A DNA stretch of 64,000 nt, taken from Pseudomonadota bacterium (GTDB lineage: Bacteria > Pseudomonadota > Alphaproteobacteria > Caulobacterales > Caulobacteraceae). The stretch covers positions 62,001 through 126,000 of the forward strand of contig JAFECT010000002.1 of the NCBI GenBank assembly GCA_018241995.1, in the 5' to 3' direction. The translations under genes were made by a program, and so were the position numbers. Shown in pieces: positions 1 through 64,000 of the stretch (positions are counted from its first letter, which is position 1; every line of letters starts with the position of its first letter). Under the pieces are notes generated by a model that saw only the letters and a program-made list of their open reading frames with translations, did no database searches and was not told the DNA's origin.

Positions 1-252
1 CACCGCTCCGGCGAAGACGAAGCGCCCTGCGGCGACCGAGCGCCCGGCCATGCGGTCGGCCGGGCGGAAATCCCGCGGAGATGCGGCGAAGCCCTCGGGC
101 CGCGGCTTGGCCAGGGTCAGGCCGTAACCCGGCGCCCCGAAGCTCTCGATCATCGCCTGGCGCACCACGAGCCGCCTGGCCGCCGAAAGCCACGGCATGC
201 GCGGCAGGCGGATTGGCTTCGATCCCAGCAGCGGCTTGATCTCGGCGGCCAT
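1..252 (-). CDS. heparinase II/III family protein, N-terminal fragment
   Basis: An open reading frame of 84 codons begins with ATG at 252 and runs off the left edge, so only the N-terminus is visible. The residues are basic and proline-rich (KPIRLPRMPW), followed by a stretch ending GRFVFAGAV, which resembles the start of alphaproteobacterial heparinase II/III-like proteins of unknown substrate. Such a gene lies beside rpe in Caulobacter-type genomes, which is the main reason for the name. It is ten bases downstream of rpe on the same strand and probably cotranscribed. The family assignment is inference from context and a short match; the catalytic part is outside the window. Confidence 0.5.
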   Translation of the reverse strand, partial: MAAEIKPLLGSKPIRLPRMPWLSAARRLVVRQAMIESFGAPGYGLTLAKPRPEGFAASPRDFRPADRMAGRSVAAGRFVFAGAV

Positions 253-262
253 GGGCGGCGGG

Positions 263-928
263 TCAGGCTCCCTTGAGGGCTTGGATATTGGCGGCGTAGG
301 CGGAGGGGCCGCCACGGAACACCGCAGTGCCCGCGACCAGGGCAGTGGCGCCGGCGGCGACGCAGGCCTTGGCGGTTTCGGCGTTCACGCCGCCGTCGAC
401 CTCCAGCACCACCTCTCGCCCGCTGTCGTCGATCAGCCGGCGCACGCGCTCGATCTTGCGCAGCTGGGAGGTGATGAAGCTCTGGCCGCCGAAGCCGGGA
501 TTGACCGACATGATCAACACCAGATCAACCTCTTCCAGCGCCCAATCCAGCGCCTCGACCGGGGTCGCCGGGTTCAGCACCACGCCGGGATGGGCGCCCA
601 GCTCGCGGATGCGGCGGAGCGTCCGGTGCAGGTGCGGGCCCGACTCCGGATGCACGCTCATCCAGTCGGCCCCGGCCTCGCGGAAGGCCTCGAGCATGGG
701 ATCGACCGGGGCGATCATCAGGTGCACGTCGAAGGGGATCTTGGCGTGAGGGCGCAGCGCCTTCACCACCTCGGGCCCGATGGTGATGTTGGGCACGAAA
801 TGGCCGTCCATCACGTCGACGTGGATCCAGTCGGCGCCTGCGGCCTCCACGGCGCGAATCTCCTCGCCCAGGCGGGCGAAGTCGCTGGCCAGGATCGAAG
901 GGCAGATCAGGGGTGCGCCGGCGGACAT
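263..928 (-). CDS. rpe: ribulose-phosphate 3-epimerase
   Basis: This cytosolic TIM-barrel enzyme interconverts ribulose 5-phosphate and xylulose 5-phosphate in the pentose phosphate pathway. The 221-residue product has the usual family length. Visible motifs are PSILASDF near residue 9, the metal and catalytic stretch HVDVMDGHFVPN near residue 36, DVHLMI near 67, and LEVDGGVN with the phosphate-binding glycines near 175. It starts at ATG 928. It lies 44 bases downstream of rsmB and just upstream of the heparinase-like gene, all on the minus strand, which suggests one transcript. Nothing is missing from the active site. Confidence 0.97.
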   Translation of the reverse strand: MSAGAPLICPSILASDFARLGEEIRAVEAAGADWIHVDVMDGHFVPNITIGPEVVKALRPHAKIPFDVHLMIAPVDPMLEAFREAGADWMSVHPESGPHLHRTLRRIRELGAHPGVVLNPATPVEALDWALEEVDLVLIMSVNPGFGGQSFITSQLRKIERVRRLIDDSGREVVLEVDGGVNAETAKACVAAGATALVAGTAVFRGGPSAYAANIQALKGA

Positions 929-972
929 GATCCGGACTTACGGGGCGTCGAGGCGCCGCGCAAGGGAAGCGC

Positions 973-2310
973 TCAGCTGCGCGCCAGGCGCGCCATGAAG
1001 AAGCCGTCCAGGCCGCCGTGCTCGGCCCATTGCGAGGGCAGCACCCGGAGCCATCCTTCGGGCGTCAGGGCGTCATCCGGCGCACCGACTTCGGCGGGGA
1101 CCGCGGGCTCGGTTCGGAACTCCGGATGGCGGCGCAGGAAGGCCAGCACCTGAGTCTCGCCCTCCTCGCGCTCCAGCGAGCAGACGCAATAGACCAGCCG
1201 GCCGCCGGGTCTCACGCGCTTGGCCGCGGCGTCGAGCAGACGGTGCTGCACGTCGGCCAGCTTGGCGATGTCGGGCGGGCGGGTGGCCCACAGCACTTCG
1301 GGATTGCGGCGGAAGGTGCCGGTCGAGCTGCAGGGCGCATCCAGCAGCACGGCGTCGAACCGGCGGCCATCGTCCCAGCGCTCGGCGTCGGCGACCAGGA
1401 CCTCGGCCTTAAGGTCCATACGCGCCAGGTTCTCGCGCAGGCGCTTCAGGCGTGGCTCGGAGCGGTCGATGGCCACGACCTCGGCGCCCGTGGTCGCCAG
1501 TTGCAGGGTCTTGCCGCCGGGCGCCGCGCAGAGGTCGGCTATGGTCTCGCCCGGCTTGGCCGCCAGCAGGCGCGCGGGGATGGCCGCGGCGGCGTCCTGC
1601 ACCCACCAGGCGCCCTCGGCAAAGCCTGGCCACTCCGCCAGGTCGCCGCGGCGGCGCGTGCGCAGGGAGCCGCCCGGCAGGACCACGGCCTCCAGCTCTT
1701 CCGCCCAGCGCTCTGCCTCGGCCGGGTCGCGCAGGCTCAGGTCGGTCGCGGGCTCGTCCGGGATGGTCGCTGCGAGAGCCAGGGCGCGGTCCTCGCCATA
1801 GGCGGCGCGCCAGCGCTGCAGCAGCCAGTCCGGCGCATTGGCTTCCGGCGGCACGTCGGGGGCGCCGTCGCGGGCCAGGCCGCGCAGCACGCCGTTGAGC
1901 AGGCCCTTGTAGGGGCGGGTGGCGTTGTCGCGCTCGGCCAGCTTGACCGTGGTCGCCACCGCGGCGAAATCGGGCACGTCCAGCGCGAACAACTGCGCCA
2001 CGCCCAGGCGCAACAACTCGCGCACCGGCTCGGGCGGCGGCTTCTGAAGGCGGGCGTCCAGCGCCGCCTCGATGCGGCCGTGATTGCGCAGCACCGCCAT
2101 GGCCAGGGCGCGGGCGAAGGCGCGGTCCTGGGCCGGCAGCTTGCGGAAACGCGGGTCGTTCAGCGCTTCGTCCAGTCCGCCGCGCCGGGCGAAGGCGGCG
2201 CGCAGCAGATCGTTTGCGGCCAGGCGCGCGCTGAGGCCCGAGCCAGCCTGGGCATTCCCGGCCTGGGTCTCGTCTGCGCCAACGGGTTCGGATTTGGGGG
2301 ATCGGCTCAC
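973..2310 (-). CDS. rsmB: 16S rRNA m5C967 methyltransferase RsmB (Fmu/Sun)
   Basis: This enzyme methylates cytosine 967 of 16S rRNA using S-adenosylmethionine. The N-terminal half is a NusB-like RNA-binding domain (ANDLLRAAFARRGGLDEAL onward). The C-terminal half is the NSUN methyltransferase with the SAM loop LCAAPGGKTLQLA, DAPCSSTGTFRRNP and the nucleophile motif YCVCSLEREEGE. The frame stays open to 2688, but that extension runs antisense to the hemerythrin gene, so I chose GTG at 2310, which starts SRSPKSEP and gives 445 residues, a normal length. It is divergent from the hemerythrin-like gene with about 118 bases between the starts. Confidence 0.95.
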   Translation of the reverse strand: MSRSPKSEPVGADETQAGNAQAGSGLSARLAANDLLRAAFARRGGLDEALNDPRFRKLPAQDRAFARALAMAVLRNHGRIEAALDARLQKPPPEPVRELLRLGVAQLFALDVPDFAAVATTVKLAERDNATRPYKGLLNGVLRGLARDGAPDVPPEANAPDWLLQRWRAAYGEDRALALAATIPDEPATDLSLRDPAEAERWAEELEAVVLPGGSLRTRRRGDLAEWPGFAEGAWWVQDAAAAIPARLLAAKPGETIADLCAAPGGKTLQLATTGAEVVAIDRSEPRLKRLRENLARMDLKAEVLVADAERWDDGRRFDAVLLDAPCSSTGTFRRNPEVLWATRPPDIAKLADVQHRLLDAAAKRVRPGGRLVYCVCSLEREEGETQVLAFLRRHPEFRTEPAVPAEVGAPDDALTPEGWLRVLPSQWAEHGGLDGFFMARLARS

Positions 2311-2428
2311 GGCGCGCTCTGTGCCCCCTTCCGGCGCCCGCGACAAGCTTTGGCCTCCGCGCACGCGAAACCTTGGCGGCGGGAACCGGCGGCCCCCATA
2401 TGGATTGGGCGTGACCGGAGGGTCTTTC

Positions 2429-2983
2429 ATGGGCAAGGGACGCAAGAGCGGCGGAGCAGGCCTGACGGCGGCTGCGGCTGTCATAGGCATAGCGGCGGGC
2501 CTGGCGGCGGCGGCCGGACGGCGCGTGGCGCTGCAGGCGGCCGAGGCCATGACCGGCGAGTGGGCCGATGCGCTGAAGGCCGAGCACCTGATGATCCTGG
2601 AACTGTTCGACCTGATCGACGCCACTAAACCCGACGAGACCAGGAAGCGCTCCCGCCTGCTGCGACGCCTGCGCGCGGCTTTAGACAAGCATGCCTATCA
2701 GGAGGAGAGCGTGATCTATCCGGCGGCGGCCTTGGCCGGCGTGGATGTGAAACCGCTCTACGCCGAACACGCCGAGGCCAAGGTGCTGCTCTACGCCCTG
2801 GCCGAGCGCGACCCCGGCGAGCCCGGCTGGTGCGATGAGGTCAAGCGCCTGCGCGGCATGGCCGACGCCCACATGCGCGTCGAGGAGGACGAGGTGTTCC
2901 CCGCCCTGAACGCGGCCCTTGCGGCGGACAAGCAGGTGTCCCTGACCGCCCTGATGCACCGCAAGGGCGTGACCTTCGCCTGA
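2429..2983 (+). CDS. hemerythrin (HHE) domain protein
   Basis: The 184-residue protein has an alanine/glycine-rich hydrophobic segment near residues 10-32, probably a membrane anchor or signal, then a four-helix hemerythrin-like domain. Candidate iron ligands are in EHLMILELFDLID, DKHAYQEESVIYP, YAEHAEAKVLL and AHMRVEEDEVFPAL, which follow the H...HxxxE...H...HxxxE pattern of HHE proteins. Such domains bind a di-iron centre and act in oxygen or nitric oxide handling; the actual ligand cannot be read from sequence. The frame is open far upstream, but that part is antisense to rsmB; ATG 2429 puts the hydrophobic segment at the N-terminus. Confidence 0.85.
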   Translation: MGKGRKSGGAGLTAAAAVIGIAAGLAAAAGRRVALQAAEAMTGEWADALKAEHLMILELFDLIDATKPDETRKRSRLLRRLRAALDKHAYQEESVIYPAAALAGVDVKPLYAEHAEAKVLLYALAERDPGEPGWCDEVKRLRGMADAHMRVEEDEVFPALNAALAADKQVSLTALMHRKGVTFA

Positions 2984-3003
2984 CGTCGGAGTACCCGCGA
3001 TCC

Positions 3004-3213
3004 ATGACCGCTTCCAACGATCCGCTTCCTGAAGGCGCCGCGCCCGGCAAGGTCCTCACCCCCGCCGCCCGCCGCGCGCTGGAGGAAGCGGCGCAACGCC
3101 GCGCCGCCCAGCCGAAGCCCGAGCCGATGCCGGAGGAAGTCGACGGGCCGAAGGGTCCGGAGCCCACCCGCTACGGCGACTGGGAGCGGGGCGGCCGGGC
3201 CGTCGACTTCTAG
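3004..3213 (+). CDS. DUF1674 protein (SDHAF4-like succinate dehydrogenase assembly factor)
   Basis: The 69-residue product ends in the family signature GPEPTRYGDWERGGRAVDF, diagnostic of DUF1674 and its mitochondrial relative SDHAF4, which helps assemble the flavoprotein subunit of succinate dehydrogenase. The N-terminal half is alanine/proline-rich and probably disordered. It starts at ATG 3004, 20 bases after the hemerythrin-like gene, and may share its transcript. Family membership is clear; the assembly role in bacteria is inferred from the eukaryotic homologue. Confidence 0.9.
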   Translation: MTASNDPLPEGAAPGKVLTPAARRALEEAAQRRAAQPKPEPMPEEVDGPKGPEPTRYGDWERGGRAVDF

Positions 3214-3351
3214 AGGCGAATACTAGGGTTAAGCCGCCCGCCCCTCGGTGAATCATTCGCCCGCAGAGGGCAGTGGCTTGCCCCGACGGCGCGCATGCGG
3301 CGCCCTAATCCCGGCTGGCCGGAGCGGCCGCTCAGTTTGGATACAGGCGTC

Positions 3352-4104
3352 ATGGTCAAGACCATCGTCGCGAGCCTCCTCGCTCTCGTGGGGAGCGCCG
3401 CCGTTTCGGGGGTTTCGGCGGCAGCCGCTCCGGCCACGCTCACCTGGGCCAGTCGTGAGGCCGCCGAGGCCCACGCCCGCGTCGAAACCGAAAGCCGCAG
3501 CGAGATCCAGACCACGGTGCGCGTGCGCCAGGGCGAGACCCGCGCCGTGCAGGAGCAGCGCTACGAAGCCGAGGTCGGCTTCGGGGGCCAGGAGCGCGTG
3601 GAGGTCCGCGAGGACGGCTCTCAACACCGCGGGCAGGGGCGCTCGGACGACTATCGGGCCGGGGATTACGAACAGCGCGGCTACGCTGCAGGCGGTTACC
3701 AGGCCCGAGGCTATGAAGCCGAACGCTCGGAGTCCCGCGAAGAATCCTACGAAGAGCAGTCCTCCTACGAACGCGAGGGCCGTCGCGAAGAGAGCCGCGA
3801 ATACGACCGCGACCATCGCCAGGGTTACGACGATCGCCGCCACGGCGGACGCAGCCGTCATCACCGCGAAGACGAGGAGCTGCATCTCGACGTCAGCTTC
3901 TTCACCGGCGGCCTCTACGGCGGCGTGGGCGTGGAGCCGGAAGGCGGGGGCGGGGGCGGCGGCTTTGTCGACGCCGGCGCCGGAGCGCACGCCTCAGCCT
4001 TCGCCAGCGCCCATGCCAGCGCGCGCGTCAGCGTCTCGGTCCGGGGTCACGGCCGTGGCGGGGGCGGGCATCCCAAGCCGCACGGCTGCGGCTGCCACCG
4101 CTAG
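3352..4104 (+). CDS. secreted Glu/Arg/Tyr-rich low-complexity protein of unknown function
   Basis: I do not recognise this protein. From ATG 3352 it has 250 residues: a likely signal peptide (hydrophobic residues 4-28 ending in AAAAPA), a charged region of about 130 residues rich in Glu, Arg, Ser and Tyr with YE/YQ/RGY repeats, a histidine/arginine patch, then a glycine-rich stretch, SAHAS-like repeats and a tail with GCGCHR. Third codon positions are G/C-rich in this frame, supporting it over a long antisense frame. An upstream ATG at 3295 would bury the signal peptide. A periplasmic or surface location is likely; function is unknown. Confidence 0.7.
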   Translation: MVKTIVASLLALVGSAAVSGVSAAAAPATLTWASREAAEAHARVETESRSEIQTTVRVRQGETRAVQEQRYEAEVGFGGQERVEVREDGSQHRGQGRSDDYRAGDYEQRGYAAGGYQARGYEAERSESREESYEEQSSYEREGRREESREYDRDHRQGYDDRRHGGRSRHHREDEELHLDVSFFTGGLYGGVGVEPEGGGGGGGFVDAGAGAHASAFASAHASARVSVSVRGHGRGGGGHPKPHGCGCHR

Positions 4105-4113
4105 GGCCAGAGC

Positions 4114-4824
4114 TCAGGCGGGGACCGAACCCATCTCCTCGACGATGCGCAGCGCCGCGGCTCTCGGGTCGTCGGCGGCGGTGATCGGGCGGCCCACCAC
4201 CAGATGGCTGGCGCCCGCGGCGAGCGCCGCGGCGGGGGTGGCGATGCGGGCCTGATCGTCGACCGATGAGCCTGAGGGGCGCACGCCCGGCGTGACCACC
4301 AGGAAATCCGGCCGACCCGCGTCCCTGGCGATCGCGCGTGCGCGCTCGGCCTCCAGCGGACTCGACACCACCCCGTGCACCCCCGCGTGCAGCGCCTGGC
4401 GTACCCTTCGCTCGACCAGGGCAGACGCGGAGGCGCCATAGCCGATCTCCGCCAGATCCTCGTCCGCCAGGCTGGTCAGGACGGTCACGGCGATGACCTT
4501 GGTCAATGATCCCGACACCCCGCGCGCCGCGGCGCGCATCACCTGCGGCTCGGCGTGGACCGTCAGCAGATCGCACCCGCCGTCGGCCACAGCGCCCGCC
4601 GCGCCTTCGACCTGGGCGCCGATGTCGTGCAGCTTCCAATCCTGGAACACCTGCTTGCCGGCTGCGCGCAGGGCATGGGCCAGGGCCACGCCGTCGCCGC
4701 GCGCCAGGAGGGTGAGGCCCACCTTGTAGAAGCTGACCGCCTCGTCCAGCCGCTCGACGAGGCGCCGCGCGTCATCGGAATCGGCGAAGTCGAGGGCTAC
4801 GATCAGGCGCGGGTCGGCGGTCAT
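4114..4824 (-). CDS. pyrF: orotidine 5'-phosphate decarboxylase
   Basis: This enzyme makes UMP, the last step of de novo pyrimidine synthesis. The 236-residue protein has LIVALDFAD at the N-terminus, the lysine of YKVGL near residue 34, the catalytic D-x-K-x-x-D set in QDWKLHDIG near residue 60, and the phosphate-binding end TPGVRPSG...VVGRPI. The usual DLK is DWK here, but the acid and lysine residues are kept. It converges on the low-complexity secreted protein with nine bases between stops. Its start faces the palindromic repeat at 4867-4918 and the divergent MarC gene. Confidence 0.97.
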   Translation of the reverse strand: MTADPRLIVALDFADSDDARRLVERLDEAVSFYKVGLTLLARGDGVALAHALRAAGKQVFQDWKLHDIGAQVEGAAGAVADGGCDLLTVHAEPQVMRAAARGVSGSLTKVIAVTVLTSLADEDLAEIGYGASASALVERRVRQALHAGVHGVVSSPLEAERARAIARDAGRPDFLVVTPGVRPSGSSVDDQARIATPAAALAAGASHLVVGRPITAADDPRAAALRIVEEMGSVPA

Positions 4825-4866
4825 GCTCAGGCTCCAGGTTGCGGCAAGGGGCGACGCGGTCCAGGC

Positions 4867-4918
4867 TGGAGCGTGTTAGGGAAAGTGGTGCGCACTGTTC
4901 CCACCCGAACATGCTCCA
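4867..4918. repeat. REP-like intergenic palindrome, copy A
   Basis: The outer arms TGGAGCGTGTT and AACATGCTCCA are complementary apart from one G-T step, and an inner pair GGGAAAGTG / CACTGTTCCC can form a second stem. A close relative lies at 18441-18489, so this is a dispersed element. It sits between the divergent starts of pyrF and the MarC gene. The overall form recalls the GAGCATG...CATGCTC repeats common in alphaproteobacterial genomes. Confidence 0.75.
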
Positions 4919-4970
4919 CGCTTAAGAAACCGCGCGGCAATCCGTTAGAATCGAAGGCTGAGCCGGTCGA

Positions 4971-5693
4971 ATGAACCTGCTGGAACTGGGCGTCAACTTC
5001 TTCGTCTCACTGTTCGCCCTGATCGACCCGATCGGCAACGTTCCGATCTTCGCAGCGGCGACCTCAGGCGACACCCCGCCCCAGCGGCGGCTGGTGGCGT
5101 TCTACATCGCCCTCTTCGCCTCGCTGTTCCTGGCCTTCTTCTATTTCACTGGCCTGGGCCTTCTGCAGTTCTTCGGCATTTCGCTGTCGGCCTTCCGCAT
5201 CGCCGGGGGCGTGCTGCTGTTCCTGCTGGGCCTGGACATGAGTCGCACCGACTTCATGGAGGGCTTCGCCGCCCCTGAAACGGTCGCCGCCGCCGCCAAG
5301 GGAACCGCCAAACAGGCCGTGCGCGCCCACGCGCGCCGTCGCTTCGAGCGGATCGTGGTGCCCTTCGCCATGCCGCTGCTGATCGGACCGGGCGCGATCT
5401 CCACCGCCATCATCCAGGCCAGCGAGGCGGCCAAGCACGGGGCGGCAGGCTACGCGGTGGGCACGGTGGCGATCTTTGCGGTCGGGCTTGTCACCCTTCT
5501 GGCCTTCATGCTGGCCGATCCGATCAGCCGGGTGCTCGGCAAGGTCGGCATGGCCATCGTGGTCAGGGTGCTGGGCCTGATCCTGTGCGCCATGGCGGTG
5601 CAGTTCGTCCTGGTCGGCGTCTCGGACGCCACCCACGGCGTGATCACCCACTCGGTGGCGCAGCCCTATCAGAAGCCGGCGACGAAGCCCTAG
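4971..5693 (+). CDS. MarC family integral membrane protein
   Basis: The 240-residue product has about six hydrophobic helices and opens with the MarC pattern FFVSLFALIDPIGNVPIF. A cytoplasmic loop rich in alanine and arginine (near residues 98-130) separates two three-helix halves, the second beginning with AMPLLIGPGAIST. MarC proteins are inner-membrane proteins of unsettled function; the old link to multiple antibiotic resistance was not upheld. Its stop codon overlaps that of the convergent SDR gene (CTAG at 5690-5693). Confidence 0.92.
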   Translation: MNLLELGVNFFVSLFALIDPIGNVPIFAAATSGDTPPQRRLVAFYIALFASLFLAFFYFTGLGLLQFFGISLSAFRIAGGVLLFLLGLDMSRTDFMEGFAAPETVAAAAKGTAKQAVRAHARRRFERIVVPFAMPLLIGPGAISTAIIQASEAAKHGAAGYAVGTVAIFAVGLVTLLAFMLADPISRVLGKVGMAIVVRVLGLILCAMAVQFVLVGVSDATHGVITHSVAQPYQKPATKP

Positions 5694-6493
5694 AGCCGCC
5701 CCAGCCGGCCTGCGTGCCGCGCCGCCAGCTGCAGGGTCCAGTCGTCAGGCACGATCTTGAGCAGGGCGCTTATCGCCTTGTTCGGCGCGCCGGGCACGGA
5801 CATGGGCCGGTTGGCCTCCGAGGCCTCGTAGCCAATCTCCGCCACCTCGTCCGCCCCCATCCACACCCACTCGGGAAAGGCCTGGCTTACCTTGGGCCTG
5901 GAGCCGTTGACGTCATGGAATTCCGAATAGGTGTAGCCGGGGCAGAGCGCCGAGACATGGACGCCGTAGTCGCGCGTCTCCAGGTGCAGGCCCTGCGAGA
6001 ACTTGATCAGATAGCTCTTGGTCGGGCCGTAAAGGGTGTCGCCGGCCGTCGAGGGCAAGAGCCCCGCCACCGAACAGACGTTCACGATGCGCCCGAAGCG
6101 CCGGTCCAGCATCGAGGGCAGGACGCGGTGCGCCAGCTCGGTCGGGGCGGTCAGCATCACCTGCAGGAACTTGCGGTGATCCTCCCAGGCGTTGGCTACG
6201 AAGCCCGAAGGCAGGCTGTAGCCGGCGTTGTTGACCAGGGCGTCAACCACCCGGCCCTCGCGCTCGATCTCGGTCAGCAGGGTCTCTGGCGTAGCCGGAT
6301 CGGCGAGATCAGCCGGCAGGGTCAGGATGTCGACGCCGTAGCGCAGGCGGATCTCGTCGGCCATGGCCGCCAGGCGGTCGGCGCGGCGCGCGGTGAGCGC
6401 CACGTCCCAGCCGTGCGAGGCGTAGACCCGTGCGAAGGCCGCGCCTATGCCGGCCGAGGCTCCGGTGATCAGGCAAAGGCGGCGGTCGGCCAA
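5690..6493 (-). CDS. short-chain dehydrogenase/reductase (SDR)
   Basis: This is a classical SDR oxidoreductase: the nucleotide-binding motif TGASAGIG is near residue 10, NNAG near 90, and the catalytic serine and YGPTK (YxxxK) lie near 140-157. Substrate is unknown. The frame is open to 6589, but I place the start at TTG 6493 because an AGGAG lies nine bases before it and this puts the Rossmann strand at the N-terminus, giving 267 residues. It converges on the MarC gene with overlapping stops and is divergent from kup. Confidence 0.88.
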   Translation of the reverse strand: MADRRLCLITGASAGIGAAFARVYASHGWDVALTARRADRLAAMADEIRLRYGVDILTLPADLADPATPETLLTEIEREGRVVDALVNNAGYSLPSGFVANAWEDHRKFLQVMLTAPTELAHRVLPSMLDRRFGRIVNVCSVAGLLPSTAGDTLYGPTKSYLIKFSQGLHLETRDYGVHVSALCPGYTYSEFHDVNGSRPKVSQAFPEWVWMGADEVAEIGYEASEANRPMSVPGAPNKAISALLKIVPDDWTLQLAARHAGRLGRL

Positions 6494-6727
6494 GCGCGTC
6501 GGCTCCTGGTTCGGGAAAGGCGGAGACGACCACGCCCGGCGCCCCGGTTCAAGCTTTGCCTTTCGGGGGCTGAGTTTGCGCGTGGTCACGGAGTCGCCAC
6601 GAAGACGCTCTTCGCGCGTTCATGGGTGCGGCGCCACATCGACGCGATTGAACGGCGCTGTGAAAGAGCGTATGGCCGCGCCCGATCAACCAGGGCCGTG
6701 CGCTTTTCGCCGGCCCGGAGGCAATGA

Positions 6728-8716
6728 ATGGCTGGGGATATCCCCGGTGCGGAGGCGGACTCTCAACGCCCCGCGCCAAACGCGGCTCCGGCGACGGACG
6801 CCGCCAACGCTTCGAACATCGCTGAGCTGGGCGCCGAAAACGGCCACCATGGTCACGCCAAGGGTCACGGCCTGTGGGCCATGGCGCTGGGCTCGGTCGG
6901 CGTGGTGTTCGGCGACATCGGCACGAGCCCGATCTACGCCATGCGCGAGGCCCTGCGTCATTCGCGCGGCGGCGGCGGCGAGGACGCGGTCCTGGGCGTC
7001 ATCTCGCTGGTGTTCTGGGCCCTGATCCTGATCGTCACCGTCAAGTACGTGATCTTCCTGATGCGGGCGGATAACAAGGGCGAGGGCGGGACCCTGGCCC
7101 TGATGGCCCTGGCCCAGCACGCGATCGGCAAGCGCTCGACCACCGTTTTCCTGCTGGGCGTCTGCGGCGCGGCGCTGTTCTACGGCGACGGCATCATCAC
7201 CCCCGCGGTCTCGGTGCTGTCGGCGGTCGAAGGCATCAAGGACGCGCCGGGCGTGCATCACATGGCCCCGTTCGTCTTGCCCATAGCGGGCACGATCCTG
7301 GTCGCCCTGTTCATGGTGCAATCACGCGGCACCGCCAGCGTGGCGAGGTTCTTCGGGCCGATCACCGCCCTGTGGTTCCTGACCATCGCGGGCCTCGGCG
7401 TATTCCACATCGCCGACGACTTCTCGATCTTCCGGGCCCTGTCGCCGCACTACGGCGTGATGTTCCTGATCTCCAACGGCTTTCTGGGTTTCGTTATCCT
7501 GGGCAGCGTGTTCCTGGCGGTCACGGGCGCCGAGGCGCTTTATGCCGACATGGGTCACTTCGGGAAAAAGCCGATCCGCATGGCCTGGATCGGCCTAGTG
7601 TTCCCCTGCCTGACCCTGAACTACCTCGGCCAGGGCGCCTTCGTCCTGGCGCACCCCAATGCCTGGCACGATCCGTTCTGGCGCATGGTGCCGTCGGAAG
7701 CCTATTGGCCGGTGCTATTGCTGGGCGCCTGCGCCACCGTCATCGCCAGCCAGGCGGTGATCACCGGCGCCTTCTCCATCACCCAGCAGGCGGTGCAGCT
7801 GGGCCTCTTGCCGCGCATCGACATCAAGCGCACCAGCGAGACCCAGGCGGGCCAGATCTTCGTGCCCCAGGTCAACAACCTCCTGATGATCGGGGTGCTG
7901 ATCCTGCTGGTGATGTTCCGCACCTCGTCGAACCTGACCTCGGCCTACGGCATCGCCGTCACCGGCGCGATGTTCGTCGACACGCTCCTGGCCTGGGTGA
8001 TCCTGCGCCACCTGTGGAAGTGGCCGGTGTGGAGGAGCCTGCTGTTGCTCGTGCCCCTGGGTTCGCTCGACCTGGTGTTCATCAGCTCCAACATGCTGAA
8101 GATTCCCGACGGCGCCTGGATGCCGCTGGCGCTGGGCGGCATGCTGGTGCTGATCATGTGGACCTGGACCCGTGGGGCGCAGATCCTGTTCGAGAAGACC
8201 CGTCGCGACTCCATCCCTCTGGCCGACCTGATCGAGATGCTGAAGGCGCGTCCGCCGCACCGCGCGCCGGGCACGGCCATCTTCCTGACCTCGGACGGCG
8301 ATGTCGCGCCGGTCGCCCTGATGCACAACCTGAAGCACAACAAGGTTCTGCACGAGAAGAACGTGGTGCTGACGGTCAAGACGGTGGACCGGCCGCGCGT
8401 GCCGGAAAGCCATCGGGTGACGATGGAGACCATCAACGCCGACTTCAAGAAGGTCACCATCGCCTACGGCTTCATGGAGACCCCGAACGTGCCCAAGGCT
8501 CTGGGTGTCTGCCGCAAGCAGGGGCTGAAGTTCGACATCATGTCGACCTCGTTCTTCCTGGGGCGGCGCTCGGTGGTGCCCTCGGCGCAAAGCGGCATGC
8601 CGCTCTGGCAGGACAAGCTGTTCATCTTCCTGCTGAAGAACGCAGCCAACCCGACCGACTTCTTCCACATCCCGCCGGGACGCGTGGTGGAGTTGGGCGC
8701 ACAGGTGACCGTGTAG
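6728..8716 (+). CDS. kup: KUP/HAK-type potassium uptake transporter
   Basis: The 662-residue protein has a hydrophilic N-terminus of about 45 residues with a histidine-rich patch (GHHGHAKGHG), then about twelve membrane helices starting at ALGSVGVVFGDIGTSPIYA, the KUP signature, and a cytoplasmic C-terminal domain ending ...RVVELGAQVTV. KUP proteins take up potassium in symport with protons across the inner membrane. It is monocistronic in appearance, divergent from the SDR gene and convergent with the DUF3833-like gene two bases beyond its stop. Confidence 0.96.
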   Translation: MAGDIPGAEADSQRPAPNAAPATDAANASNIAELGAENGHHGHAKGHGLWAMALGSVGVVFGDIGTSPIYAMREALRHSRGGGGEDAVLGVISLVFWALILIVTVKYVIFLMRADNKGEGGTLALMALAQHAIGKRSTTVFLLGVCGAALFYGDGIITPAVSVLSAVEGIKDAPGVHHMAPFVLPIAGTILVALFMVQSRGTASVARFFGPITALWFLTIAGLGVFHIADDFSIFRALSPHYGVMFLISNGFLGFVILGSVFLAVTGAEALYADMGHFGKKPIRMAWIGLVFPCLTLNYLGQGAFVLAHPNAWHDPFWRMVPSEAYWPVLLLGACATVIASQAVITGAFSITQQAVQLGLLPRIDIKRTSETQAGQIFVPQVNNLLMIGVLILLVMFRTSSNLTSAYGIAVTGAMFVDTLLAWVILRHLWKWPVWRSLLLLVPLGSLDLVFISSNMLKIPDGAWMPLALGGMLVLIMWTWTRGAQILFEKTRRDSIPLADLIEMLKARPPHRAPGTAIFLTSDGDVAPVALMHNLKHNKVLHEKNVVLTVKTVDRPRVPESHRVTMETINADFKKVTIAYGFMETPNVPKALGVCRKQGLKFDIMSTSFFLGRRSVVPSAQSGMPLWQDKLFIFLLKNAANPTDFFHIPPGRVVELGAQVTV

Positions 8717-8718
8717 CC

Positions 8719-9189
8719 CTAGATCTGCTCATAGAAGGTCGTGAAGCTCGACAGCAGAAGGCCCATCCAGCGAATTTCGGTGAAGCCGAACGCCGTGGTG
8801 GGGGTGGCAAGGGTATGCAGCGCCCGGGCGTGGGCGTTGAGCTTGCCGAAACGGGTCGGGACCGGGCTCCGGAACCGCCATTCGAAATTCTCGCCCAACT
8901 GCACGCCGCGGGCCTCGACGCCCGTGGCCAGGTCACGCGCCCAGTAGTGCGCCTCGCCGTCGCTGGCGAGCTCCCAGCGCACCGTGTGGGTCGTGCCGTT
9001 GTCGAACACGAACACCTGCTCGGTCTCGGCCGAGCGCGATGCAGTCCTGCCCTGGCCGTGGGCGGAGTAGCGGCTCACCGGCCGACCACGGCCATCGCGG
9101 ACCACGCCCCAGCCGCGCCAGGGTTTGATGAAGAACGCGTCCGGCCGGAACAGCAGGGTGGCCGGCGGGGGCACGATGGTGTCGCTCAT
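8719..9189 (-). CDS. DUF3833-like protein
   Basis: The 156-residue protein has no signal peptide or membrane segment. Its pattern (FRPDAFFIKPWRGWGVVRD, later YWARDLATGVEARGVQLG and a C-terminal FGFTEIRWMGLLLSSFTTFYE) matches the layout of DUF3833 proteins, a lipocalin-like beta-rich family of unknown function, though I judge this by eye. It converges on kup and is divergent from argG. Confidence 0.65.
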   Translation of the reverse strand: MSDTIVPPPATLLFRPDAFFIKPWRGWGVVRDGRGRPVSRYSAHGQGRTASRSAETEQVFVFDNGTTHTVRWELASDGEAHYWARDLATGVEARGVQLGENFEWRFRSPVPTRFGKLNAHARALHTLATPTTAFGFTEIRWMGLLLSSFTTFYEQI

Positions 9190-9282
9190 CTCGGCTCCGC
9201 TAACCCGTGGAATCCTAGGGCGGCTTCCGCTCTCCGCACAGTTCTTTTTGCGGGCCCGCCTCTCCCCTGGCCAGAACAGTGC

Positions 9283-9309
9283 TTGAACCCCGGCCCCATG
9301 GGCTATACA
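9283..9309 (+). promoter_or_regulatory. probable housekeeping promoter of argG
   Basis: TTGAACC at 9283-9289 and GCTATACA at 9302-9309 are separated by 12 bases. They resemble the Caulobacter sigma-73 consensus TTGACGS / GCTANAWC, with 5 of 7 and 6 of 8 matches and correct spacing. Transcription would start about 40 bases before the argG start codon. Confidence 0.6.
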
Positions 9310-9356
9310 CGCCGCCGGTTCCGCGATTTCCGCACTGCAGCATGAAGGGTCCGCCG

Positions 9357-10586
<1,230 letters not shown>

Positions 10587-10590
10587 CCCG

Positions 10591-11352
10591 CTACAGCGCG
10601 CACAGACCGGTGCAGTCGGTGCGGCTCATCACCCTGCGGATAAGCGCGATCTTGGCCTTGACCGCAGGCGAGGCTTTGGGGCTGGCCATCTCCCTGTCGG
10701 CAGCGGCGACGACGGCGTGGCGCTGCTCCAGGGTAAGGGCCGCCGCATAGATGTCGGCCAGGTCCGCGGCGCGTCCCACGACCAGCAGTTGGTTCTCCTG
10801 CCGGCTTCCATCCTCGGGAACGGTGACTGCGCCCTGGTATATGCTCAGCGCGCCATTCCGGATCTGGTTCAAACCTTCACGCTGCTGCGTGGTCCACTCG
10901 CCAGGGCGAATGTTCGCCGCGAAGCGCTCGATGGCCGGCATCATCCTGGCGCCGCAGCCGATGGTGAAGCCCAACGCCACGGCGATCTCGTCCTGATAGC
11001 GGTCGGTGTTGGCCCTCATCGCCGCTTCCACCTGCGCCTCGGGGGCGTTGGCGGCGACGCCCCATCGCATATAGCCGAACAGGTTCTCTATCGGACCGGA
11101 GCAGACCTGGAGGGTCGCGGCCAGATCCTGGCCCGCCATGGCCGGCAGCACGCGTTCGTCGAAAGCGGCCCGGATCATGCGGCCGCCGGCGGGATCCGCA
11201 AGTCGTGGGGGAGCGCCCCCGGCGCTGAGCGCCGCCTTGAGTTCGACATTGGCCTTGGCCAGGTCGTCCAGGCTCTGCGCCCGGACCGGCGTGGCGGCGA
11301 GCGCCAGCATGGCGAAAGCCGCGCCCATGGCGGCGAAAATTGACCTGCGCAT
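10591..11352 (-). CDS. secreted protein of unknown function
   Basis: I do not recognise this protein. From ATG 11352 it is 253 residues: an arginine-started signal peptide (MRRSIFAAMG... cleaved near PVRAQS), then an alpha-helical, alanine-rich body with two cysteines in the middle (VCSGP, IGCGARM) and two at the end (TDCTGLCAL). An alternative GTG or ATG at 11373 adds seven residues in front of the signal peptide. It is convergent with argG; no neighbour suggests a role. Confidence 0.75.
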   Translation of the reverse strand: MRRSIFAAMGAAFAMLALAATPVRAQSLDDLAKANVELKAALSAGGAPPRLADPAGGRMIRAAFDERVLPAMAGQDLAATLQVCSGPIENLFGYMRWGVAANAPEAQVEAAMRANTDRYQDEIAVALGFTIGCGARMMPAIERFAANIRPGEWTTQQREGLNQIRNGALSIYQGAVTVPEDGSRQENQLLVVGRAADLADIYAAALTLEQRHAVVAAADREMASPKASPAVKAKIALIRRVMSRTDCTGLCAL

Positions 11353-11472
11353 CTCGACGCCCCCAATCCGCATCGGTTCGAGCGTCAGGATAGGCCCAGT
11401 GGCGTGCCGCGGGCAAACGCCTTGGAGCCTCCGGGCGAGGAGCGGCCGGCGCCGCCCCTCGGTTTCGGCGGT

Positions 11473-12096
11473 TCAGATTCGCGGGCTTGAGGTCAGTCCC
11501 GGACGGTCGAGATCGTCCACCGCGTAGGGCTGGCCGTCAGGATCGAAGCGCGACCAACCCTCTTCGCGATAGGCGCGGGCGCGCGTGTCGAGGTCGGCGC
11601 GGCCGGCGCGATCCAGCACGCTGCGGGCGGTGGCTTCCTGCTCCGGACCGACGCGGGCGATCACCAGCGTCCCGCCGCGACGCACGCCTTCGGCATAGAC
11701 GTGGGCGTGCTCTTCGGGGACCCCCGCCTCGGTCAGGGCACCGATCAGGCCGCCGGCCGCTCCGCCGACCACCGCGCCCGCCACGGCGCCGGTGAGGGTC
11801 GAGACCAGCCAGCCGGCCGCGACTACCGGGCCGATGCCGGGAATGGCCAGCATGCCGAGGCCGGCAAGTAGGCCGCCCACGGCGCCCACGGCGCCGCCGA
11901 TCTCCGCCCCCTGGCCGGCGTCGGCCGCCACATGGTCGCCCTTGGCTCCGAAGCTGCGCGGCTCGCCGGTCGCCCGGCCGTCCCGGTCGGGGCCGACGAT
12001 GGAAATGTCGTTGGAGGCGATGCCGAGCGACTGCAGCTCGCGCACCGCGGCGGAGCCGGCGTCATAGCTGTCGAACAGGCCGGAAACTGTGGTCAT
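11473..12096 (-). CDS. general stress protein 17M-like (YflT-type) domain protein
   Basis: The N-terminal 40 residues (VSGLFDSYDAGSAAVRELQS...DISIVGP) match the YflT / general stress protein 17M-like domain, a small alpha/beta unit. It is followed by a glycine/alanine-rich hydrophobic middle (near residues 65-125, two helices with GG zippers) and a second copy-like half GTLVIARVGPEQEATARSVLDRAG. The 207-residue architecture of duplicated ferredoxin-like halves around a hydrophobic insert is common in proteins induced by stress; function is not established. It stands alone between two minus-strand genes. Confidence 0.75.
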   Translation of the reverse strand: MTTVSGLFDSYDAGSAAVRELQSLGIASNDISIVGPDRDGRATGEPRSFGAKGDHVAADAGQGAEIGGAVGAVGGLLAGLGMLAIPGIGPVVAAGWLVSTLTGAVAGAVVGGAAGGLIGALTEAGVPEEHAHVYAEGVRRGGTLVIARVGPEQEATARSVLDRAGRADLDTRARAYREEGWSRFDPDGQPYAVDDLDRPGLTSSPRI

Positions 12097-12196
12097 GGGA
12101 AGTTCTCACTCAGCAAAGGATAGGGAAGCCAGCATGGCCGGCCATGCCCAACCCGCAGGTGAAGGCATCGTTCCTAAGGCTCAGCTGGCGTTCGAT

Positions 12197-13537
12197 TCAG
12201 GGCCGATCGGCGGCGATCCGCAGGATGGTCCCGTTGCGATCGTCGGCGACCCAGATCGCTCCATCGGGCGCCACCGCCAGACCCACGGGCGCGCCGGTGG
12301 GGCGCAGGCCCTTCACCTCACGCCAGCTCAGGGTGATCGGGGCGACCGCCACGCCGCGGCCGCCAACATAGGGTTTCCAGGCCAGCTTGCCCTTTTCGTC
12401 GGCGGGATAGCGCGCCTTGGCGGAGGGCTGGGGCAGGCCGCGCGCATCCACATCCAGGGCGACGATGCGCGAGCCGGTGGAGCGATAGCCGTGCCAGCTC
12501 ATCAGAAGCTTGCCCTCCAGTCCCGGGAACATGGCCCCGTGATAGTAGAGGATCGACAGGGGCGCGGCGTGCGACGCCATCAGGGCCAAAGGTCTGGCGT
12601 GGGCGTTCGAGGCGCAGTCCATGACGCCCGAGCCGGCCCAGGCCGGCGTCGGCTTGTCCATGTCGGCGCAATAGGGCCAGCCGTAGTGGCGGCCGGGCTC
12701 TATCAGGTTCAGCTCTTCATAGGGCGAGGCGGGCGTGGGAAAGTCATAGCTGTTCTCCGCCTGCAGTAGGGTCCCGGACGGGTGGCGCACCAAGGCCACC
12801 GAATTTCTGAGACCCCGCGCCAGCACCGTGTAGTCCGAGGCCCAGCGTCCCTGTCCCAGATAGGCGTAGCGGCGGATCGCAGCGGTCGCCTCCGCGCCTT
12901 CGCTTTGCGCACAGCGGCCGTTCGGCGCCTTTACCGGCTTGCCCTTGTCGTCTGCGCACTGATCCGAGGGCGCGCCCACATTGACCAGCAGGCTCCAGTC
13001 CTTGTCGAAGATGAAGGTGGAGAGGGGGTGACGGTCCTCGTGCAGGCGATTGTCGGGCAGGCCGCCGACCACGATCTTGAGCGTCTTCTGCGGGTCCGCG
13101 GCGTTGGGATCGAAGGCGGTGATCGCGCCCATGCCGCCGACATAGACCCGCCCGTCCGGTCCGAAGGCGGCGCCGTGCGGCATCGACAGGCCGGCCACGA
13201 GATTCTCAAGCTTCGCGGGGCGGCCCGGAACCGCCGTCATGCGCCAGACGGAGCCCTGGCTCGGGACCCAACGGCCCAGGTCGACCACCAGCCAGCGGGT
13301 CCCGTCCGATCCCAGCGGCAGCAGGGTGCGCGGCAACAGCAGGGGCCGGTCCCTGAACACCTGGGTCTTGGGGCCGATCACCAGGCCCGCGCAGAACCCC
13401 TTGGCCATGTCGATGGGCAGGCGCGGATAGCCGCCGCAGGTCGCGGGTCCCGCGCGATAGAGCTCCCGCTTGGGAGCCGAGGCGGCGGGCGAGGCCAAAA
13501 GCAGCAGGGCGGCTGTGGCAAGGGCCAGGTGACGCAT
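12197..13537 (-). CDS. PQQ-dependent sugar (glucose/sorbosone) dehydrogenase family protein
   Basis: The 446-residue protein has a cleavable signal peptide (MRHLALATAALLLLASPAASA) and a six-bladed beta-propeller typical of soluble sugar dehydrogenases, with GLSMPHGAAFGPDGRVYVGG, ARGLRNSVALVRHPSG, HYGWPYC and the final blade PVGLAVAPDGAIWVADDRNG. Family members oxidise sugars in the periplasm with pyrroloquinoline quinone; actual substrate and cofactor cannot be read here. Unusually many cysteines (about five) suggest disulfides. It starts at ATG 13537 and is divergent from the proline-rich coiled-coil gene. Confidence 0.85.
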   Translation of the reverse strand: MRHLALATAALLLLASPAASAPKRELYRAGPATCGGYPRLPIDMAKGFCAGLVIGPKTQVFRDRPLLLPRTLLPLGSDGTRWLVVDLGRWVPSQGSVWRMTAVPGRPAKLENLVAGLSMPHGAAFGPDGRVYVGGMGAITAFDPNAADPQKTLKIVVGGLPDNRLHEDRHPLSTFIFDKDWSLLVNVGAPSDQCADDKGKPVKAPNGRCAQSEGAEATAAIRRYAYLGQGRWASDYTVLARGLRNSVALVRHPSGTLLQAENSYDFPTPASPYEELNLIEPGRHYGWPYCADMDKPTPAWAGSGVMDCASNAHARPLALMASHAAPLSILYYHGAMFPGLEGKLLMSWHGYRSTGSRIVALDVDARGLPQPSAKARYPADEKGKLAWKPYVGGRGVAVAPITLSWREVKGLRPTGAPVGLAVAPDGAIWVADDRNGTILRIAADRP

Positions 13538-13648
13538 GGTGGCTCCGCGAGCAAGGATATGCGACCTTACGCATCCTTAAGGTGCGGCCAAGGCCTGTCG
13601 GCGCCATGGTCAGGGAACTGGGGGGCCAGAAGCCTCAGGGAGGACACC

Positions 13649-14266
13649 ATGCACCCACGCATTCTGAGAGGCGCCGCCGCCAGCCTGGCCGGGCTCGCCC
13701 TGGTCGCCACCGCCGTGCCGACCGCCTTTGCTCTGACCGCCCCCAAGGCTCCCATGGCGCCTGCCGCCCCGGCGGCTCCGGCCGCGCCTGAAGCGCCTCC
13801 CGCACCGCCGGCTCCTCCGGTTGCGGACACCCCGCCCGCTCCCCCGGCCCCGCCTGCGCCGCCCGCCCCGGAAGATCGCGATATCACCGGCGCCGAAGCC
13901 GACCTGCAGGCCGCCGTGGCCCGTCTGACCGCCGCCATCGAGGCCCGCACCGCCCGGATCGAAGCCGACACCGCGCGCCGCAGCGTCGATATCGAACGCA
14001 TCGTCGCCGACGCCCAGCGCCAGGCCGAACGCGTGCGCATCGACGCACAGCGCTATTCCCTGACCCGCGAGCAGATCGAGAAGATCCGGACCAACGCCCA
14101 GGAGCAGGCCAAGGCCGGCCGCGAAGCCGCCGCCGAAGCTCGTCGCATGGTCGCCGAGCTGAAACCCCAGATCGATGAAGTCCGCCGCGAGGCCAAGCGC
14201 CTGAAGCAGGCCTGCCTCGACGGCAAGATCGAGTGCCGCATCGAGAGGGACGCCGGCGACAACTAA
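13649..14266 (+). CDS. secreted proline/alanine-rich coiled-coil protein of unknown function
   Basis: The 205-residue product has a signal peptide (ending near AFALTAPK), a 45-residue proline/alanine-rich linker with PPAPPAPP repeats, then a long charged helix from about residue 85 to 195 with coiled-coil character (ARIEADTARRSVDIERIVAD), ending with two cysteines (ACLDGKIECRIE). An AGGA lies five bases before ATG 13649, fixing the start; the frame is open far upstream but only as antisense to the dehydrogenase. A cell-wall-spanning or periplasmic scaffold role is possible but is only inference. Confidence 0.75.
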   Translation: MHPRILRGAAASLAGLALVATAVPTAFALTAPKAPMAPAAPAAPAAPEAPPAPPAPPVADTPPAPPAPPAPPAPEDRDITGAEADLQAAVARLTAAIEARTARIEADTARRSVDIERIVADAQRQAERVRIDAQRYSLTREQIEKIRTNAQEQAKAGREAAAEARRMVAELKPQIDEVRREAKRLKQACLDGKIECRIERDAGDN

Positions 14267-14344
14267 TCCGGAGAGACCGGGCCGAGGCGCTCCGGCGCCG
14301 AAAGCCCGGTTGACCTTCGCCGCGTCATGGCGAAGGTGGCCGTC

Positions 14345-15430
14345 ATGACCGACGCGACCGCCATCGACTACGGACGGACCCGGGCGGCGCCTCATGTCGA
14401 GGCGCTGCTCGTTCATGCACGCAGCCTGGACGACGCGGGCCGGCACGAAGACGCCGTGGCCGCCCTGCGCTCAGCCGCCGCCGAGGGTCATGGCGCCGCC
14501 ATGCATGCCCTGGGCGCCCGATTGCTGGTGGGCCGCGATGCGCCGTTCGAGCCGCAGGAAGGCTTGGCGCTGTTGAAGCAGGCCGTAGAAGGGGGCGATC
14601 CCGACGCCACCGCCCTGATGGCCACCCTGACCGCAGCCGGCGCCTGGGTCGAGCCCAGCTGGCCGCGGGCTTTCGAGCTTTTGCAGGCGGCCGCGGAGCG
14701 GGGCTCCGACCGGGGGCAGCGCCAGTTGATCCTGCTGGCCGGTGACAGGCCCCTGGCCGAGCAGACCAAGACGGGCGGCGCCCGTACGCCCGAAACCTGG
14801 GCGCGGCTGCGCGAGAGCGTCGACTTCGCCTACTGGACCACCCCACCCGGGCGCCGTGCGGTGTGCGAGGCGCCGCGGATCCGCCTGGCCGAGGGCTTCA
14901 CAACGCCGGAGGTCTGCGACTGGATCATCGACCGGGCGCGCGGGCGGCTGAAGCCTGCCCTGATGTACGATGGGCGCGAGACCCATGCGTTGGACACCCG
15001 CACCTGCACCGATTTCGTGTTCGACATCGTCGAGGCGGACCTGGTGGTGCTGCTGCTGCGCGCGCGCATCTCCAACCTGACCAAGCTGCCCACCGCCTGC
15101 ATGGAGCCGCCGCAGGTGTTCCACTATGCGCTGGGCCAGGAGATCAAGGCGCACTTCGACCACGTCGGCGGCGCCAAGTCCGAGCACGACGCCGAGCGGA
15201 TCGCCACCTTCCTGATCTATCTGAACGACGGCTATGAGGGCGGCGACCTGAACTTCAGCCGCGTCGGCTTCCAGTACAAAGGCCGCAAGGGCGACGCGAT
15301 CTTCTTCGCCAACGTCGACGCCGAGGGCAAGGCCGACCGCCTGAGCCTGCACGCGGCCCTCCCGATCACGCGCGGCGAGAAATACATGTTCTCGCAGTGG
15401 ATCCAGAACAAGCCGACCGCGGGACGCTAG
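14345..15430 (+). CDS. Sel1-repeat protein fused to a 2OG-Fe(II) prolyl-hydroxylase-like oxygenase
   Basis: The N-terminal 110 residues contain Sel1/TPR-like helical repeats (AVAALRSAAAEGHGAAMHALGAR, ALLKQAVEGGDPDATALMA). The C-terminal 200 residues form a prolyl 4-hydroxylase alpha-type domain, with the iron ligands HFD (in EIKAHFDHVG), the distal His in SLHAALPI and the 2-oxoglutarate-binding Arg in ITRGEKYMF. It likely hydroxylates a protein substrate, perhaps one bound by the repeats. ATG 14345 has an AAGG eight bases before it; ATG 14327 is an alternative. No signal peptide is seen. Confidence 0.85.
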   Translation: MTDATAIDYGRTRAAPHVEALLVHARSLDDAGRHEDAVAALRSAAAEGHGAAMHALGARLLVGRDAPFEPQEGLALLKQAVEGGDPDATALMATLTAAGAWVEPSWPRAFELLQAAAERGSDRGQRQLILLAGDRPLAEQTKTGGARTPETWARLRESVDFAYWTTPPGRRAVCEAPRIRLAEGFTTPEVCDWIIDRARGRLKPALMYDGRETHALDTRTCTDFVFDIVEADLVVLLLRARISNLTKLPTACMEPPQVFHYALGQEIKAHFDHVGGAKSEHDAERIATFLIYLNDGYEGGDLNFSRVGFQYKGRKGDAIFFANVDAEGKADRLSLHAALPITRGEKYMFSQWIQNKPTAGR

Positions 15431-15582
15431 TTCGCTGGCAGCAGCCAAGCTTGCGTGCTGCTAACATGTTGAATTTTATGTGATTTCCGGAACGCGGCGA
15501 TTGCGGCGGCCTTATGCCGATGTCAGCCTGCGAAGGCAAGACGCAAAATCGGGGGCGTCGAGGTCGCGTAAGGGTTCATGTC

Positions 15583-15846
15583 GTGAGCGAGTTCTATCAG
15601 CAGCTCCAAGGCCGCCGTCTCACCACCGCGGAGATCGTCTATCACATGCCGGACCACCCCGGCCTTTTGCAGGAATTCCTGTGGCAGACGCTTGATCAGG
15701 CGCCGGACTTCCCGCGCATCCGCCGCTTCCTCGACTATTGGCGGCGCGAGATCGACGCGGTGATCCACTCGGTTAGTGTCAGCTATGTCGGAACCGTCGC
15801 CCCGGCGCGAATCCGCGTCGCACAGGATTTCAGCCGCTTGCAGTGA
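15583..15846 (+). CDS. usg: Usg-like protein
   Basis: The 87-residue protein starts at GTG 15583 (SEFYQQLQGRRLTTAEIVYH) after an AAGGG ribosome site and matches the Usg family, first noted near tryptophan genes in Caulobacter and common in alphaproteobacteria. The conserved HMPDHPGLLQEFLWQ and a C-terminal HSVSVSYVG are present. Function is unknown. In-frame codons continue upstream to 15514 but encode an unrelated basic stretch. The 152 bases before it hold an AT-richer patch at about 15462-15490 and a six-bp hairpin (15438-15461), but no clear promoter. Confidence 0.8.
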   Translation: MSEFYQQLQGRRLTTAEIVYHMPDHPGLLQEFLWQTLDQAPDFPRIRRFLDYWRREIDAVIHSVSVSYVGTVAPARIRVAQDFSRLQ

Positions 15847-15944
15847 GGTCGCACGCCGGAACACGTCCCTCGAGCGCGTGTTAGACTGAGGAAAGCTCCG
15901 AGGCGTATGGGGCGCGTCACGGCCAAGCCTGCAGGAGACGGCAG

Positions 15945-16487
15945 ATGAAGAAACTGATGATCGCGGCGGCCGCCGCCCTGGCCTTATCGGCCTGCGCCAC
16001 CGCCACGCCCTATGCGCCGGCAGGGCCCGGCCATCATGAGGGCTATTCGGAACAGCGCATCACCGCCGACCGCTATCGCGTCAGCTTCGCCGGCAATTCG
16101 GTGACCTCGCGCGAGACGGTCGAGATGTACCTGCTCTATCGCGCCGCCGAGGTGACGCTACAGAACGGCTACGACTGGTTCGAGACCGCCGATCGCTCGA
16201 CCCAGCGCGATACGCGCTATGTCGGCACGCCTGACCCGTTCTGGGGCCCGTACGGCCCCTATTGGCGCCCGTCCTGGCGGCTCTATCGCCACGGCTTCTG
16301 GGGCCCGTGGGGCCGCGACCCCTGGGGGCCTGACTACGACGTGCAGCAGATCAACCGCTATGAGGCTTCGGCGGAGATCATCATGCACCACGGACCCAAG
16401 CCCGAGGGCGGCCCGCACGCCTTCGACGCCCACCAGGTGATCGAGAACCTGGGCCCGCGCGTGACCCGTCCGGCGCCGCCGAAATAG
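15945..16487 (+). CDS. CC0125/CC1285 family lipoprotein
   Basis: The 180-residue protein has a lipoprotein signal with lipobox LSAC (cysteine near residue 20). The mature part begins with a domain of the kind named after Caulobacter CC0125 (YSEQRITADRYRVSFAGNSVTSRETVEMYLLYRAAEVTL), followed by a tryptophan/proline/glycine-rich segment (FWGPYGPYW, FWGPWGRDPWGPDY) and a conserved C-terminal helix. It should be anchored in the outer membrane. Function is unknown. An AGGAG lies just upstream of ATG 15945. Confidence 0.85.
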   Translation: MKKLMIAAAAALALSACATATPYAPAGPGHHEGYSEQRITADRYRVSFAGNSVTSRETVEMYLLYRAAEVTLQNGYDWFETADRSTQRDTRYVGTPDPFWGPYGPYWRPSWRLYRHGFWGPWGRDPWGPDYDVQQINRYEASAEIIMHHGPKPEGGPHAFDAHQVIENLGPRVTRPAPPK

Positions 16488-16506
16488 GCGCCCGGACGTC
16501 GGCGCC

Positions 16507-17250
16507 TCAGGGCACGAACTTCACCGGGTTGAGCCGGCGCTTGTTAACGTGGCCTTCAGGCGCCGGGCCGGTGTCGTCCGGCAGTTCGCCCTTGAAGTAG
16601 TAGCGCTGCCAGGCCTCCTTGACCGTCTCCGGGTCACGGCGGGCCAAGCGGCGGTTGAACTCGCCGCGCTGCTTGTTCCAGGCGTCGAACTGGCCCTTGA
16701 ACACCGGGTCGCTGTCGATGGAGCGGATCACCGGCTGCACCGCCTCGAGCTTGCGATGCTCGATCAGGGTGATGAAGCAGAACGGCTCGCCCTTCTTGAA
16801 GCTCACGCGGCCGGGGCGGGTGAAAATCCAGTTCATGGTGAAGGGGAACGGCAGCCAGTCGGTCTCGACCAGGCCGGTGAGGGCCTGGATGCCGTCCTTG
16901 ACGTGGTTCGGCGCGCCGGTGGCCCATACCGCCCAGCCCGGCGGGGTGCGGAACAGATAGCCTGCATGGAAGGTCAGCACGCCCTGGGTGAAGTGCGACT
17001 CGATCATCTTGGCGATGTCCGGGTGCGGCCGCTCGGGCGTGATGGTGATGTCTTCCTTCTGCGGCCCGCCGTTCCACTCCGCCGTGAAGGAGAACGGGCA
17101 CAGCAGCTCCCAACCTGTCGTGTTGGCCATGCTGAGCGGCAGGCAGCGGTAGGGGTGGCGATTGTGGAAGGCGTCCATCCAGACGCGGTCGGGCGAGCCC
17201 GGCACCAGCTCGGGCGGTCGCGGCAGCATGGGGTAGCACTCGAGGATCAT
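16507..17250 (-). CDS. DUF6065 family protein
   Basis: The 247-residue soluble protein has the DUF6065 pattern: [28 protein letters not shown] near residues 36-63, an [16 protein letters not shown] block near 103 and a C-terminal charged tail with [16 protein letters not shown]. Family members are often near natural-product or oxygenase genes, but here the neighbours are housekeeping and give no clue. It starts at ATG 17250 and is divergent from the ProX-like gene with 89 bases between starts. Confidence 0.8.
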
Positions 17251-17339
17251 TCCGGCGTTTCCCGAAAGGGCGGCGAAAGCTAAAGCTCACCTATCCTCAT
17301 GCCTCCCGTCCCGTCCAGCCGCCCCCTCCCCACACGCTC

Positions 17340-17867
17340 ATGACCGAGACCGCCCCACCCGTCGGCCGAGCCGAGTTCCTGGCCTTCCTGGAAGCGCAGG
17401 GGATCTCGCACCAGACCTTCGACCATCCGGCGGTCTTCACCGTGGCGGAAGGCCCGGAAATCAAGGCGCACATGCCCGGCGCCCACACCAAGAACCTGTT
17501 CCTGAAGGACAAGAAGGGTCAGCTGTGGCTGATCTCGGCCCGGCAGGACACGGTGATCGACCTGAAGCGCCTGCATCGGACGATCGGGTCGGACCGCCTC
17601 TCGTTCGGCTCGGCCGAACTGATGCTGGAAACGCTGGGCGTCACGCCGGGATCGGTAACCGCCTTCGCCCTGATCAACGACAAGGACCGCCGCATCCGCT
17701 TCGTGCTCGACAAGGCCCTGGCCGATGCGGAGCGGGTGAATTTCCACCCCATGACCAACACCGCCACCACGGGCGTATCGCAGCAGGGCTTCAGCCGCTT
17801 CCTTGCCGCCATTGGCGTGGAGCCCCTGGTCATAGACTTCGCGGCCCTGCAGGTCGCGGCGCCCTGA
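17340..17867 (+). CDS. ProX/YbaK-type prolyl-tRNA editing protein
   Basis: The 175-residue protein is a freestanding aminoacyl-tRNA editing (INS) domain. It has [20 protein letters not shown] and the conserved lysine in [11 protein letters not shown] near residue 50, as in ProX (which hydrolyses Ala-tRNAPro) and related YbaK proteins. The glycine loop [15 protein letters not shown] near residue 100 and the final [13 protein letters not shown] are intact. Which misacylated tRNA it clears cannot be decided by eye. A pyrimidine-rich leader (about 17300-17339) precedes ATG 17340. Confidence 0.9.
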
Positions 17868-17974
17868 AGCGCGGCCTTACCAAAACTTAATCAAGGCCCG
17901 CGCATCTGCGCCGCCGCTCCCGGGCCTCTTTCCCTGGTGGACGCGTGCGGCGTCGTGCTTGGGGAGATCCTTCG

Positions 17975-18442
17975 ATGGCGGGGCAAAGCCTGATCGCCCA
18001 GATCGTGGGAACCTGCTGCCTGATCGCGGTCTTCGCCCTGTTCGGGGTCGGCGCCGCCGAGGGCGAGACGACCCGGCGCCTGGCGCAGAGCGCGCCCCTG
18101 TGGCTGCCGGTTGTGTTCGGCCTGCGCGGCTCGGGTCTGGTCAAGTGGGCGGCGCTGCCGACCCTGGGGTTCTGGTTCGTACTGGCGGCCCTGGCCTGGG
18201 CGCGCAGCCAGGGCATGGCCGTGCCGGAACTCAGCGATTTCTCACCCGAGGGCTCCGCCGTGGCGCTGGGCGTGGGCGTGGTGTCCGGACTGGGCGTGCT
18301 GCTGTCACTGATCGTGCGGTCTGAGGCCAGACTCTTGCCGGGCCTCGGCCTTCTGGCCGCCGTGGCGGTGCTGCAGGCCGGCGCCTACCTCGGCTCGATG
18401 TCCATCCAGGCCGACCACCACCGCATGATCGTGGTCGACTAG
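17975..18442 (+). CDS. small integral membrane protein of unknown function
   Basis: The 155-residue product has about four hydrophobic helices (near residues 5-25, 45-75, 92-112 and 118-140) and no recognised motif. The start at ATG 17975 follows a GGAG with good spacing; the frame is open ten codons further. Its TAG stop overlaps the first bases of palindrome copy B. Unknown function; confidence rests on codon use and coherent helices. Confidence 0.7.
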   Translation: MAGQSLIAQIVGTCCLIAVFALFGVGAAEGETTRRLAQSAPLWLPVVFGLRGSGLVKWAALPTLGFWFVLAALAWARSQGMAVPELSDFSPEGSAVALGVGVVSGLGVLLSLIVRSEARLLPGLGLLAAVAVLQAGAYLGSMSIQADHHRMIVVD

Positions 18443-18489
18443 AGCATGTTAGCGAAAGTGGGGCGCACTTTGCCGCCAGAACATGCTCT
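18441..18489. repeat. REP-like intergenic palindrome, copy B
   Basis: Perfect 10-base arms AGAGCATGTT and AACATGCTCT flank an inner imperfect stem built from CGAAAGTG and CACTTTG. Layout and sequence match copy A at 4867-4918. It lies between convergent genes, overlapping the stop codon of the upstream membrane protein, and could also act as a transcription-ending hairpin, though there is no T-tract. Confidence 0.8.
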
Positions 18490-18499
18490 CTAGAAGAGT

Positions 18500-18889
18500 C
18501 TATTTCTCGCAATCGGGTGTGGCGTCGGTCTCCTCGGAGATGATCAGGGCGTAGCCTTCCGGGTCGCGGAAAGAGAACTCTCGCCTGCCGTACCAATAGG
18601 TCTCCGGACCCCAGTCGATCTTGACTCGGTCCTTGACCGCCGCGTGCACGGCCATGGCGTCTTCCACATCGATGGAGAGGGTCCCATAACCGGCTGGCTC
18701 GGGCTTCGAGGCGTTCGGCACATAGAACTGGATCGATACGGGTCCCTTCTGCAGCAGCACGAAGCTTGGCGCCTCCTCGGGCCAGGGATCGCCCGCCTCG
18801 AAGCCCAGGATCGTCGTGTAGAAGGCTATTGCGCGGTTCAGATCGGTGACCGGCAGGCGCGGCGAGACCCTGAGGAATTTCGTCTTCAT
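18500..18889 (-). CDS. VOC (glyoxalase/bleomycin-resistance) superfamily protein
   Basis: From ATG 18889 (MKTKFLRVSPRLPV) the product is 129 residues with two beta-alpha-beta-beta-beta units: PVTDLNRAIAFYTTILGFE near residue 11 and the second half ending FSFRDPEGYALIISEE. VOC proteins bind a metal or small substrate; this one lacks enough landmarks to name a reaction. The frame extends 18 codons upstream without a better ribosome site, while a GGAAGG lies just before 18889. It converges on the membrane protein and faces the repeat copy B. Confidence 0.85.
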   Translation of the reverse strand: MKTKFLRVSPRLPVTDLNRAIAFYTTILGFEAGDPWPEEAPSFVLLQKGPVSIQFYVPNASKPEPAGYGTLSIDVEDAMAVHAAVKDRVKIDWGPETYWYGRREFSFRDPEGYALIISEETDATPDCEK

Positions 18890-19019
18890 CGGCCCTTCCG
18901 CCGTCAATTCAGCATCATTGCGCCGAGGCGCCCCTGCGACCATCTTAGCGCCAGGATAGTTTAGCGCTCACGGGCCCTTCGGGGGCGGCGAATTTCGCAT
19001 CCGTGACCAGGGAAGGCCT

Positions 19020-19922
19020 ATGACCGATTCTACCGCCCTCGCCGCCGCCGACCTGATCAAGGACGGGGCGGACGCCACCTTTGGCCAGGATGTCGTGGAG
19101 GAATCCAAGCGACAGCCCGTGATCGTGGACTTCTGGGCGACCTGGTGCGGCCCGTGCCGCCAGCTGGGCCCGGCCCTGGAGCGGCAGGTTCAGGCGGCCA
19201 AGGGTGCGGTGAAGCTGGTCAAGATCGATATCGACAAGCATCCGCGCGTCGCGGGCCAGCTGGGCGTGCAGTCGATCCCCACCGTCTACGCCTTCGTCGA
19301 CGGCCAGCCCGTCGACGGCTTCATGGGCGCCTTGCCGGAAAGCCAGCTCAAGACTTTCATCGAGCGCCTGGGCGCCGGCGGCCCGCCGGGCGAAGAGGGC
19401 GGCAGTGAGATTGATCAACTATTGTCCATCGCCGCGGAGTCCGTCGCCGTCGGCGATGTGGGCGGCGCAGCCCAGGCCTTCGCCCAGGTGCTGCAGCTGG
19501 ACCCGGGCAATGTGAAGGCCTTGGCCGGACTGGCGCGAGTCTATCTGACCGGCGGCGACGTCGATCAGGCCCGCCAGATCGCGGCCATGGCCCCGGCCGA
19601 TTCCACCGATCCGGACCTGGTCAGCCTGCGCGCGGCGCTGGAGCTCAGCCGCGGCGAACCTTCAGAGACCCAAGGCCTGGAGCAGAAGCTGAAGGCCGAT
19701 CCGTCCGACCACGCGACCCGTTTCGAGCTGGCCAACGCCCTGGCCGGCGAAGGCGACTTCGACGGCGCCGTCGATCACCTGCTGGAGATCGTGCGTCAGG
19801 ATCGCGAGTGGAACGACCAAGCCGCGCGCAAACAGCTCCTTACCGTCTTCGAGGCCGCGGGCCCTGCGTCCGAGACGGCCAAGTCCGGCCGGCGTCGCCT
19901 GTCGTCCCTGTTGTTCGCCTGA
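19020..19922 (+). CDS. cnoX: CnoX-type chaperedoxin (thioredoxin domain plus TPR)
   Basis: The 300-residue protein has a thioredoxin domain (residues 10-118) with the active site FWATWCGPCRQLG, followed by a helical TPR-like region of about 170 residues (AAQAFAQVLQLDPGNVKALAGLARVYL). This matches CnoX/YbbN, a holdase that shields proteins from oxidation and hands them to GroEL or DnaK. The site is CGPC, as in Caulobacter-type CnoX with redox activity, unlike the SxxC of E. coli. Two proteostasis-related genes follow at ten-base spacing, suggesting an operon. Confidence 0.9.
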   Translation: MTDSTALAAADLIKDGADATFGQDVVEESKRQPVIVDFWATWCGPCRQLGPALERQVQAAKGAVKLVKIDIDKHPRVAGQLGVQSIPTVYAFVDGQPVDGFMGALPESQLKTFIERLGAGGPPGEEGGSEIDQLLSIAAESVAVGDVGGAAQAFAQVLQLDPGNVKALAGLARVYLTGGDVDQARQIAAMAPADSTDPDLVSLRAALELSRGEPSETQGLEQKLKADPSDHATRFELANALAGEGDFDGAVDHLLEIVRQDREWNDQAARKQLLTVFEAAGPASETAKSGRRRLSSLLFA

Positions 19923-19932
19923 GGAGGGCCCC

Positions 19933-20592
19933 ATGCCTCAAGGCTATGTTCGTACCGCCGACCTGCCCCAGGTGATCCCCGTCTTTCCGCTCGACGGCGC
20001 CTTGCTGTTGCCGCGGGGCCAGCTGCCCCTGAACATCTTCGAGCCGCGCTATCTCAACATGGTCGACGACGCCATCGCCGGAGACCGCATCATCGGCATG
20101 ATCCAGACTTTCGGCGGCACACGCGCACGCCCGATGCTGGCGCCCATCGGCTGTGCGGGCCGCGTGACCAGCTATGCCGAGACCTCGGACGGCCGCTACC
20201 TGATCACCCTGACGGGCGTAGCGCGCTTTCGGGTAGCCAACGAGTTGCCGGTTCAGACTCCCTACCGCCAAGTGCGGGCGGAGTACGAGGCCTTCGAAGA
20301 GGATCTCAAGGCGCCCGAGCCCGACGCCGATTTCGACCGCGAGCATTTCCTGGAAGCGCTGAAGGCCTATCTGCGCCGTCATTCCCTCGATGTGGACTGG
20401 CAGACCGCCTCCGCAGCGCCGGAGGAGGCGCTGATCAACAGCCTTTCCATGGCCCTGCCGTTCGAGCCGGCCGAGAAGCAGGCGCTTCTGGAGGCTCCCG
20501 ATCTGTGCGGGCGACGCGACACCCTGACCGCGCTATTGGAGATCGACGCCGCCGACCCTGGCGAGAGCGGCGAGCCCCACGCCCTGCAGTGA
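19933..20592 (+). CDS. Lon-substrate-binding (LON N-terminal) domain protein
   Basis: The 219-residue protein is a freestanding LON substrate-binding domain: [34 protein letters not shown] near residues 14-47, the central [23 protein letters not shown] and a helical C-terminus with [19 protein letters not shown]. It lacks the AAA and protease parts of Lon. It likely recognises damaged or unfolded proteins. It lies between cnoX and the Trm112-like gene with about ten bases on each side, so cotranscription is likely. Confidence 0.92.
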
Positions 20593-20602
20593 GACGACTG
20601 AA

Positions 20603-20797
20603 ATGACCGACGATTTCGCCGCCCCCGGGGTGGACCCCCGCCTGCTCGAAGTCCTGGTGTGCCCGGTGACCCGCGGGGCTCTCGAATACGACCGCGACAA
20701 AGCCGAGTTGATCAGCCGCTCCGCGAAGCTGGCCTACCCGATCCGCGACGGCGTGCCGATCATGCTGCCCGAAGAAGCGCGGAAGCTGGACGACTAG
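20603..20797 (+). CDS. Trm112 family protein
   Basis: The 64-residue protein has the family core [18 protein letters not shown] and [17 protein letters not shown]. In eukaryotes and archaea Trm112 is a zinc-binding activator of methyltransferases; this bacterial form keeps only one cysteine, so zinc binding is doubtful. Its TAG stop overlaps the stop of the convergent UbiH-family gene in CTAG at 20794-20797. Confidence 0.9.
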
Positions 20798-22068
20798 AGC
20801 CTTTCGCCGCGCAGCAACCGCGGCAGGTCGCCGACCGCGCCGCCGGCCTCCTGCATGAAGAACCGCCGCGCCGGGCCGATACGGTTGACCGCCGCCATGC
20901 CGAGGTCGCGGCCGAGCCGGATCAGCGGCTGATCGTTCGAAAACAGCCGCGTGAATACGTCTGTCGCCGCCGCCAGCATCACATTGTCGAAGCGCCGCCA
21001 GCGGGCGTAGCGCTCAAGGACCGCTTCGGAACCGATGTCTTCGCCCAGGCGCAAGGCGTCCGCCAGGACCTCGGCCAAGGCGGCCGCGTCCTTTAGGCCG
21101 AGGTTGAGCCCCTGGCCCGCAATAGGGTGCACCCCGTGGGCGGCGTCGCCCAGGATGGCGGTGCGCGGGGCCGTCATGCGCTCGGCGAGGCTCAGGCTCA
21201 GCGGATAGACGAACCGCGGCCCCAGCACCTCGACCTTTCCCAGGAAATCGCCGAAGCGGCGCGACAGGTGAGCCTGGAAAGCTTCGTTCGAGGCGACCTT
21301 CAGCGCGTCTGCGCGCTTGCGCGGTTCGGTCCACACCAGGCTCGCGCGGTTTTCCGTCAGCGGCAGGATGGCGAAGGGGCCGCCGGGCAGGAAGTATTCG
21401 TGGGCGACATTGCCGTGCGGCTCGGCCATGCGAACCGTGGCCACCACCCCGCTCTGCGGATAGTCCCAGCCGATCGTTCCGATCCCGGCCGCCTCGCGCA
21501 CCACCGAACGGCGGCCCTCGGCGCCGACCACTAGCGACGCGCGCAAGGTCCGTCCGTCCGCCAGGGTCACGACGGCGCCCGAGGCGTCGCGCTCGACCGA
21601 GGCCACCGCTGCAGGCGCCAGGACCTCGATACCTGCAGCCTGCACCGCCTTGGCCAAGGCGGCGCGGATATGACGGTTCTCGATCAGCCACCCCATCGGT
21701 TCGCCTTCTGAGCGGTCGGCTATCTCAACGGAGTCGAAGCGCAGGAAGAAGGGCGTGGGCGCCCCGGCCGCTGCGCCGGGCGAGCGCCCGTCGGTGACCA
21801 GGATGGTGTCGATCGGGCACGCATGCGGCTCCAGCATCTCACCCGCCCTCAGCGCCCGCCACTGGCGGAACGAGGCGTAGGCGATAGCGGAGGCGCGCCC
21901 GTCGAAGGTTGGCGCAAGCTGGCTCTCGAACGGCTGGGGGTCGACCAGCACGCAGCTCAGGCCCGCCTGGGCGCAGGCCAGGGCGAAGGTCGCCCCACTC
22001 ATGCCGGCGCCGGCGATCACGACGTCATGGGTCGCTTTCAGCGACTGCGGGGCGGTCTTGCTGGCCAT
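20794..22068 (-). CDS. UbiH/UbiF/COQ6 family FAD-dependent hydroxylase
   Basis: This 424-residue flavoprotein monooxygenase has the FAD-binding GxGxxG in [19 protein letters not shown] near residue 18, the second FAD motif [19 protein letters not shown] near 300 and the DG-type motif [15 protein letters not shown] near 175. Members add hydroxyl groups to the ubiquinone ring; which position is not readable. ATG 22068 has an AAGG just upstream; GTG 22089 would add seven residues. It is divergent from ftsK. Confidence 0.9.
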
Positions 22069-22166
22069 CGCCGCCTTATCCCGCGCCACGGCAAGCGGAG
22101 CAACACGATCCGCGGCGCGGGCCGCGTCGTTTTGGGCCGGTAAAGTCGCGCCGAGAGCCGATCATC

Positions 22167-22181
22167 GTAAATCGATCTTAA
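22167..22181 (+). promoter_or_regulatory. CtrA-like site upstream of ftsK
   Basis: GTAA at 22167-22170, seven bases, then TTAA at 22178-22181 followed by C matches the CtrA consensus TTAA-N7-TTAAC with one mismatch. It lies in the 166-base gap between the divergent UbiH-family gene and ftsK, about 55 bases before the ftsK start. Control of ftsK by the cell-cycle regulator CtrA is inference. Confidence 0.4.
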
Positions 22182-22234
22182 CCCTCTGGGCCCCATCCCT
22201 CGAAGGTCGAGCCGTGTGGGGTTTGAAGAGTATC

Positions 22235-24610
22235 ATGCAGAGCGTCGCCGCCCTTGTCGGACAGCGCATTGTGGAGACCGCGCGGTTCACCTGGCGCGCG
22301 CCGCTGTTGGCGCGCTTCCGCGGCGGCCTGACCGCCGCCGTCGGCGTGGCCATGATCGTGGCCTTCGCGAGCTACGACCCCACCGACCCCAGCTGGAACA
22401 CGGCCTCGGCCGCCAAGCCGCACAACCTGCTGCGCGGCATGGGCGCCACCCTGGCCGACCTGTCGCTGCAGTCGCTGGGCCTTGCCGCGTGGCTGGGCGC
22501 CCTGCTGGTGGTCATCTTCGGCCTGTCGCGGGCCGCGGACCAGGACCCGGACGCCTCGCGCCTGGGTCAGCGCCTGAAAGCCCTGTCGGCGACCCTGGGC
22601 GTGCTGTTGATCTCCGCGGCCCTGTCGGCGCCGCAGCCGCCCAAGGCCTGGCCGCTGGCGCGCGGGCTCGGCGGCTTCTGGGGCGCCGGCGTGCTCGACG
22701 CCGTGACCAGCTTCTTCGAATTCCTGCATGCCCCGGGCGCGGTGTGGATCGCCGCCGCCCTGCTGGGCGTCGCGGCCCTCGCTGCGCTGGGCTGGGCCCT
22801 GTCGGTGACCTTCCAGGATTTCCGCCACGCTGCGGGCTGGCTGAACGCCGCCGCCTCGAACCTGAACCGCACATCGGTCCCCGTGTCGATTCCCGCCCAG
22901 GCCCCGAAGCGCGCGCGAGCTCAGGCCGCGCCCAAGCCTCAGCCCAGGCCGCGCGCGGTCAAGGTCGAGCTCGACCCGATCTTCGACGAGCCGGACGACG
23001 AGATCGCGCCCGAACCCCGCGTGCTCGACGTCAAGCCCAAGGCTCCGAAGTCCTCAGGCCGCGAGACGCGCGAGAACCAGGGCGCCTTCGACTTCGTGCG
23101 CAAATCGGGCTTCCGCCTGCCCGAACTGAACATGCTGGCCAAGCCCAAGCCGCGCGCCGCGGCCTTCGACGAGGCCGCGCTGAAGCAGAACGCGCGCATG
23201 CTGGAAAGCGTGCTGGCCGAGTTCGGGGTGCGCGGGACCATCGACCAGATCCGCCCCGGCCCCGTCGTGACCCTCTACGAACTGGCCCCGGCGCCCGGCG
23301 TGAAGCACGCCCGCGTGGTGGCCCTGTCAGACGACATCGCCCGCTCGATGAGCGCGCGCGCCTGCCGCATCTCGGTGGTCTCTGGCCGCAACGCCATCGG
23401 CATCGAGCTGCCCAACGCCCGGCGCGAGACCGTGAGCCTGCGCGATCTGCTGTCGTCCGCGGAATACGACAAGACCGGCCACGTCCTGCCCCTGGCGCTG
23501 GGTGAGACCATCGGCGGCGAGCCCTATGTGGCGGACCTGGCCCGCATGCCGCACCTGTTGGTCGCGGGCACCACCGGCTCGGGCAAGTCGGTGGGGATCA
23601 ACGCCATGATCCTGTCGATCCTCTATCGCCTGTCGCCCGAGGAATGCCGCTTCATCATGATCGACCCCAAGATGCTGGAGCTGTCGATCTATGACGGCAT
23701 CCCGCACCTCCTGGCCCCAGTCGTGACCGACGCGAAGAAGGCCGTGGTCGCGCTGAAGTGGACCGTGCGCGAAATGGAGGACCGCTATCGCCGCATGTCC
23801 AAGATCGGCGTGCGCAACATCGCCTCCTATAACGAGCGCGCCCGAGAGGCCCTGGCCAGCGGCGAGCACTTTGAACGCACGGTGCAGACCGGCTTCGACG
23901 AGACCGGGCGCCCCGTCTACGAGTCCGAGAAGATCCGTCCCGAGCACATGCCCTATCTCGTCGTGGTCATGGACGAGATGGCCGACCTGATGCTGGTCGC
24001 CGGCAAGGACGTGGAGGGCGCGGTGCAGCGCCTGGCCCAGATGGCGCGCGCCGCCGGCATCCACCTGATCATGGCCACCCAGCGCCCGTCAGTCGACGTA
24101 ATCACCGGCACCATCAAGGCCAACTTCCCGACCCGGATCAGCTTCCAGGTCACCTCCAAGATCGACAGCCGCACCATCCTGGGCGAGCAGGGCGGCGAGC
24201 AGCTGCTGGGCCAGGGCGACATGCTCTACATGGCCGGCGGCGGCCGTATCACCCGCCTGCACGGGCCGTTCGTGTCCGACGAGGAGGTGGAGGCCGTGGC
24301 CCGCTTCCTGCGCGACCAGGGCGAGCCGCAGTATCTCGAAGAAGTCACCGCCTCGATGGACGAGGACGACGGCGGCGAAGGGGACGACCTCTATGGCGGC
24401 GGCGGCTCGGGCGACGATCTCTACGACCGCGCGGTGGCTGTGGTCACCCGCGACCGCAAGGCCTCCACCAGCTACATCCAGCGCCGCCTGCAGATCGGCT
24501 ACAACCGCGCCGCCTCGCTGATCGAGAAAATGGAGCAGGAGGGTGTTGTCGGACCCGCCAACCACGCCGGCAAGCGCGATATCCTGGCCGGGCCGCCGCC
24601 CGCCGCCTAG
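22235..24610 (+). CDS. ftsK: DNA translocase FtsK
   Basis: FtsK is a septal ATP-driven DNA pump that clears the terminus and activates XerCD recombination. The 791-residue protein has about four N-terminal membrane helices (residues 30-200), a short proline/alanine/basic linker, the alpha-beta motor with Walker [14 protein letters not shown] near residue 450 and [13 protein letters not shown], and a C-terminal gamma winged helix ([21 protein letters not shown]) that reads KOPS-like sequences. ATG 22235 has AGAG before it; GTG 22214 is an alternative adding seven residues. The short linker is typical of alphaproteobacteria. Confidence 0.96.
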
Positions 24611-24707
24611 GTCGCGGCCTGATCCCGCCGTTCATGCGTTGTGCAGCCGCGGGGCGCCATGCGTGCGCCGCAACCCTCTGCTAGAACGCGTCGATCCGGA
24701 GGCCCGC

Positions 24708-25364
24708 TTGAAACGCTCTTCCAAGACCCTGCTCGCCCTGGCCGCCGTCGCCACCGTGTTCGGCGCGCCGCTGCCGACGGCCGTGCAGGCGGCGCCCGCG
24801 GCGCTTTCGCCCGAGAACCAGGCCCTGGTGGCCAAGGCCTCGACCTATCTGCAGGGACTGAACCAGGCCGAGGGCCGGTTCGTGCAGACCGATGCGCGCG
24901 GCGGCATTTCGCAGGGCGCCTTCTACCTGAGCCGACCGGGCAAGATCCGCTTCCAGTACGAGGCGCCCTCCGGCCTGCTGGTCGTTGCGGACGGGCACAT
25001 GGTCAATGTCTGGGATCCGCGGCTGAAGAGCTTCAACGCCTATCCCCTGGGCTTCACGCCTCTGCACGTCTTCCTGGCCAAGGAGGTCCGGCTGGACCAA
25101 GGGGCTCAGATCGACCAGGTCGAGCGCACCGCCGACGGCTTTTCGATCACCGCCCGTGACAAGCGCCGCCCGCGCGACGGCGCCATAACCCTGAGCTTCT
25201 CGAATTCGCCGCTGCGGCTGAAGGAGTGGACCGTCATCGACGGCAAGGGGCAGCGCACCAAGGTGGACCTGCTGGCCTTGAAGGAGGCTTCGGGCCTGAA
25301 CCCCAAGCTTTTCCAGCTGAACAACCCCCTGCGCCCGCCCGCGAGACCCCGCGCCGGCTTGTGA
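24708..25364 (+). CDS. lolA: outer-membrane lipoprotein carrier LolA
   Basis: The 218-residue product starts at TTG 24708, five bases after a perfect GGAGG, and has a signal peptide (LKRSSKTLLALAAVATVFGAP... cleaved near VQAAPA). The mature part is a LolA beta-fold: LNQAEGRFVQTDARGG, FYLSRPGKIRFQYEAP and a C-terminal WTVIDGKGQRTKVDL. LolA ferries lipoproteins across the periplasm to LolB. An ATG at 24543 would overlap ftsK and lose the signal peptide. It is 97 bases after ftsK. Confidence 0.9.
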   Translation: MKRSSKTLLALAAVATVFGAPLPTAVQAAPAALSPENQALVAKASTYLQGLNQAEGRFVQTDARGGISQGAFYLSRPGKIRFQYEAPSGLLVVADGHMVNVWDPRLKSFNAYPLGFTPLHVFLAKEVRLDQGAQIDQVERTADGFSITARDKRRPRDGAITLSFSNSPLRLKEWTVIDGKGQRTKVDLLALKEASGLNPKLFQLNNPLRPPARPRAGL

Positions 25365-25436
25365 TTGTTCGGACACACGCAACCGTTACCGCGTTTTTCC
25401 CTTGAACTTTTTCCTGTGTCGTGTCATTTTCACCAC

Positions 25437-25553
25437 AGGCGTTCGGCGGCGGTCGAGCGCCTCCCCTGCCGGTTCTATCCCCTCCCGGCGGCGGCGTGAG
25501 AGACGATCCTCCAAGCGCCCGGCTCGATCCTCCCGAGCCGGGCGCCCTTTTTT
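25437..25553 (+). ncRNA. candidate small RNA with C-rich loops, lolA-xth gap
   Basis: The 204-base gap between lolA and xth contains three consecutive stem-loops. Hairpin 1 pairs 25437-25445 with 25454-25462. Hairpin 2 pairs 25468-25472 with 25485-25489 and has a pyrimidine loop with CCCCTC. Hairpin 3 is a 12-bp terminator stem (25515-25526 with 25534-25545) with loop ATCCTCC and a T-tract. GATCCTCC occurs twice, once unpaired and once in the last loop. TTGAAC at 25402-25407, 17 bases before CATTTT, is a weak promoter candidate that would start the RNA near 25437. It could instead be the lolA 3' end or xth leader. No named RNA family was recognised. Confidence 0.55.
25515..25553 (+). terminator. 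intrinsic terminator upstream of xth
   Basis: A perfect 12-bp stem, GCGCCCGGCTCG with CGAGCCGGGCGC, encloses a 7-base loop ATCCTCC and is followed by CC and six T residues at 25548-25553. It ends only 15 bases before the xth start codon, so it must end an upstream transcript (lolA or the candidate RNA) rather than belong to xth. Confidence 0.9.
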
Positions 25554-25568
25554 GTGTTGTAAGGCGCT

Positions 25569-26375
25569 ATGCGACTGCGAATCGCCACGTGGAATGTGAA
25601 TTCCGTGCGCCTGCGCGCCGAGCAGGTGGCCCGTTTCGTCGACGAGCAGGCCCCTGACGTCCTATGCATGCAGGAGATCAAGTGCCGCGAGGGCGAGTTC
25701 CCGGCCCAGGCCTTCATCGACTGCGGCCTGCCGCACCTGCGCATCAAGGGCCAGAAGGGCTGGCACGGGGTCGCCATCGCCTCGCGCCTGCCGATCGAGG
25801 ATGCGCCGACCATCGAGGCCTGCCGCAACGGTCACGCCCGCTGCGTCTCGGCCAAGGTGGCCGGGGTCGAGATCCAGAATTTCTACATCCCGGCCGGCGG
25901 CGATGTCCCCGACCGCGAGCTGAACGAGAAATTCGATCACAAGCTGGACTTCTACGAGCGCCTGACCGCGGAAACGGCGCAGCGCGACCCCAAGGCGCCC
26001 CTGATCATCACCGGCGACCTGAACGTGGCGCCCGGCGAGTACGACGTCTGGAACCACCGCTACATGTCGAAGATCGTCAGCCACACCCCGATCGAGATCG
26101 AGGCGATGGAGAAGCTGAAGGCGTCGCTGGCCTTTACCGACCTGGTGCGGGAGGCGATCCCTGACCCGCAGAAGCTGTTTTCGTGGTGGAGCTATCGCTC
26201 CGCCGACTTTCGCGCCTCGAACCGCGGCCTGAGGCTCGACCACCTGTGGGCGTCGCCGGGCCTGGTCCCCGCGGCGACCCGCAACGGCAAGGTCGAAGCC
26301 CGCGTGCACGACGACGTGCGCGAATGGGAACGCCCCTCGGACCACGCCCCGGTCAGCGCGGATCTCTATCTCTAG
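25569..26375 (+). CDS. xth: exodeoxyribonuclease III
   Basis: This is the base-excision-repair AP endonuclease and 3'-5' exonuclease. The 268-residue protein shows the endonuclease/exonuclease/phosphatase fold with WNVNSVRLR near residue 9, the metal ligand Glu in MQEIKC near 35, GDLNVAPGEYD near 152, LRLDHLW near 228 and the catalytic SDHAPV near 258. An AAGG lies seven bases before ATG 25569. Its TAG stop overlaps the stop of the convergent cenR in CTAG at 26372-26375. Confidence 0.96.
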   Translation: MRLRIATWNVNSVRLRAEQVARFVDEQAPDVLCMQEIKCREGEFPAQAFIDCGLPHLRIKGQKGWHGVAIASRLPIEDAPTIEACRNGHARCVSAKVAGVEIQNFYIPAGGDVPDRELNEKFDHKLDFYERLTAETAQRDPKAPLIITGDLNVAPGEYDVWNHRYMSKIVSHTPIEIEAMEKLKASLAFTDLVREAIPDPQKLFSWWSYRSADFRASNRGLRLDHLWASPGLVPAATRNGKVEARVHDDVREWERPSDHAPVSADLYL

Positions 26376-27058
26376 GGCTGCAGACGGTATCCACCGGCTT
26401 CGGTGAGTAGCAGGCGCGCCTGGGCGGGATCGGGCTCGATCTTCTGGCGCAGGCGATAGACGTGGGTTTCCAGGGTGTGGGTGGTCACCCCCGCGTTGTA
26501 GCCCCAGACCTCCGTCAGCAGCTCCTCACGCGTCACCGGCTTGGAGCCGGAGCGATAGAGGTACTTCAGGATGTTGGTCTCTTTCTCGGTCAGGCGAATC
26601 TTCTTCTGCCGAGCGTCGACCAGCACCTTGGCGGCGGGGCGGAATTCGTAGGGGCCGATGCGGAAGACGGCGTCTTCCGACTGCTCGTGGCTGCGAAGGT
26701 GGGCGCGGATGCGCGCCAGCAGAACCGCGAAACGAAAGGGCTTGGTGACATAGTCATTGGCCCCGGCGTCAAGCCCCAGGATGGTGTCGGAGTCGGTGTT
26801 GGCCGCCGTCAGCATGATCACCGGGGTGCGCACGCCGGAATTCCGCAGCAGGCGGCAGACCTCGCGTCCGTCCATTTCCGGCAGGTCGACGTCCAGAAGG
26901 ATCAGGTCGGCCTTGAGCTCCTTGCCTAGGCGCACGCCCTCGGCGCCCGTGGCGGCCTGGGCCGATCGGAACTCCTCGTGAAGCTCCAGCTGCTCGGCCA
27001 GCGCTTCGCGCAGGTCGGCGTCGTCGTCGACGATCAGGATGGTCTTGGGTTGCGCCAT
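26372..27058 (-). CDS. cenR: OmpR-family response regulator, CenR-like
   Basis: The 228-residue protein has a receiver domain (residues 5-118) with acidic pocket DDD, phospho-acceptor Asp in ILLDVDLPEMDG near residue 56 and KPF near 106, then an OmpR winged helix (TEKETNILKYLYRSGSKPVTREELLTEVWGY). The name comes from position: in Caulobacter the essential envelope regulator CenR lies between xth-type and yggS-type genes ten genes before parA, as here. Its cognate kinase is not in the window. A different OmpR-family regulator at this locus cannot be excluded without alignment. Confidence 0.82.
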   Translation of the reverse strand: MAQPKTILIVDDDADLREALAEQLELHEEFRSAQAATGAEGVRLGKELKADLILLDVDLPEMDGREVCRLLRNSGVRTPVIMLTAANTDSDTILGLDAGANDYVTKPFRFAVLLARIRAHLRSHEQSEDAVFRIGPYEFRPAAKVLVDARQKKIRLTEKETNILKYLYRSGSKPVTREELLTEVWGYNAGVTTHTLETHVYRLRQKIEPDPAQARLLLTEAGGYRLQP

Positions 27059-27125
27059 AGGTTGGAAAATGCACCCGTTCGCGAGGCGTTCAAGGGGCGA
27101 ACGCGCAAACGCGCGATTTCCGACG

Positions 27126-27812
27126 CTAAGCGCGCTCCCCGAAGATGGCGGAGCCGATGCGAACGCTGGTGGCGCCGAAGCGGATGGCGGTCTCGAAGTC
27201 CTGGGTCATGCCCATCGACAGCTTCTCCAGCCCGTTGCGCGCGGCGATCCTGGCCAGCAGGGCGAAATGCATGGCCGGCTCCTCTTCGGCGGGTGGGATG
27301 CACATCAGGCCTTCGACCAGCAGGCCGTATTCGCCGCGCAGGCGGGCGATGAAGCCGTCGGCCTCTCCCGGCGCGATCCCGGCCTTCTGCGGCTCCTCGC
27401 CGGTGTTGACCTGGACGTAGAGGCGCGGCGCGCGGCCGGCCCGCTGGATCTCCTCGGCCAGGACGCCGGCGAGCTTTTCGCGGTCCAGGGTCTCGATCAC
27501 ATCGAAGAAGGCCACCGCCTCACGGGCCTTGTTGGTCTGCAACGGCCCGATCAGGCGCAGCTCCAGGTCGGCATATTCGCTGCGGGGCCCGGCCCAGCGC
27601 TCCATCGCCTCCTGCACCCGGTTCTCGCCGAAAACGCGTTGGCCGGCGTGCAGAACCGGGGCAACCTTGTCCCAGGGCTGGTGTTTCGTCACGGCGGTCA
27701 GGCCGATTTCGGCCGGATCGCGGCCGGCAAGGCGTGCGGCCTTGTCTATCCGGCGGCGAACCGCCTCAAGCGCAGTCAGGGTCTGTGGAGTTTCGAATGC
27801 TGGATCGGTCAT
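27126..27812 (-). CDS. yggS: YggS-family PLP-binding protein
   Basis: The 228-residue TIM-barrel protein keeps pyridoxal phosphate homeostasis. Motifs are TAVTKHQPW (PLP lysine near residue 41), FGENRVQEAMERW, HLIGPLQTNK-like RLIGPLQTNKA and LSMGMTQDFETAIRFGATSVRIGSAIFG at the end. The family is also called PLPHP. Its ATG at 27812 lies inside the divergent ThiE-like gene, whose start is at 27797, so the two coding regions overlap by 16 bases head to head. Confidence 0.94.
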   Translation of the reverse strand: MTDPAFETPQTLTALEAVRRRIDKAARLAGRDPAEIGLTAVTKHQPWDKVAPVLHAGQRVFGENRVQEAMERWAGPRSEYADLELRLIGPLQTNKAREAVAFFDVIETLDREKLAGVLAEEIQRAGRAPRLYVQVNTGEEPQKAGIAPGEADGFIARLRGEYGLLVEGLMCIPPAEEEPAMHFALLARIAARNGLEKLSMGMTQDFETAIRFGATSVRIGSAIFGERA

Positions 27813-28447
27813 CGCGGCCGGAGAAAGGCGCGCTGTGGACCGTCGCGCAAGCCCTTAATCGTCGGGCGGCGCCGAAACGGCCGTTGCCGCCCCTGCTGTT
27901 CCTGACCGACCCCCAGCGCACGCCCGACCCGGTCCCCATCGCCGAACGCCTGCCGAGCGGAGCGGGCGTAGTCTATCGCGGCTTTGGCGCCGCCGACGCC
28001 CCGGAAGTGGCCGAGAGACTGGCCGCGGTCGCGCGGGCGCAGGGCCTGACGCTGCTGATCGGGGTGGTGGAAAGCCTGGCCGAGGCTTGCGGCGCGCAGG
28101 GCCTGCACCTGCCGGAGCGGATGATCCACCGGGTCCCGGAAATCCGCCGCGACCACCCGGACTGGGTCATCACCGTCGCCGCCCACAACGCGGCGGCGCT
28201 GCGCCAGGCCGCCGAAGCGGGCGCCGACGCCGCGCTGCTCTCCACCGTGTTCCACAGCCAGAGCCCTTCGGCGGGCCCGGCGCTGGGCGCGGACGCCTTC
28301 GGCCGCATGGTCGCCGAGGCGGGCCTGCCGGTCTATGCGCTTGGCGGGGTCGACGATTTCAACGCATCCCACCTCTCAGACAGCGGCGCGGTCGGCATCG
28401 CGGCCGTGGAGGGCGTGATCCGGATGGAGGCGGAAGAGGCCGGTTAG
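27797..28447 (+). CDS. thiamine-phosphate synthase-like (ThiE/TenI) protein
   Basis: The 216-residue protein is a TIM-barrel of the ThiE/TenI type, with LLFLTDPQRTPDP near residue 32, GAGVVYRGFGA, the central HLPERM and PVYALGGVDDFNASHLSDSGAVGIAAVEGVI at the end. No other thiamine gene is nearby and pyrophosphate-binding residues are not fully clear, so it may be a TenI-like protein or a diverged synthase. ATG 27797 has a GGAG six bases before it. Its stop overlaps that of the convergent ntrZ. Confidence 0.8.
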   Translation: MLDRSSRPEKGALWTVAQALNRRAAPKRPLPPLLFLTDPQRTPDPVPIAERLPSGAGVVYRGFGAADAPEVAERLAAVARAQGLTLLIGVVESLAEACGAQGLHLPERMIHRVPEIRRDHPDWVITVAAHNAAALRQAAEAGADAALLSTVFHSQSPSAGPALGADAFGRMVAEAGLPVYALGGVDDFNASHLSDSGAVGIAAVEGVIRMEAEEAG

Positions 28448-28833
28448 AACCGGAACAGGGTCTCGAGACGAACGCGCGGCTGCGGCTTTTCGTCCGGCGT
28501 GGCCATGCGCGGCTGCTCGCCGCCCTGGCCAACGTTCACAGCGGCGCCCAGGCGCAGGCGGGAGTTCAGCTTGAAGTTCACCCCGGCATCCACGTCGTTC
28601 CACTGGATGTCGCGGTTGGTCGGCTGCTGGTAGTCGAGCTTGAGGCCCCAACGCCCCTTGCCGTTCCATTGCAGCGAGCGCGAAGTCGCGCCGTTGGACC
28701 ACACGTCCTGCTGCTGCAGGCTGTAGGTCTGGCCCTGGGCCTTGGTCTGCGCCGACTGGGCGTGCGCGCCGGTCGCCACGCCCGCGAGAGCGAGCGTGCT
28801 GGCAGCCGCGACAATGCCGAGAACCCGACGCAT
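28444..28833 (-). CDS. ntrZ: NtrZ-family periplasmic regulatory protein
   Basis: The 129-residue protein has a signal peptide (MRRVLGIVAAAS... cleaved near HAQSAQ) and a mature part with WNGKGRWGLKLDYQQPTNRDIQWNDVDAG (given here in overlapping pieces: GRWGLKLDYQQP, DIQWNDVDAG) and the end PRVRLETLFRF. This matches the NtrZ family, periplasmic proteins that inhibit the histidine kinase NtrY in Caulobacter. Position between a ThiE-like gene and the DUF3576-leuS group also agrees. ATG 28833 was chosen over GTG 28863. ntrY and ntrX are not in the window. Confidence 0.82.
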   Translation of the reverse strand: MRRVLGIVAAASTLALAGVATGAHAQSAQTKAQGQTYSLQQQDVWSNGATSRSLQWNGKGRWGLKLDYQQPTNRDIQWNDVDAGVNFKLNSRLRLGAAVNVGQGGEQPRMATPDEKPQPRVRLETLFRF

Positions 28834-29016
28834 TCGTCTCTTGCCCGCACCCAATTCCCACACTCTGCCTGACCTTGAAGACCAAAGTTAGGCGAGTGTC
28901 CGACTTTGCGATAACGCCGAAGCCTTTGCCGGTCAATGAAACGAGCGTGGTCTCAGGGGGTTGCACGCCACATGGGCTTCGACCTGTGGCTCGCGCGACA
29001 CGCGATTCCGTCGCCC
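28834..29016. other. non-coding gap between ntrZ and the DUF3576 gene
   Basis: This divergent intergenic stretch (together with 29017-29133) has no credible reading frame. I see no repeat or strong hairpin in it. The ntrZ side shows only a weak CCTAACTT element on the minus strand as a possible -10. Confidence 0.5.
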
Positions 29017-29044
29017 TTGCCGGGCGCGAGACCCGTGCTATAGA
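29017..29044 (+). promoter_or_regulatory. probable housekeeping promoter of the DUF3576 gene
   Basis: TTGCCGG at 29017-29023 and GCTATAGA at 29037-29044 are separated by 13 bases and match Caulobacter sigma-73 TTGACGS / GCTANAWC at 6 of 7 and 6 of 8 positions. A start near 29051 would leave a leader of about 80 bases before ATG 29134, which has an AGGAG site. Confidence 0.65.
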
Positions 29045-29133
29045 GCCAGAACGGTCCGAGGGGGTGCGGAGCCGCCCGTTTTCGTGCGCCTGAGCCAAGG
29101 CGCGCCGGCCGGTCCATCGAGGAGTTCTAATTT

Positions 29134-29664
29134 ATGTCGCTCAATCGCGGTGCGTCGATCCTGCTGATCGTTTCGGGCGCAGCCATTCTGGCCGGGTGCG
29201 GAATGACCGGCCGGCACAAGGCGGATACGGCGCCTTCCGGCACGCACGAGGTGGTCGTCGAGGGCCAGAACAACTCGCGCTTCGCCGGGATGTTCGGCCG
29301 CAAGAAGACCCGCACGGTCGCCGGGCCGGAGCAGGGCATCGGCGTCAACAGCTATCTGTGGCGGGCTTCGCTCGACACCTTGGCGTTCATGCCGCTGGCC
29401 TCGGCCGACCCCTGGGGCGGGGTGATCATCACGGACTGGTACTCCAATCCGGAAAAGCCTGACGAGCGCTTCAAGGCCACCGTCTACATCCTGGACACGC
29501 GCCTGCGCGCCGACGCCCTGAACGTGACCATCTTCAAGCAGGTGCGCGACGCCGGCGGCAACTGGGCCGACAGCGCCGCCTCGGGCCAGACCGAGCAGGA
29601 CCTGGAGAACACCATCCTCACCCGCGCGCGCCAGCTGCGTCTGGCCAACGTCGGGGCGAAGTAA
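29134..29664 (+). CDS. DUF3576 lipoprotein
   Basis: The 176-residue protein has a lipoprotein signal with lipobox LAGC (cysteine near residue 22) and the DUF3576 core: IGVNSYLWRASLDTLAFMPLASADPWGGVIITDWY (pieces IGVNSYLWRASLDTL, FMPLASADPWGG, VIITDWYS) and a C-terminal DLENTILTRARQLR. The family is almost confined to alphaproteobacteria and is regularly next to leuS and lptE, suggesting a role in the envelope, but the function is not known. Confidence 0.93.
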   Translation: MSLNRGASILLIVSGAAILAGCGMTGRHKADTAPSGTHEVVVEGQNNSRFAGMFGRKKTRTVAGPEQGIGVNSYLWRASLDTLAFMPLASADPWGGVIITDWYSNPEKPDERFKATVYILDTRLRADALNVTIFKQVRDAGGNWADSAASGQTEQDLENTILTRARQLRLANVGAK

Positions 29665-29724
29665 GCCTTTCCAGGCTTCTTCGCCGGTCTTTGGAAAGGC
29701 CGCCGGGCGTCTCGGCGGCCTTTT
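29665..29724 (+). terminator. intrinsic terminator with a competing upstream stem
   Basis: The terminator stem pairs AAAGGCCGCC (29695-29704) with GGCGGCCTTT (29714-29723), loop of nine bases, then T residues. A second stem is possible: GCCTTTCC (29665-29672) is the exact complement of GGAAAGGC (29693-29700), which overlaps the terminator's left arm. The two cannot form together, as in antiterminator/terminator pairs. It lies between the DUF3576 gene and leuS. Confidence 0.8.
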
Positions 29725-29782
29725 GCTTGACCGGACTTTGTGTGCAGTGCGGAAAACCGCCTTTCCGAAGCGGTTGCGGGAC

Positions 29783-29790
29783 GCTAAATC
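29783..29790 (+). promoter_or_regulatory. possible leuS -10 element (leaderless start)
   Basis: GCTAAATC is a perfect match to the Caulobacter -10 consensus GCTANAWC and ends six bases before the leuS ATG. A start at the usual distance would fall on the start codon, giving a leaderless message. No good -35 is visible at the right distance and no clear ribosome site precedes the ATG. Confidence 0.4.
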
Positions 29791-29796
29791 CGGGTC

Positions 29797-32385
29797 ATGG
29801 CTCGGTACAATCCTAAAGAAGTCGAGCCCCGGTGGCGCGCCGCCTGGGACGATAAAGGCGTTTTCCGCACCCGCGGGCCCGAAGAGGCCGGCGGCAAGCC
29901 GAAATACTATGTGCTTGAAATGTTTCCGTATCCCAGCGGGAACATCCACATGGGCCACGCCCGCAACTATGTGATGGGCGACGTGGTCGCGCGCTTCAAG
30001 CGCGCCCGGGGCTTCAATGTGCTGCATCCGATGGGCTGGGACGCCTTCGGCATGCCGGCCGAGAACGCCGCCATGGAGCGCGGCGTCCACCCCAAGGCCT
30101 GGACCTATTCCAACATCGACAACATGCGCGCCCAGCTGAAACTGCTGGGCCTGTCGATCGACTGGTCGCGCGAGTTCGCGACCTGCGACCCCGCCTACTA
30201 CGGCCGCCAGCAGCGCTGGTTCCTGGACCTGTGGGAGCGCGGCCTGGTCTATCGCAAGGAGAGCGTGGTCAACTGGGATCCGGTCGACCACACCGTGCTG
30301 GCCAACGAGCAGGTGATCGACGGGCGCGGCTGGCGCTCGGGCGCGGTGGTCGAGAAGCGCAAGCTGACCCAGTGGTTCCTGCGCATCACCGACTATGCCG
30401 ACGAGCTGATCGAGGGCCTGAAGACGCTCGATCGCTGGCCCGACAAGGTCCGGCTGATGCAGGAGAACTGGATCGGCAAGTCGCGCGGCCTGAAGTTCCG
30501 CTTCGATTTCGCCGAGGGCTCCAAGCCGGACGGCATCGACAATCTCGAGGTCTACACCACCCGCCCCGACACCTTGTTCGGAGCCAGTTTCGTGGCCATC
30601 GCCTGGGATCACCCCCTGGCCGAGCGCATCGCCGCGGCCGATCCGGCCGTCGCGGCCTTCTGCGAAGAGCTGCGCCACGGCGCCGCCACCGAGGCCGAGA
30701 TCGAAACCGGCGAGAAGAAGGGTCTGTTCACGGGGCTGGAAGTCGTCCACCCCTTCGATCCCTCGATCAAGCTGCCGGTGTGGATCGCCAACTTTGTGCT
30801 GATGCAGTACGGCACGGGCGCCCTGTTCGGCTGCCCGGGGCATGACCAGCGCGACCATGATTTCGCGTCGAAGTATGGCCTGCCGATCATTCCCGTGGTC
30901 TGTCCGGACGGGGTTGATCCGGCTACGTTCAATGTTGATGCCGAGCCCTTCGTCGGTGACGGAAAACTGTTCAATTCCAGGTTCCTGGACGGGTTGGATG
31001 TTGATTCCGGCATCGCCGCGGCCATCGACCGGATGGAGGCGCAAGACCAGGGCGAAGGCGCCACCGTCTACCGCCTGCGCGACTGGGGCGTTTCGCGTCA
31101 GCGCTACTGGGGCTGCCCGATTCCGGTGATCCACTGCGAGGCCTGCGGGCCCCAGCCGGTCCCGCCCGAGCAGCTGCCGGTCGAACTGCCCGAGGATGTC
31201 GAGTTCAAGACGCCGGGCAATCCGCTGGATCGGCACCCGACGTGGCGGCACACCACCTGCCCCAAGTGCAAGGGCGCGGCCCAACGCGAGACCGATACGC
31301 TTGACACCTTCGTCGACAGCTCCTGGTACTTCGCCCGTTTCGCCAATCCGCATGCGGCCGAGCCCATCGACAAGGTGGCGGCCGACTACTGGCTGGCGGT
31401 GGACCAGTACATCGGCGGCGTCGAGCACGCCGTGCTGCACCTGCTCTATGCCCGCTTCATCTCCCGCGCCCTGACCGACGCGGGCGACATGACCGTGCGC
31501 GAACCCTTCGCGGGCCTGTTCACGCAAGGGATGGTGGTGCACGAGACCTATCGCCTGCCCGACGATCCCAAGGGCTGGATCGAGCCGACCGATGTCGAGC
31601 TGAAGACCGTGGACGGCAAGCGGGTGGCGCGCCGGATCTCCACCGGCGAGCCGCTGGTGATCGGCGACATCGAGAAGATGTCCAAGTCCAAGAAGAACGT
31701 GGTGGCGCCCGAGGAAATCCTGGACGCCTACGGCGTGGACGCCGGGCGCTTGTTCGTGCTCTCCGACAGCCCACCCGAGCGCGACGTGCAGTGGACCGCC
31801 GGCGGCATCGAGGGCTCATGGCGCTTCGTGAACCGCGTCTGGAGCGTGTTCGAAGACCTGGACCAGATGGGCGTGACCGAGCCTGCAGACCCTGACGCGG
31901 CCCAGGCGCTGCGCCGGACCACGCACAAGGCGATCAAGGCGGTGACCGAGGGCTTCGACGGCTTCCGCTTCAACTCGGCGATCGCCCGGCTCTACGAGTT
32001 CGTCAATGCGATCAAGGGCTCCGACCCTGAGGCCACCGGTTCCGCCGCGCGGCGCGAGGCCCTGTCGGCCCTGGCCCGGCTGATCGCGCCGATCGTTCCG
32101 CACCTGGCCGAGGAGTGCTGGGCGGCGTTGGGCGAGACCGGCATGGTCGTCGACGCACCCTGGCCTGCCTTCGATCCGATGCTAGCGGCGGACGACGAGA
32201 TCGCCCTGCCGATTCAGGTCAACGGCAAGCGCCGCGGCGAGCTGAAGGTCAAGCCGGGCCTGGAGCCTGCCGATGTCGAAAAGATCGCCCTTTCCGACGA
32301 GCAGGTAAAACGGCACCTTGACGGCCTGACGGTGCGCAAGGTCATCGTGGTCAAGGATCGCATCGTCAACATTGTCGCGGGGTAG
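29797..32385 (+). CDS. leuS: leucyl-tRNA synthetase
   Basis: This class I synthetase charges tRNA-Leu. The 862-residue protein has the HIGH-type motif in [15 protein letters not shown] near residue 45, the CP1 editing domain ([16 protein letters not shown] near 252), the zinc-like [20 protein letters not shown] region near 490, the KMSKS motif in EKMSKSKKN near 628 and an anticodon-binding and C-terminal domain. Length is normal. It leads the leuS-lptE-holA operon, with lptE four bases beyond its stop. Confidence 0.98.
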
Positions 32386-32389
32386 GCCC

Positions 32390-32893
32390 ATGGCCGGACG
32401 GCTCAAGACAGTTTTGACGGGTTTGGCGCTGGCGGGCGCCTTGCCGCTGGTGAGCGCCTGCGCCGGCTTCACGCCGCTCTATGCCCAGCAGGGCCTGGCG
32501 GCGGGCATGTCGGCAATCTCCGTCGAGACGCCGCAGACCCGCACCGGCTATCTGCTGCGCGAACAGCTGGAGGATCAGCTGGCCATCCGCAAGGATACGC
32601 CCGCGCAGTACCGCTTGGCGGTGGTCATCGTCGAGAAGCGCCGCCCGCGCGGCCTCAATCCCGACGACACGCCCACGCGCTACGAGCTCAGGCTCGATCT
32701 CACCTACACCCTGACCGAGGTTTCCGGGGGCAAGGTGGTGCTGAAAGGCGCAAAGCCTATCTTCATCTCCACCGATGCGGTGGTGCAGCCCTACGCTTCG
32801 GTCGCCGCCCAGCAGGACGCGGAGCTGCGCGCCGCCACCGAGGCCGCCGAGCTGATCCGCACCGATGTGGCCCTCGCCCTCGCGGGCAAATGA
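32390..32893 (+). CDS. lptE: LPS assembly lipoprotein LptE
   Basis: The 167-residue protein has a lipoprotein signal with lipobox VSAC (cysteine near residue 24) and the alphaproteobacterial LptE core GFTPLYAQQG...ISVETPQTRTGYLLREQLEDQL. LptE plugs the LptD barrel that inserts lipopolysaccharide in the outer membrane. ATG 32390 follows the leuS stop by four bases; the frame starts earlier inside leuS. Its last codons overlap holA in ATGA at 32890-32893, so the two are likely translationally coupled. Confidence 0.9.
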   Translation: MAGRLKTVLTGLALAGALPLVSACAGFTPLYAQQGLAAGMSAISVETPQTRTGYLLREQLEDQLAIRKDTPAQYRLAVVIVEKRRPRGLNPDDTPTRYELRLDLTYTLTEVSGGKVVLKGAKPIFISTDAVVQPYASVAAQQDAELRAATEAAELIRTDVALALAGK

Positions 32894-33942
32894 TCCTCTC
32901 CAAGCGGCCGGACGTCGAACGCTTCCTGCAAAAGCCCGGCGGGGATTTCCGCGCCGCCCTGTTCTATGGCCGCGACCGGGGGTCGGTGCGCGAGCGCGCC
33001 GATATCGTCGCCGGCAAGGTGGCCAAGACGCCGGACGACCCCTTCGACGTGGCGGTCCTGACCGAGACAGATGTCTCCGACGATCCGGCGCGGCTGGAGG
33101 GTGAGCTGCAGGCCCTGTCGATGACCGGCGGGCGGCGCCTGGTGCGCCTGCGCCTGACCGCTGAGAAGGGCTCGGTCGACAAGGTCGCAGCCGAGGCCCT
33201 CGCGCGCCATGCGGCCGGCGAGCTGAACCCTGACGCCTTCTTCCTGATCGAAGCCGGTGGGCTGGGCCGCGACTCCGCCCTGCGCAAGGCGGCCGAGAAG
33301 GCGCCCGCCTGCGCCTGCATCCCCGTTTATGAGGACGAGACCGGCGACGTCATGCGCATGGTGCGCGAGAGCCTGGCCAAGGACCAGGTCAGCCTGACCA
33401 ACGACGCGCTTGAGACCTTTGTGGCCCGCCTGCCGCGCGAGCGCGGCGTGGCTCGGGCGGAGATCGAGCGGCTGATCCTGTTCCTCGGCCCGGGCTCGAA
33501 CCGCACTGTGGGCGCCGAGGAGCTGGAGCAGCATCTGGGTGTGGAGCCCGAGGCCTCACTCTCCGACGCCGCGATCGACGCCTTCGGGGGACGGGGCGCG
33601 CCGGCCCAGGCGGGCCTGCGCCGCGCCTTCAGCGAGGGCGAGACCGGACCGGCCGCGGTCCGGGCGACAGGCTTCCACCTCGGACGCCTGCGCCGGGTCG
33701 TGACCCTGGCCAAGAGCGGAGCCGACATGCGCGAGGCGGCGAAGTCGGCCGGCGTGTTCTGGAAACAGGAGCGCGAGTTCCTGCGTCAGGCCAAGGCCTG
33801 GTCGCTGCACGAGCTCGACCTGGTCCAGCCCGACGTGCTGCAGGCCGATCGCGCCTGCAAGACCGCCGGCTCGCCTGACAGCCTGATCGCAGAGCGCCTG
33901 CTGCTCTCCATCGCCCAGCGCGCGCGGCGGCTGGGTCTCTAG
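32890..33942 (+). CDS. holA: DNA polymerase III subunit delta
   Basis: The 350-residue protein is the clamp-loader wrench subunit. It has the N-terminal FYGRDRGSVRERADIVAGKV in place of the Walker region, AFFLIEAGGLGRDSALRKAAE near residue 117 and the C-terminal helical domain ending LLLSIAQRARRLGL. It overlaps lptE by four bases and ends the operon. A bidirectional hairpin at 34005-34026 and a DnaA box at 33949-33957 lie between it and the convergent parB. Confidence 0.94.
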   Translation: MILSKRPDVERFLQKPGGDFRAALFYGRDRGSVRERADIVAGKVAKTPDDPFDVAVLTETDVSDDPARLEGELQALSMTGGRRLVRLRLTAEKGSVDKVAAEALARHAAGELNPDAFFLIEAGGLGRDSALRKAAEKAPACACIPVYEDETGDVMRMVRESLAKDQVSLTNDALETFVARLPRERGVARAEIERLILFLGPGSNRTVGAEELEQHLGVEPEASLSDAAIDAFGGRGAPAQAGLRRAFSEGETGPAAVRATGFHLGRLRRVVTLAKSGADMREAAKSAGVFWKQEREFLRQAKAWSLHELDLVQPDVLQADRACKTAGSPDSLIAERLLLSIAQRARRLGL

Positions 33943-33948
33943 GACTGG

Positions 33949-33957
33949 TTATCCACA
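33949..33957 (+). promoter_or_regulatory. perfect DnaA box between holA and parB
   Basis: TTATCCACA, the strong DnaA-binding 9-mer, lies seven bases after the holA stop in non-coding DNA. It is the only perfect copy I found. It is far from the probable origin at 45969-46409, so it may titrate DnaA or be chance. Confidence 0.5.
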
Positions 33958-34004
33958 GGCGCCTCAGCCGCACAGGACCGTGCCCGGGCAAGGCCCCCGG
34001 CGTC

Positions 34005-34026
34005 AAATTCGCGAGAGCGCGAATTT
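34005..34026. terminator. bidirectional hairpin between convergent holA and parB
   Basis: AAATTCGCG and CGCGAATTT form a perfect 9-bp stem around loop AGAG. A T-run follows on the plus strand and an A-run precedes it, so it can serve holA from the left and parB from the right. The stem is unusually AT-rich at its base for this genome. Confidence 0.65.
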
Positions 34027-34077
34027 TGTCGGCGATGCTCTGATTTTATTGAGGTTTTTTCGGTCCGGCCTACGCGT

Positions 34078-34983
34078 TCAAATGCCGCCCGGCCGCATCA
34101 GCCGCCGGCACAGGTCGTCGAGCTGCTCCAGCGTCCCGTAACGGATGGTCAGCTCGCCCTTGCCGCCGCGATCCTTCAGCAGGACGTCGAGGCCCAGCAC
34201 ATCGCCGAGGTCCTGCTCCAACGCGCGGATGTCGGCATTGCCGGCGCCGGCGCGGCCGCCCTCCCTGCCACCGCTCGATCCGCCGGGACGGCGCGCACTC
34301 TGCTCGCGCACCATCTCCTCGGCCTGGCGCACGCTGACACCGCCCGCGATCATCTGCTCGGCCAGGGCCACGGCGTCGGGTTGGGAGACCAGGGCGCGGG
34401 CATGGCCGGCGGACAGGCGCCCGGCCAGCACATGGTCCTGCACCACGTCGGGCAGGGCCAGGAGGCGCAGAGTGTTGGCCACGTGGCTGCGCGACTTGCC
34501 GACGACCTGGGCGACCGCATCCTGGGTGCGGCCGAACCGGTCCATCAGGGCGCGATAGGCCATGGCCTCTTCGATGGCGTTCAGGTCACTGCGCTGGACG
34601 TTCTCGACGATGGCGATCTCGAGCACCTCGATATCGTCGAGGTCGCGGATCAGCACCGGCACCATCCGCAGGCCGGCCTTCTGGGCGGCGCGCCAGCGAC
34701 GCTCGCCGGCGACGATCTGGTAGCGGCCTTCCTCGCCGGGCGCGGGTCGGACCAGGATCGGCTGCAGCACGCCCTTCTCGCGGATCGAGGCCGCCAGCTC
34801 GTCGACCTCCGCCTCCGTGAAGATCTTGCGGGGCTGGTCCGGGTTGCGGCCGATCAGCTCCACGGCGATCTCGTGCGCCCCGGCGCGCGCGGCCGCGGCC
34901 TGGTCCGCCACGGGAACCTCCGCCGCCGCTTCGCCCAGCAGGGCCGAAAGGCCGCGCCCCAAACCGCGTTGACGCTCAGACAT
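34078..34983 (-). CDS. parB: chromosome partitioning protein ParB
   Basis: ParB is a CTP-dependent DNA clamp that loads at parS and recruits SMC. The 301-residue protein has the N-terminal ParA-activating LGRGLSALLGE, the CTP-binding boxes with AGERRWRAAQKAGL near residue 91, the helix-turn-helix GRTQDAVAQVVGKSRSHVANTLRLLAL near 150 (pieces QDAVAQVVGKSRSHVAN) and a C-terminal dimerisation domain after a glycine-rich linker. It is 12 bases after parA on the same strand. Two parS sites are at 38438 and 41234. Confidence 0.97.
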   Translation of the reverse strand: MSERQRGLGRGLSALLGEAAAEVPVADQAAAARAGAHEIAVELIGRNPDQPRKIFTEAEVDELAASIREKGVLQPILVRPAPGEEGRYQIVAGERRWRAAQKAGLRMVPVLIRDLDDIEVLEIAIVENVQRSDLNAIEEAMAYRALMDRFGRTQDAVAQVVGKSRSHVANTLRLLALPDVVQDHVLAGRLSAGHARALVSQPDAVALAEQMIAGGVSVRQAEEMVREQSARRPGGSSGGREGGRAGAGNADIRALEQDLGDVLGLDVLLKDRGGKGELTIRYGTLEQLDDLCRRLMRPGGI

Positions 34984-34995
34984 CCGGTTTCCTCG

Positions 34996-35823
34996 TTAAG
35001 CCGCCGCGCGGCGCGCGCGCTCGCGGCCCACCAGCTCCTTGGCCAGGCGCAGATAGGCCTGGCTGCCGGCGCATTTCAGGTCGTAGATCAGGGCCGGCTT
35101 GCCGAACGACGGCGCCTCGGAAACCCTGACGTTGCGGGGGATGATGGTGTCGTAGACCTTGTCGCCGAAATGCTGGCGCACGTCGGCCGCGACCTGGGCC
35201 GACAGCGAATTGCGCCGGTCATACATGGTCAGCACCACGCCCTGGATCTCCAGCCGCGGATTCAGGCTCGAGCGCACCAGCTCCACCGTCCGCATCAACT
35301 GGCTCAAACCCTCCAACGCGAAGAACTCGCACTGCAGCGGAACCAGCACTGCGTCCGCCGCGCTCATGGCATTGACAGTCAACAGGTTGAGAGATGGCGG
35401 GCAATCAATCAACACATAGGTAAAACCTCGCCCTACCGAGGCTTCCGCCGCCGCATCCAGCGCATCGCGCAGGCGGAACGAGCGCCGGTCGGCCTGGGAA
35501 AGCTCGATCTCGATGCCCGAGAGATCGGCGTCGGACGGCACGATCCACAGGCCCGGCACCGCCGTCTCGACCGCCGTCTCGCCGATCGGGGCGCCATCGA
35601 CGATCACGTCATAGATGGTCGCCTTGCGCGCCGACTTAGGCACGCCCAGGCCGGTGGAGGCGTTGCCCTGGGGGTCCATGTCGACGATCAGCACGCGCTC
35701 GCCGACCGCGGCCAGGGCGGTGCCGAGGTTGATGGCGGTCGTGGTCTTGCCCACGCCGCCCTTCTGGTTGGCGACGGCCAGGACGCGCGGGCGGAGGCCC
35801 GCCGGGCGAGGTTCATCGTGCAC
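34996..35823 (-). CDS. parA: chromosome partitioning ATPase ParA
   Basis: The 275-residue ATPase moves ParB-parS complexes to the new pole. It has the deviant Walker A KGGVGKTTTAINLG near residue 20, Walker B-like YVLIDCPPSLNLLT near 120 and the DNA-binding basic patch. The start is GTG 35823, with GGAGA seven bases before it; it overlaps the rsmG stop by 11 bases. The promoter of the mnmG-rsmG-parA-parB operon is probably the one at 38375-38403. Confidence 0.97.
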   Translation of the reverse strand: MHDEPRPAGLRPRVLAVANQKGGVGKTTTAINLGTALAAVGERVLIVDMDPQGNASTGLGVPKSARKATIYDVIVDGAPIGETAVETAVPGLWIVPSDADLSGIEIELSQADRRSFRLRDALDAAAEASVGRGFTYVLIDCPPSLNLLTVNAMSAADAVLVPLQCEFFALEGLSQLMRTVELVRSSLNPRLEIQGVVLTMYDRRNSLSAQVAADVRQHFGDKVYDTIIPRNVRVSEAPSFGKPALIYDLKCAGSQAYLRLAKELVGRERARRAAA

Positions 35824-36448
35824 GCTGCAGTCTCCGGATACGGACCACGCGCCCGCGAGGGTCGCTGAGGGAGGGCGTCAGGTCGGCCTCGAAAGTCCAG
35901 GATTTCCGAGCCTCTTGCAACTCGTCGTCCACGCTTTCTCCCTTGAGGAAAAGGCCTTTTGCCCCAAGTTTGAAGTAGGGCTGTGCATAACCGAACAGCC
36001 GGGTCATGGGCGCGCAGGCCCGGGCGGTGACCACCTCGACCTTCAGCTTGAGATCCTCGGCGCGCGCGTCGTGGACCTCGGCGGGCAGATCCAGAGCCTG
36101 GACCACGGAACTCAGAAAGCGGCAGCGTTTGGTCAGGCTATCGACCAGATGCACCTTCGCCCCGTCACGGCCCTTGAGCAGGATCGCCAGGACCACGCCC
36201 GGGAAGCCGGCGCCGGCCCCGAGATCGGCCCAGGTCAGAGCCTCGGGTTCGAACTTCAGCAGCTGAGCGCTGTCCAGCGCATGGCGCAACCAGAACTGCG
36301 GCAGGGTCTGAGGCCCGACCAGATTCATCACCGCGTTGGTCTCCTCGACCATGGCGCAGAAGCGTTCCAGATCAGCCATGGCTTCTGGGCCCGCGCCGGT
36401 GTCGTGGGCGAAGGCGTCGGGGCCGTAGGGCGCGGGAGAACCGTCCAT
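35813..36448 (-). CDS. rsmG: 16S rRNA m7G527 methyltransferase RsmG (GidB)
   Basis: The 211-residue SAM-dependent enzyme methylates G527 of 16S rRNA; loss gives streptomycin resistance in many bacteria. It shows MNLVGPQTLPQFWLRHALDS near residue 42, the SAM motif WADLGAGAGFPGVVLAI near 74, and VTARACAPM. ATG 36448 lies one base after the mnmG stop; the in-frame ATG 36481 is inside mnmG. The last 11 bases overlap parA. Confidence 0.95.
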   Translation of the reverse strand: MDGSPAPYGPDAFAHDTGAGPEAMADLERFCAMVEETNAVMNLVGPQTLPQFWLRHALDSAQLLKFEPEALTWADLGAGAGFPGVVLAILLKGRDGAKVHLVDSLTKRCRFLSSVVQALDLPAEVHDARAEDLKLKVEVVTARACAPMTRLFGYAQPYFKLGAKGLFLKGESVDDELQEARKSWTFEADLTPSLSDPRGRVVRIRRLQRAR

Positions 36449-36449
36449 C

Positions 36450-38321
36450 TCAGGCCGCGCGCGGGCCGGACTTGCGCACATGGGCCAGCAGCGCGGTCAG
36501 GGCGCCGGGCGTGACGCCCTCCACCCGCGCCGCTTGGCCGAGCGTCAGGGGTTTCACCGCCATCAGCTTCTCGCGGCACTCGAAGGACAGGCCGCCCACG
36601 GCCGTGTAGTCGAGGTCGGCGGGCAGGCGCAGGTCCTCCTCCTTGCGGAAGGCCTCGGCGTCCGCCGCCTGGCGGTCGAGGTAGCCGGCGTAGAGGGCGT
36701 CGATCTCCACCTGCTCGGCCACGGCCTGCGGCCACGCGGCGATCTCCGGCCACTGCTTGGCGAACAGCTCCAGCGATGCGCCCGGATAGGCCAGGAGCTG
36801 CAACAGCGAACGGCGCTGGCCGTCCGGATTGACGGTCAGACCGAGGCTGCCCGCCTGTTGCGGCGTCAACGTCCAGGCCCCGGCCTGGGCGCGAGCGGCT
36901 TCGAGCGCTTCCTGTTTGCGCGCAAAGGACTCGAAGCGATCCTTGCCGACCAGGCCCAGGCCGTACGCACGTTGAGTCAATCGTTGATCGGCATTGTCGG
37001 CGCGCAGGGTCAGGCGGAACTCCGCCCGGCTGGTGAACATGCGGTAGGGCTCGGTCACGCCACGGGTGACAAGGTCGTCGATCATCACCCCGATGTAGGC
37101 TTCGTCCCGCGCGAAGGTGACGCCCTCGGCGCCCGACGCCGCCCGTGCGGCGTTCAAGCCGGCGACCAGCCCCTGGGCGCCCGCCTCCTCATAGCCTGTG
37201 GTGCCGTTGATCTGGCCGGCCAGGAACAGCCCCGGCAGACGCTTCACCTCAAGCGTCGGATAGAGCTCCCGCGGGTCGACATAGTCGTATTCGATCGCGT
37301 AGCCGTAGCGGCGCACCTTGACCTGCTCCAGCCCCGGGATGGTGCGCAGGAACAGGTCCTGGGTCGCCTCCGAGACTGAGGTCGAAATGCCGTTGGGATA
37401 GACGGTGTCGTCGTCCAGGCCCTCGGGCTCCAGGAAGACCTGGTGGGAGGTCTTGTCGGCGAAACGGACCACCTTGTCCTCGATCGAGGGGCAGTAGCGC
37501 GGGCCGCGGCCCGACAGCTTGCCGCCGTAGACCGCCGACTCCTCAAGCCGTTCGGCGATGATCCGGTGGGTTTCCTCCGTGGTCCAGGTGATGCCGCAGG
37601 CGACCTGGCGGGTCTCGATCCGCTCGGTCAGGAAGGAGAACGGCACAGGCGCTTCGTCCCCCGGCTGAAGCTCCACACGGTCCCAGGCGATGGTCGAGCC
37701 GTCCAGCCGTGCCGGCGTGCCGGTCTTCAGCCGACCCATGTCCAGGCCCAGGGCGTAGAGCCGGTCCGACAGGCCGATGGCGGGCTGATCGCCCACCCGG
37801 CCGGCGGGAATCCGCTCCTCACCGCGATGGATCACGCCCTTGAGGAAGGTGCCCGTGGTCAGAACGACCTGGCCAGAGCGATAGACCTCGCCGGTCGCGC
37901 CCACGACCCCCGCGACGCGGCCGTCCTGGACCAACAGGTCCTCGACCGCCTCAGCCTTCACGGTCAGGCCCGGGTAGGCCAGGAGTTCGGCCTGCATGGC
38001 CTCGCGATAGAGCCTGCGGTCGATCTGAGCCCGCGGGCCGCGTACGGCCGGGCCCTTGGAACGGTTCAACAGGCGGAATTGGATGCCGGCGCGGTCGGCC
38101 AGGCGGCCCATCAGCCCGTCCAGGGCGTCGATCTCGCGCACCAGATGGCCCTTGCCCAGGCCGCCGATGGCCGGATTGCAGGACATCTCGCCGATGGTCT
38201 CGATCTTGTGGGTCAAGAGCAGGGTGCGCGCGCCCATGCGGGCGGCGGCCGCCGCGGCTTCACAGCCGGCGTGCCCGCCCCCGATCACGATTACATCCCA
38301 ATGCGCAGCGCTCGAAGCCAC
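36450..38321 (-). CDS. mnmG: tRNA cmnm5U34 synthesis enzyme MnmG (GidA)
   Basis: With MnmE this FAD enzyme modifies the wobble uridine of several tRNAs. From GTG 38321 it is 623 residues, with [21 protein letters not shown] at residue 10, [20 protein letters not shown] near 47, a catalytic Cys region [15 protein letters not shown] near 285 and a C-terminal helical domain that binds MnmE. A GGAA precedes the GTG. Upstream GTG 38384 would overlap the -10 element. Its leader carries a terminator-like hairpin. Confidence 0.96.
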
Positions 38322-38335
38322 AGCGGATTCCGACG

Positions 38336-38361
38336 AAAAACGCCCCCGGCGGGCGGGGGCG
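38336..38361 (-). terminator. terminator-like hairpin in the mnmG leader
   Basis: Read on the minus strand, CGCCCCC and GGGGGCG pair around a seven-base loop and are followed by five T residues (38340 down to 38336), then the mnmG GTG 15 bases later. It lies between the probable promoter at 38375-38403 and mnmG, so it could attenuate the mnmG-rsmG-parA-parB operon. It may also end transcripts from mnmE. Confidence 0.7.
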
Positions 38362-38374
38362 GACTGATAGCGTA

Positions 38375-38403
38375 GATATAGCACTTCGCGCGAGAGGGGT
38401 CGA
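38375..38403 (-). promoter_or_regulatory. probable promoter of the mnmG-rsmG-parA-parB operon
   Basis: On the minus strand TCGACCC (38403-38397) and GCTATATC (38382-38375) are 14 bases apart. The -10 matches GCTANAWC perfectly and the -35 matches TTGACGS at 5 of 7. The start would be near 38368, giving a leader of about 47 bases that contains the terminator-like hairpin. Confidence 0.65.
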
Positions 38404-38437
38404 ATCCGGCGATGTCGCGCGCCACCGCAAGCCGCGC

Positions 38438-38453
38438 CGTTTCACGTGAAACA
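38438..38453. other. parS site 1 (ParB-binding centromere)
   Basis: CGTTTCACGTGAAACA contains the perfect palindrome GTTTCACGTGAAAC at 38439-38452, the core parS sequence conserved across bacteria. It starts just beyond the mnmE stop and upstream of the mnmG promoter, about 4 kb from parA and parB and about 7.7 kb from the probable origin. Confidence 0.95.
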
Positions 38454-39800
38454 TCACTTGCCGATGCAGAAGCTCGCAAAGACCACATCGAGCACATCCT
38501 CGGCGTCGATCCGGCCCGAAACCCGTCCGAGCGAGCGCGCGGCCAACCGGAAATCCTCCGCGGCCAGCTCCGGACCGAGGCGCAGAGCGTCCATGGCCCT
38601 GGCCAAGTGATCCCGCGCTTCGGTCAGGCGCATGCGGTGCCGTTCGCGCGTGACCGACGGGAAATCGGCGCCGCTGAGATCAGCGACAACCCGCCTCTCC
38701 AGCGTCTCGGCCAGGACTTCCAGCCCGGCCTCCGTCGCAGCGCTCAGCCTCAGCACACCCAGCCCTGCCCCGCGGGCATGCGCCTCCGCTCCGGTTCCAT
38801 CCGCGCCGGCCTGGAGGTCGGCCTTGTTAAGCAGCAAGAGATCGCCCGCACGGACTAGATCCGCCGCCTCGCTCCAGCCCCCCTCGCTGCCGGAGGCGTC
38901 GACCACCCAAAGCCGCAGGGCCGAGTCATCCGCCCAGGCGCGGGCCCGGCGGACGCCTTCGGCCTCGACCACGTCTTCGCTGACGCGCACGCCGGCGGTG
39001 TCGGCGATCACGCACTGAAACCCCGCCACGTGGAACGTCGCTTCGATCACGTCGCGCGTGGTGCCGGGGATCGGCGTTACGATCGCCGCCTCGCGCCGGA
39101 CCAGCCGGTTGAACAGGCTGGACTTGCCGGCGTTGGGGGCGCCGATGACCGCGATGCGGTAGCCGTCGCGGACGCGTTCCCCACGCGCCGCCTCAGCCAG
39201 AGCCTGGTCCAACTGGTCGATCAGGCTCTGGGCCCGCGGCGCCACGCGTGACGCGAGGGCGTCCGGCAAGTCCTCGTCAGGGAAGTCGATCTCGGCCTCG
39301 AGCAGGGCCAGGCATTCGATCAACTCGATCCGCCATGCCTCATAGCGACGTCCCAGGGCGCCGCCGAGTTGGTCCAGGGCCTGGCGCCGCTGGGCCTCGG
39401 ACTCCGCGTCCACGAGATCCGCCACCGCCTCGGCCTGGGCCAAGTCGAGCTTGCCGTTCTGGAAGGCGCGACGGGTGAATTCCCCAGGCTCAGCGGGCCT
39501 GAGGTCCAGGTTGCAGAGCCGCTCGGAAACGGCCTCGACGACCGCGCGGCCGCCATGAAGGTGCAGTTCGGCTGCGTCTTCACCCGTATAGCTGGCCGGC
39601 CCCGGAAACCACAGCACCAGCGCCTGGTCCAACGTCGCGCCGTCGGCGCCCCGCACCGTCCGCAGGCCGGCGAGCCTCGGCTTCAACGCGCCGTCCACCA
39701 TCGCCTCCAGGGCCGCCCGAGTCCCTGGCCCCGACAGGCGGATCACCGCCACCGCGGCGCGGCCGGGCGCGGTGGCGAGGGCGAAGATGGTCTCGTTCAC
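38454..39800 (-). CDS. mnmE: tRNA modification GTPase MnmE (TrmE)
   Basis: The 448-residue protein works with MnmG on wobble uridine. It has an N-terminal tetrahydrofolate-binding domain, then a GTPase with APNAGKSSLFNRL near residue 224, TTRDVIE, DTAGVR near 270 and NKAD near 325, and ends in the conserved CIGK whose cysteine is required. It starts at GTG 39800, overlapping the stop of the DUF6489 gene by four bases (GTGA). parS site 1 begins right after its stop. Confidence 0.97.
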   Translation of the reverse strand: MNETIFALATAPGRAAVAVIRLSGPGTRAALEAMVDGALKPRLAGLRTVRGADGATLDQALVLWFPGPASYTGEDAAELHLHGGRAVVEAVSERLCNLDLRPAEPGEFTRRAFQNGKLDLAQAEAVADLVDAESEAQRRQALDQLGGALGRRYEAWRIELIECLALLEAEIDFPDEDLPDALASRVAPRAQSLIDQLDQALAEAARGERVRDGYRIAVIGAPNAGKSSLFNRLVRREAAIVTPIPGTTRDVIEATFHVAGFQCVIADTAGVRVSEDVVEAEGVRRARAWADDSALRLWVVDASGSEGGWSEAADLVRAGDLLLLNKADLQAGADGTGAEAHARGAGLGVLRLSAATEAGLEVLAETLERRVVADLSGADFPSVTRERHRMRLTEARDHLARAMDALRLGPELAAEDFRLAARSLGRVSGRIDAEDVLDVVFASFCIGK

Positions 39801-40045
39801 CGCTTGGTGGTGTTGGCGGCGCCCGAAGCAGCGGCGGTCATCAGGTTACGGAACTGCTCCTGGGCCTGCAGGCCGAAGGCGGTCCAGGTCTTCATCAGCT
39901 CATCGGGCTGAAGCGCGGAGACGTTGGCGTCGATCCGCTTCTTCATCTCCTCCACGAGATGGTCGTTCAGGGGCTCGACATTGGGCAACCCCAGGAAGGC
40001 GCGGGCCTCGGCCGGGGTGCAATCGATCTCGATCTTGACATTCAT
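39797..40045 (-). CDS. DUF6489 family protein
   Basis: The 82-residue acidic/amphipathic protein (MNVKIEIDCTPAEARAFLGLP...QAQEQFRNLMTAAASG) matches DUF6489, a small alphaproteobacterial family of unknown function. It is translationally coupled to mnmE through a four-base overlap. The C-terminal helix resembles those of phasin-like or polyhydroxyalkanoate-associated small proteins, but that likeness is weak. Confidence 0.85.
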   Translation of the reverse strand: MNVKIEIDCTPAEARAFLGLPNVEPLNDHLVEEMKKRIDANVSALQPDELMKTWTAFGLQAQEQFRNLMTAAASGAANTTKR

Positions 40046-40132
40046 GGGTCTGACCCTGTCCTAACCCGGCCCGCATCGCCGGTCCGCGCTTCGGGCGCAA
40101 GCTTAGCCCCCGAAAAGCTGAAGGAACACGCG

Positions 40133-40837
40133 ATGCCCAACGAACGCTGGACGATCAAGTCCGCAGACGGAGAATTCGGCGCCTATGTCGCCAAGCCCGA
40201 GGGCCAGGGCCCCTGGCCGGCCATCGTGGTGATCCAGGAGATCTTCGGCGTCAACAAGGTCATGCGCGACACCTGCGACCGGCTCGCCGCCGACCTCGGC
40301 GCCCTGTGCGTCTGTCCCGACCTGTTCTGGCGGATCGAGCCGGGCATCGACATCACCGACCAGTCCGAGGCCGAGTGGAAGCAGGCCTTCGCCCTCTACA
40401 ACGCCTTCGACGTCGACAAGGGGATTGAGGACATCGCCGCGACCATCGCCCAGGTGCGCGAGAGCGGCCTGACCAACGGCAAGGTCGGCGCGGTCGGCTT
40501 CTGCCTCGGAGGTTTGCTGGCCTTCCTGACCGCGACGCGCACCGACGCGGACGCCGCCGTCGGCTACTATGGCGTGGGGGTCGAAAACCATCTCGGCGAG
40601 GCGGAACGGCTGCACAATCCGCTGATGCTACACGTCGCTGAGGAGGACGGCTTCTGTCCCAAGGACGCCCAGGCGCGCATCCTGGCGTCGCTGGGCAACC
40701 ACCCCTGCGCCCAGATCTACACCTATCCCGGCTGCGACCACGCGTTCGCGCGGCCCGGCGGCCAGCATTTCAATGCCGAAGCCGCGGCCCTGGCCAACAG
40801 CCGCACCGAGGCCTTCTTCAAGAAGAACCTCAGCTGA
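40133..40837 (+). CDS. dienelactone hydrolase family protein
   Basis: The 234-residue alpha/beta hydrolase has the family motifs IQEIFGVNKVMRD near residue 36, the nucleophile cysteine in GAVGFCLGG near 123, an Asp in the AEEDGFCP segment and the His of GCDHAFARP near 204, forming a Cys-Asp-His triad. Substrate is unknown; true dienelactone breakdown genes are absent. AAGGA lies before ATG 40133. The stop overlaps the next gene in TGATG. Confidence 0.93.
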   Translation: MPNERWTIKSADGEFGAYVAKPEGQGPWPAIVVIQEIFGVNKVMRDTCDRLAADLGALCVCPDLFWRIEPGIDITDQSEAEWKQAFALYNAFDVDKGIEDIAATIAQVRESGLTNGKVGAVGFCLGGLLAFLTATRTDADAAVGYYGVGVENHLGEAERLHNPLMLHVAEEDGFCPKDAQARILASLGNHPCAQIYTYPGCDHAFARPGGQHFNAEAAALANSRTEAFFKKNLS

Positions 40838-41808
40838 TGCGCGCGATCGAAGCCGAAAAGGCCGGCGGGCCGGAGGTGCTCCGGCTGGTCGACGCCCCTC
40901 TGCCCGAGCCCGGCCCGGGCCAGATCCGCATTCGCCACGAGGCGATCGGGCTCAACTTCATCGAGGTCTATCAGCGCACCGGCCTCTACCCGATGACCTA
41001 TCCGGCCCGGTTGGGTCAGGAGGCGGCCGGCGTGGTCGATGCGGTCGGTGACGGCGTGACCCGCTTCAAGATGGGCGACCGGGCCGGCTTCGTCGGCGGC
41101 AGCTCCGGCGCCTATGCCGAGGCCAGCATCGTTCCGGCCGAGCGGGCGGTGCACATCCCGGCGTCGGTGCCTTCGGAAACCGCAGCCGCGTGCCTGCTCA
41201 AGGGTATGACCGCGGAGTTCCTGGTACGGCGGACGTTTCACGTGAAACAAGGTGACGCCATGCTCGTTCACGCGGCCGCCGGCGGCGTCGGTTCGATCTT
41301 GACCCAGTGGGGCCATGCCCTGGACGCCCGGGTTCTCGGAGCGGTGGGCTCCGACGAAAAAGCCAAGGTCGCCAAGGCGCAAGGCTGCGACGAAGTCCTG
41401 ATCTACGGCCGTGACAATGTCCCCGAACGGGTCAAGGCCCTGACCGGCGGGAAGGGCGCCGCCGTCGTCTATGACTCGGTAGGCAAGGCGACCTTCGACG
41501 ACTCCCTCGCCAGCCTTGCAAAGCGTGGCATGCTCGTCAGCTTCGGCAATGCCTCGGGGCCTGCGCCTGCGATCGAACCGCTTCGTCTGTCACGCGGCGG
41601 CTCGCTGTTCCTGACCCGCCCGACCCTGTTCGATTACATCGCCACGACCGAGGAGCTCGATGAATCCGCCGCCGCCCTGTTCGAGATGGTCGGCTCCGGC
41701 AAGATTCGCATCGAGATCGGTCAGCGCTTCCCGCTCGACCAGGTCCGCCAGGCTCACGAAGCGCTCGAGGGCCGCAAGACCACCGGATCGACGGTGATCG
41801 TGCCCTGA
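40837..41808 (+). CDS. NADPH:quinone oxidoreductase (zeta-crystallin type)
   Basis: The 323-residue MDR-superfamily enzyme reduces quinones with NADPH. It has the N-terminal GroES-like fold, HAAAGGVGSILTQWG as the nucleotide-binding loop near residue 146 and no zinc ligands. It overlaps the dienelactone hydrolase gene by one base. parS site 2 lies inside it (41234-41249), encoding TFHVKQ. A bidirectional terminator separates it from rho. Confidence 0.93.
   Translation: MRAIEAEKAGGPEVLRLVDAPLPEPGPGQIRIRHEAIGLNFIEVYQRTGLYPMTYPARLGQEAAGVVDAVGDGVTRFKMGDRAGFVGGSSGAYAEASIVPAERAVHIPASVPSETAAACLLKGMTAEFLVRRTFHVKQGDAMLVHAAAGGVGSILTQWGHALDARVLGAVGSDEKAKVAKAQGCDEVLIYGRDNVPERVKALTGGKGAAVVYDSVGKATFDDSLASLAKRGMLVSFGNASGPAPAIEPLRLSRGGSLFLTRPTLFDYIATTEELDESAAALFEMVGSGKIRIEIGQRFPLDQVRQAHEALEGRKTTGSTVIVP
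41234..41249. other. parS site 2, inside the quinone oxidoreductase gene
   Basis: CGTTTCACGTGAAACA contains the perfect 14-base core GTTTCACGTGAAAC at 41235-41248 and has the same flanking bases C and A as site 1. It is read in frame as part of the coding sequence, about 2.8 kb from site 1 and 4.9 kb from the probable origin. Confidence 0.93.
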
Positions 41809-41832
41809 TCCGAGCGGCAATGGCAGAGAAGA

Positions 41833-41860
41833 AAAAGGCGGCCTTCGCGGGCCGCCTTTT
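41833..41860. terminator. bidirectional terminator between the quinone oxidoreductase gene and rho
   Basis: AAAAGGCGGCC (41833-41843) and GGCCGCCTTTT (41850-41860) form a perfect 11-bp stem around TTCGCG. The A-tract on one side and T-tract on the other let it work for both convergent genes. Confidence 0.92.
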
Positions 41861-41865
41861 CAGTA

Positions 41866-43179
<1,314 letters not shown>

Positions 43180-43390
43180 GGGATTTCACTCGTCGTCAGG
43201 CCGGACCCATGGCGAGCCCGGCTTTTGCAGTCTGGTTTGCGCCGAGGCGCTGAGGGGATTGCCGACCGCGAAGGCCGCGGAAGACGGCGGCCCGGGTGGC
43301 GAAGAGAAGGGCGGCGCAAAGCAGGTTTGCGCCTCGCGCCCAGCGGAACCACAGGCGAAGAGCCGCGTCAAGCACGGCCGGATGCGGTGT
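43180..43390 (-). promoter_or_regulatory. rho leader region with inverted and direct repeats
   Basis: The 211 bases between hemJ and rho carry no convincing gene. A perfect hairpin GGCGCAAA-GCAGG-TTTGCGCC lies at 43313-43333, and its right arm recurs as GGTTTGCGCC at 43234-43243, so two different stems are possible. On the minus strand TTGACGC (43371-43365) is a perfect -35, but no good -10 follows. A TTG-started frame (43371-43186) of 61 codons exists but has no family resemblance. Confidence 0.45.
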
Positions 43391-43864
43391 TCAGCCGCCG
43401 AATTCCGTGGTGACCGCCAGGACCATCACGATCGCCGCCAGGAACGGCAGCTCGTTGACCATGCGCCAGTACTTCTCCGAGCGGGTGTTCTCGTGCCGCT
43501 CGAAGCGCTTGCGCGCGACCATCAGATAGTGGTGCCACCCTGTCAGGAAAACCACCCCGGCCAGCTTGGTGAGCATCCAGGGCTGGGCCAGGAAGGCGCC
43601 GACAGGGCCCCACACGCCGTCCCCATAGCCGCGGCTCCTGATCCAGATCAGGGTGAGGCCGAGGATCCAGGCGACGACCATGGCCGGGTTCATGATGATC
43701 TTCAGGAGCTTGCGCTCCATGGTCTGGAAGGTCTCGTCCATCTGCGAGCCCGCTTCGGCGCGGGTGTGATAGGCGAACAGCCGGGGCAGGTAGAGAAGCC
43801 CCGCCATCCAGGCGATCACGGCCAGGATGTGCAGGCCGCGGACCAGATCATAGTACTTCGCCAT
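43391..43864 (-). CDS. hemJ: protoporphyrinogen oxidase HemJ
   Basis: The 157-residue membrane protein oxidises protoporphyrinogen IX to protoporphyrin IX. It has four helices and the conserved HILAVIAWMAGLLYLPRLF near residue 12, a conserved Lys/His set including LLKIIMNPAM and GWHHYLMVARKRFE, and ends VTTEFGG. ATG 43864 overlaps the hemH stop by one base (TGATG). Last gene of the hemE-hemH-hemJ operon. Confidence 0.92.
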   Translation of the reverse strand: MAKYYDLVRGLHILAVIAWMAGLLYLPRLFAYHTRAEAGSQMDETFQTMERKLLKIIMNPAMVVAWILGLTLIWIRSRGYGDGVWGPVGAFLAQPWMLTKLAGVVFLTGWHHYLMVARKRFERHENTRSEKYWRMVNELPFLAAIVMVLAVTTEFGG

Positions 43865-44916
43865 CAGTTCGCTCCCATCGCCGCGCCCCTGGCCGGGCAT
43901 CTGGAAAAGCCCGCCCCGCACCAGCGTCCGCCGCAGGCGCTTTCGGTGGCGGGGCTGCGGTCCAGCGCGCCGCCGACAATCTTCGCCAAGGCCGCGATGA
44001 AGGCCGGCGCGGTCCCTAGGGCCGGCACGCGCACATAGGCCGGACAGCCAAGCGACTTGGCCAGGGCCCCGTAGTCGTGGTCGAGCTCCACCAGGGTCTC
44101 GACGTGTTCGGAGACGAAGGCGACGGGGCAGACCACCACGCCCTTGCCTTCCTGCGCCGCGGCGGTGATCGCCTCCACGGTCGATGGGCCGATCCACTTC
44201 AGCGGCCCGACCCGGCTCTGATAGCAGACTTGCCAGTCCCACCCGGCGCCCAGCCGCTCGGCGATCGCCCTGGCCCCGGCCTCGACCTGGCTCTGGTAGG
44301 GGTCGCCCGCGGCCACGACCTTTTCGGGTAGGCCGTGAGCGGAGAACAGCAGGCGCACCGGCGAGAGATTTCCGGCGGCGTTCCAGGCGGCTCGGATGGC
44401 GTCCGCGTGGGCCTGGGCGAAGTCGGCGCCGTCGGGATAGCAGCACACCGCTCTGACCATCCCCGGCCCGGAATAGGCCTCCCGCCAGGCCTTCAGCGAC
44501 GAAGCGGTCGTGGTGGTGGAGAACTGCGGATAGAGCGGCAGCAGCACCACCTCGTCCGGCGCGAAAGCCTCAACCGCGCGGGCGGTCTCCTCCGTGAAGG
44601 GCTTCCAGTAGCGCATGGCGATGAAGCACTTGGCCTCCTGGCCCGGCAGCGCTTCGGCCAGGGCCTGGTCCAGGGCGTCGGCCTGCGCCCTGGTCTCCTG
44701 CAGGATCGGCGAGCCGCCGCCCATGATCGCATAGTTGGCCCGGGCCGACTTGGTCCGGGTGGTCGAGATCAACGCCGCGAGCGCCAAGCGCGGCGGCAGG
44801 GGAAGGCCGATGATCGCCGGGTCCTTGAACAGGTTGAACAGGAAGGGCCGCACCGCCTCGGGACCGTCAGGGCCCCCGAGGTTGAACAGCACCACCGCCA
44901 GGCGTTTGCGCGTCAC
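43864..44916 (-). CDS. hemH: ferrochelatase
   Basis: Ferrochelatase inserts Fe2+ into protoporphyrin IX. The 350-residue product starts at GTG 44916 (overlapping the hemE stop) with VVLFNLGGPDGPEAV, has the catalytic His in LLFSAHGLPEKV near residue 195 and Glu in FVSEHVETLVELD near 268. The C-terminus carries a cysteine cluster (SACGGRWCGAGFSRC) where microbial [2Fe-2S] ferrochelatases, including Caulobacter's, bind their cluster. The frame is open 32 codons upstream inside hemE. Confidence 0.96.
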   Translation of the reverse strand: MTRKRLAVVLFNLGGPDGPEAVRPFLFNLFKDPAIIGLPLPPRLALAALISTTRTKSARANYAIMGGGSPILQETRAQADALDQALAEALPGQEAKCFIAMRYWKPFTEETARAVEAFAPDEVVLLPLYPQFSTTTTASSLKAWREAYSGPGMVRAVCCYPDGADFAQAHADAIRAAWNAAGNLSPVRLLFSAHGLPEKVVAAGDPYQSQVEAGARAIAERLGAGWDWQVCYQSRVGPLKWIGPSTVEAITAAAQEGKGVVVCPVAFVSEHVETLVELDHDYGALAKSLGCPAYVRVPALGTAPAFIAALAKIVGGALDRSPATESACGGRWCGAGFSRCPARGAAMGAN

Positions 44917-45968
44917 CCCAGGGTCCCTCGACCGGTCACCCGCTTCAGTACCTGTTCGACATGAGCGATAGGCGTGTCGGGCAGGATGCCGTGACCGAGG
45001 TTGAAGATCCAAGGTCCCTGGCCCCAGGCTTCGAGCAGTTCCTCGACCCGCCGGTCCAGCGCAGGTCCGCCGGCGCGCAGCAGCAGGGGATCAAGCGCGC
45101 CCTGGATCGGCCGGACGCCCTGGACCGCCTTGCCTATGGCGAGCGGCGCAGCGGTGTCGAGGGCCACCGCCTGGACCTCCACGCCCCGAGCATAGGTCTC
45201 GGCCATCGCCGCGGAGCCGCGCGGGAAACCGATCAGCGGCTGGGTCACCCCCAGGGCGCGCAGCCGCGCCACCAGCTTGGCGTGGGGCGCGATCACCAGG
45301 CGGTGGAACAGGTCCTCCGGCAGGCCCTCGGCCCAGGATTCGAAGATCTTCAGCACCTGGGCGCCTGACCTGGCCTGCATGGCCAGATAATGGGCGCTGG
45401 CCTCGACCAGCACGTCCAGGAGGGCGTCGATCTCCTCGGGCTGCTCGTATGCGAAGCGACGCGCCGCGGAGCGCTCGTGCAGGCCGTCGCCGTCGAGCAT
45501 GTAGGTCAGCACGGTCCAAGGCGCGCCGCAGAAGCCGATCAGGGCGCGCTCCGGCTCGAGCGCGGCCCGCACCCGCGACAGGGTCTCGCCCACAGCGCTC
45601 AGCGCCTCGCCGGCCTGGGCGGCCTTCTCGCGCATGGCCTCGATCGGCGGCAGGGCGCCGAGCTTGGGCCCCTCACCCGCCTCGAACCAGACGTCCTGGC
45701 CCAGCGCCCGAGGGATCAGCAGGATGTCAGCAAAGACGATGGCCGCATCGAAGGGGAAGCGCCGCATCGGCTGCAGAGTAGCTTCCGCCGCCATCTCCGG
45801 GTTCAGGCAGAAGGCGATGAAGTCCGGCGCCTGGGCCCGCAAAGCCCGGTATTCGGGCAGATACCGCCCGGCCTGGCGCATGAACCACACCGGCGGGCGC
45901 GGACCGGTGCGGCCGTTCAGGACATCGAGGAGCAAGGGCTGGAAAGCCGAGGATTCTGAGCCGGTCAT
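44913..45968 (-). CDS. hemE: uroporphyrinogen decarboxylase
   Basis: The enzyme makes coproporphyrinogen III. The 351-residue barrel has RTPVWFMRQAGRYLPEYR-type start (RPPVWFMRQAGRYLPEYR, near residue 22), the catalytic Asp in FPFDAAIVFADILLIP near 72, a conserved GFCGAPWTVLTYM near 145 and HGILPDTPIAHVE near 325. It is the first gene of hemE-hemH-hemJ and starts at the edge of the probable origin, as in Caulobacter. Confidence 0.97.
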   Translation of the reverse strand: MTGSESSAFQPLLLDVLNGRTGPRPPVWFMRQAGRYLPEYRALRAQAPDFIAFCLNPEMAAEATLQPMRRFPFDAAIVFADILLIPRALGQDVWFEAGEGPKLGALPPIEAMREKAAQAGEALSAVGETLSRVRAALEPERALIGFCGAPWTVLTYMLDGDGLHERSAARRFAYEQPEEIDALLDVLVEASAHYLAMQARSGAQVLKIFESWAEGLPEDLFHRLVIAPHAKLVARLRALGVTQPLIGFPRGSAAMAETYARGVEVQAVALDTAAPLAIGKAVQGVRPIQGALDPLLLRAGGPALDRRVEELLEAWGQGPWIFNLGHGILPDTPIAHVEQVLKRVTGRGTLG

Positions 45969-46003
45969 CGCGGGCCTCTTAGGGCCTCACCCCCTCCTCT
46001 CTC

Positions 46004-46036
46004 AATCCCTAATAAGAAGAAGAGAAAATATAGAGG
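46004..46036. other. AT-rich stretch, candidate DNA-unwinding element
   Basis: This is among the most AT-rich stretches in the window, purine-rich (ATAAGAAGAAGAGAAAATAT at its core), inside the probable origin on the hemE side. It would be the natural melting site. Confidence 0.65.
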
Positions 46037-46159
46037 AGAGCAGTAGGAGGCGGGCGCCGCGGGGATAAGCGCCTCGGCGCCCAGGCCGCTCGGCGACGGC
46101 GCCCGGCTTCTTCCACGAATGCTCCGGCCCCGGAGTTATCCTGTGGAAGACGGGGATCG

Positions 46160-46196
46160 TTAACCAAGCGTTAGGAATTCTTACCAAAACCCTAAC
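46160..46196. promoter_or_regulatory. CtrA-like binding sites in the origin
   Basis: TTAA-N7-TTAG at 46160-46174 (reverse strand CTAA-N7-TTAAC) and TTAC-N7-CTAAC at 46181-46196 each resemble the CtrA consensus TTAA-N7-TTAAC with one or two mismatches. In Caulobacter CtrA at such sites blocks initiation. The first also overlaps a possible hemE promoter on the minus strand. Confidence 0.6.
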
Positions 46197-46409
46197 GAAC
46201 TTTGCCGGAGGTCGCAGGCGCCGCCGCAGGGATGGCGTGCGCCTGTCCCCAGACCGTCACAATCGCGAACCCGTACCGTGGCGATCGGTGGATGGGGTTG
46301 CATGGTCGCCCACCCTGATCCCAGGTGCGCCGGCCCGCGCCCCGCGCTAAGGAAGTTCTCCACCTCCGTCCCCAGCGGTCCTCCCCCGCCGTCCAGCGAA
46401 ACATCCCCA

Positions 46410-47267
46410 ATGGTCCAATCCGCCAGCCCGCGTTTCGCCACCTATTTCCATGTGCATCTGGTCTCGGACTCCACCGGCGAGACCCTGAACGCCATGGCCA
46501 AGGCGGTGGTGGCGCGCTTCGAAGGCGTGATCCCCATCGAGCACATCTACGCCCTGGTGCGTTCCAAGAAGCAGCTGGAGCGCGTGCTGGAGGAGATCGA
46601 GTCCGCGCCCGGGGTGGTGCTGCACACCATCGTCGACAAGGAATTGCGCGCCGAGCTGGAGGAAGGCTGCCGCCGGCTCGACATGCCGACCATCGCCGCG
46701 CTGGACCCTCTCGTGGCCTCGCTGTCGCGCTATCTCGGCGCCGCCCTGACCACCCGCGTGGGCGTCCAGCACGCGCTCGACCACGACTATTTCAACCGGA
46801 TCGAGGCGCTGAACTACGCCATGGCGCACGACGACGGACAGGCCACCCACGATCTGGATGGCGCCGACGTGGTGCTGGTGGGCGTCAGCCGTACGTCCAA
46901 GACCCCGACCTCGATCTACCTGGCGCATCGCGGCGTGCGCGCGGCCAATATCCCGCTGGTGCCGGGTTCGGAGCCCCCGTCCTCGCTATTCTCGCTGAAG
47001 TGGCCCCTGGTCATCGGCCTGACCGTCTCGCCCGACCGCCTGATCGCGATCCGCAGGAACCGACTGCTCAGCCTCAAGGAAGAGCGGGAGTCCGCCTATA
47101 TCGAAAGCGACTCCGTGCGTGACGAGACGGTTCGCGCCCGGCGTCTGTTCGAGAGGGAAGGCTGGCCGACCATCGACGTGACTCGCCGTTCGGTCGAGGA
47201 GACCGCCGCGGCGGTCTTGAACCTTTTGGCCGAGAAGCGTTCCGGCCGCATCGGAGTGCAGGCATGA
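46410..47267 (+). CDS. ppsR: pyruvate,water dikinase regulatory protein (PPSR, DUF299)
   Basis: The 285-residue bifunctional kinase/phosphorylase controls phosphoenolpyruvate synthase or pyruvate phosphate dikinase by ADP-dependent threonine phosphorylation. It opens FHVHLVSDSTGETLNAMAKA and has the P-loop-like GVSRTSKTPTSIYLAHRG near residue 150 and ADP-binding RNRLLSLKEERESAY near 215. ATG 46410 is used; the frame continues upstream into the origin. maf follows with a four-base overlap. Confidence 0.95.
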   Translation: MVQSASPRFATYFHVHLVSDSTGETLNAMAKAVVARFEGVIPIEHIYALVRSKKQLERVLEEIESAPGVVLHTIVDKELRAELEEGCRRLDMPTIAALDPLVASLSRYLGAALTTRVGVQHALDHDYFNRIEALNYAMAHDDGQATHDLDGADVVLVGVSRTSKTPTSIYLAHRGVRAANIPLVPGSEPPSSLFSLKWPLVIGLTVSPDRLIAIRRNRLLSLKEERESAYIESDSVRDETVRARRLFEREGWPTIDVTRRSVEETAAAVLNLLAEKRSGRIGVQA

Positions 47268-47857
47268 CCCGGCTGGTCCTGGCGTCCAAGAGCGCCGCGC
47301 GCGCCCAGTTGCTGGCGGGAGCGGGGCTGGACTTCATCACCGTGGGCGCCGGCGTCGATGAGAGCCCGATCAAGGCGGGCATGCTGGGCCGGGGCGCCGA
47401 GCCGCGCGAGATCGCGCGTGTCCTGGCCGAGGAAAAGGCCAAGGCCGGCTCGACACGGCACGACGGACTGGTGATCGGCGCCGACCAGACGCTCGACCTC
47501 GACGGCGCCCTGATCGACAAGGCCGACAGTCTGGCCGAGGCGCGCCAACGCCTGTTGGAGTTGCGCGGACGCGAACACCGGCTGCACTCGGGCGTGGCGG
47601 TGGCCCGCGCGGACGAGCTGGTGTTCACCCATGTCGAGACCGCCACCCTCAAGGTGCGCGACTTCTCCGACGCCTGGCTCGACGCCTATCTGGAGAAGAA
47701 CGGCCTGGAGGTCCTGAGCTCGGTCGGCTGCTACCAGCTGGAGGGCGAAGGCGTGCAGCTGTTCGAGCAGATCCAAGGCGACTATTTCACCATCCTGGGC
47801 CTGCCGCTCTTGTCGCTGCTGGACTTCCTTCGCCGCGAAAAGGCGCTCCCCGCGTGA
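47264..47857 (+). CDS. maf: Maf-like nucleotide pyrophosphatase
   Basis: The 197-residue Maf protein hydrolyses non-canonical nucleoside triphosphates. It has the motif LASKSAARAQLLAGAGLDF at the N-terminus, GADQTLDLDG near residue 70 with the catalytic Asp, and HSGVAVA near 106. It overlaps ppsR (ATGA) and aroE (GTGA). Which Maf subclass (dTTP/UTP or m7GTP type) is not decided. Confidence 0.94.
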   Translation: MTRLVLASKSAARAQLLAGAGLDFITVGAGVDESPIKAGMLGRGAEPREIARVLAEEKAKAGSTRHDGLVIGADQTLDLDGALIDKADSLAEARQRLLELRGREHRLHSGVAVARADELVFTHVETATLKVRDFSDAWLDAYLEKNGLEVLSSVGCYQLEGEGVQLFEQIQGDYFTILGLPLLSLLDFLRREKALPA

Positions 47858-48726
47858 AGGCGAGGCTTCCCAGCGGCGCGGCCATGGTCGCCGGTGTGGT
47901 CGGCCGGCCGATCGTCCATTCGCTGAGCCCGGTGATCCATAGCGCCTGGATCGGGGCGACAGGCCTGGACGCGGTCTATGCCCCGTTCTGCCCGCCGGAA
48001 GATGGCTTCGAACGCTTCGTGCGCGGCCTGCGCGGCGGCGCAATCAGAGGCCTCAACGTCACCGCGCCCTTCAAGGAGCGCGCCCTGGCCCTGGCCGACG
48101 ACGCGGACGTGACCGCGCGCAAGGCAGGTTCGGCCAATCTCCTGTTGTTTCACGAGGACGGCGCGGTCGAGGCCCGCTCCACTGATGGCCACGGCCTGAT
48201 CGCGGCCTTCGCCGAGCAGGCCAAGGGTTTGGACCTGTCCAAGGGACCTGTTGCGCTGCTGGGCGCGGGCGGGGCGGCGCGGGCGGCGGCGGCGGCCCTG
48301 CTGGAGGCCGGCGCGCCGCAGATATTCGTGCTGAACCGCACCGCGGCGCGGGCGGAGGAGCTGGTCTTCGCGCTCGGCGAGACCGGGCTCAGCGCCCACG
48401 CCCTGTCCGAGGCCGGGCGCCTGTTCGCCCAAGCCAAGGTGGTGGTGAACGCCGCCGCCGGCGGGCCCCTGCCCCCTCTAGGAGCCCTTCCGGACGACGC
48501 GGTGGTCATGGACATGAGCTATCGCCCGCTGATGACCGGCCTGCTTCAGGCCGCCGAGGCGCGTGATCTCAGGATCGTGGATGGCCTGTCCATGTTGATC
48601 AATCAGGCCATACCGTCATTCGAGGCCTTCTTCGACCGTCCGCCGCCCAAGGCGCTGAACGTGCGCAGCGTGGCGCTGCGGGCCGCTGGCCTGGAAGAGC
48701 GCATGCCCAAGGCGGCGAATGCATGA
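47854..48726 (+). CDS. aroE: shikimate dehydrogenase
   Basis: The 290-residue enzyme reduces 3-dehydroshikimate with NADPH in aromatic amino acid synthesis. It has [21 protein letters not shown] near residue 14 (pieces [11 protein letters not shown]), the catalytic Lys in [15 protein letters not shown] near 70 and the nucleotide loop [18 protein letters not shown] near 133. The start is GTG 47854, overlapping maf; ATG 47884 is an alternative. coaE overlaps its end by four bases. Confidence 0.96.
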
Positions 48727-49364
48727 TCGTCATCGGCCTGACCGGCTCCATCGGCATGGGCAAGAGCACCACGGCGCGCCTTTTCGCCGAGGAGGGCCTG
48801 CCGGTCTGGAACGCCGACGCCGCGGTCCATGCTCTCTATGCCAAAGGCGGCGCGGCCGTACCCCTGGTGCGTGCAGCGTTTCCCGAGGCGGTGAAGGAGG
48901 GGCAGGTCGACCGCGCCGCGCTGTCCGCCCTGCTCAAGACCGAGCCCGACGCCCTGGTGCGCCTAGAAGCCATCGTGCACCCCCTGGTGGCCCATGCTCG
49001 AACCGAATTCCTGGAGCAAGCGCGCGCCTCTGGGGCGGCTGTGGCGGTCCTGGACGTGCCCCTGCTGTTCGAGGTGGGCGCCGACGCCCTGGCCGACGCG
49101 GTCGTGGTGGCCAGCGCGCCCGCTCACATCCAGCGCGAACGGGTTTTGGCTCGGGAAGACATGGACGAGGCCAAGCTGGCGGCGCTGCTGGAGCGCCAGG
49201 TTCCCGACGCGCATAAGCGCGCCCGCGCCGATTTCGTCATCGACACCCAGCATGGCCTCGACCACGCTCGCGGCCAGGTCCGGGCGGTGATCCAGGCAGT
49301 GACCGCCGAGGGCTTTAAGTCGCGCGCCCAGGTGCTGGACGAGGGCGGCGAACCCGCCCAATGA
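48723..49364 (+). CDS. coaE: dephospho-CoA kinase
   Basis: This kinase performs the last step of coenzyme A synthesis. The 213-residue protein has Walker [18 protein letters not shown] at residue 5, the conserved [12 protein letters not shown] near 30, DVPLLFE near 116 and REDM near 145. It overlaps aroE (ATGA at 48723) and is seven bases before dnaQ. Confidence 0.96.
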
Positions 49365-49371
49365 TCTGACC

Positions 49372-50097
49372 ATGGCGCGTGAGATCGTACTGGACACCGA
49401 AACCACCGGGCTGGATCCCCTGACGGGTCACCGCCTGATCGAGATCGGCTGCATCGAGGTCGAAGATCTGCTGCCGACCGGGCGCACCTTCCACCGCGTC
49501 ATGGATCCCGAGCGGCTGATCGATCCGGAAGCCATCCGGGTGCACGGCATCACCGACGCCATGGTGAAGGGTCAGCCGCGTTTCCATGAGCTGTGCGACG
49601 AACTCCTGGAATTCATCGGTGACGCGCCGGTGGTGGCTCACAACGCCGCCTTCGACCGCGGCTTCGTCAATTTCGAGCTGGAGAAGGCCACTCGGGCCAT
49701 CATCCATCCCGACCGGTGGATCGACACCCTGAAGCTGGCCCAGCAGCGTTTCCCGGGCATGTACAATTCGCTCGACGCGCTCTGTAAGCGGTTCAAGATC
49801 TCGCTGGCAGAGCGCGAGAAGCACGGCGCCCTGATCGACGCCAAGCTCCTGGCGATGGTCTATCTGGAGCTGCGCGGAGGCAAGGAGCGGGGCCTGGATC
49901 TCGGCCCGCGCGGCGGCCGCGCCACCGCCACGGTGCAGGTCGAGACGGTCAGGGTTGCCTATGGCGCGCGACCGCGCCCGCTTGCACCGCTGTCCACGCC
50001 TGATGAACGCGCCGCCCACACGGCCTTCATCGAGGCCGTGTTCAAGGGCAAGGCGATCTGGGGCGATCTCAAGAAAAGCGAGACGGAAGCGGCCTGA
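49372..50097 (+). CDS. dnaQ: DNA polymerase III subunit epsilon
   Basis: The 241-residue proofreading 3'-5' exonuclease has the DEDDh set: EIVLDTETTGLDP near residue 3, AHNAAFDRGFV near 90 and HGALIDAKLLAMVY near 150, plus a C-terminal tail that binds the polymerase. It is the last gene of the ppsR-maf-aroE-coaE-dnaQ operon, converging on secB 25 bases away. Confidence 0.96.
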   Translation: MAREIVLDTETTGLDPLTGHRLIEIGCIEVEDLLPTGRTFHRVMDPERLIDPEAIRVHGITDAMVKGQPRFHELCDELLEFIGDAPVVAHNAAFDRGFVNFELEKATRAIIHPDRWIDTLKLAQQRFPGMYNSLDALCKRFKISLAEREKHGALIDAKLLAMVYLELRGGKERGLDLGPRGGRATATVQVETVRVAYGARPRPLAPLSTPDERAAHTAFIEAVFKGKAIWGDLKKSETEAA

Positions 50098-50122
50098 GCC
50101 GGCTTCCGTCGCTCAAAGCCGT

Positions 50123-50611
50123 TCAAGCGTTGCCTTCGACCGGCATCATGCCGCCCTCGGCCTTGCGGGCCAGATAGATGGCGCCGAAGTCGATGGGCTC
50201 GACCAGGAAGGGCGGATAGAAACCGCCGTCGCCCGAGCACGCGGCGATGATCTGCCGCGCGAACGGGAACAGGTAGCGCGGCGCCTCGACCAGCAGCAAA
50301 GGCTCCATCTGGTCCTCGGGCACGCCCATCACGTGGAACAGGCCGCCGTAGACCAGCTCGATCTGGAACAGCGGGCCGTCGGCCACCGTCGCCTTGACCG
50401 ACAGCTGCATGTCGACCTCGAACAGGCCGTCAGGCCGTCCGCGGGCGTTCATCTCAACGCCCATGTCGATCTCGGGCTTGCCCTCGATCCGCAGCGACTC
50501 CGGCGCGCGCGGGTTCTCGAAGGACAGGTCGCGCACGTACTGGGCCAGCACCCGGAAACCCGGCGCGTCCGCCTCGCCGTTCTCGGCGTTCGGCGCTTGG
50601 ACGTCGGTCAT
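50123..50611 (-). CDS. secB: protein-export chaperone SecB
   Basis: The 162-residue tetrameric chaperone keeps preproteins unfolded and hands them to SecA. It has [15 protein letters not shown] near residue 20, the [14 protein letters not shown] region and the conserved C-terminal [21 protein letters not shown] (pieces [11 protein letters not shown]). The ATG at 50611 gives the normal N-terminus; a GTG at 50677 would add 22 unusual arginine-rich residues. It is divergent from the Tim44-like gene. Confidence 0.96.
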
Positions 50612-50760
50612 GGTCTGGTTTCTCCTTCGCCGACAGCCCCGCCGGCGCCTATTCCACAAGAGCGGCGCTGCTATCACGCGGGCGCGCGGCGTGCAACGCG
50701 ACCCTATCCCCGCGCCGCTTAAGGCCTATATTGCGACCGAGCCATCGAGTTTCGACCCCC

Positions 50761-51372
50761 ATGACCCTTGAAGTCGGCACTATCCTGCTGTTCGCCGTTG
50801 TCGCGGCCTTCGTCCTCTACAAGCTGTACGACGTGCTGGGACGCCGCGTGGGTCGTCAGCCCGAGGATGTGGAGCGCGACCTGCAGGCGCGGTCGGCCGC
50901 GGAGACGCCGGCGCCGAGCGAGCCCGTACGCACCGAGGTCAGCGGCTTGGCGACCTTGAAGTCTCGTGACCCGGGCTTCGATCCGGTCAAGTTCCTGGAA
51001 GGCGCGCGCGAAGCCTATCAGACCATCGTCAAGGCCTTCGCCGCCGGCGATCGCGCGGCGCTGAAGCCGCTGCTGGCCGCCGCGGTGGATCAATCGTTCG
51101 AGGCCGCCATCGCCCAGCGGGAGTCCGAAGGGCGCAGTCAGTCCGCCGAATTCCTGCAAAGCCCGCGCGCCGATCTGGAGCGTGTGGACGTCGACGGCGA
51201 CCAGGCCCGCGCCCGTGTGCGCTTCCTGGCCGAACTTCGGACCCGCTCAAAAGGGCCCGAAGGCGAGGCGGTGGACGACCGCCGCACCGCTGAGCTCTGG
51301 ACCTTCGAGCGCACCATCGGGGCCGCAGACCCGACGTGGCTCCTGTCCCGCGTGGAGGCTGCGGAGGCCTGA
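50761..51372 (+). CDS. Tim44/TimA family membrane-anchored protein
   Basis: The 203-residue protein has an N-terminal membrane helix (TILLFAVVAAFVLYKLYDVLG) and a C-terminal Tim44-like domain (FLEGAREAYQTIVKAFAAGD... RTAELWTFERTI). The Caulobacter homologue is called TimA; mitochondrial Tim44 tethers the import motor. A direct role in bacterial protein export next to secB is possible but unproven. ATG 50761 is chosen over 50731. Its stop overlaps mltA (TGATG). Confidence 0.92.
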   Translation: MTLEVGTILLFAVVAAFVLYKLYDVLGRRVGRQPEDVERDLQARSAAETPAPSEPVRTEVSGLATLKSRDPGFDPVKFLEGAREAYQTIVKAFAAGDRAALKPLLAAAVDQSFEAAIAQRESEGRSQSAEFLQSPRADLERVDVDGDQARARVRFLAELRTRSKGPEGEAVDDRRTAELWTFERTIGAADPTWLLSRVEAAEA

Positions 51373-52481
51373 TGCTCCGCGGGTGGGGGCCGCTTCTCAT
51401 CCTGCTGGCGTTGGCGGGCTGCGCCTCGGCCCCGTCTTCGGGCGTCGGCCGAGAGGTTTTCGCCCGGCCGCCCTCGGCCGGTCCCGCTCCGACGTCCAGA
51501 CCCGCCACTGTCGGCTTGCCGCCCGCAGCCCTGCCGTCTCTGGCGGTCGCCGACCTGCCGGGTTGGGCGCAGGAGGATCACCTCGCTGCCTTCAACGCGT
51601 TCCGATCGACGTGCGCGGCCGCCCAGGAGCCCCACGCGCGCCAGGTCTGCGACCAGGCCCGAAAGGCGCCGGCGGGCGACGACGAAACCGCCAGGCGTTT
51701 CTTCGAGACCCGGTTTCGCGTGGAGCCGGTGGCTGAACCGGGCCTGCTGACGGCCTATTTCGCGCCGGAATACGAAGCCCGCGTCGAGCCGGACGAAATC
51801 TTCTCCGCGCCGGTCCTGGCCAAACCCGCGGAGTTGGAGCGCGGCCCGGATGGGCGCTTCAAACCCTGGCACACCCGCGCCGAGATCGAGACCGAGGGGG
51901 GTGAGGCCCTGGCCTTCATGCGCCCTGAGGACCTGTTCTTCATGCAGATCCAGGGTTCCGGCTACCTCGACTTCCCGGACGGCAGCCGAAAGCACGCCGC
52001 CTATGCCGCCGACAACGGCCTGCCCTTTACCGGCATCGCACGGCCTTTGGTGGATCGCGGCCTTATGAGCGGGAGCGAAACCTCCGGCGAGGGCATCCGC
52101 GCCTGGCTGGGCGCGCATCGCGGGGCCGAAGCCCAGGCGATCACCGATCTGAATGCGCGCTACGTCTTCTTCGCCCTGTCGGCCGACAACCGTCCGCAGC
52201 CCCTGGGCGCGGCCGGCATACCCTTGCCGCCGGGGCGCGCAGCGGCGGTCGACACGCGCCTGCACGGCTTCGGCGAACTGCTGTGGCTGGACGCGGAAGG
52301 CGGGTCGCTCAAGGGCGCAGCGAAGGACTATCAGCGCCTGGTGGTCTCGCTCGACGCCGGCGGCGCCATCAAGGGCCCGGCGCGGGTGGATCTCTACCTC
52401 GGGCGCGGCGCGGCGGCCGGCGCCGAGGCCGGGCGGGTCAAGCATCCGCTCAAGCTCTACCGGCTGACGCCGCTGGATTGA
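51372..52481 (+). CDS. mltA: membrane-bound lytic murein transglycosylase A
   Basis: The 369-residue lipoprotein (lipobox LAGC, cysteine near residue 17) cuts peptidoglycan glycan strands. It has the MltA barrel (EAGLLTAYFAPEYEARV-like GLLTAYFAPEYEARVEPDE near 125), the FFMQIQGSGYLDFPDGS region near 195 and the C-terminal 3D domain with the catalytic Asp: DTRLHGFGELLWLDAEGG and RVDLYLGRG. It overlaps the Tim44-like gene by one base. Confidence 0.95.
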   Translation: MLRGWGPLLILLALAGCASAPSSGVGREVFARPPSAGPAPTSRPATVGLPPAALPSLAVADLPGWAQEDHLAAFNAFRSTCAAAQEPHARQVCDQARKAPAGDDETARRFFETRFRVEPVAEPGLLTAYFAPEYEARVEPDEIFSAPVLAKPAELERGPDGRFKPWHTRAEIETEGGEALAFMRPEDLFFMQIQGSGYLDFPDGSRKHAAYAADNGLPFTGIARPLVDRGLMSGSETSGEGIRAWLGAHRGAEAQAITDLNARYVFFALSADNRPQPLGAAGIPLPPGRAAAVDTRLHGFGELLWLDAEGGSLKGAAKDYQRLVVSLDAGGAIKGPARVDLYLGRGAAAGAEAGRVKHPLKLYRLTPLD

Positions 52482-52512
52482 CGCGGCCTGCGGGCGCCCC
52501 GACAGTCGCTCC

Positions 52513-53619
52513 ATGAGCTCCGATACCAGCCGCAATGCGCTCGTCGTCATCGCCGTGGTCGCCGGGGGCGCGGCCCTCTACTGGCTGCGCGACATCCTCA
52601 CGCCCCTGGCGCTGGCTGCCTTCCTGCTCATCATGATCGACGGGCTGGCGCGGTTGATCAGCCGCTTCGCGCCCAAGGCGCCGGTCTGGCTTCCACTGAC
52701 CGGAGCCATAGGCGTCATCGTCCTGACCTTCATGGTCTCCCTGTGGGTGATGGTGAACGGCGGGCGCAGCTTCGTGGGCGAGATGTCGGGCATGCACGCC
52801 CGCGCCAACGTGATCATCGCCGATATCGCGGGCCGCCTGCACCTGGGCGTGGCCCCCAGCCTGGACGAGATGCTGACCCATCTGGATCCGCAGAAGTACG
52901 CGGGCCCGATGCTGAACGGCATGCAGGGCATCGTCTCCAGCGCCTTCTTCGTCCTGATCTATCTCGGCTTTCTGATCGCCTCGCGCAGCGCCTTCGGCAA
53001 GAAGATCGTGGCCCTGTTCCCGACGCGCGGGGAGCGCGGCGAGGCCAAGCGCATCTTCGATCGCATCCGCGAAGGGGTGGAGAGCTATGTCTGGGTCCAG
53101 ACCGTGCTGGGCCTGCTGATCGCGGTCCTGGCCTGGGCGGTCATGGAGGCGGTGGGGCTGAACAACGCCCTGTTCTGGGCCTTTGTTATCTTCGTCACCG
53201 GCTACATCCCGATCGTCGGCGGGGCCATCGCCGTGGTCGCCCCGCCCCTATTCCTTCTGGTCGAGCCGGACTCCCAGCTCTGGAAGGCCGGGGTGCTGTT
53301 CGTGGCGCTGGAGGTGATCCTGTTCGTGGTCGGCAATGTGCTGCTGCCGCGGATGCAGGCCAAGAGCATGAATATCGACCCGGTGGTGGTGCTGCTGTCC
53401 CTGGCCTTCTGGGGCGCGCTCTGGGGATTGACCGGCGCCTTCCTGTCCACACCCCTGACAGTGATCGTCATGGCGGTGCTGGCCGAGTTCAAGGGTTCGC
53501 GCTGGATCGCCGTGCTGCTTTCGGGCGACGGCAAGCCCTATCCAATGGAGGATCAGGGTTCGGAGTCCCCGCCGCCGCCGAAGAAGCCACGGCGAAGGCG
53601 CGCTCCAGCCGCGGCGTGA
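52513..53619 (+). CDS. AI-2E family transporter (PerM-like)
   Basis: The 368-residue permease has about eight membrane helices, starting ALVVIAVVAGGAALYWLRDIL, with the family signature block VIFVTGYIPIVGGAIAVVAPPL near residue 215 and NVLLPRMQAKSMNIDPVVVLLSL near 275, and a basic proline-rich C-tail (PPPKKPRRRRAP). The name is historic; export of AI-2 or another small molecule is not implied. It is 31 bases after mltA. Confidence 0.92.
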   Translation: MSSDTSRNALVVIAVVAGGAALYWLRDILTPLALAAFLLIMIDGLARLISRFAPKAPVWLPLTGAIGVIVLTFMVSLWVMVNGGRSFVGEMSGMHARANVIIADIAGRLHLGVAPSLDEMLTHLDPQKYAGPMLNGMQGIVSSAFFVLIYLGFLIASRSAFGKKIVALFPTRGERGEAKRIFDRIREGVESYVWVQTVLGLLIAVLAWAVMEAVGLNNALFWAFVIFVTGYIPIVGGAIAVVAPPLFLLVEPDSQLWKAGVLFVALEVILFVVGNVLLPRMQAKSMNIDPVVVLLSLAFWGALWGLTGAFLSTPLTVIVMAVLAEFKGSRWIAVLLSGDGKPYPMEDQGSESPPPPKKPRRRRAPAAA

Positions 53620-53655
53620 TTGGTTCCGCAGGTGAATTTCTTGTGACCGGCGGCA

Positions 53656-53684
53656 CTTACATTCGCGTTTCGCATTCCTATCTT
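53656..53684 (+). promoter_or_regulatory. possible promoter of the triple-hairpin RNA
   Basis: CTTACA at 53656-53661 and TATCTT at 53679-53684 are 17 bases apart and each match the general -35/-10 hexamers at 4 of 6. The start would be near 53690, three bases before hairpin 1. Weak on its own; the fit with the RNA's structure is what makes it worth noting. Confidence 0.35.
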
Positions 53685-53690
53685 GGGTCT

Positions 53691-53850
53691 GACCGGTGAT
53701 CCTCCCCCCCGACACCGGCCCCAAGGCGCCCGCCGCCCCGTCCCCCAGCAGTCGGCGAGCGCTAACATAGGAGTCCTCCCGCTCCCCCCTCGGGCGGACT
53801 CGAACATAGCCGCCGGACGCCCTCCCCCCGCGTCCGGCGGTTTTGTTTTT
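53691..53850 (+). ncRNA. candidate small RNA: three stem-loops with C-rich anti-SD loops
   Basis: Hairpin 1 pairs 53693-53698 with 53713-53718 around a 14-base loop containing CCTCCCCCCC. Hairpin 2 pairs 53771-53781 with 53791-53801 (ten pairs, one mismatch) around CTCCCCCCT. Hairpin 3 pairs 53810-53820 with 53830-53840 (perfect 11 bp) around CCTCCCCCC and is followed by TTTTGTTTTT. AACATAG precedes both hairpins 2 and 3. The region has no reading frame and lies between the AI-2E gene and gdhZ. Loops of CCUCC type can pair with Shine-Dalgarno sequences, as in several alphaproteobacterial regulatory RNAs. I cannot name it; a gdhZ leader with an attenuator is the main alternative. Confidence 0.7.
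53810..53850 (+). terminator. intrinsic terminator of the triple-hairpin RNA
   Basis: A perfect 11-bp GC-rich stem (CCGCCGGACGC with GCGTCCGGCGG), nine-base loop and TTTTGTTTTT at 53841-53850. It lies about 150 bases before the gdhZ start, so it must end an upstream transcript or attenuate gdhZ. Confidence 0.92.
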
Positions 53851-53871
53851 GGGCCGATTTCGAAGCATTTC

Positions 53872-53929
53872 CCCGACCGATCGGGCGGTTTTTCTGAGCC
53901 CCACGGTTCCAACCGGAACGGAAGCGGGG
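53872..53929. other. further hairpins before gdhZ
   Basis: CCCGA (53872-53876) and TCGGG (53881-53885) can pair and are followed by five T residues at 53889-53893. Then GTTCC (53906-53910) and GGAAC (53915-53919) pair inside an outer CCCC/GGGG pair (53899-53902 with 53926-53929). They could be a second weak terminator and an operator or leader hairpin for gdhZ. No clear promoter for gdhZ is seen in 53851-54002. Confidence 0.35.
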
Positions 53930-54002
53930 TAGCAGGACGGCACGGTTGATCCTTCGCGCGGCCGGTCTAGGCTCGCTGCGGACATTCGGGGAACTAGAGT
54001 TC

Positions 54003-57000
54003 ATGGACGGCGCCGGCGCTCCGCAAACCCTGACTATCGATACCTTGAAGAAGGCCTTCGCCCAGGCGCTGGGACGGCCCGGGGCGACGGAGCTGGACCG
54101 GCTCGAACATTCCTTCCTCGAACAGGCTCTGGCGGACTACGTCGCCGACGAAACCCCGGAACTGAGCCCCGAGGACTTCGCCGCGGTCCTGGCCGACTTC
54201 TGGAAATACGGCGAGGTGCGCGAAGGCGGGACCGGCGCCCTGATCCGTGTGCATCGCGGCGAGGGCGCGGGCGGCAGGCCCCTGAACTACGACCTTTTGG
54301 AGATCGTGCAGGACGACGCGCCCTTCCTGGTCGACAGCGTCATGGGCGAGCTGGGCGAGCAGGGCGTCTCGGTGCGCGCCATGTTCCACCCGGTGCTGAC
54401 CCTGGAGCGCTTTGGCCAAGGCCTGCGCCGGCCGCAGGGCTCCAGCCACCGCGAGTCCACCATCCTGGTCGTGCTCGACGCCCTGACCGAGGACCAGCGC
54501 AACGCCGTAGCCGAGGGCGTGCGCCAGACCCTGGCCGACGTCCGCATGGCGGTGGACGACTTCAAGCCCATGGAACAGATGATGGCGCGCGCCATCGCCG
54601 ACCTGGAAAAGGGCGTGCCGGGCCGCGACGCCGCCGAGGTGGCGGAAGACATCGCCTTCCTGCGCTGGCTGCAGGCCGACCGCTTCGTGTTCCTGGGCGC
54701 GCGCAACTACGAGTTCCCGCGCACCACCGACGGCGCCTACGAGCCGGAAGAGCCCATGCCCCAGACCGAGCAGGCGCTGGGCGTGTTGCGCGACCCCAAC
54801 CGGCCGGTGCTGCGCCGCGCCCACGAACCGGCGGTGCTGACGGCCCAGATCCGCAAGCAGCTCGACCTCGGCGAGCCGGTGACGGTCGCCAAGTCGAACC
54901 TGAAGTCGCGCGTCCATCGCCGCGTGCACATGGACTATGTGGGCGTGCGCCGCTTCGGTCCGGACGGGAAGCCCGCGGGCGAAATCCGCTTCGTGGGCCT
55001 GTTCACCGCCGAGGCCTACGACCAGACCGCATCGGATGTGCCGCTGATCCGCAAGAAGGTGGCGGGCGTGCTACGCCGCGCGGCCTATGCGCCGGGCAGC
55101 CACAACGAGAAGCGCCTGAAGAACATCGTCGAGAACTATCCGCGCGACGAGCTCTTCCAGATCACCGAAGACGACCTGCTACGCATCTCCACCGGCATCC
55201 TGCACCTGTTCGACCGGCCGCGCGTCAAGCTGTTCATCCGCAAGGACCCGTTCGACCGCTTCGTCTCGGTGCTGCTCTACGTGCCGCGCGAGCGCTACGA
55301 TTCCGGCGTGCGCGAGCGGGCCGGCCAGATCATGGCCAAGGCCTATTCGGGCCGCATCTCGGCCTACTATCCGCAGCTGTCGAACACGCCGCTGACGCGG
55401 GTGCACTACATCATCGCCGTCACGCCGGGCGAGCACGCCGACCCCGATCCGATCGAACTGGAGCGCCAAGTCGCCGAGACAGCGCGCAGCTGGCCCGACC
55501 TGTTCGTCGACGCCGCCCGTATCGCCGGGGTGAACGAGGCCGAGCGCACCGTGCTGGGCCAGAAGTGGGCGCCGGCCTTCCCGATCGCCTATCGCGAACG
55601 CTATCCGATCTCCGAGGCCCTGACCGATCTGGCCCAGTTCTCGCGCCTGGGCGAGGGCCGCATCTGGGTGCGCGCCTTCCGCACCACCGAGGACACCAAC
55701 CTCCAGTTCCGCTTCAAGCTCTACCGCCGGGGCCATCCGGTGGCCCTGGCCGACGTGCTGCCGATCCTGGACCACATGGGTCTGAAGGGGCTGGAAGAAT
55801 ACGCTTACGCCGTCCGCCCCGAGGGTGAGGAGCCGGTGTGGATCCACGAATTCCTGCTGGAAGACCCGCGCGGCGCCCAGCTGGTGTTCAAGGACGTGAA
55901 GGACCCGTTCGAGGAGGCCTTCGTCGCCGCCTGGACCGGCCGCACCGAGAGCGACGGCTTCAACCGCCTGGTGATGGAGCTCGGCATCCACTGGCGCGAG
56001 GCCGCCCTGGTGCGCGCCTTCGCCCGCTACCGCGCCCAGTCGGGCCTGGACCCCAGCCAGGCGGTGCAGGAAGCGGCCGTGCGCGACCATCCCGAGGTCA
56101 CGCGCCTGCTGCTGGCCTTCTTCCACGCCAAGTTCGATCCGCGCACTGCCGATACGGCCGAGGCCCGGGTCAAGCGCGCCGAGGACCTGTTCAAGCAGAT
56201 CCAGGACGCCCTGCAATCGGTCACCAGCCTGGACGACGACCGGGTGCTGCGCCGCCTGGCACTGCTGATCCAGGCGATGAAGCGCACCAACTACTATCAG
56301 GCCGGCGCCGACGGTCAGCCCAAACCCTATATCTCCTTCAAGGTGGCCAGCCGCGAGATCGCGGACCTGCCCCTGCCCAAGCCCTATCGCGAGATCTTCG
56401 TCTGGGCGCCCTATGTCGAGGGCGTGCACCTGCGCTTTGGCCCGGTCGCGCGCGGCGGCCTGCGCTGGTCGGACCGGCGCGATGACTTCCGCACCGAGGT
56501 GCTGGGCCTGGTAAAGGCGCAGCAGGTCAAGAACGCGGTGATCGTGCCGGTGGGCTCCAAGGGCGGCTTCTATCCCAAGGCCCTGCCCCGAGGCGGCACG
56601 CCCGACGAGGTCCGCGCCGAGGGCGTGCGCGCCTACAAGACCTTCCTGGCGGGCCTGCTCGACATCACCGACAACCTGGACGCCGATGGCAAGGTGGTGC
56701 GCCCGCCCATGGTCGTCGCCTGGGACCAGGAAGACCCCTACCTCGTCGTCGCCGCCGACAAGGGCACGGCGACCTTCTCCGACATCGCCAACGGCGTCTC
56801 CGCAGACTACGGCTTCTGGCTGGGTGATGCGTTCGCCTCAGGCGGCTCGCAGGGCTACGACCACAAGGCCATGGGCATCACCGCCCGCGGCGCCTGGGAA
56901 GCGGTGAAGCGCCACTTCCGCGAGATGGGCAAGGACATCCAGACCGAACCCTTCACCTGCGTCGGTGTCGGCGACATGTCTGGCGACGTCTTCGGCAACG

Positions 57001-58871
57001 GCATGCTGCTGTCGAAGGCCACCAAGCTGGTCGCCGCCTTCGACCACCGCGACATCTTCCTCGACCCCAATCCGGACCCTGAAACCAGCTGGAATGAGCG
57101 AGCGCGCATGTTCGCCCTGCCGCGCTCCTCCTGGCAAGACTACGACAGGAGCCGGATCTCCCCGGGCGGCGGCGTCTATTCGCGCTCGCTGAAGACGATC
57201 CCCATCTCGCCGGAGGTCAAGGCGGCGCTGGGCGTCGACGCCGACGAGATGGCGCCGACAGACCTGATGCGGGCGATCCTGAAGTCCAAGTGCGAACTGC
57301 TCTACTTCGGCGGCATCGGCACCTATCTGAAGGCCCGTTTCGAGACCGACCTGCAGGTCGGCGACAAGGCCAACGACGCGGTGCGCATCAACGCCGACGA
57401 ACTGCGCTGCCTGGTTGTCGGCGAGGGCGCGAACCTGGGCGCCACCCAGGCCGGCCGGATCGCCTTCGCGCGGCTGGGCGGACGCATCAACACCGACGCC
57501 ATCGACAACTCGGCCGGCGTCGACACCTCGGACCACGAGGTCAACATTAAGATCCTGACCGGCGCCTTGGAGCGTCAGAGCAAGATGGACCGGGAGGGCC
57601 GCAACGCGCTCCTGGCCTCGATGACCGAGGAGGTCGGCCACCACGTGCTCGAGCACAACTACGACCAGACCCTGTGCCTGACGCTGCAGCAGGCGACGGC
57701 GCCCTACGACCTGGACGCCCAGGCGCGGTTCATGGCGTGGCTGGAGCATCACGGTAAGCTCGACCGCCAGGTGGAAGGCCTGCCCTCGCCCGCGGCCATC
57801 GGCGACCTCGCCGCCCAGGGCCTGGGCCTGACCCGCCCGGAGCTGGCGGTGATCACCGCCTACGCCAAGATCGACCTGTCGGAGGACATCGTCGCCTCCC
57901 AGGCGCCCGAGGACGCCTTCTTCGAGCGGACGCTCGTGACCTATTTCCCCGAGCCGATGCGTCAGTTCGAGGACGAGATGCGTCGCCACCGGCTGCGCCG
58001 CGAGATCATCGCCACGGTCCTGGCCAACGAGATCGTCAACATGACCGGCGCCACCTTCCCGGTGCGCCTGCGGGCTTCCGCGGAGTGCGACACCACCGCC
58101 CTGGTCATCGCCTTCGAGGCCGCGCGCCAGGTGTTCCGCCTGAACGAGGCCTGGGCTGCGGTCTCGGCGCTGGACCTGAAGATTCCGTCGGAGGCCCAGA
58201 TCGCGCTCTATCGCGAAATCTCGGTGGTGCTGCGCCGCCAGACCTTCTGGCTGGCCCGCCGCGCGGCGCGGGGTTCGACCTCGGTCCAGGCCCTGATCGA
58301 GGCCTATCGCCCGGCCGCCGACGCCCTGCGCAGCGAAGGCCCCGGAGGCCTCTCGGACTTCGAACAGGCGCAGGTGCGGCGTCGCGCCGAGGCCTTCGCC
58401 GCCGCCGGCGCGCCGCAGGACCTGGCGATGGCCGTCGCCGCCCTCAGGCCCCTGACCGCCACCACCGACATCTCGGACCTGGCGCGCAAGGTGAACTGGC
58501 CGGTGGAATCGGCCGCGCGCCTGTACCACCAGGTCGGCGCCGCCTTCGACTTCGACCGCCTGAGGGGCGCGGCCGGATCGCTCAGTTCCAGCGACCACTA
58601 CGAGCGCATGGCCGTGCGCCGCCTGATCGCCGACTTCCTGACCGAGCAGGCGGCCCTGACCCAGGCCATCGCGCGCGCTTCGGCCCCCAGCGCCGGCGCC
58701 AGCGTCCAGGCCGCACAGGCCGCGATCCGCGGCTTCATCGGCGAGCGCGCGCAGGCGGTCGAGGCGGTGCGGCGCACGGTTGACGAGATCGAATCCGCCG
58801 GCGCCGGCTGGAGCTTCGCCAAGCTGACCATCGCCAATGCGGCGCTCAGGGAGTTCGCGGCCTCGGCCTAG
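54003..58871 (+). CDS. gdhZ: NAD-dependent glutamate dehydrogenase, 180-kDa class
   Basis: This giant enzyme converts glutamate to 2-oxoglutarate and ammonia with NAD+. In Caulobacter the homologue GdhZ also helps dismantle the FtsZ ring. The 1622-residue product has a long regulatory N-terminal half with ACT-like parts (LVDSVMGELGEQGVSVRAMFHPVL), the catalytic core with RGGLRWSDRRDDFRTEV near residue 817 and KGGFYPK, the NAD loop GVGDMSGDVFGNGML near 986, and a helical C-terminal domain. ATG 54003 is chosen; the frame opens 19 codons earlier. Large antisense frames here are shadows. Confidence 0.95.
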   Translation: MDGAGAPQTLTIDTLKKAFAQALGRPGATELDRLEHSFLEQALADYVADETPELSPEDFAAVLADFWKYGEVREGGTGALIRVHRGEGAGGRPLNYDLLEIVQDDAPFLVDSVMGELGEQGVSVRAMFHPVLTLERFGQGLRRPQGSSHRESTILVVLDALTEDQRNAVAEGVRQTLADVRMAVDDFKPMEQMMARAIADLEKGVPGRDAAEVAEDIAFLRWLQADRFVFLGARNYEFPRTTDGAYEPEEPMPQTEQALGVLRDPNRPVLRRAHEPAVLTAQIRKQLDLGEPVTVAKSNLKSRVHRRVHMDYVGVRRFGPDGKPAGEIRFVGLFTAEAYDQTASDVPLIRKKVAGVLRRAAYAPGSHNEKRLKNIVENYPRDELFQITEDDLLRISTGILHLFDRPRVKLFIRKDPFDRFVSVLLYVPRERYDSGVRERAGQIMAKAYSGRISAYYPQLSNTPLTRVHYIIAVTPGEHADPDPIELERQVAETARSWPDLFVDAARIAGVNEAERTVLGQKWAPAFPIAYRERYPISEALTDLAQFSRLGEGRIWVRAFRTTEDTNLQFRFKLYRRGHPVALADVLPILDHMGLKGLEEYAYAVRPEGEEPVWIHEFLLEDPRGAQLVFKDVKDPFEEAFVAAWTGRTESDGFNRLVMELGIHWREAALVRAFARYRAQSGLDPSQAVQEAAVRDHPEVTRLLLAFFHAKFDPRTADTAEARVKRAEDLFKQIQDALQSVTSLDDDRVLRRLALLIQAMKRTNYYQAGADGQPKPYISFKVASREIADLPLPKPYREIFVWAPYVEGVHLRFGPVARGGLRWSDRRDDFRTEVLGLVKAQQVKNAVIVPVGSKGGFYPKALPRGGTPDEVRAEGVRAYKTFLAGLLDITDNLDADGKVVRPPMVVAWDQEDPYLVVAADKGTATFSDIANGVSADYGFWLGDAFASGGSQGYDHKAMGITARGAWEAVKRHFREMGKDIQTEPFTCVGVGDMSGDVFGNGMLLSKATKLVAAFDHRDIFLDPNPDPETSWNERARMFALPRSSWQDYDRSRISPGGGVYSRSLKTIPISPEVKAALGVDADEMAPTDLMRAILKSKCELLYFGGIGTYLKARFETDLQVGDKANDAVRINADELRCLVVGEGANLGATQAGRIAFARLGGRINTDAIDNSAGVDTSDHEVNIKILTGALERQSKMDREGRNALLASMTEEVGHHVLEHNYDQTLCLTLQQATAPYDLDAQARFMAWLEHHGKLDRQVEGLPSPAAIGDLAAQGLGLTRPELAVITAYAKIDLSEDIVASQAPEDAFFERTLVTYFPEPMRQFEDEMRRHRLRREIIATVLANEIVNMTGATFPVRLRASAECDTTALVIAFEAARQVFRLNEAWAAVSALDLKIPSEAQIALYREISVVLRRQTFWLARRAARGSTSVQALIEAYRPAADALRSEGPGGLSDFEQAQVRRRAEAFAAAGAPQDLAMAVAALRPLTATTDISDLARKVNWPVESAARLYHQVGAAFDFDRLRGAAGSLSSSDHYERMAVRRLIADFLTEQAALTQAIARASAPSAGASVQAAQAAIRGFIGERAQAVEAVRRTVDEIESAGAGWSFAKLTIANAALREFAASA

Positions 58872-58892
58872 GCCCGGCCGCCTCGCCCGCCC

Positions 58893-59390
58893 ATGGCCAA
58901 ACCCCCGACCCCCGAGGCGCCCGGCGCGACGCGCAAGTTCCTGGTGATCGTGGACGACAGCCCCGAGTTCCAGGCGGCCCTGCGCTACGCCTGCCGCCGC
59001 GCGCGGTCGACCGGCGGCCGCGTGGCCATGCTCAGGGTGCTGGAGCCGCAGGCCTTCGAGCATTGGGCCAAGGTGCGCGACGACCTGGAGCGGGAACTGC
59101 GCAGGGATGCCGAGGCCCTGCTGCAGAAGCTGGGCGTGGAAGCCGCCGAAATGTCGGGCTCGGCCCCGGAATTCCTGATCGAGACCGGCGACACCAAGGG
59201 CGCGATCAAGGCGGTGCTGGCCGCCGACCCCGGCATCAAGATCCTGGTGCTGGCCGCCGCCGCCGGCAGCCGTGGCCCGGGGCCATTGGTGGCCTCCATC
59301 GCCAAGGATGGCGTGGGCTTCGGCCGCAAGCTGCCGGTGACGGTCGTCCCCGGCGACCTGACGGCGGAAGAGATCGAGGACTTGGCTTAA
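58893..59390 (+). CDS. universal stress protein (UspA) family
   Basis: The 165-residue protein has the Usp fold: FLVIVDDSPEFQAALRYACRRARSTGG at the N-terminus (pieces VIVDDSPEFQAALRYA) and a C-terminal ILVLAAAAGSRGPGPLV. The ATP-binding G-x2-G-x9-G(S/T) motif is only partly matched, so ATP binding is uncertain. It is 21 bases after gdhZ and probably cotranscribed, linking it to the same metabolic condition. Confidence 0.87.
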   Translation: MAKPPTPEAPGATRKFLVIVDDSPEFQAALRYACRRARSTGGRVAMLRVLEPQAFEHWAKVRDDLERELRRDAEALLQKLGVEAAEMSGSAPEFLIETGDTKGAIKAVLAADPGIKILVLAAAAGSRGPGPLVASIAKDGVGFGRKLPVTVVPGDLTAEEIEDLA

Positions 59391-59468
59391 GGCCGCACGC
59401 GGCCCTGCGGCCTTGTGCGCACGCGGCCGCGGGTCCATCTCTGCCGCGCCACACCGAAAGCCTGCGTC

Positions 59469-60038
59469 ATGTTCATCCAGACCGAAGCGACCCCCAATCC
59501 CAACACCCTGAAGTTCATGCCCGGCCGCGTCCTGGCCGAGACCGGGTCGCATGACTTCCGCTCGACCGAGGAGGCGGCTTCATCGCCCCTGGCCAAGCGG
59601 CTGTTCGAGCTGGAGGGTGTGTCCGGTGTGTTCTTCGGCCACGACTTCCTGACCGTCACCCGCGCCGAAGACGGCCTGGACTGGCCGCAGCTCAAGGCCC
59701 CGATCCTGGCGGCGGTGATGGATCATTTCACCTCCGGCGAGCCGCTGTTTGAAGGCGAAAGCGCCCAGGGCCACGGCGACACCGAATACGAGGGCGAGAC
59801 CGCCCAGATCGTGGCCGAGATCAAGGACCTGCTGGACAGCCGTATCCGCCCCGCCGTGGCCCAGGACGGCGGCGACATCCTGTTCGACCGCTTCGAGGCG
59901 GACACCGGCATCGTCTATCTGCACATGCGCGGCGCGTGCTCGGGCTGCCCCTCGTCTTCGGCCACACTGAAGTCGGGCGTCGAGAACATGCTTCGCCACT
60001 ATGTGCCGGAAGTGACGCGGGTCGAGCAGAGCCTCTAG
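59469..60038 (+). CDS. NifU-like iron-sulfur carrier (Nfu type)
   Basis: The 189-residue protein has the N-terminal Nfu domain (FIQTEATPNPNTLKFMPGR) and the C-terminal NifU domain with the cluster-binding CSGCPSSSATLKSGVENML near residue 158. It carries [4Fe-4S] clusters to targets. Downstream are miaB, an Fe-S enzyme, and fur, the iron regulator, so the neighbourhood fits iron-sulfur supply. ATG 59469 puts MFIQTEATPNPN at the start as in homologues. Confidence 0.95.
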   Translation: MFIQTEATPNPNTLKFMPGRVLAETGSHDFRSTEEAASSPLAKRLFELEGVSGVFFGHDFLTVTRAEDGLDWPQLKAPILAAVMDHFTSGEPLFEGESAQGHGDTEYEGETAQIVAEIKDLLDSRIRPAVAQDGGDILFDRFEADTGIVYLHMRGACSGCPSSSATLKSGVENMLRHYVPEVTRVEQSL

Positions 60039-60044
60039 CGCTTC

Positions 60045-60686
60045 GTGATCCTGCTGGCCCTCGATACGGCGCTGGACGCCTGCACCGCCTGCTTGCTGGA
60101 CGGGGATAGGGTGCTGGCCGCCGGCTCCGAGCCCATGCCGCGCGGGCACCAGGAGCGCCTGGCGGTTCTGGTCGATGAGCTGATGGCCGAGGCCGGCGTG
60201 GCCTTTTCCGCGCTGGACCGCATCGGCGTCACCGTCGGGCCGGGCTCATTCACGGGTCTGCGGGTCGGCATGGCCTTCGCCAAGGGCCTTGGCTTTGCCC
60301 TGGGCAAGCCGGTCGCGGGGATCGGGACGCTGGAGGCCCTGGCCGCGAGCCATAGCTCCCAGGACCTGAAGGCCGCCGTGATCGATGCGCGGCGCGAGCA
60401 GGTCTATGTGCAGGCGTTCCGAGGGGGCGCCGCGGCGAGCCAACCGGAGGCGCTGGGCGTGGCCGACGCCGCCGAGCTGTTGATCAAACTCGATCCATCC
60501 GGCCCCTCCCTGCTGATCGGCTCGGGCGGATCGTTGCTGGCTGAGGCCTTCCCCAAGGCGGTGCTGGACGGACGCTCCGGCGCCGATCCCGTGGCCCTGG
60601 CGCGACTGGTGGCGGCGGCGGTCGAACCCTCGGGGCCGCCGGAGCCTCTTTACCTGCGCGCGCCCGACGCCAAACTGCCCGTGTGA
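60045..60686 (+). CDS. tsaB: tRNA t6A threonylcarbamoyl transferase subunit TsaB
   Basis: TsaB scaffolds TsaD in making the t6A37 tRNA modification. The 213-residue product has ILLALDTALDACTACLLD at the start, the family GVTVGPGSFTGLRVGMAFAKGL near residue 65 (pieces GPGSFTGLRVG) and the C-terminal LYLRAPDAKLP. The start is GTG 60045, six bases after the NifU-like gene. rimI overlaps by four bases (GTGA). Confidence 0.95.
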   Translation: MILLALDTALDACTACLLDGDRVLAAGSEPMPRGHQERLAVLVDELMAEAGVAFSALDRIGVTVGPGSFTGLRVGMAFAKGLGFALGKPVAGIGTLEALAASHSSQDLKAAVIDARREQVYVQAFRGGAAASQPEALGVADAAELLIKLDPSGPSLLIGSGGSLLAEAFPKAVLDGRSGADPVALARLVAAAVEPSGPPEPLYLRAPDAKLPV

Positions 60687-61135
60687 CGGCGACCCTCAGA
60701 CCCGCCCTGGCCGAAGACGCCCCCGCGCTGGCGGCCTTGCATGCCTCAAGCTTCGGCGAGCCCTGGTCGGCGGCCGAGATCGCCGAGCTGTTGGCCGGTC
60801 CCGGCGGTTTTGGGTGGGTCGCCGAGGAGGCCGCGCCGGAAGGCTTCATCCTGGCGCGCGCCATCGCCGGCGAGGCCGAAATCCTGACGGTGGCGGTGTC
60901 GCCGGCGCTGCGCCGCCAGGGCCTGGGCGCAAGGCTGGTGGATGCGGCGGCCAAGGCCGCGGTCGAGGCCGGCGCCGACGCCCTGTTCCTGGAGGTCGCC
61001 GTCGACAACACGGCGGGCTTGGCCCTCTACGACCGGTGCGGTTTCGCGCGCGCCGGCTTCCGGCCCGGCTACTATCGCCGCGCCTCCGGGCCGCCAATCG
61101 ACGCCTTCGTGCTTCGGCGTGACTTAACAGCCTGA
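60683..61135 (+). CDS. rimI: RimI-type N-alpha-acetyltransferase
   Basis: The 150-residue GNAT protein has the acetyl-CoA motif VSPALRRQGLGARLVDAAA near residue 72, the EVAVDNTAGLALYDRCGF motif near 105 and a C-terminal beta strand. RimI acetylates ribosomal protein S18 and others. It starts at GTG 60683, overlapping tsaB; the tsaB-rimI pairing is common. Confidence 0.93.
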   Translation: MTATLRPALAEDAPALAALHASSFGEPWSAAEIAELLAGPGGFGWVAEEAAPEGFILARAIAGEAEILTVAVSPALRRQGLGARLVDAAAKAAVEAGADALFLEVAVDNTAGLALYDRCGFARAGFRPGYYRRASGPPIDAFVLRRDLTA

Positions 61136-61159
61136 GCGCGTCCGCCTATCTTGTCGGCC

Positions 61160-61570
61160 ATGGACCGGATCGAGAAACTCTGCGCCGACCGCGGCATGCG
61201 CATGACCGAGCAGCGCCGCGTGGTCGCGCGTGTGCTGGCCTCGTCGCAGGACCATCCGGACGTGGAGGAGCTGCACCGTCGCGCCCACGCCATCGATCCG
61301 CACATCTCGATCGCCACGGTCTATCGCACCATGCGCCTGTTCGAAGAGGCCGGGGTGGTCGAGCGTCACGACTTCGGCGACGGCCGCTCGCGCTACGAGG
61401 AACTGACCGACGACCACCACGACCACCTGATCGACACCAAGACCGGGCGGGTGATCGAGTTCTTCGACGAAGAGATCGAGAAGCTGAAGGAAGCCATCGC
61501 CCAGCGCCTCGGCTACCGCCTGATCGGCCATAAGCTCGAGCTCTACGGCGCCCCGATCGACGAGAACTAG
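61160..61570 (+). CDS. fur: ferric uptake regulator Fur
   Basis: Fur represses iron-uptake genes when Fe2+ is bound. The 136-residue product (ATG 61160, MDRIEKLCADRG) has an N-terminal winged helix (RMTEQRRVVARVLASSQDHPDVEEL) and the metal-binding C-terminal domain with the HHDHLIDTKTGRVIEF stretch near residue 88. The usual CxxC zinc cysteines are missing, as in alphaproteobacterial Fur and Mur. It is 24 bases after rimI. Confidence 0.93.
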   Translation: MDRIEKLCADRGMRMTEQRRVVARVLASSQDHPDVEELHRRAHAIDPHISIATVYRTMRLFEEAGVVERHDFGDGRSRYEELTDDHHDHLIDTKTGRVIEFFDEEIEKLKEAIAQRLGYRLIGHKLELYGAPIDEN

Positions 61571-61631
61571 GGCGCGCCCGCGACCCTTGGAAACTTGCGG
61601 AAATTCCGCGGCCTCCCCATAAACCCCAGCC

Positions 61632-63004
<1,373 letters not shown>

Positions 63005-63008
<4 letters not shown>

Positions 63009-63967
63009 GTCCGCGTTCCGAGGAGTTCCTGCCCCTGTCCGATGACGCGGTGCGCGCCCTTAGCGGGCCGAACAGCCGCTACATCGCGCTGTTGGAAGAC
63101 GCCTTCCACGTGCTCCTTGAGACGCCGGGCGGCGGCTTCGCCGTGCGCGGCGATGCGCGGGCGCGCGCCGGAGCCAAGCAGGCCATCCACACCCTGGTCG
63201 CGCGCGCGGAGTCCGGGGCCGAAATCACCGAGGCCGACGTGCGCGCGTCGGCGGCAGCAGCCCGCGCCGGAGACCAGGTTCCGCGCGGCTCGAACCTGCC
63301 GGTCGGCAAGCGCGGCCCGATCGCGCCCAAGACCGCGGCCCAGGCGCGTTATCTCGACCTGCTCGACAGCTGCGAGCTGGTGTTCGGCGTCGGGCCCGCC
63401 GGCACCGGCAAGACCTTCCTGGCCGCCGCCTACGGCGCGACCCTGTTGCTCAAGGGCGCGGTGGACCGGCTGGTGATCACCCGGCCGGCAGTCGAGGCCG
63501 GCGAGCGGCTCGGCTTCCTGCCCGGCGACCTGATGGAGAAGGTCGATCCCTATCTGATGCCGATCTGGGCGGCGCTGGACGACATCCTGGGCCCCGACGC
63601 GGTCCGCCGCCGCCGTGACAGGGGCGAGATCGAGGTCGCGCCCCTGGCCTTCATGCGCGGGCGCACCCTCAGCCACGCCTATGTGATCGTCGACGAGGCC
63701 CAGAACACCACCCGCCTGCAGATGAAGATGGTGCTGACCCGCCTCGGCGAGGGCGCGCGCATGGTGGTGACCGGCGACCCCAGCCAGGTCGACCTGCCCA
63801 ATCCGCGCGACTCCGGCCTGGGTCACGCGGTGCGCATCCTGCGCGGTGTGGAGGGCGTGGGTATCGCGCCGTTCGAGGCGGCGGATGTGGTGCGCCACAA
63901 GCTGGTGGAGCGGATCGTGCGCGCCTACGACGCCGACGCGCCCTCGCCGAAGCTGCGCGACGAATGA
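63005..63967 (+). CDS. phoH: PhoH family ATPase (YbeZ type)
   Basis: The 320-residue protein has the PhoH P-loop [18 protein letters not shown] near residue 128, [19 protein letters not shown] near 157, Walker [13 protein letters not shown] near 225 and [11 protein letters not shown] near 257, after an N-terminal domain of about 110 residues. YbeZ-type ATPases partner YbeY in rRNA maturation. It overlaps miaB and ybeY by four bases each. Confidence 0.93.
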
Positions 63968-64000
63968 GCGAACACGCCATCGAGATCGAGGTCGAGGAAG
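63964..64000 (+). CDS. ybeY: endoribonuclease YbeY, first codons only
   Basis: ATG at 63964 overlaps the phoH stop (ATGA) and begins [12 protein letters not shown] before the window ends. Twelve codons cannot identify a protein; the name rests on the miaB-phoH-ybeY order found in nearly all alphaproteobacteria. Confidence 0.6.
   Translation, partial: MSEHAIEIEVEE

Follow-up and report, generated by a model that had tools for sequence, protein, structure and literature searches.

A probable RusT ortholog between lolA and xth in a Caulobacteraceae genome and its relatives in Alphaproteobacteria

The window (the whole stretch of 64,000 nucleotides of Caulobacteraceae DNA that was analysed) carries lolA and xth on the plus strand, and the interval between the two genes holds a promoter-like block, a row of hairpins and an intrinsic terminator. 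The predicted 5′ end of the RNA lies 72 bases after the lolA stop codon on the same strand, and the xth of the window is 74-81% identical to other Caulobacteraceae xth genes. The features, in window coordinates, are as follows.

24708..25364, plus strand: lolA, the upstream neighbour (Pfam PF03548, E 3e-29).
25402..25407, plus strand: -35 element TTGAAC, aligned to TTGACTTTT, its counterpart before rusT in relatives.
25421..25436, plus strand: imperfect palindrome GTGTCATTTTCACCAC, a candidate repressor operator, possibly for NtrX, found by its pattern match to relatives.
25425-25430, plus strand: -10 element CATTTT, inside the palindrome, after a 17-nt spacer from TTGAAC.
25437..25553, plus strand: RusT sRNA, predicted at ~117 nt, with a predicted 5′ end (covariance models R1 and R2).
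25437..25462, plus strand: stem-loop 1, 11 bp with a short G-rich loop (fold).
25466..25494, plus strand: stem-loop 2 with the seed, where conservation in the family is highest (fold).
25473..25486, plus strand: seed UUCUAUCCCCUCCC, matching RusT nt 45-57; the equivalent of RusT C53 is 25482.
25503..25516, plus strand: segment GACGAUCCUCCAAG, without a U run, matching the RusT Hfq footprint (nt 73-84) by alignment; Hfq binding here is a prediction.
25505..25512, plus strand: extra, lineage-specific anti-SD motif GAUCCUCC within the Hfq-footprint segment.
25515..25553, plus strand: intrinsic terminator with a 12-bp stem, loop AUCCUCC and U6 (fold and sequence).
25569..26375, plus strand: xth, exonuclease III, the downstream neighbour (PF03372, E 3.7e-26).

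This layout bears out the original prediction of a free-standing sRNA gene, separate from xth, that has its own promoter and terminator and C-rich anti-Shine-Dalgarno loops; the observations behind it are confirmed, whereas its interpretation is partly supported. The three hairpins that it described are present and strong (25437-25462, 25466-25494 and 25515-25545), and they end in the terminator as claimed, with the loop ATCCTCC at 25527-25533, T6 at 25548-25553 and a gap of exactly 15 bases from the T-tract to the ATG of xth at 25569. A second copy of GATCCTCC is found just before the terminator (25505-25512), where it is unpaired or held in a weak hairpin of 3 pairs. TTGAAC and CATTTT are likewise in place at the 17-nt spacing; this promoter had been called weak, and it does go unreported by a generic sigma-70 scan, yet its place is that of the promoter conserved in relatives. 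The folding energy of the RNA is -65.1 kcal/mol as against -49.9 +/- 3.7 for its shuffles (z -4.1), with 0 of 200 shuffles as stable. CCTCC occurs four times in 116 nt where 0.56 are expected under mononucleotide shuffling (P about 0.002), and <0.05% of plus-strand intervals of the same size have as many; across the whole window ATCCTCC is not enriched (8 seen, 9.8 expected).

In C. crescentus, the interval between CCNA_03820 (lolA) and CCNA_03821 (xth) encodes the sRNA RusT (CCNA_R0199), as described by Vogt 2024 (PMC11005374). According to that study, RusT is bound by Hfq, repressed by NtrX and raised under iron starvation or chelation or by zinc; mRNAs of TonB-dependent receptors, among others, are repressed when they pair with its nt 45-57, including C53 (C53G was tested), and its Hfq footprint at about nt 72-87 is AU-rich and precedes the terminator (PMC11005374). 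Among Caulobacteraceae, the study states homologs for close relatives of C. crescentus, and it aligns the genus Caulobacter (PMC11005374). We transferred the RusT numbering via a C. vibrioides contig (L066), and with the start assumed at the A of AUGGCG, nt 45-57 would read CCUAUCCCCUCCC. This published seed CCUAUCCCCUCCC, the loop of stem-loop 2, is conserved at 25473-25486 of the window, with 12 of 12 bases of CUAUCCCCUCCC identical. The window RNA shares with RusT of C. crescentus its place between lolA and xth on the strand of both genes, its length class, the seed CUAUCCCCUCCC in stem-loop 2, the terminator and the promoter position, as well as an architecture of four stem-loops of which the last is a terminator with a U tail (stem-loop 3 of the window has only 3 pairs). 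It differs in the sequence of stem-loop 1, in having GAUCCUCC in place of the U-rich Hfq segment, and in its CCUCC terminator loop, with four CCUCC motifs in all.

Conservation in relatives gave the decisive test, the original prediction having named the absence of the hairpins there as one result that would count against it, and that conservation is very strong. The covariance model R1 was built from 33 Caulobacteraceae copies without the window, in an alignment (A1) of 33 of 37 non-redundant copies that leaves out L016, which is close to the window, and the longer outliers L031, L067 and L082; R2 rests on 26 copies drawn from four further families of this order (alignment A2, 26 of 27, L239 being a near-duplicate). 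R1 matches the window at 25429-25549 with 63.5 bits (E 3.8e-18), and R2 at 25423-25549 with 40.7 bits (E 3.1e-8); R2 matches no other place in the whole genome of this bacterium at E <= 1e-5. Two other R1 matches in the window, at 9684-9789 and 17811-17931, are treated as chance; by eye, the first and its surroundings look coding, and the second takes in the 3′ flank of an ORF as well as its end. Among the best 80 loci of an xth search of named genomes, with Caulobacteraceae recognised by titles and match identities, 76 have the motif [AT]CCCCTCCCG within 600 bases upstream of xth, and a covariance model finds the RNA ~2.3 kb upstream of xth at one more (L054), bringing the total to 77 of the best 80. 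The RNA was not found upstream of xth at L055, L077 and L090, the last offering 299 upstream bases only.

We conclude that 25437-25553 on the plus strand is very probably the ortholog of RusT, a gene for a trans-acting, Hfq-assisted sRNA. The grounds in this analysis are the orthology of sequence, structure and locus, the conserved seed and promoter block, and the terminator; how the RNA is expressed, bound by Hfq and directed to targets in this organism we infer from C. crescentus. In a search of open-licence papers for an sRNA between lolA and xth or for RusT, Vogt 2024 was the only paper about RusT, and a 2025 Caulobacter paper appears to name RusT in the reference list only (PMC12559287).

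That the region might have no function of its own and be just the 3′ UTR of lolA with its terminator is a reading suggested by the position of the RNA directly after lolA on the same strand and by a promoter that is weak by consensus. It is highly improbable in view of the invariant loops on covarying stems, the conserved promoter block and the L054 locus, where the RNA is kept although it lies ~2.3 kb from xth; moreover, the C. crescentus ortholog is reported as an independent transcript of 118 nt (PMC11005374).

The likeness to GsrN suggested in the original prediction, in contrast, proved wrong. GsrN, a sigma-T-dependent sRNA of peroxide stress, resembles the window RNA in its similar size and accessible C-rich loop, and such C-rich loops together with a stable 5′ domain are what speak for it (PMC5869019). 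The GsrN homologs of Caulobacteraceae, however, lie near ecfG, nepR or phyR (C. crescentus excepted) and have sigma-EcfG promoters (PMC5869019), whereas no sigma-EcfG site (GGAAC-N15-18-CGTT) was found in the window region, where the best partial match is 7/9, and the NepR matches fall on contigs C1 and C11 while the window is on C12. The target tracts of GsrN are of the CGGGGGG type (PMC5869019), as against the GGGAGGGGAU that the window seed calls for, and the locus between lolA and xth is the one reported for RusT (PMC11005374). GsrN is thus set apart by the published descriptions of locus, promoter and pairing sequence, and as the identity of this RNA it is scarcely credible. ChvR was likewise rejected by its locus, CCNA_00157/00158 next to recF (PMC6237742).

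The several C-rich loops of the window RNA also recall the rhizobial multi-loop anti-SD RNAs of the ar14, ar7 or CcsR/cuckoo type. The window RNA has in common with Rfam ar14 (RF02344) and ar7 (RF02342) that its hairpins, the final terminator included, bear C-rich or CCUCC loops, and it shares an anti-SD loop motif with CcsR1 (RF02791) and the cuckoo-type CCUCCUCCC RNAs. The corresponding Rfam matches are sub-threshold and all lie far below gathering (ar14 28.6 bits against 58.8, ar7 24.7 against 60, CcsR1 14.5 against 65.3), and the window RNA lacks the CCUCCUCCC nonamer. At L217 (33.5 bits, E 0.007) ar7 aligns at full length and the three C-rich loops match in register, but against a sequence profile of A2 (or A1) the ar7 consensus does not rise above 2000 shuffles. 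A class-wide ar7 search gave 3 sub-threshold matches in 385 genomes, none of them beside lolA or xth. Smr7C/ar7 is, we presume, the same RNA as the C7 candidate of S. meliloti. That candidate is reported between polA and SMc02851 (PMC2780559). Membership of the window RNA in this rhizobial family is very improbable, and we regard ar7 as either a look-alike or a very remote relation. PmaR, a further RNA with C-rich loops, was set aside, being described as confined to Agrobacterium and near relatives (PMC6234868).

A separate RNA-like locus lies elsewhere in the window at 53745-53845 on the plus strand, between ORFs 52513-53619 and 53946-58871, with C-rich loops GTCCTCCCGCTCCCCCCTC and a terminator loop CCCTCCCCCC. 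It scores 43.7 bits with Rfam ar14 (gathering 58.8; E 8.9e-7 for 601 bases). This is probably the first locus of the original prediction, and it is a different RNA from RusT.

Returning to the RusT ortholog, its wealth of CCTCC is peculiar to the window copy: of 83 aligned copies, 74 have one such motif, 6 have two, 2 have three and the window alone has four. One of its two copies of GATCCTCC coincides in position with the C. crescentus Hfq footprint, the other with the terminator loop. Near relatives (L016 with an AACCTCC loop, L003 with a CCCTC loop) resemble the window copy, and the terminator loop contains CTCC or CCTC in 39 of the 83 copies and is constant as UUCUCCAGU in 23 copies on differing closing stems; in the genus Caulobacter it is not conserved (e.g. 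L066, L078). C-rich terminator loops thus recur across the family, so that the loop noticed in the original prediction is a recurrent family property. The segment corresponding to the U-rich Hfq site is present in the window but GC-rich (GACGAUCCUCC), its U run having been replaced by GAUCCUCC, and for this reason Hfq binding is uncertain in the window RNA, although the U6 tail remains. The rusT terminator hairpin appears tandemly repeated between rusT and xth at L089 (three copies), L058, L019, L004 and L086. Diverged copies of the RNA within the same family are seen at L227 (2032-2145, minus strand) and L228 (1989-2104, minus strand), with the seed loop CCCCUUCC and a changed stem-loop 2.

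The RNA extends well beyond Caulobacteraceae. R1 gives matches in other families of the order, with 200 of 299 genomes matched at E <= 0.001, false positives included. From the better of these matches 36 regions were fetched, 4 from the own family and 32 from families f2-f5; of the latter, 27 lie beside lolA and/or xth (in 13, both genes fall in the stretch that was fetched) and 5 lie elsewhere, a proportion that, as the 32 were taken from the top of the list, gives no rate for all R1 matches. The RusT-like RNAs of these other families (L216-L225, L230-L237, L239-L243, L245, L246, L249 and L250) carry, in 26 of 27 cases, a 5′ hairpin GCG(T/C)(T/C)G(C/T)CCCCC..GCT or a close form of it, ~20-35 bases before the seed. 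This C6-C8 loop, GCGUYGYCCCCCCGCU, is nearly invariant outside Caulobacteraceae and lies at the position that stem-loop 1 has in the window RNA. In the 26-row alignment, both sides have changed in 14 of 25 pairs and 96.1% of cells pair; none of 500 shuffles reaches that covariation, and sliding the partners destroys the signal.

Across the class, R2 finds the RNA at E <= 1e-5 in at least 27 of 385 genomes, with scores up to 93 bits; the count is a lower bound because 8 candidates were scored per genome. Once the own genome, another from the same family and one from the same order are set aside, 24 class-wide loci remain (within L252-L276), and both lolA and xth lie within ~1.5 kb in 11, one of them in 8 and neither in 5. 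Thus 19 of the 24 loci, in further alphaproteobacterial families, have lolA and/or xth within ~1.5 kb, and most of the class-wide loci show the C loop. The class-wide searches for ar7, which was nearly empty, and for ar15, which gave no match, illustrate that such searches can miss families. In Rfam 15 the window has no match at gathering, and the 24 relatives scanned gave no relevant match at gathering; the RusT family is wider than we found reported and is without an Rfam entry.

The promoter block is conserved together with the RNA. GTGGCA-N4-TGNCAC is found at the promoter in 76 of 76 relatives scanned, the site in each being chosen as the best match to that pattern, and the palindrome in relatives lies directly 3′ of a TTGAC-like -35 element with the -10 element inside it. 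The palindrome of the window, GTGTCATTTTCACCAC, is degenerate, with 2 mismatches, and related sites (e.g. GTGGCGTTATTGTAAC) are present in most of the 22 copies checked from other families. In C. crescentus, NtrX is reported to occupy PrusT by ChIP-seq, its loss to derepress RusT, and further regulators to be found at PrusT (PMC11005374); an operator over the -10 element fits repression of RusT by NtrX. NtrX motifs reported elsewhere are CAAN3-5TTG and GCAN9TGC (PMC9223101). Fourteen hfq regions were fetched, of which L141 was left out for its different gene order. With a matrix of the rusT palindrome, the ntrY promoter takes first rank in 7 of 13 genomes if the AT-rich spacer is counted, and in just 1 of 13 if the arms alone are scored. 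As the ntrY matches depend on that spacer, we put the assignment of the palindrome to NtrX forward as a proposal and claim no link. Across L132-L145, a conserved GTTGA-N6-GGCAC-like site is seen ~36-39 bases before ntrY in most genomes examined; its spacing is similar to that of the rusT palindrome, and its match is not significant with arms-only scoring. By eye, no GANTC (CcrM) site is seen in window 25365-25440, upstream of rusT, and GAATC or GATTC is seen upstream of rusT in several relatives (e.g. L017, L020).

Carried over from C. crescentus, the mechanism in this organism would begin with repression of the rusT promoter by NtrX in iron-replete cells, which iron starvation or excess zinc would lift. 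The CCCCUCCC loop would then pair with G-rich translation start regions, mainly those of TonB-dependent receptors, and RusT with Hfq would repress the paired mRNAs, so that the outer membrane would be remodelled. In the lineage of the window, the additional GAUCCUCC and the AUCCUCC of the terminator loop may provide extra anti-SD pairing surfaces, and Hfq may be held mainly via the U-tail, as we propose from the loss of the U-rich internal site.

Predicted pairing was compared for receptor and control start regions, with gene starts picked by a simple SD/ATG rule and with 30 of 63 receptor matches examined in C. vibrioides and 30 of 34 in the own genome. In the positive control, C. vibrioides G315, where 27 of 30 receptor loci had a usable start, the start regions of the 27 receptors pair more strongly with the seed (median -14.5 kcal/mol) than those of 81 controls do (median -11.0 kcal/mol; p 0.0009), and 0 of 100 shuffled seeds produce a gap of that size. 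In the own genome, the medians for 30 receptors and 47 controls are -12.6 and -10.8 (p 0.006), a difference that 58% of shuffled seeds match and that is therefore no seed-specific receptor signal. Single receptors of the own genome have long perfect matches, such as GGGAGGGGA at the SD of L168.

Taken across the class, these findings make it likely that RusT is not specific to Caulobacter and is among the oldest syntenic regulatory RNAs of Alphaproteobacteria, located between lolA and xth in many families and probably in several orders. Its ancestral form would have paired through two C-rich loops, GCGUYGYCCCCCCGCU and AUCCCCUCCC, both strongly conserved and frequently joined by a third such loop in the terminator; the 5′ C6-C8 loop would have been lost in Caulobacteraceae, and the lineage of the window would have gained CCUCC both in its Hfq segment and in its terminator loop, giving a multi-site anti-SD RNA. 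The second C-rich loop was invisible to the published Caulobacter work because the genus lacks it, and GCGUYGYCCCCCCGCU is a ready candidate for an additional seed. With the identity of the locus settled as very probably RusT, what had been an open guess turns into predictions for the genus, in which the RNA would be induced by chelation, controlled by NtrX and active in the repression of receptors.

Follow-up and report, generated by a model that had tools for sequence, protein, structure and literature searches.

RESULTS

Gene content and hairpin array of the permease-gdhZ interval

The window, i.e., the whole 64,000-nt stretch of Caulobacteraceae DNA analyzed here, carries an array of hairpins with C-rich loops in the gap upstream of gdhZ, where a first-pass annotation had placed a small RNA gene. 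The two genes flanking this gap were confirmed by Pfam (PF01594 upstream and PF05088 downstream), and the features of the locus are as follows.

52513..53619, + strand: gene of an AI-2E family transporter (permease), upstream neighbor of the array (Pfam PF01594, E 1.2e-36)
53656..53683, + strand: promoter-like site of the RNA gene, CTTACA, 16 nt, CTATCT (read by eye; similar boxes lie ahead of the array in most relatives)
53690..53850, + strand: predicted small RNA of ~160 nt (fold; array architecture conserved 5' of gdhZ in relatives)
53693..53718, + strand: hairpin 1 (H1), CCGGTG and CACCGG forming 6 bp around the loop ATCCTCCCCCCCGA (sequence and fold)
53725..53763, + strand: hairpin 2 (H2), GGCGCCCGCCG and CGGCGAGCGCT forming 10 pairs around the loop CCCCGTCCCCCAGCAGT (fold)
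53771..53801, + strand: hairpin 3 (H3), GAGTCCTCCCG and CGGGCGGACTC forming 10 pairs with one mismatch around the loop CTCCCCCCT (fold, covariation, and part of the R2 match at 53774-53850)
53810..53840, + strand: hairpin 4 (H4), terminator stem, CCGCCGGACGC and GCGTCCGGCGG forming a perfect 11 bp around the loop CCTCCCCCC (sequence, fold, and R2 match)
53841..53850, + strand: T-tract TTTTGTTTTT, which completes an intrinsic terminator with hairpin 4 (sequence by eye)
53872..53892, + strand: second, weaker terminator-like hairpin, CCCGACCGATCGGG and then TTTTT (consensus scan only)
53946..53973, + strand: gdhZ promoter-like site, TTGATC, 16 nt, TAGGCT, lying 3' of the terminator of the RNA (by eye)
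54003..58871, + strand: gdhZ, NAD-glutamate dehydrogenase of 1622 residues, downstream neighbor of the array (Pfam PF05088, E 3.1e-250)

The putative 5' end of the RNA lies 6 to 8 nt past the -10 box, and its 3' end is set by the T-tract. The promoter-like site CTTACA-16-CTATCT was left unflagged by the consensus scan, whose consensus is of the E. coli type. Downstream, the weaker terminator-like hairpin begins ~20 nt past the T-tract of the RNA, ahead of the gdhZ promoter-like site; a motif similar to the latter precedes gdhZ in four of the relatives' loci (L014, L064, L065, and L069).

The first-pass annotation had described three hairpins (6 bp, 10 bp with one mismatch, and a perfect 11 bp) followed by a T-tract. 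The T-tract and all three hairpins are located where it had put them, while its count was too low: H2 had been overlooked, and the C-loop hairpins number four. CUCCCCC is common to the loops of three of the four; the loop cores read CUCCCCC(C) and, in hairpin 2, CCGUCCCC. The folding energy of the segment 53685-53852 was -80.4 kcal/mol, compared with -60.9 +/- 4.05 in dinucleotide shuffles (z -4.8; none of 200 shuffles was as good). Three stricter thresholds for the stem were applied to 300 shuffles each, and none of these matched the number of separate (nonoverlapping) C-loop hairpins; at the laxest threshold, 3 of 400 shuffles did. Since both the folding energy and the hairpin count exceed those of shuffled sequences, the array is more than a chance assembly.

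Conservation of the array in the Caulobacteraceae

We then read the region upstream of gdhZ in relatives. Of the loci used, 20 belong to named genomes of the Caulobacteraceae, and 26 come from a sample in which most genera are represented by one or two genomes. The same set of promoter, hairpins, and terminator was found in ~16 Caulobacteraceae genera besides that of the window, either between the AI-2E permease gene and gdhZ or adjoining one of them. These genera, counted by eye, include Phenylobacterium, Caulobacter, a metagenome-assembled genome labeled Brevundimonas, and genus g15, in which gdhZ is lacking. The layout consists of a CTTnAA-like box, a spacer of ~16 to 17 nt that is nearly constant across the relatives, (C)CTATCT, and three or four hairpins with mostly C-rich loops, the last of which is typically built from GCCGCCGGA and TCCGGCGGC and followed by T-rich sequence. 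No array lay 5' of gdhZ in the genomes sampled from three genera (g3, g16, and g21) or at the loci L030 and L031. The motif CCGTCCCC was found again in the H2 loops of five relatives (L014, L064, L069, L087, and L088). In some genera the H2 or H4 loop is not C-rich (e.g., H4 of L064 and H2 of L072), and the four loops are therefore not all needed.

To follow the array beyond these loci, we used R2, a covariance model covering H3 and H4 in whose construction the window had no part. It ranked positions 53774-53850 first in the 64 kb, with 24.7 bits and an E value of 0.0014; an earlier model derived from Phenylobacterium (R1) recognized the window poorly (14 bits) and was dropped. Among 298 Caulobacteraceae genomes, R2 gave matches in ~97 at E <= 1e-4 and in 171 at E <= 0.01, neither of which is an exact count: weak matches (E of ~1e-3, in genus g3 and others) are often bare terminators with no permease gene or gdhZ, which makes the raw 171 too high, and the stricter filters of the wide scans also lose true copies, that of the window included. 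A scan of 289 alphaproteobacterial genomes representing 219 genera returned a single match at E <= 1e-3, which was at chance level and was a bare terminator, and the predicted RNA thus appears to be restricted to the Caulobacteraceae.

Covariation of the stems

The stem sequences differ almost wholly between genera, while the pairing and the C-rich loops are retained. In an alignment of ten Phenylobacterium arrays (A3), which covers one genus and was not fitted to the structure, pairing is seen in 97.8% of the cells and a change on both sides in seven pairs; none of 500 shuffles reached the score of this alignment, and control positions obtained by sliding gave 0 to 2. H3 is the most conserved element of the array, and across genera its C-run is kept, with the stem rewritten and seven of eight pairs changed on both sides. 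For H3 and H4 together, 44 compensated cells were counted across genera, compared with 13.5 +/- 2.7 after shuffling, and the covariation score was attained in none of 500 shuffles. This cross-genus alignment (A7) was made from hairpin segments padded by hand and, being assembled on the hairpins, leans towards the structure, which the Phenylobacterium alignment does not. The stems thus covary in relatives, as had been proposed for a check of the first-pass annotation.

Two other approaches were of less use. MAFFT by itself did not align the array correctly across genera, and from its alignment RNAalifold recovered only part of the structure. An arm-swap test (96% pairing for native arms and 56% for swapped ones) was set aside as main evidence because it is biased, the hairpins having been found by pairing.

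Comparison with known RNAs

An Rfam search of the 64 kb gave no family at or above its cutoff, which favors the earlier suggestion of a new RNA. The best subthreshold match was the alphaproteobacterial ar14 (RF02344), covering hairpins 2 to 4 with 43.7 bits. The array resembles ar14 in having hairpins with CUCC-type loops and a terminator, yet it scores below the gathering value of 58.8 and is not assigned to that family. No ar14 match was obtained in the 18 relatives' loci searched, even at E 0.05, and the window's own genome holds no second strong match, only a weaker one within the window at 25456-25550.

This weaker match falls in a second candidate small RNA of the window, at 25438-25556 on the + strand, in the gap that separates an open reading frame with its end at 25364 from an exonuclease III-like one with its start at 25569. 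The candidate has hairpins with CCCCTCCC- and ATCCTCC-type loops and a T6 terminator, folds with a z of -3.6, and is ar14-like with 28.6 bits. Part of it was matched by BLAST in 18 of 30 Caulobacteraceae genomes.

A close parallel in design is sX13 of Xanthomonas, which has stable stems with C-rich loops (4C/5C) and represses its targets independently of Hfq by means of these loops and G-rich motifs near the start codons (PMC3771888). The array shares with sX13 a series of stable stems, each capped by a C-rich loop; sX13 differs in having three stems in 115 nt, being gammaproteobacterial, and lying at another locus. The window gave no match to the sX13 family (RF02232, gathering cutoff of 50 bits) and is not a member of it; the best of the 18 relatives' loci, L073, scored 34.9 bits, again below 50. 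Since the window itself does not match, the likeness is one of design and does not imply homology.

Among the RNAs of Caulobacter crescentus, ChvR (CCNA_R0100) is Hfq independent and pairs with the chvT mRNA through two stem-loops; for one of these, the site of pairing is the ribosome-binding region (PMC6237742). It shares with the array the presence of several stem-loops but has 84 nt and three of them, lies between CCNA_00157 and recF, and is controlled by ChvI-ChvG; locus, promoter, and size rule out identity. GsrN uses a C-rich loop to pair with G-rich mRNA leaders (PMC5869019), as proposed for the array, and is likewise conserved in the Caulobacteraceae. Unlike the array, it has one main C-rich 5' loop and a general-stress sigma promoter, is usually found near ecfG/phyR, and activates katG. 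Promoters recognized by sigma-EcfG carry a GGAAC/CGTT pair, and no such pair was seen at CTTACA-16-CTATCT when the site was compared by eye with this consensus, so that GsrN was rejected by promoter as well as by locus.

The remaining alphaproteobacterial RNAs of this kind are alpha-r8 (SisA-D) and CcsR/cuckoo. SisA-D carry the anti-Shine-Dalgarno seed UUUCCUCCCU and pair with CrfA in C. crescentus (PMC12559287); unlike the loops of the array, their seed is single stranded, and they bind Hfq. CcsR1-4 form a cluster of four members (PMC10253847) and differ in being processed from the transcript of a DUF1127 gene with an RpoH promoter. Identity with CcsR/cuckoo (CIN1 locus) was rejected, as the array has no DUF1127 neighbor and is flanked by the AI-2E transporter and glutamate dehydrogenase genes instead. 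The best explanation on this comparison is that the predicted RNA would act in trans like sX13, ChvR, and GsrN from a different locus, with no kinship to them implied.

Independent RNA gene or part of a neighboring transcript

The position of the array makes it necessary to ask whether it belongs to one of the adjacent mRNAs. The hairpins could form the 5' leader of the gdhZ mRNA, acting as a cis attenuator or with a loop masking the ribosome-binding site of gdhZ itself, and the array is indeed tightly linked to gdhZ in most genera; several Phenylobacterium genomes with another upstream gene still keep the two together. In that genus (L020-L033 and L041-L063), gdhZ starts within some tens of nucleotides of hairpin 4 and the terminator has a weak T-tract, which makes read-through into gdhZ plausible there, and the RNA may serve as a gdhZ leader as well. 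A cis leader should, however, always lie 5' of gdhZ and be cotranscribed with it, and this is not the case in genus g15, where PF05088 is absent from three genomes, two of which (L103 and L104) still have the promoter, the hairpins, and the terminator behind the permease gene but no gdhZ alongside. Together with the terminal T-tract of the RNA in the window and the separate gdhZ promoter-like site ~100 nt downstream, this favors an independent RNA gene, and we regard the leader reading as unlikely. The array exists as a unit of conserved structure with a conserved promoter, independent of gdhZ.

Nor does the upstream gene account well for the array. It lies directly behind the permease stop codon, GC-rich terminator hairpins are common, and the weak R2 matches elsewhere are bare terminators, all of which would suit a mere intergenic terminator or hairpins stabilizing the 3' end of the permease mRNA, with no regulatory role; against this stand the conserved promoter between the permease gene and the hairpins, the retention of C-rich loops on rewritten stems, and several Phenylobacterium genomes that have the array with no adjoining permease gene, which together leave this reading highly improbable. 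Alternatively, the repeated C-loops might be a decoy that titrates either a G-rich regulatory RNA or a protein with affinity for C-rich RNA. Repeated loops would fit such a sponge, and in C. crescentus there is a precedent for C-rich seeds (compare SisA-D) being sponged through RNA-RNA pairing by the G/A-rich CrfA (PMC12559287). Our analysis found no candidate partner, however, the loops vary both in number and in flanking sequence, and mRNAs are the direct targets of other C-loop RNAs. We therefore think a decoy function very unlikely, and the protein sponge raised by the first-pass annotation gained no support. Having a promoter-like site and a terminator of its own as well as covarying stems, the array looks like the small RNA gene that had been proposed, and it is probably an independent, Caulobacteraceae-specific one that would be transcribed and act in trans, its C-loops pairing with and repressing G-rich ribosome-binding sites in the manner of sX13 and ChvR.

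Proposed action and potential targets

In the mechanism that we envisage for this independent RNA gene, the RNA would be transcribed from its own promoter just 3' of the permease gene and would end at the strong hairpin and T-tract. Each predicted hairpin would present a short C-rich loop able to pair with G-rich ribosome-binding sites, e.g., GGGGGAG just 5' of start codons; such pairing would usually block the initiation of translation, and several loops could act on one or more mRNAs. The earlier statement that the loops can pair with Shine-Dalgarno sequences agrees with the complementarity to G-rich ribosome-binding sites found here, which is a matter of sequence.

GGGGGAG occurs 83 times at 3 to 11 nt before ATG in the window's own genome and the reversed pattern 11 times, an excess that is partly ordinary Shine-Dalgarno sequence and is only weakly controlled for by the reversed pattern. 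Thirty of these sites (a few overlapping) were fetched, and most of them open a reading frame of more than 150 codons. The genes behind them include two for TonB-dependent receptors, one for a beta-ketoacyl synthase, and one for a uracil phosphoribosyltransferase. A more far-reaching version, which we put forward as a long shot, is that the RNA is family-wide and probably constitutive and that its up to four interchangeable anti-Shine-Dalgarno loops set a general ceiling on the translation of dozens of genes with GGGGGAG starts. It would then compete, multivalently and independently of Hfq, with the anti-Shine-Dalgarno sequence of the ribosome and would not be a regulator of a few targets.

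DISCUSSION

The first-pass annotation had called the small RNA probably new. This holds for the locus, at which no family is known to have been described, and not for the kind of RNA, which is well known from sX13, GsrN, ChvR, alpha-r8/SisA-D, and CcsR/cuckoo. The literature search turned up no paper in which CCNA_00086, CCNA_00085, or a small RNA adjacent to gdhZ is named, and no functional study. In C. crescentus, the RNA may already have a catalogue entry, though with no name. Newer RNA numbers in that species rise along the chromosome, so if gdhZ is CCNA_00086, as we take it to be, CCNA_R0098 or CCNA_R0099 could be the RNA of the array. CCNA_R0097 is found at CCNA_00027/28 and CCNA_R0100 at CCNA_00157/158 (PMC6237742), and a 5.7-fold enrichment with Hfq is reported for CCNA_R0098 (PMC11005374).

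The array would give the Caulobacteraceae a conserved family of small RNAs, not described to date, in which C-rich loops are repeated, and it is a clean case in which the loops are conserved while the stems are rewritten. Its fixed locus is easily deleted in Caulobacter, and it would permit a direct test of whether several C-loops serve several targets, a stronger repression, or redundancy.
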